Source: Oscillibacter sp. (lineage in GTDB: Bacteria; Bacillota; Clostridia; Oscillospirales; Oscillospiraceae). From it: a stretch of DNA of 14,061 nt. The position numbers were made by a program, and so were the translations under genes. Below, piece by piece: positions 1 to 14,061 of the stretch. The notes beneath the pieces were generated by a model. It was not told the DNA's origin, searched no databases, and saw nothing but the letters and a program-made list of their open reading frames with translations. Location of the stretch: the NCBI GenBank assembly GCA_017380995.1, contig JAFOCY010000135.1:1-14061 (forward strand). The letters are read 5' to 3'. Position 1 is the stretch's first letter; each line of letters starts with the position of its first letter.

Positions 1-327
1 GGGGACCTTCGGAAAGCGCAGATAGTCATATACCCGCTTGTGGCGCGCCCGCTCATAGGCGTTGGCGGCCCCGCCGCCCAAAAGAAGGCCGGACCATAGC
101 GGCGCCTCCTTCCGCTTCCTCCAGGCAAAGAGCAGCGCCAGGGCGGAAAGCGCCCCTACCAGTGCTTTGGGCGCAGGGAGGGAAAAGGCCGCGCCGGTGT
201 TCCACACCTCTGTCATCTCCACGCAGCCCTTGAGATGGAGGGTATCCTTCCGGGAGGTGCGGTGGAGATACACCCGCACCAGTCCCGCGGCGGAAAAGAC
301 CGCCGCCGCGATCAGCAGCGTCATCAT
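1..327 (-). CDS. Divergent signal peptidase II (LspA)-like membrane protein, C-terminus cut off by the window edge
   Basis: Only the first 109 codons are visible. LspA is the polytopic aspartyl protease that cleaves prolipoprotein signal peptides. Two LspA signatures are seen: N43-T-G-A-A-F, matching the family N-x-G-A-A-F motif, and G84-G-G-x-x-N89-x-x-E92-R followed nine residues later by D101, matching GGAxGNxxDR then VxD. D101 aligns with the catalytic Asp124 of Pseudomonas LspA. The second catalytic Asp (FNxAD motif) would lie beyond the edge. Oddities: the conserved Asp of NxxDR is Glu92, and the first helix (residues 3-21) lacks the usual Asp-x-x-x-K. Hydrophobic stretches fall at about 3-21, 54-69 and 77-90. 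The ATG overlaps the stop of the upstream GTPase-nuclease gene (ATGA), with a purine-rich ribosome site (GGGGGAGAA) inside that gene's end. A housekeeping lspA is probably elsewhere, so this may be a paralogue with altered specificity or activity. Confidence 0.65.
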   Translation of the reverse strand, partial: MMTLLIAAAVFSAAGLVRVYLHRTSRKDTLHLKGCVEMTEVWNTGAAFSLPAPKALVGALSALALLFAWRKRKEAPLWSGLLLGGGAANAYERARHKRVYDYLRFPKVP

Positions 328-2951
328 GCCTTCTCCCCCTTTTGTGCCTTTTCCAAAGCGGCGCGGACCGCCCCGGTTTTGTTATTCTGGTTGTTCCGGG
401 CAAGGACCTGGGTGATCTGGCCCTCCACCCGCTCCACCTCCTCGCGGAAATTGGAGGCAGAGAGGCGCAGTGCGCCGTGACCGAGGATAATGAGCTGCTC
501 GGGACCATCGGAGGTGGCCACCTTCACCCGGTACTTTCTTCCCAACTCGTAGGTGGTGCGCTCGATATAGGCGTCAGCCGTCTCCGCTTCCTTGGTGTAG
601 ACCACATGGATGTTGTGGTATTTTTCCACGCTCCCGGGGTTTCCCTTCACCCGGTAGGCGTCAAACACGGCGATGACCTCACACTTTTTGTAGCCCTGGT
701 AATTGCAAAGAAGGTCGCACAGGGCTTTCCGGGCGGCGTCCAGGTTGTCCCGGGCAATTTTTTTCAGCTCCTCCCAGGCGAAAATGATATTATAGCCGTC
801 CACCAGCAGGTATTCCTTCTGGGGCGCCCGGTCGGGAACGGAGCGCTTTTCCAGCTCCGTACTCACCGCGGCGCTCCGGGGCGGCTGGAAGGAGCGGTTT
901 TTCACCGGGCCGTAGGTCCGCTCGAAGATGGCCTGCAGCTCCTTATCCTGGGCCACCGTCCCCTCATAGGAGCTGGGGCGGCGGGAAGTATTGGCCTCTT
1001 TGGGCTTATCCTCCACTGCCGGGCGCAGGACGCTTTGGAGGTGGGCCATGGCGGGAACCTCCTGCCATTTCACGTTGTACCCCGCGCCGTGGCCGCAGAA
1101 CACAGAGTCCGCCGTGTTCTCCACATCCCGCTCCGGATCGTAGCCAAGGGCCTTGATGACCTGCTCCGCCTCGGCGCAGGGGCGGTAGCCGGCAAGGACC
1201 ATGCTGAGCCTCCCCCGTCCCCGGGTATAGGCCGTGACCTCCCGGGCGTAGTTGCGCATCTGGGCAACCGGCGCGCTGCCCGTGAGGATGGTCTCCTCTC
1301 CAAAGGTCTCCGGGGGCTCCGTCTCGCCGTTCATCCGCTGCAGGTCGCTGATGGCCCGTCCCAGCTGCTCCGTGGGAAGCTCCAGGCGGAACTCATACCA
1401 AGGCTCCAGCAAAACGCTTTTGGCACTCATCAATCCTTGGCGCACGGCCCGGTAGGTGGCCTGGCGGAAGTCTCCGCCCTCGGTGTGCTTCAAATGGGCC
1501 TTGCCGGCGGCCAGGGTGATCTTCATATCCGTGATGGGCGAGCCGGTGAGGACACCCAGGTGGTCCTTTTCCATCAGATGGGTGAGGATGAGCCGCTGCC
1601 AGTTGCGGTCCAGCTCGTCCTCGGGAACAATGGAGGCAAAGTGCATACCGCTGCCCCGGGGGGCGGGCTCCAGCACCAGATGGACCTCCGCATAGTGGCG
1701 CAGCGGCTCAAAATGGCCGATGCCCTCCACCCGATTTTCAATGGTCTCCCGATAGAGGATACTGCCGCTGCCAAAGCCGATCTCCAGGCCGAAGCGGTCC
1801 CGGACCAAGCGCTGTAAGATCTCCTGCTGGACCTCGCCCATCAGCTCAATGGCGATCTGCCGGGCACCCTCGTTCCAGAGGATGTGGAGCTGGGGATCTT
1901 CCTCCTCCAACTGCCTGAGCTTCAAAAGAGCGGTGTGGGGGTCCGTCCCCTCCGGCAAAAGGACCTGGTAGGTCAGTACCGGCTCCAGCATAGGCGCCGT
2001 CCAGGGCCCCTCAAAGCCCAGGCCGTCGCCGGGGCGGGTCTGGGTCAATCCGGTGACCGCCACCACGCTGCCGGCCTCGGCGCAGTCCACGGGGCGGAAC
2101 TTGGCGCCCGAATACAGGCGCAGCTGGTCCGCCTTCTCCTCCCAGGGGTTTTCGCCGCCCCGCAACACTTCCTTGGTCCGCAAGGCGCCGCCGGTGACCT
2201 TCAGGTGGGTCAGGCGGTTGCCCTGGCCGTCCCGGGTGATCTTGAAGACACGGGCGCCAAATTCACTGCCGTAATCCGGGACGGGGGCGAAGCGCTCCAA
2301 GCCCTCCATCAGCTCCTCCACGCCCTCCAGCTTCAAGGCCGCGCCGAAAAAGCAGGGAAAGAGCTTCCGCTTTCCCACCATCTGCCCGATCAAACCATCC
2401 GTCAGCGTTCCGGTCTCAAAATACTGCTCAATAGCCGCCTCATCGCAGGCGGCAGCTTCTTCATAAAGGGTATCTTCCGCTGCGCCAAAATCCACGCAGC
2501 CAGGACTCAGGCGCTGCTTCAAACTCTCCATCACCTGCGCGCGGTCTGCCCCCGCCAGGTCCATTTTGTTGACAAACAGAATGGTGGGCACGGCGTACCG
2601 CTCCAGCAGCTTCCACAGGGTCCGGGTGTGACCCTGGACGCCGTCGGTACCGCTGATGACCAGCACCGCGCAGTCCAACACCCGCAGCGTCCGCTCTGCC
2701 TCTGTGGAAAAATCCACATGGCCCGGGGTATCCAGCAGCGTCACCTGAGTATCTCCCAGGGAAAATACCGCCTGCTTGGAAAAAACGGTGATACCCCGCT
2801 CCCGCTCAATGGCATCCGTATCCAAAAAAGCGTCGGCATGGTCCACCCGGCCAAGCTTGCGAATGGCGCCGCTGCGGTAAAGCAGGGCCTCGGAAAGGGT
2901 GGTCTTGCCCGCGTCCACGTGGGCCAGGATGCCTAAAACCAGTTTCTTCAT
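324..2951 (-). CDS. TetM/EF-G-like translation GTPase fused to a C-terminal Rae1/YacP-like NYN endonuclease domain
   Basis: 875 residues. The N-terminal ~640 residues have the layout of ribosomal protection proteins and EF-G: P-loop AHVDAGKTT (10-18), switch I RERGIT (Thr55), DTPGHVD (74-80, catalytic His78), NKMD (128-131), then domains II-V. The domain IV tip reads roughly KAHLKHTEGGDFRQ where TetM has YSPVSTPADFR, so the residues TetM uses to dislodge tetracycline are absent. After a conserved extension and a low-complexity linker (~640-711), residues 712-860 form a NYN/PIN-like domain strikingly like Bacillus Rae1 (YacP): LLVDGYNII (Asp718), VFDA (Asp764), VKG, TKEAETAD (Asp793), VATSD (Asp815), GALRLSA. 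Rae1 is known to enter the ribosomal A site and cut mRNA. I infer a translation factor that docks on ribosomes and cleaves or rescues mRNA. ATG start with GGAGT upstream. Overlaps by ATGA with both neighbours. A simple tetracycline-resistance call would be misleading. Confidence 0.9.
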   Translation of the reverse strand: MKKLVLGILAHVDAGKTTLSEALLYRSGAIRKLGRVDHADAFLDTDAIERERGITVFSKQAVFSLGDTQVTLLDTPGHVDFSTEAERTLRVLDCAVLVISGTDGVQGHTRTLWKLLERYAVPTILFVNKMDLAGADRAQVMESLKQRLSPGCVDFGAAEDTLYEEAAACDEAAIEQYFETGTLTDGLIGQMVGKRKLFPCFFGAALKLEGVEELMEGLERFAPVPDYGSEFGARVFKITRDGQGNRLTHLKVTGGALRTKEVLRGGENPWEEKADQLRLYSGAKFRPVDCAEAGSVVAVTGLTQTRPGDGLGFEGPWTAPMLEPVLTYQVLLPEGTDPHTALLKLRQLEEEDPQLHILWNEGARQIAIELMGEVQQEILQRLVRDRFGLEIGFGSGSILYRETIENRVEGIGHFEPLRHYAEVHLVLEPAPRGSGMHFASIVPEDELDRNWQRLILTHLMEKDHLGVLTGSPITDMKITLAAGKAHLKHTEGGDFRQATYRAVRQGLMSAKSVLLEPWYEFRLELPTEQLGRAISDLQRMNGETEPPETFGEETILTGSAPVAQMRNYAREVTAYTRGRGRLSMVLAGYRPCAEAEQVIKALGYDPERDVENTADSVFCGHGAGYNVKWQEVPAMAHLQSVLRPAVEDKPKEANTSRRPSSYEGTVAQDKELQAIFERTYGPVKNRSFQPPRSAAVSTELEKRSVPDRAPQKEYLLVDGYNIIFAWEELKKIARDNLDAARKALCDLLCNYQGYKKCEVIAVFDAYRVKGNPGSVEKYHNIHVVYTKEAETADAYIERTTYELGRKYRVKVATSDGPEQLIILGHGALRLSASNFREEVERVEGQITQVLARNNQNNKTGAVRAALEKAQKGEKA

Positions 2952-3679
2952 GCAGACACTCCAATCAGTTTCTCAAAAAGGGGCAGCAGGGTATAGAGCA
3001 CCGGCTGGTGGGCCATATAGACCAGCAGGGACCGCCGTCCCATGGCGGTGACAACAGGCACCGGACGGAGGATCAGGTCCTCCCGCTCCGGGCGAAGCCT
3101 GGAAAGAAAGACCCCTGTCCAGAACAAAAAAAGCCAGGGCAGGAGGGGAAAATAGTCCGAGGAGGTGAACCCGGGAGGCGGGAATCCCAGCACGGCGGTC
3201 AGGAGACTCGTCCCCCGGGGAAGAGCGGCGATATGCAACCCTTCAAAGCCCAAAAAGCCCTCATTCACATCCCGAAACAGCATAAACAGGGCAAAGGACA
3301 CCCCCAGGCCCAGATGGGGCGGGATGCAGCGCAGTGCCTTCTTCAGGGGAGCGCTGATGAGTGTGGCAAGGCCCAAAAAGGTCAGCACGCCGCAAAAGAT
3401 GGGAGCCTCAGGCAAAACCACATAGGTCACAGCGCTGACGATGGCGCCGGCGGAAAAGGTGACGAGGCCCCTTCGCACAGGCCGGCGGCCCAGGAAAAAG
3501 CAGTAGCCGGAAAGAAGGATGAAGGTCCAGCAGATGCTTTGCTGCCACACATAGGCCCCAAAGGAGCGGTACCAGGACCAGTCCGCCCCCAGGAGATAGA
3601 CAAAATCCCAGCAGGCGTGATAGCCGATCATGCTGATCAGGGCCACGCCCCGCAGCGTATCAATATCCTGATGGCGCAT
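2948..3679 (-). CDS. DUF1624 / heparan-alpha-glucosaminide N-acetyltransferase-like integral membrane protein
   Basis: 243 residues, multi-pass membrane protein. The family signature is clear at the N-terminus: D-x-L-R-G-V-A-L-I-S-M-I-x-Y-H-A-C-W-D (about residues 6-24), then FILLSGYCFFLGRR, the TYVVLPEAPIFCGVLTFLGLA region, a Y-F-P-L-L-P-W segment and the C-terminal M-G-R-R-S-L-L-V-Y-M-A-H-Q-P-V motif. These are hallmarks of bacterial DUF1624 (HGSNAT catalytic) proteins, presumed to move acyl groups across or at the membrane. The substrate is unknown. I chose the ATG at 3679 because GGGAGGG lies just upstream and homologous N-termini begin close to this motif. Earlier in-frame codons (to 3781) would run through the promoter. 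First gene of a three-gene operon; its TGA overlaps the ATG of the GTPase-nuclease gene. Confidence 0.85.
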   Translation of the reverse strand: MRHQDIDTLRGVALISMIGYHACWDFVYLLGADWSWYRSFGAYVWQQSICWTFILLSGYCFFLGRRPVRRGLVTFSAGAIVSAVTYVVLPEAPIFCGVLTFLGLATLISAPLKKALRCIPPHLGLGVSFALFMLFRDVNEGFLGFEGLHIAALPRGTSLLTAVLGFPPPGFTSSDYFPLLPWLFLFWTGVFLSRLRPEREDLILRPVPVVTAMGRRSLLVYMAHQPVLYTLLPLFEKLIGVSA

Positions 3680-3710
3680 CCGCAGCCCTCCCTTCTCATC
3701 ATAACAATTT

Positions 3711-3739
3711 ATCATAGCATACCCGAAAAACATTTTCAA
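3711..3739 (-). promoter_or_regulatory. Sigma-A promoter of the three-gene left operon
   Basis: On the minus strand the -35 box TTGAAA (3734-3739) is followed by a 17-nt spacer and the -10 box TATGAT (3711-3716), with TG one base upstream (extended -10). It lies about 30 nt before the DUF1624 start codon, leaving a short leader with its ribosome site. An inverted repeat CAACC-GGAAG-GGTTG (3737-3751) overlaps the edge of the -35 box and could be an operator. That last point is a guess. Confidence 0.75.
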
Positions 3740-3752
3740 CCGGAAGGGTTGG

Positions 3753-3781
3753 TTGCATCCGCCCACGGACCATGGTAACAT
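3753..3781 (+). promoter_or_regulatory. Possible weak promoter of the alpha/beta hydrolase gene
   Basis: TTGCAT (3753-3758), a 17-nt spacer and TAACAT (3776-3781) have ideal spacing but only partial match to consensus. Transcription would start near 3788, just before the ribosome site. It points away from the promoter at 3711-3739, giving a compact divergent promoter region. Confidence 0.35.
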
Positions 3782-3791
3782 GAACGCAGAA

Positions 3792-3797
3792 AGGGAG
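3792..3797 (+). promoter_or_regulatory. Shine-Dalgarno site fixing the hydrolase start
   Basis: AGGGAG ends 8 nt before the ATG at 3806. An in-frame GTG at 3797 overlaps this site and so cannot be the start. Confidence 0.75.
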
Positions 3798-3805
3798 TGG
3801 TTTTC

Positions 3806-4609
3806 ATGCTGAAAAATGGACGGATCACCCTGGAGAAAAACGTCACCATGGATTACGTGGCCTTTGGCCGGGGAACACGGCCCCTGGTCATCCTCCCAGG
3901 TCTTGGAGACGGCCTGCGGGGCGTGAAGGGCACAGCCCTTCCCATGTCCATCCTGTACTGGGCCTTTTCCAAAGACTTCCGGGTGTACCTCTTCAGCCGC
4001 AAAGACCCTCTGCTCCCCAGCCGTACCACCCGGGATTTTGCCCGAGACCAGAAGGCCGCCATGGACCGTCTTGGGATCTCAAAGGCTGATGTGGTAGGCG
4101 TTTCCCAGGGCGGTATGATCGCCCAGTTCCTTGCCATCGACTACCCGGAAGCCGTGGGCAAGCTGGTGCTCTGCGCCACCTGTCCCCAGCCAAATCCCAC
4201 CCTGGAGACCGCTGTGACCCTTTGGATGCGGATGGCCCGGCGGGGCGATGCCATGAGCCTGATGCGGGACAATGTGGAACGCATCTACTCTCCCCGCTAT
4301 GTCAAGCGTTTGGGGTGGCTGGCTCCCATCGTGGGTCTTTTGACGGCCCCCTCCTCCTTCCACCGCTTTTTGGTGATGGCCCAGGCCTGCCTGGACCACA
4401 ATGCCCTGGAAGAGCTGCCCCGCATTACCGCCCCCACCCTCATCATCGGCGGAGAGCAGGACCGTGTGCTCACAGGCCTGGCCTCTTATGAACTGGCAAA
4501 CAAGATCCCCGGAAGCCGCCTGGTGATGTATCCGGACCTGGGTCACAGTGTCTACGAGGAAGCACCGGACTTTCAAAGCCGGGTGCTGGAGTTTTTGCTG
4601 GAACCATGA
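3806..4609 (+). CDS. Alpha/beta-fold hydrolase
   Basis: 267 residues, soluble, no signal peptide. The alpha/beta-hydrolase catalytic set is visible: an oxyanion-loop motif P31-G-L-G-D-G, the nucleophile elbow G98-V-S100-Q-G-G, the acid Asp219 in IIGGEQD, and His247 in LGHSVYEE. The overall pattern (VVGVSQGGMIAQFLAIDYPEAV, TLIIGGEQDRVL) is that of the broad BioH/3-oxoadipate enol-lactonase-like superfamily, which includes esterases, lactonases and C-C hydrolases. The substrate cannot be told from sequence. It is monocistronic: divergent from the left operon, convergent with the ribosomal operon, and it shares the terminator at 4654-4701. Confidence 0.9.
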   Translation: MLKNGRITLEKNVTMDYVAFGRGTRPLVILPGLGDGLRGVKGTALPMSILYWAFSKDFRVYLFSRKDPLLPSRTTRDFARDQKAAMDRLGISKADVVGVSQGGMIAQFLAIDYPEAVGKLVLCATCPQPNPTLETAVTLWMRMARRGDAMSLMRDNVERIYSPRYVKRLGWLAPIVGLLTAPSSFHRFLVMAQACLDHNALEELPRITAPTLIIGGEQDRVLTGLASYELANKIPGSRLVMYPDLGHSVYEEAPDFQSRVLEFLLEP

Positions 4610-4653
4610 CACCCCGCTCTTTTCGCCGGACCGCACCCAACATCAAAACGCAA

Positions 4654-4701
4654 AAAAGCCCTTTGTCACTCCACTCGAGTTCGAAGTGACAAAGGGCTTT
4701 T
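4654..4701. terminator. Bidirectional intrinsic terminator between the hydrolase gene and rplQ
   Basis: A perfect 17-bp inverted repeat (arms 4654-4670 and 4685-4701, beginning AAAAGCCCTTTG) encloses a 14-nt loop. The right side runs into a T-rich stretch (plus-strand termination of the hydrolase) and the left side is an A-run (a U-run for minus-strand transcripts leaving rplQ). It therefore ends the whole ribosomal-protein operon and the facing gene. Confidence 0.95.
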
Positions 4702-4724
4702 CCTTTTTCGATCAGTGATCGCGC

Positions 4725-5066
4725 TTAGACCAGCTCGATGATACCAGTCTCGGCGGCGTCGCCGCGGCGGACGCCGGTACGGATGATGCGGGTGTAGCCA
4801 CCGTTGCGCTCAGCGTACTTGGGGGCGATCTCCTTGAACAGCTTCTGGGCAACATCCTCACGGGTGATGAAGGCCAGAGCCTGGCGGTAAGCAGCCAGGT
4901 CGTTCTTCTTGCCGAGGGTGATCATCTTCTCGGCCAGGGGCTTGATCTCCTTGCAACGGGTGATGGTGGTCTCCATCTTGCCGTGATCCAGGAAATCAGT
5001 GACCTGCTGACGCAGCATAGCCATACGCTGGTCAGTAGTCTTGCCAAGTTTACGAGTTCCGGGCAT
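4725..5066 (-). CDS. rplQ: 50S ribosomal protein L17
   Basis: 113 residues, full length for bacterial L17. It starts [20 protein letters not shown], the usual L17 opening, and ends with the [20 protein letters not shown] block. L17 sits near the peptide exit tunnel of the large subunit. Last gene of the operon, 56 nt after rpoA, in the standard position. The gap holds a small GCCGG/CCGGC hairpin (5098-5112) and then AAGGAGG 8 nt before the ATG. Transcription ends at the terminator about 25 nt downstream. Confidence 0.98.
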
Positions 5067-5122
5067 GTCGGTTTCCTCCTTATCAGGATTTAGGTCAGCC
5101 GGGAGTTCCGGCGTTGAATCAG

Positions 5123-6073
5123 TTAGTTGTTCTCTTCGTCAGCCAGATGGAGACCCATCATAGCCAGCTTGTTGATGACCTCTTCCAGGGACTTGCGGCC
5201 CAGGTTGCGGACCTTCATCATCTCGTCCTCGGTCTTGGAGATCAAGTCCTCGACGGTGTTGATGTTGGCGCGCTTGAGGCAGTTGAAGCTGCGGACAGAG
5301 AGATCCAGCTCTTCAATGGTCATCTCCAGGACCTTGTCGCGCTGGGCCTCGGCCTTCTCCACCACGGTGGGCTTGCTGCCCACGTTTTCACTCAGGTCAG
5401 TGAAGAGGGTGAAGTGGTCGCAGAGGATCTTGGCGCCCAGGGACACAGCATCTCTTGCGGAGATGGTGCCGTCGGTCCAGACCTCCAGGGTCAGCTTGTC
5501 AAAATCGCTGGAAGCGCCCACGCGGGTAGGCTCCACGGTGTAGTTCACCTTGTACACAGGGGTGTAGATGGAGTCCACAGCGATGGTGCCGATGATGTTC
5601 TGCTGGGGCTTGTTGCGGTCAGCGCTCACATAGCCACGGCCGTGAGACAGGGTGATCTCCATGTTCAGGGTAGCACCGTTGTCCAGGGTAGCAATGTGCA
5701 TATCGGGGTTCAGAACCTCGACCTCGCCATCGGCCTTGATATCGCCGGCAGTCACCACGCAGGGACCAACAGCCTCGATATAGACCGTCTTCACAGTCTC
5801 GCTGTGCAGCTTCGTCAGGAGGCCCTTCACATTCAGGACGATCTCCGTCACGTCTTCCTTCACACCGGGGATGGTGGAAAACTCATGCTGGACACCGGCG
5901 ATCTTAATGGTGGTCGGAGCGGTGCCGGGCAGAGAGGAAAGCATAATGCGGCGGAGCGCGTTGCCCAGAGTCGTACCGTAACCGCGCTCAAGCGGTTCCA
6001 CGACATACTTGCCGTAAGTCACGTCACCGGGAGCCTCGATACATTCGATCTGGGGCTTTTCAATTTCGATCAT
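5123..6073 (-). CDS. rpoA: DNA-directed RNA polymerase alpha subunit
   Basis: 316 residues, typical length. The N-terminal domain carries the assembly motif [26 protein letters not shown] near residues 27-52. The C-terminal domain has the helix-hairpin-helix DNA- and activator-contact region ([13 protein letters not shown], then [12 protein letters not shown]), with the Arg equivalent to E. coli Arg265. The start is the ATG at 6073 ([10 protein letters not shown]), where AAGGAGGG sits 7 nt upstream. An in-frame codon at 6109 would add 12 unusual residues and place the ribosome site inside the gene. It follows an 84-nt gap after rpsD containing a strong hairpin. Confidence 0.98.
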
Positions 6074-6080
6074 GCAGTTA

Positions 6081-6088
6081 CCCTCCTT
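6081..6088 (-). promoter_or_regulatory. Shine-Dalgarno site fixing the rpoA start
   Basis: AAGGAGGG on the minus strand, 7 nt before the ATG at 6073. It favours this start over the upstream in-frame codon at 6109. Confidence 0.85.
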
Positions 6089-6100
6089 CATCTTCTCATT

Positions 6101-6122
6101 GCGGCGCACAACCGTGCGCCGC
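6101..6122 (-). other. Stable GC-rich hairpin in the rpsD-rpoA gap
   Basis: A perfect 9-bp stem GCGGCGCAC/GTGCGCCGC with a 4-nt loop lies 12 nt upstream of the rpoA ribosome site. No U-run follows, so it is not an intrinsic terminator. Possible roles are protection or processing of the mRNA, or setting rpoA expression relative to rpsD. Confidence 0.7.
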
Positions 6123-6157
6123 GGTCAGTTCCTACCATTATCGAGGGTACCTTCCAA

Positions 6158-6784
6158 TTACTTGGAGTACAGCTCGACGATGAGGTGCTCCTCGATGGGA
6201 AGATCGATGTCCTCACGGGCGGGTTCTGCGACGACCTTAGCCACGTTGTTCTTGTCCATTTCCAGCCACTTGGGGACCACGCGGGAAGCGTTGGCCTCCA
6301 GAGCGCCCTTGAACTTGTCCAGGCTGCGGGAGCCTTCCTTCAGCTCGATGACATCGCCGGTCTTCACCAGGTAAGAGGGGATGTTGACCTTCTTGCCGTT
6401 GACGGTGAAGTGGCCGTGACGGACCAGCTGACGAGCCTCAGGACGGCTCATAGCGAAGCCCAGACGGTACACGACGTTGTCCAGACGGGTCTCCAGGATG
6501 GTCAGCAGGTTCTCACCGGTCATGCCGGCCTTCTTGTTGGCCATCTCGAAGTAATCAGCGAACTGGCTCTCCAGCATGCCATAATAGCGCTTGACCTTCT
6601 GCTTCTCGCGCATCTGGATGCCGTACTCGCTCAGCTTCTTGTTTCTTGCATTGCCGTGCATACCGGGAGCATAGCTACGACGCTCCACAGCGCACTTGTC
6701 GGTATAGCAGCGGTCGCCCTTCAGGAAGAGCTTCTGGCCTTCTCTGCGGCAAAGGCGGCAGACTGCACCGGTATATCTTGCCAT
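6158..6784 (-). CDS. rpsD: 30S ribosomal protein S4 (zinc-binding form)
   Basis: 208 residues. The N-terminus has four cysteines C9-x2-C12-x13-C26-x4-C31, the zinc-binding (C+) version of S4. The S4 RNA-binding domain follows ([34 protein letters not shown]). S4 is a primary 16S-binding assembly protein and a known translational autoregulator in several bacteria. Position between rpsK and rpoA is normal for Clostridia, whereas in B. subtilis rpsD lies elsewhere. GAGGAGG precedes the ATG; 21 nt after rpsK. Confidence 0.98.
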
Positions 6785-6805
6785 ATTGCTTTACCTCCTC
6801 TTTAA

Positions 6806-7207
6806 TTACACGCGGCGACGCTTGGGGGGACGGCAGCCGTTGTGGGGGATGGGAGTGACGTCCTTGATCATGGTCACTTCCAGGCCGACAGCCTGCAGGG
6901 CGCGGATAGCAGCCTCGCGGCCCTGGCCGGGGCCCTTGACGAAGACCTCAACGGTCTTCAGGCCGTGCTCCATAGCAGCACGGGCAGCGGTCTCAGCAGC
7001 GGTCTGAGCTGCGAAGGGAGTGGACTTCTTGCTGCCGCGGAAGCCGAGGCCGCCGGAAGAAGCCCAGGAGATGGCGTTGCCCTGGGTATCAGTGACAGTC
7101 ACCATGGTGTTGTTGAAGGAAGAACGGATATGGACCTGGCCACGCTCAATGTTCTTCTTTTCGCGACGGCGGCGAATAACCTTCTTGCCGTTCTTTGCAG
7201 TTGCCAT
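6806..7207 (-). CDS. rpsK: 30S ribosomal protein S11
   Basis: 133 residues, platform protein of the small subunit. Diagnostic stretches are [38 protein letters not shown] and the C-terminal [18 protein letters not shown]. The lysine- and arginine-rich N-terminus is normal. AAGGAGGG precedes the ATG; 15 nt after rpsM. Confidence 0.98.
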
Positions 7208-7222
7208 TTTCGTTCTCCCTCC

Positions 7223-7588
7223 TTACTTCTTCTTGTTAGCAATGGTCTTCTTGGGACCCTTGCGAGTTCTTGCGTTGGTCTTGCTGCGCTGGCCGCGGAC
7301 AGGCAGGCCCTTGCGATGACGCAGGCCGCGATAGCAGCCGATCTCGCTCAGACGCTTGATGTCCAGGGCAGTCTGGCGGCGCAGGTCGCCTTCGACGGTA
7401 TAAGCGTCGATAGCGTCACGGAGCAGGTTCTCCTCGGCGTCGGTCAGGTCCTTGACGCGGGTGTCGGGGTTGACACCAGTCTTCTCCAGGATGTCCTTGG
7501 CAGTCTTTCTGCCAATGCCGTAGATATAGGTGAGGCCGATCTCGATACGCTTATCCTTCGGCAGGTCAATACCGGCAATACGTGCCAT
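7223..7588 (-). CDS. rpsM: 30S ribosomal protein S13
   Basis: 121 residues, head protein contacting the P-site tRNA. It opens [20 protein letters not shown], contains the helix-two-turns-helix region and [20 protein letters not shown], and ends in the basic tail [23 protein letters not shown] lies before the ATG; 26 nt after rpmJ. Confidence 0.98.
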
Positions 7589-7614
7589 ACTCTTAAAGCA
7601 CCTCCAATTAAATG

Positions 7615-7746
<132 letters not shown>

Positions 7747-7785
7747 TCAGCGGTTTGTGTCATTTACTAAATTCGCCTGGGGCTC

Positions 7786-8004
7786 TCACTTGGAGCGCCA
7801 GGTGATCCGGCCGCGGGTCAAGTCATACGGGGACATTTCCACCGTAACCTTGTCGCCGGGCAGAATCCTGATGAAATTCATTCTGAGTTTCCCGGAAATA
7901 TGCGCTAAAATTGTGTGTCCATTTCCAATGTCAACCTGGAACGTCGTGTTGGGCAGAGCTTCCACCACAACACCTTCCACTTCGATCATATCGGATTTTG
8001 CCAA
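7786..8004 (-). CDS. infA: Translation initiation factor IF-1, TTG start
   Basis: 72 residues, an S1/OB-fold protein that binds the ribosomal A site during initiation. The sequence [20 protein letters not shown]...[20 protein letters not shown]...[10 protein letters not shown] is unmistakable. The start codon is TTG: AGGAGGG lies 7 nt upstream and the resulting MAKSD N-terminus matches the family. The next ATG (7989) would delete five conserved residues. It is 3 nt after the KOW-protein gene, so the two are probably translationally coupled. Confidence 0.97.
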
Positions 8005-8007
8005 ACG

Positions 8008-8292
8008 TTATCCCTCCTGGCTCGGATGAACCTCCTCGCGGTAAGCCGCGAGGGTCCTTCGAAGTTCACTGTTTGTGATCTTCTCGTTATTCTTGATCTT
8101 CTCGGAAACGCGGGTCTCCTCGGCGGCCACGAAAAGCACATGTCTTCTCTTCTTCCGCTTGGGAGCTTCCACTCTCCGGGATTTTCCGTCTGCCAGCAGG
8201 AGGTACTCCCCCTCCACCGCAAGAACGACGAAGAGCTTGCCCTTGTCTCTGCCGGCATCGGAACGAATGATGTTTGATTGTGCAATTTCCAT
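8008..8292 (-). CDS. Small KOW-domain RNA-binding protein (L14e-like)
   Basis: 94 residues. After MEIAQSNIIRSDAGRDKGKLFVVLAVEGEYLLLADGKSRRVEAPKRKKRRHVLF comes a highly charged tail. The first half is a KOW motif (residues ~9-45: a G-R-D-K-G-K turn between beta strands) followed by a basic patch. Such proteins recur between map and infA in Clostridia and Bacillota relatives, usually named KOW-domain or L14e-like. The role is not established; ribosome or rRNA binding is inferred from the fold and location. The ribosome site is poor (AAGAAG), so expression may depend on coupling with map, 16 nt upstream. Confidence 0.85.
   Translation of the reverse strand: MEIAQSNIIRSDAGRDKGKLFVVLAVEGEYLLLADGKSRRVEAPKRKKRRHVLFVAAEETRVSEKIKNNEKITNSELRRTLAAYREEVHPSQEG
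8012..8018 (-). promoter_or_regulatory. Shine-Dalgarno site that decides the infA TTG start
   Basis: AGGAGGG on the minus strand, inside the end of the KOW gene, with 7 nt before TTG at 8004. Confidence 0.85.
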
Positions 8293-8308
8293 ACGCTTCT
8301 TCTTACTT

Positions 8309-9061
8309 TCAGATGGCGGGAGCGGTGAGGATCTCAGGCTCGCCGTCAGTAATCAGGACCGTATTCTCATAGTGTGCAGACCACTTGCCGTCCAGCGTCT
8401 TGACGGTCCAGCCGTCGCTGAGCTGCCGGATGGCGGCGCCGCCTGCGTTCACCATGGGTTCGATTGCAAGGGTCATGCCTCTGAGGAGCCGGGGGCCCCG
8501 GCCGCTTCTTCCGAAGTTGGGGACCTCAGGGTCTTCGTGCATCGCCGCGCCTACGCCGTGACCGACGTATTCCCGGACGATGGAAAAGCCGTTGCTCTCC
8601 ACATAGGTCTGGATGGCAGAAGAAATATCTCCCACCCGGTGACCCTCTTTCGCGTAGCGGATGCCCTCGAAGAAGCTCTGGCGGGTCACATCAATGAGCC
8701 GCTGGGCTTCCGGATCGATGGTACCGCAGGCGAAGGTGGCACAGCAGTCTCCGTGGAATCCTCCGACACAGGCGCCCACATCGATGGACACGATATCGCC
8801 CTCCTGCAGCACCCGTTTTCCGGGGATGCCGTGGATGACCTCATCGTTCACACTGATGCAGATGCTGGCGGGAAAGCCATACAGGTGAAGGAACGAAGGC
8901 GTTGCACCCTGCTTGCGAATGAATTTCTCCACTGCCTTGTCGATCTCTTGGGTCGTTACGCCGGGCTTTACCATTTCCCCTGCAAAAGCACGGGCAGCCG
9001 CGGTAATTTTTCCAGCCTGACGCATCAATTCGATCTCGTGGGAAGATTTCAATTTGATCAT
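8309..9061 (-). CDS. map: Type I methionine aminopeptidase
   Basis: 250 residues; removes the initiator Met from nascent proteins at the ribosome exit. All dinuclear metal ligands are present: Asp94 (SIDVGA), Asp105 (GDCC), His168 (VGHGVG), Glu201 (AIEPM) and Glu232 (HYENT), with substrate-contacting His77. The length is the short type Ia form without an SH3-binding N-terminal extension. GGGGAG upstream lies in the end of adk. The gap to adk is only 3 nt, implying coupling. Confidence 0.97.
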   Translation of the reverse strand: MIKLKSSHEIELMRQAGKITAAARAFAGEMVKPGVTTQEIDKAVEKFIRKQGATPSFLHLYGFPASICISVNDEVIHGIPGKRVLQEGDIVSIDVGACVGGFHGDCCATFACGTIDPEAQRLIDVTRQSFFEGIRYAKEGHRVGDISSAIQTYVESNGFSIVREYVGHGVGAAMHEDPEVPNFGRSGRGPRLLRGMTLAIEPMVNAGGAAIRQLSDGWTVKTLDGKWSAHYENTVLITDGEPEILTAPAI

Positions 9062-9064
9062 TGA

Positions 9065-9697
9065 TTATCTCCCCAGCACACGGAGAATAGCCTCGGAGTT
9101 TTCAGCCACAGTGGGCTGGTTCTCCACCGGCCGCAGAAGACCGCGCTCGGCGTAATAAGCCTTCAAAGGCTCGGTCTTCTTATGATAGACCTCAAGCCGT
9201 GCACGCACGGTCTCGGGTTCATCATCCTTTCGGCGGACGAGCTTGCAGCCGCAAGTATCGCACACGCCTTCAGCCTTGGGAGGCACAGCTACCACATGGT
9301 AGCTGGCTCCGCAATGCTCACAGACGCGGCGGCCACCCATGCGGTCCATGATGACCTCGTCAGAGATCTCCAGGGAAACCACATGGTCGAATACGATTCC
9401 TGCTTTCTCCAGGGATTCAGCCTGAGCGATGGTGCGGGGCACGCCGTCCAGAATGTATCCGTCTTTGCAGTCCTCCTCGGCCACCCGCTCGTGGATGATC
9501 TCAATGATCACCTCATCGGGGACCAGCTTGCCTGCATCCATGTAATGCTTGGCTTCCAGGCCCACGGGGGTGCCGTCCTTGATGGCGGCGCGGAGGATGT
9601 TGCCGGTGGAGATCGTAGGGATGCCCAACATCTTGGAGAGGATCTCAGCCTGGGTGCCCTTACCGGCACCAGGGGCTCCCAACAGGATCAGTTTCAT
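9065..9697 (-). CDS. adk: Adenylate kinase (zinc-lid form)
   Basis: 210 residues; interconverts ATP+AMP and 2 ADP. P-loop GAPGAGKGT is at 7-15, followed by the AMP-site motif STGNILRAAI. The LID carries C-E-H-C ... C-D-T-C, the four-Cys zinc site typical of Gram-positive adenylate kinases. One small oddity: the AMP-binding motif reads DGVPRT rather than the usual DGFPRT. AAGGAGG precedes the ATG; 16 nt after secY. Confidence 0.97.
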   Translation of the reverse strand: MKLILLGAPGAGKGTQAEILSKMLGIPTISTGNILRAAIKDGTPVGLEAKHYMDAGKLVPDEVIIEIIHERVAEEDCKDGYILDGVPRTIAQAESLEKAGIVFDHVVSLEISDEVIMDRMGGRRVCEHCGASYHVVAVPPKAEGVCDTCGCKLVRRKDDEPETVRARLEVYHKKTEPLKAYYAERGLLRPVENQPTVAENSEAILRVLGR

Positions 9698-9713
9698 GAA
9701 GTGCCTCCTTGTC

Positions 9714-11090
9714 TTACTCCAGGAAACCCTTATACTGACGCATCAGCATCTGGTTTTCCAGAGACTTGACGGTCTCCAGAGCAACACCGACCACGATGAT
9801 GACGGAGGTACCGCCGATACCGATGGAATCATTGCCGATCAGCTTGGAAGCCAGGATCGGGCAGATGGACACGATAGCGAGGTAGATAGCGCCGAACATG
9901 GTGATCTTGTTGAGGACCTTCTTGATGAAGTCAACGGTGGGCTTACCGGGGCGGAAGCCGGGGATGAAGCCACCCTGCTTCTTCAGGTTGTTGGCGATCT
10001 CAACGGGGTTGAACTGGATGCTGGAGTAGAAGTAGCTAAAGCCAATGATCATCAGGAAGTACACCAGGATATAGATGGCGGACTGTGCGTCAATGGCGTC
10101 GTAAATAGCGCGGGAAATGGTGCCCTCGGCAGGGATGCCGATGAAGCTCCAGATGGTGATGGGCAGAGAAGCGATGCTCTGGGCGAAGATGACGGGCAGA
10201 ACGCCGGACATATTCACCTTCATGGGCAGGTTGCTGCTCTGGCCGCCGTACATCTTACGGCCCACCTGACGCTTGGCGTACTGCACGGGGATGCGGCGCT
10301 CAGCGTCCTGGATGAACACGATGAAGACGATCAGGGCCAGGATGCCAACCAGCAGCAGGGCAACGCCCCAGGGAGCCATGGCGCTGTTCAGAACGTTCTG
10401 AGCGGCAGCCTCGCTGTAACCCACGGACATCAGGCCCTCCAGGGTCAGGGTGCCCTTCTGGACAGAAGACCAGGTCTGGACACCGGAGACCATGCCGGAG
10501 ATCATGGTAGGCACGCGGGAGATGATGCCGGCGAACAGGATCACGGAGATACCGTTGCCAACACCGAACTCGGTGATCTGCTCGCCCATCCACATGACGA
10601 ATGCGGAACCGGCGATCAGGGACACAACAATGACCAGAGCAGGCCAGATGCCGTCAGCACCGGAGGCCAGCAGGCCATAGTTCTTCATCATCATGTAGTA
10701 GCCAACAGCCTGCAGCACAGCGATACCAACGGTGGTATAGCGGGTGATGGACTGGATCTTTTTACGGCCTTCCTCGCCGCCGTCGCGGGCCAGTCTCTCC
10801 AGATAGGGGATGGCCACGGTCAGCAGCTGGATGATGATGGAGCTGTTGATATAGGGCTGGATGCTCAGGGCAAACACCGTGGCGGTAGCGAAAGCGCCAC
10901 CGGACATCACGTTGTACAGACCCAGGATGGTAGCACCCATGGAGTCGAGCTGCATCTTCAGCGCATCAACGTTGATATAGGGAACGGTGATGGCGTTGCC
11001 GATCCGGAAGATCAGCAGCATGAGGAGAGTAAAGATGATCTTCTTCCGCAGCTCGGGGATGCCCCAGGCTTTGCGAATAGTCTGGATCAC
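9714..11090 (-). CDS. secY: SecY, channel subunit of the Sec translocase
   Basis: 458 residues with ten predicted membrane helices. Landmarks are the N-terminal amphipathic AWGIPELRKKI, the helix 2 region L-S-I-Q-P-Y-I-N-S-S-I-I-I-Q-L, the cytoplasmic loop with L-A-R-D-G-G-E-E-G-R-K-K-I, Y-A-K-R-Q-V-G-R-K-M-Y-G-G-Q-S-S and the late loop F-I-P-G-F-R-P-G-K-P-T. The start is GTG at 11090, one nucleotide after the rplO stop, with GAGGTG 7 nt upstream inside rplO; tight translational coupling is expected. Confidence 0.97.
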   Translation of the reverse strand: MIQTIRKAWGIPELRKKIIFTLLMLLIFRIGNAITVPYINVDALKMQLDSMGATILGLYNVMSGGAFATATVFALSIQPYINSSIIIQLLTVAIPYLERLARDGGEEGRKKIQSITRYTTVGIAVLQAVGYYMMMKNYGLLASGADGIWPALVIVVSLIAGSAFVMWMGEQITEFGVGNGISVILFAGIISRVPTMISGMVSGVQTWSSVQKGTLTLEGLMSVGYSEAAAQNVLNSAMAPWGVALLLVGILALIVFIVFIQDAERRIPVQYAKRQVGRKMYGGQSSNLPMKVNMSGVLPVIFAQSIASLPITIWSFIGIPAEGTISRAIYDAIDAQSAIYILVYFLMIIGFSYFYSSIQFNPVEIANNLKKQGGFIPGFRPGKPTVDFIKKVLNKITMFGAIYLAIVSICPILASKLIGNDSIGIGGTSVIIVVGVALETVKSLENQMLMRQYKGFLE

Positions 11091-11091
11091 G

Positions 11092-11532
11092 TTACATCAC
11101 CTCTGCCTTTCCGCCGACTGCCTCGATAGCCTCCTTGGCAGAAGCGGAGAAAGCAGAAGCCTGCACAGTGACCTTCTTGGTCACCTTGCCGTTGCCCAGG
11201 ACCTTGAAGCCATACTCGCACTTGGCGAGGATGCCCTTGGCCAGCAGAGCCTCGGCGTTAACGATCTCACCATCCTCGAAAGCGTTCAGGGCGCTGAGGT
11301 TGATGATCTCCAGGGGCTTTGCGAAGATGTTGTTGAAGCCGCGCTTGGGGATACGGCGGGACAGAGGCATCTGGCCGCCTTCGAAGCCCACGCGGACCTT
11401 GCCGCCGGAACGGGCCTTCTGGCCCTTGTGGCCGCGGCCGCCGGTCTTGCCGTTGCCGGAGCCTGCGCCACGGCCCTTACGATAAGCCTCGCGGACGGAG
11501 CCGGCAGCGGGAGACAGTTCGTTGAGTTTCAT
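11092..11532 (-). CDS. rplO: 50S ribosomal protein L15
   Basis: 146 residues. The glycine- and arginine-rich N-terminus (L-S-P-A-A-G-S-V-R, then [24 protein letters not shown]) that threads into 23S rRNA is followed by [20 protein letters not shown], the L15 signature. AAGGAGG precedes the ATG; 14 nt after rpmD. The last codons overlap the ribosome site of secY. Confidence 0.97.
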
Positions 11533-11546
11533 AGTTCCGTGCCTCC

Positions 11547-11729
11547 TTACTTCACTTCGGTGACCTGCAGCAGGTAGCCGATCTTGGCGATCTTGCCGCG
11601 GGTCTGGTCGTTATCGGGCTGCACGGTGATATCACCGATCTTGCGCAGGCCCAGGGAATGTGCGGTGGCAACCTGCTTCTCCAGGCGGCCGTTCAGGCTC
11701 TTGACGAGCTTAATGTTGATGTTTGCCAT
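11547..11729 (-). CDS. rpmD: 50S ribosomal protein L30
   Basis: 60 residues, the short bacterial L30. It reads [15 protein letters not shown], then a central [11 protein letters not shown] and [12 protein letters not shown]; the L-G-L-R-K segment is the family hallmark. AAGGAGGG lies upstream; 15 nt after rpsE. Confidence 0.97.
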
Positions 11730-11744
11730 TGTATAGCGCCCTCC

Positions 11745-12245
11745 TTAACCCAGGATCTCTTCGACGCTCTTGCCGCGGATGCGGGCAACGGTCTCGGGAC
11801 CGCGCATGCTCTTGAGGCCTGCGAAAGCAGCGGCGACGACGTTGTTGGGGTTGTTGGAACGCAGGCACTTGGTACGGATGTCCTTGATGCCTGCAGCCTC
11901 GACGACGGCACGGACAGCGCCGCCGGCGATGACGCCGGTACCGGGGGCGGCGGGCTTCATCAGCACGCGGCCTGCGCCAGCCTCACCGATGGTCTCGTGA
12001 GGAATGGTGCTGCCGGACAGGGTCACAGTGATCATGTTCTTCTTGGCAGACTCGATACCCTTGCGGATAGCCTCGGGGACCTCAGCGGCCTTACCCAGGC
12101 CGTAGCCCACCTTGCCCTTACCGTCGCCAACGACGACCAGGGCGGAGAACTTCATAACGCGGCCGCCCTTGACGGTCTTGGAGACACGGTTCAGGTAAAC
12201 GACCTTCTCAATGAGCTCGCTCTGCTCTCTTTCAAATCTAGGCAT
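11745..12245 (-). CDS. rpsE: 30S ribosomal protein S5
   Basis: 166 residues. The N-terminal double-stranded-RNA-binding part has [11 protein letters not shown] and [20 protein letters not shown]. The C-terminal part has [21 protein letters not shown]5 lies at the mRNA entry site and affects decoding fidelity (the conserved loop is the site of spectinomycin-resistance mutations). AAGGAGG upstream; 20 nt after rplR. Confidence 0.98.
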
Positions 12246-12265
12246 TGTGTCGTTTCCTCCTTCGA

Positions 12266-12625
12266 TTAAAACTTCAGGCCGCCTTCACGGGCGCCATCAG
12301 CCAGAGCCTGGACGCGGCCGTGGTACAGGTAGCCGCCGCGGTCGAAGACCACGTTCTCGATACCCTTAGCCAGAGCGCGCTCGGCAACCAGCTTGCCAAC
12401 AGCGGTAGCAGCAGCAATGTTGCCGCCGTAACCTTCGATGGCCTTGTCGAGGGAGGAAGCAGAAGCCAGGGTCACGCCGTTGACGTCATCGATGACCTGA
12501 GCGTAGATGTTGGCTTCGCTGCGGAAAACATTCAGACGGGGCATCTCGGGGGTGCCGGAGATCTTGCCGCGCACTCTCTTGTGGCGCTTGAGACGCTGAG
12601 CGTTGGTGTTAGGTCTTTTAATCAT
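12266..12625 (-). CDS. rplR: 50S ribosomal protein L18
   Basis: 119 residues, binds 5S rRNA. The basic N-terminus is followed by [18 protein letters not shown] and the conserved C-terminal [33 protein letters not shown] 9 nt before the ATG; 14 nt after rplF. Confidence 0.98.
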
Positions 12626-12639
12626 GTCGGCACACCTCC

Positions 12640-13185
12640 TTACTTCTTGCCGCCGGTCTTACCGACCTTGCGACGGATCACTTCGTCGACATACTTGATG
12701 CCCTTGCCCTTATAAGGCTCGGGAGGACGCTTCTCGCGGACCTCGGCAGCGAACTGGCCGACAGCCTGCTTGTCGCATCCGTTGATGATGATTTTATTGG
12801 GAGCGGGAACATCGATGGTGATGCCCTCGATCTCGGGAACGATCACCTGGTGGGAATAACCCAGGTTCATGACCAGGTTCTTGCCTTCCTTGGCCACACG
12901 GTAACCAACGCCGTTGACCTCCAGCTCCTTCTTATAACCATCGGTAACACCGATGATCATGTTGGCGAGCAGAGTGCGGGTCAGGCCGTGGAGGCTGCGG
13001 TGCTCCTTGGCATCGGAAGGACGAGTCACGGTGATCACATTGCCTTCCTGATTGATGGTCATCTCGCTGCGCAGAGCGCGCTTCAGTTCGCCCTTGGGAC
13101 CCTTGACGGTAACCACGTTGCCCTCGGCAACGGTAACGGTAACACCGGCGGGGACGGTAATGGGCATTCTACCAATTCTGGACAT
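12640..13185 (-). CDS. rplF: 50S ribosomal protein L6
   Basis: 181 residues with the two tandem L6 folds. It begins [15 protein letters not shown], has [19 protein letters not shown] in the second half, and ends with the family signature [13 protein letters not shown] plus a basic tail. L6 sits near the GTPase-factor site. AAGGAGGG upstream; 15 nt after rpsH. Confidence 0.98.
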
Positions 13186-13200
13186 TGTTCAATACCCTCC

Positions 13201-13599
13201 TTACCAGACGAATGCCAGGACCTCACCGCCGACATGCAGCTCGCGAGCCTTCTTGTCGGTCATGACGCCCTTGGAAGTGGAGATGATTGCGATACCCAGA
13301 CCACGCAGAACGCGGGGCAGCTCGTCGGCGCCCACATAGACGCGCAGGCCGGGCTTGGAAACGCGGCGGAGACCGGTGATGACCTTCTCCTTACCGGCGT
13401 TGTACTTCAAGGTGATGTGAATGATGCCCTGCAGGCCGTCATCGATCACATTGAAGCTCTTGATGTAGCCCTCATCCAGCAGAATCTGAGCGATGCTCTT
13501 CTTCATGTTGGAAGCGGGGACATCCACGGTGTCGTGCTTAGCGCTGTTGGCGTTGCGGATACGAGTGAGCATATCTGCAACAGGATCAGTGATATGCAT
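13201..13599 (-). CDS. rpsH: 30S ribosomal protein S8
   Basis: 132 residues, full length. Begins [20 protein letters not shown] and ends with the S8 signature [13 protein letters not shown], then [10 protein letters not shown]8 is a primary 16S binder (helix 21) and, in E. coli, represses translation of the spc operon by binding a helix-21 mimic in its mRNA. Here the gene has its own promoter and a long structured leader, and the leader contains a helix resembling that site, so self-regulation is likely but inferred. AGGAGG (13608-13613) lies 8 nt before the ATG. Confidence 0.98.
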
Positions 13600-13847
13600 G
13601 GGAAAATCCTCCTATTTTTAGAGTTGCGGCCCCCATCTGGGGGGTACCGCTCCGGCAGCGAGGTATCATGGCTAATGGGGTAGTCTGCTCGCGCATGTGT
13701 GCCCAATTAGTCATGACCTTTCGCCATCCTTATAAACAAGGGCCCCATATCAAAAGCCCCGGTTCACAAAAGTAGTTTGTCCGGCCTGTCCTTACCAAAC
13801 ATTTCCGGACATGGCACAGTGGAGCATCCTATTGAGAGATGCTCCAC
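13600..13847 (-). promoter_or_regulatory. Structured leader RNA upstream of rpsH, candidate S8 autoregulatory element
   Basis: About 245 nt between the promoter at 13853-13881 and rpsH, with no coding capacity. Helices visible on the minus strand: a 10-bp hairpin GTGGAGCATC/GATGCTCCAC at the very 5' end (13819-13847); a 7-bp TGTCCGG/CCGGACA helix (13778-13811); a long irregular helix (13702-13724 with 13658-13680) capped by a GNRA-loop mini-hairpin (13686-13695); and a GCGG-CCCCC/GGGGG-CCGC hairpin (13626-13650) about 13 nt above the Shine-Dalgarno site. No U-run follows any hairpin, so translational control or RNA stability is more likely than attenuation. The long helix contains a G-U / A-UA-C core like the S8 site of 16S rRNA. 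Confidence 0.75.
13658..13724 (-). promoter_or_regulatory. Putative S8-binding helix (16S helix 21 mimic) in the rpsH leader
   Basis: Pairing from the base: GCGA/UCGC, then AA unpaired on the 5' side, GG/CC, UA bulged on the 3' side, UCAUG/CAUGA, an A-C mismatch, CUAAU/AUUAG, a U-C mismatch, GGG/CCC. In E. coli helix 21 the S8 core is G597-C643 and U598-A640 with U641 and A642 extruded, next to an unpaired A595. The leader reproduces the GU / A-UA-C arrangement and has unpaired As on the 5' side two base pairs below the bulge. The similarity is seen by eye; binding is inferred. Confidence 0.5.
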
Positions 13848-13852
13848 GAGTT

Positions 13853-13881
13853 AGAATACCAGACAAAATGCAATCCGTCAA
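13853..13881 (-). promoter_or_regulatory. Strong internal sigma-A promoter upstream of rpsH
   Basis: On the minus strand: -35 TTGACG (13876-13881), 17-nt spacer, -10 TATTCT (13853-13858), preceded by TGG (extended -10). Upstream, an A/T-rich stretch with two TTCGAA blocks separated by five As (about 13899-13916) could act as an UP element. Transcription should start near 13846, at or just before the 5'-terminal hairpin. Confidence 0.8.
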
Positions 13882-13920
13882 GCGGTATTTGTGCCATTTT
13901 CGAATTTTTTTCGAAGTTTT

Positions 13921-14061
13921 TTAGAAAGAAGCCTTGCGAACGCCGGGGATCTCACCCTTGTAAGCCAGCTCACGGAAGCAGATACGGCAAACACCGTAGT
14001 TGCGCAGGTAAGCGTGGGGGCGGCCGCACAGCTTGCAGCGGTTGTACTTCCGGGTGGAGTA
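13921..14061 (-). CDS. rpsN: 30S ribosomal protein S14, zinc-ribbon (type Z), N-terminus beyond the window
   Basis: The last 46 codons and the TAA are present, read directly from the minus strand: [16 protein letters not shown] ... [24 protein letters not shown]. The C-x2-C ... C-x2-C zinc site and the length (about 61 residues in the family, so roughly 15 missing) identify the short type Z form. Normally rpsH follows within some tens of bases; here about 320 nt intervene. No intrinsic terminator follows rpsN, so upstream transcripts probably read through into the leader. Confidence 0.97.

Follow-up and report, generated by a model that had tools for sequence, protein, structure and literature searches.

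The window, the 14,061-nucleotide stretch of DNA analysed here, encodes a single polypeptide that holds both a GTPase of EF-G architecture with intact motifs and a nuclease of the Rae1 type with its conserved acidic residues intact. The parts of two papers that concern Rae1 describe it as an A-site mRNA endonuclease (PMC12320835, PMC6613710), and we infer that the fusion performs this job. Our main reading, with a probability of about one half, is that the protein replaces Rae1 as an mRNA nuclease that is ribosome-dependent and recruited by its GTPase part. The gene and its neighbours are:

324..2951, minus strand: complete ORF of 875 aa, translational GTPase joined to a YacP/Rae1-like NYN nuclease
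2948..3781, minus strand: upstream gene of the HGSNAT_cat acyltransferase family, overlapping the fusion gene by 4 bases
1..327, minus strand: downstream signal peptidase II-like gene (Peptidase_A8), overlapping the fusion gene by 4 bases and running off the window

The original prediction gave the correct coordinates for the fusion gene and left the strand unstated. The HGSNAT_cat and Peptidase_A8 genes are neighbours only and lie outside the mechanism; no conserved neighbourhood of the fused gene was found among 81 loci, where the largest common neighbour group reached 13/81, and no Rfam family match or RNA leader was found anywhere in the window. NYN_YacP is present in all 120 homologues listed (the best 120 of 7,982, the first being the window's own protein), and in GTDB genomes each of the best 80 related loci, out of 350, encodes GTPase and NYN in one frame, so the fusion is not an assembly artefact. 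The window protein and these 80 loci make up the alignment of 81 fused proteins used below, in which one row (L037) lacks the first 29 residues.

The GTPase half is composed of the following parts:

2283..2939, minus strand: G domain (GTP_EFTU, residues 5–223, Pfam 9.6e-51) with AHVDAGKTT, RGIT, DTPGH (His78) and NKMD
2019..2261, minus strand: domain II (EF-G_D2, residues 231–311, Pfam 26.5 bits, just below the cut-off of 27)
1773..1982, minus strand: domain III (EFG_III, residues 324–393, Pfam 26.0 bits, just below the cut-off of 27)
1419..1763, minus strand: domain IV (EFG_IV, residues 397–511, Pfam 1.2e-15)
1431..1505, minus strand: domain IV tip (residues 483–507, GKAHLKHTEGGDFRQATYRAVRQGL, from the alignment)
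1167..1415, minus strand: domain V (EFG_C, residues 513–595, Pfam 6.1e-19)
1032..1151, minus strand: subfamily C-terminal block (residues 601–640) with the core SVFC.HGAG..V.W in fused rows

All motifs named in the original prediction are found with the numbering given there, and in the fused proteins H78 is invariant (81/81) and K16 is kept in 80, the exception being the start-clipped row L037. The G motifs, the conserved His and domains II–V (II and III slightly sub-threshold) place the protein in the translational GTPase superfamily, and its predicted GTPase fold matches EF-G. The five-domain fold and the GTPase motifs are shared with EF-G, but the NCBIfam EF-G score of 285.8 bits is far below the required 659.4 and rules out membership of that family. 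Further EF-G-type genes are found on contigs 203 and 109 of the same genome. Among the named families tet_protect comes closest in score, with 412.4 bits against a curated cut-off of 775, and the model for Tet M/W/O/S gives 270.4 bits against 1100. The tip GKAHLKHTEGGDFRQATYRAVRQGL is strongly conserved within the subfamily and differs in the alignment from the Tet(W/M/S) and EF-G rows, and the C-terminal block, present in a looser form in unfused relatives, is missing from both. In a tree rooted with EF-G, which carries warnings for long branches and, in about 20 rows, for unusual residue composition, the fused GTPases form one clade (100/100) and join the unfused ones with 100/100, and the Tet proteins stand apart (99/94) as sister of the subfamily. 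The unfused Clostridia GTPases are the nearest relatives of the fused clade and were not recovered as a single clade (20% of bootstraps); they share the core of the domain IV tip and the C-terminal block with the fusion but have no nuclease.

By its sequence the GTPase is thus no Tet protein but part of a clade apart, marked by a domain IV tip and a C-terminal block of its own; score, tip and clade rule out membership of the Tet family, and the description "TetM-like" does not hold in the parts that matter. The Tet(M/W/S/O) ribosomal protection proteins have the EF-G architecture in common with the window protein and about 30% identity to it, but differ in tip, C-terminal block, clade and genomic setting. 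Some records, and Atkinson 2015, would make the fusion a tetracycline-type resistance factor of the TetM/TetW/TetO/TetS family with an added RNase step. The nearest family by score, the sister position of the Tet rows in the EF-G-rooted tree and the Tet name carried by 4 of the 120 homologues listed speak for it. We consider it the least probable of the readings, as the score is about half the curated cut-off, the tip of the Tet(W/M/S) rows is replaced, and a separate Tet-like gene is present in 7 of 84 fused genomes (five candidates scored per genome). Only 2 of 72,556 plasmid records cover at least 80% of the query, and the one of these two that is listed is a 518-kb Monoglobus replicon. In the window the gene overlaps the genes on both sides in the manner of an operon member, and there is no Rfam match.

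The remainder of the protein consists of a linker and the nuclease:

816..1031, minus strand: linker (residues 641–712), 68–112 residues long in the 81 fused proteins, median 77
906..947, minus strand: linker motif (residues 669–682), pattern EL..IF..TY in 76/81 fused proteins
345..809, minus strand: NYN_YacP nuclease domain (residues 715–869, Pfam 1.6e-51, 175 bits against a cut-off of 24.6)

Residues D718, N721, D764, D793 and D815 are invariant in the alignment of 81 fused proteins, and the four aspartates are kept in 45/45 fused and 33/33 stand-alone NYN rows, a set from which L098 was excluded. We take these aspartates to be the active-site acidic residues of the Rae1/YacP type, and the loss of catalytic Asp among homologues, named beforehand as a possible refutation, is not seen. 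A PDB sequence search with the NYN part (168 aa) gave only Rae1/YacP, 5mq9 and 5mq8, up to E=10 (7.8e-27). In the full-length model (mean pLDDT 67.7) most of the NYN domain is below 50 and its placement is not given, and the domain was for this reason folded alone, with a pLDDT of 87.9. The Rae1 chains are the only three structural matches of this model at E<=0.001 (5mq8_A, 1.9e-11), and the chains of 5mq9 superpose with an rmsd of 1.7–1.9 Å over 136–137 columns at 41% identity, so the predicted fold bears out the expected match to Rae1. The Rae1/YacP of Bacillus subtilis (5mq8, 5mq9) has the fold and the conserved acidic residues in common with the window NYN, but is a stand-alone protein, whereas the window NYN lies C-terminal to a GTPase behind a long linker and is not encoded beside rlmB-sigH.

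In the NYN tree all fused NYNs are found on one side of a branch with 98/100 support. Its bootstrap is unsettled: of 200 bootstrap trees only 12% have a branch that sets the fused rows apart, a figure caused by the free NYN of genome G209, which nests among the fused ones and indicates that the GTPase-NYN link can be undone. Two contig-edge rows, L107 and L108, were counted as fused in this tree because their alignment begins at residues 506 and 571. Both trees fit a single origin of the fusion with one NYN freed later.

Among 19 stand-alone yacP loci, which were hand-picked, some of them from mixed families, and do not include a 20th locus (L156), an RlmB-like gene is found upstream in 14 and a SigH-like gene downstream in 15. 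The window gene is not located between rlmB and sigH, being flanked by the HGSNAT_cat and Peptidase_A8 genes, and yacP is missing from the rlmB-sigH site in all eight fused genomes that retain the pair. At two of these sites (G022 and G191) the gap is nearly of yacP-holding length, and a decayed yacP remnant may therefore be present. Most simply, the fusion would have taken over from stand-alone Rae1.

A survey of 243 Clostridia genomes found a YacP domain in 161, fused in 84, stand-alone in 72 and undecided between the two in 5. No genome of the 161 has two YacP domains over the cut-off, and fused and stand-alone forms never occur together (p=1.9e-18 with the five undecided genomes counted as fused and shared ancestry ignored). 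Of 47 YacP-bearing families 19 are fused-only, 24 stand-alone-only and 4 mixed. The original prediction asked how widespread the fusion is and whether genomes with it lack a separate yacP: it is carried by many Clostridia, including gut species, and in the genomes sampled no separate yacP over the cut-off stands beside it. With five candidates scored per genome, unfused relatives of about 645–730 aa, one split into two frames, were found in 16/243 genomes, ten with a separate YacP and six with none, and 62 of the 72 stand-alone genomes show no GTPase of the subfamily at E<=1e-120. The idea of a related GTPase as the delivery factor for stand-alone Rae1 in other species is rejected as a general rule, the co-occurrence being 10/72 against 6/82 (Fisher p=0.20), and the two activities are not generally interdependent, since six of the 16 unfused-GTPase genomes lack YacP and most stand-alone-Rae1 genomes lack the GTPase.

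These distributions also bear on two other readings. In one, the NYN is an ordinary Rae1 and the GTPase has its own task, so that the fusion would only raise the local concentration at the ribosome, uncoupled from GTP hydrolysis. The long and variable linker (68–112 residues), the many genomes with one half and not the other and the freed NYN of G209 are consistent with this, but the linker motif is kept in 76/81 proteins and the fusion occurs in 23 of the 47 YacP-bearing families, which suggests more than chance joining, and we regard it as unlikely. The other follows an older proposal of rRNA/tRNA maturation for YacP-like NYN domains, cited in the relevant part of Atkinson 2015 (PMC4342817), and would make the fusion a maturation nuclease guided by the GTPase to pre-ribosomes. 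The RlmB-like rRNA methylase gene upstream of yacP in 14/19 loci and a Ribonuclease_3-domain gene near it in 6/19 agree with such a role; Rae1 is however described as an A-site mRNA endonuclease, the fused NYN has the same conserved acidic set, and 82/243 genomes have no YacP match, which would be odd for a core rRNA step, making this role quite improbable.

The main reading, a GTPase-recruited nuclease in place of Rae1, can be drawn as a series of steps. The GTPase part would bind the factor-binding site on ribosomes whose A site is free or stalled, with domain IV, whose tip is unlike those of EF-G and Tet, inserted into the decoding region. On GTP hydrolysis domain IV would withdraw, or dislodge a blocker of the site, and the NYN domain, kept local by the linker with its conserved motif, would then occupy the A site and cut the mRNA in the manner of Rae1; the cut complex may be handed to trans-translation. 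The decoding site is occupied by domain IV in EF-G and Tet complexes, and the nuclease and domain IV therefore probably alternate, which is in tension with the "self-delivering" factor first proposed. We hold this order, clearing before cutting, only tentatively. More doubtful still is the fullest version, a GTP-timed A-site nuclease in which domain IV clears the site and hydrolysis times the hand-over to the Rae1 domain, with the fusion as a dedicated rescue factor displacing free Rae1 across much of Clostridia and the unfused relatives being GTPase rescue factors themselves.

As for trans-translation, SmpB is found in 230/243 genomes of the class and in 79/84 fused genomes, and its loss was rejected as a cause of the fusion with only five fused genomes (G000, G066, G075, G115 and G132) having no match. 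The genome of the window (G000), a draft of 231 contigs, gave neither SmpB nor tmRNA over the cut-off, perhaps due to its draft state; draft gaps are likelier than a true loss of SmpB given its presence in 230/243 genomes.

The fusion architecture is already in print: the part of Atkinson 2015 that concerns it (PMC4342817) reports Tet proteins with a YacP-like NYN domain in ten Clostridiales species, with a possible resistance mechanism. By domains and host group the window protein belongs with these proteins, which are there called Tet proteins, whereas the GTPase analysed here branches apart from Tet and the fusion stands in place of stand-alone Rae1. What is added to that report is the separate clade, the mutual exclusion of fused and stand-alone YacP across the genomes, the fit of both trees to one fusion origin and the rlmB-sigH sites without yacP. 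Condon, in 2018, reportedly treated the distribution of Rae1 and may already mention the fusion.

The names given to these proteins call for caution: 4 of the 120 homologues listed are named tetracycline resistance proteins, although the window protein misses the Tet score, tip and clade, and counts of resistance genes could be inflated by such naming. If the proposal is true, the fusion would offer a single-protein handle on how a Rae1-type nuclease picks its ribosome, and on the role of "Tet-like" GTPases in commensal Clostridia.

The fusion gene and the neighbouring features that are discussed here lie in the window as follows.

324-2951, minus strand, fusion ORF of 875 aa
3797-4609, plus strand, alpha/beta hydrolase, between the fusion gene and the ribosomal-operon-like run
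4725-13599, minus strand, run of ORFs near the fusion gene, which by names given from the translations presumably resembles an spc/alpha ribosomal operon
8008-8292, minus strand, 94-aa ORF adjoining a map-like gene and resembling by eye a KOW-type RNA-binding protein

The Pfam domains GTP_EFTU, EFG_IV, EFG_C and NYN_YacP are found above their cut-offs in the 875-aa protein, with domains II and III slightly below. The original prediction of a Rae1-like NYN part is borne out, as Bacillus Rae1 (PDB 5mq9/5mq8, 7.8e-27) gave the sole matches up to E=10 in a sequence search of PDB, and was also the top fold match (5mq8_A, 1.9e-11) of the NYN domain modelled separately from an alignment of 52 sequences (pLDDT 87.9). 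This model fits the 5mq9 chains with an rmsd of 1.7-1.9 Å over 136-137 columns. For 5mq8_A the rmsd is 9.1 Å over 162 columns, for which the long C-terminal helix may be responsible. In the full-length model the NYN part is poor; the match to EF-G is 1e-51, and the TM-scores of 0.42/0.54 and rmsd of 15 Å in the best row indicate that the EF-G domains are matched but not their arrangement.

Residues D718, N721, D764, D793, D815 and H78 are invariant in an alignment of 81 fused proteins, and the predicted catalytic aspartates are thus not lost across the homologues. The four NYN aspartates, which we take to be the catalytic residues of Rae1, are identical in 45/45 fused and 33/33 stand-alone rows, the free NYN L098 being left out of the latter. 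The domain IV tip stretch KHTEGGDFR and a block SVFC.HGAG, C-terminal to domain V, are strongly kept in the fused rows, the tip being variable in the divergent proteins L135 and L136, and a linker motif EL..IF..TY is present in 76 of the 81 proteins.

The fusion architecture is already in print, since a YacP-like NYN domain is described, in the part of the source available, as acquired by Tet proteins of ten Clostridiales species, with a resistance mechanism suggested (PMC4342817). Our literature search, with the main Rae1 papers outside it and hence no proof of absence, gave no link of the fusion to Rae1 and no report of mutual exclusion in the available parts of PMC4342817, PMC12320835, PMC6613710, PMC11780869 and PMC8266666; tetM appears as a reporter gene in the part of PMC11780869 available.

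YacP is above the cut-off in 161 of 243 Clostridia genomes, of which 84 are fused (open frame of 600 or more), 72 stand-alone (160-216) and 5 of undecided class, with frames of 295-451, apparently at contig edges or frameshifts. None of the 161 has two YacP domains above the cut-off, so that no separate yacP, for which a check had been proposed, was found at that level in any fused genome; three second matches in the 243 genomes reach 21 bits, below the cut-off. The window's own genome (93% complete, 231 contigs) carries one YacP domain, that of the fusion. Among 299 genomes drawn across the phylum, a set that overlaps the class one, 163 gave a YacP match; two matches occur in G441 alone, and both of these are stand-alone. 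Most of the query is present in 2 of 72,556 plasmid records, the one listed being a 518-kb Monoglobus replicon.

The GTPase had been described as of TetM/EF-G type, and the EF-G part of this stands by fold, but identity as a Tet protein was rejected on score, tip and clade. The fusion GTPase falls short of the curated score thresholds for both the Tet and the EF-G family and reaches only the generic small_GTP domain, as do three unfused relatives tested against NCBIfam, and its domain IV tip is unlike those of Tet(W), Tet(M), Tet(S) and the EF-G-type genes of its own genome. In a tree of 55 rows rooted on EF-G, the 29 fused GTPases form a single clade (100/100), as do fused and unfused together (100/100), and the 10 Tet proteins have their own (99/94). 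At least four homologue records among 120 matches listed are named TetM/TetW/TetO/TetS resistance proteins, but the window protein is far below the cut-off of that model. The nearest relatives of the fused clade are unfused Clostridia GTPases of about 645-730 aa (L119-L132, L167), two of them in one genome (G106), which share the tip core with it, plus a C-terminal block.

A subfamily profile run against the 243 genomes separates subfamily members from Tet-like genes. Full-length fused members score 662-998 bits, unfused 963-1101, partial pieces (G146, G156, G203 and the second of G062) 429-695, and Tet-like genes 406-556, mostly stopping near model position 600 (G102 at 614). With a fused-only profile the unfused (730-802 bits) also overlap the weakest fused (797). 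Fused and unfused members were distinguished by open frame rather than score. The subfamily GTPase is matched in 84/84 fused genomes, seven of which have a separate Tet-like gene (G029, G212, G242, G041, G023, G135, G198). The fusion had been suggested to show how stand-alone Rae1 might be delivered in related species. Were a GTPase of this kind the usual carrier of free Rae1, the two should co-occur, but this GTPase is found in 10/72 stand-alone genomes vs 6/82 without YacP (Fisher p=0.20; in G203, one of the six, in two frames), which speaks against such delivery as a general rule.

In an NYN tree of 79 rows, a 98/100 branch parts 45 fused domains and L098 from 33 stand-alone ones. L098/L140 of G209 is a stand-alone YacP nested among fused domains, with a start codon immediately ahead of the domain and no GTPase remnant in the 4-kb stretch examined; the unfused GTPase of G209 groups with the unfused rows. 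Most simply, this NYN is probably a later release from the fusion.

In the 19 stand-alone loci examined, yacP is preceded by an RlmB-like gene in 14 and followed by a SigH-like gene in 15, families being named from one member per group. Both rlmB and sigH are kept within the fetched 1.5 kb in 8 of the 20 fused genomes examined, and yacP is absent between them in 8/8, which argues that it is gone from its usual site in the fused lineages where the site is still visible. The gaps are 96-586 bp between BLAST match ends; two hold sub-threshold NYN matches (E 0.024 on the reverse strand in G174, 0.13 in G022), and those of G022 and G191 (581 and 586 bp) nearly equal the yacP-holding gaps (619 and 615 bp) of G206 and G051, stand-alone genomes of mixed families. 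Neither sigH nor NYN is near rlmB in the other 12. Two more stand-alone genomes have no yacP beside rlmB, namely G048, with yacP about 13 kb off and a SigH-like neighbour, and G209, with yacP on a different contig. In G191 (contig 1, 4605806-4613902) the fused gene and rlmB share a strand and are about 4.7 kb apart, which may be coincidence or a vestige of the original location.

When EF-G or a Tet protein occupies the factor site, its domain IV reaches into the decoding region. According to the parts of the sources available, tetracycline is dislodged by the Tet tip loops (PMC4342817) and Rae1 cleaves mRNA in the A site (PMC12320835, PMC6613710). We infer that the GTPase and NYN parts target the same ribosomal place, which they could not easily occupy together. 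An ordered hand-over between them is therefore suggested by the length of the linker and by the motif conserved in it. No SmpB match and no tmRNA above the cut-off were found in the window's own draft genome (93% complete), and weak tmRNA matches mean little, as the control also gave below-cut-off matches in archaea. SmpB is present in 230 of the 243 Clostridia genomes and in 79 of the 84 fused ones, and trans-translation could thus clear the cut complexes.
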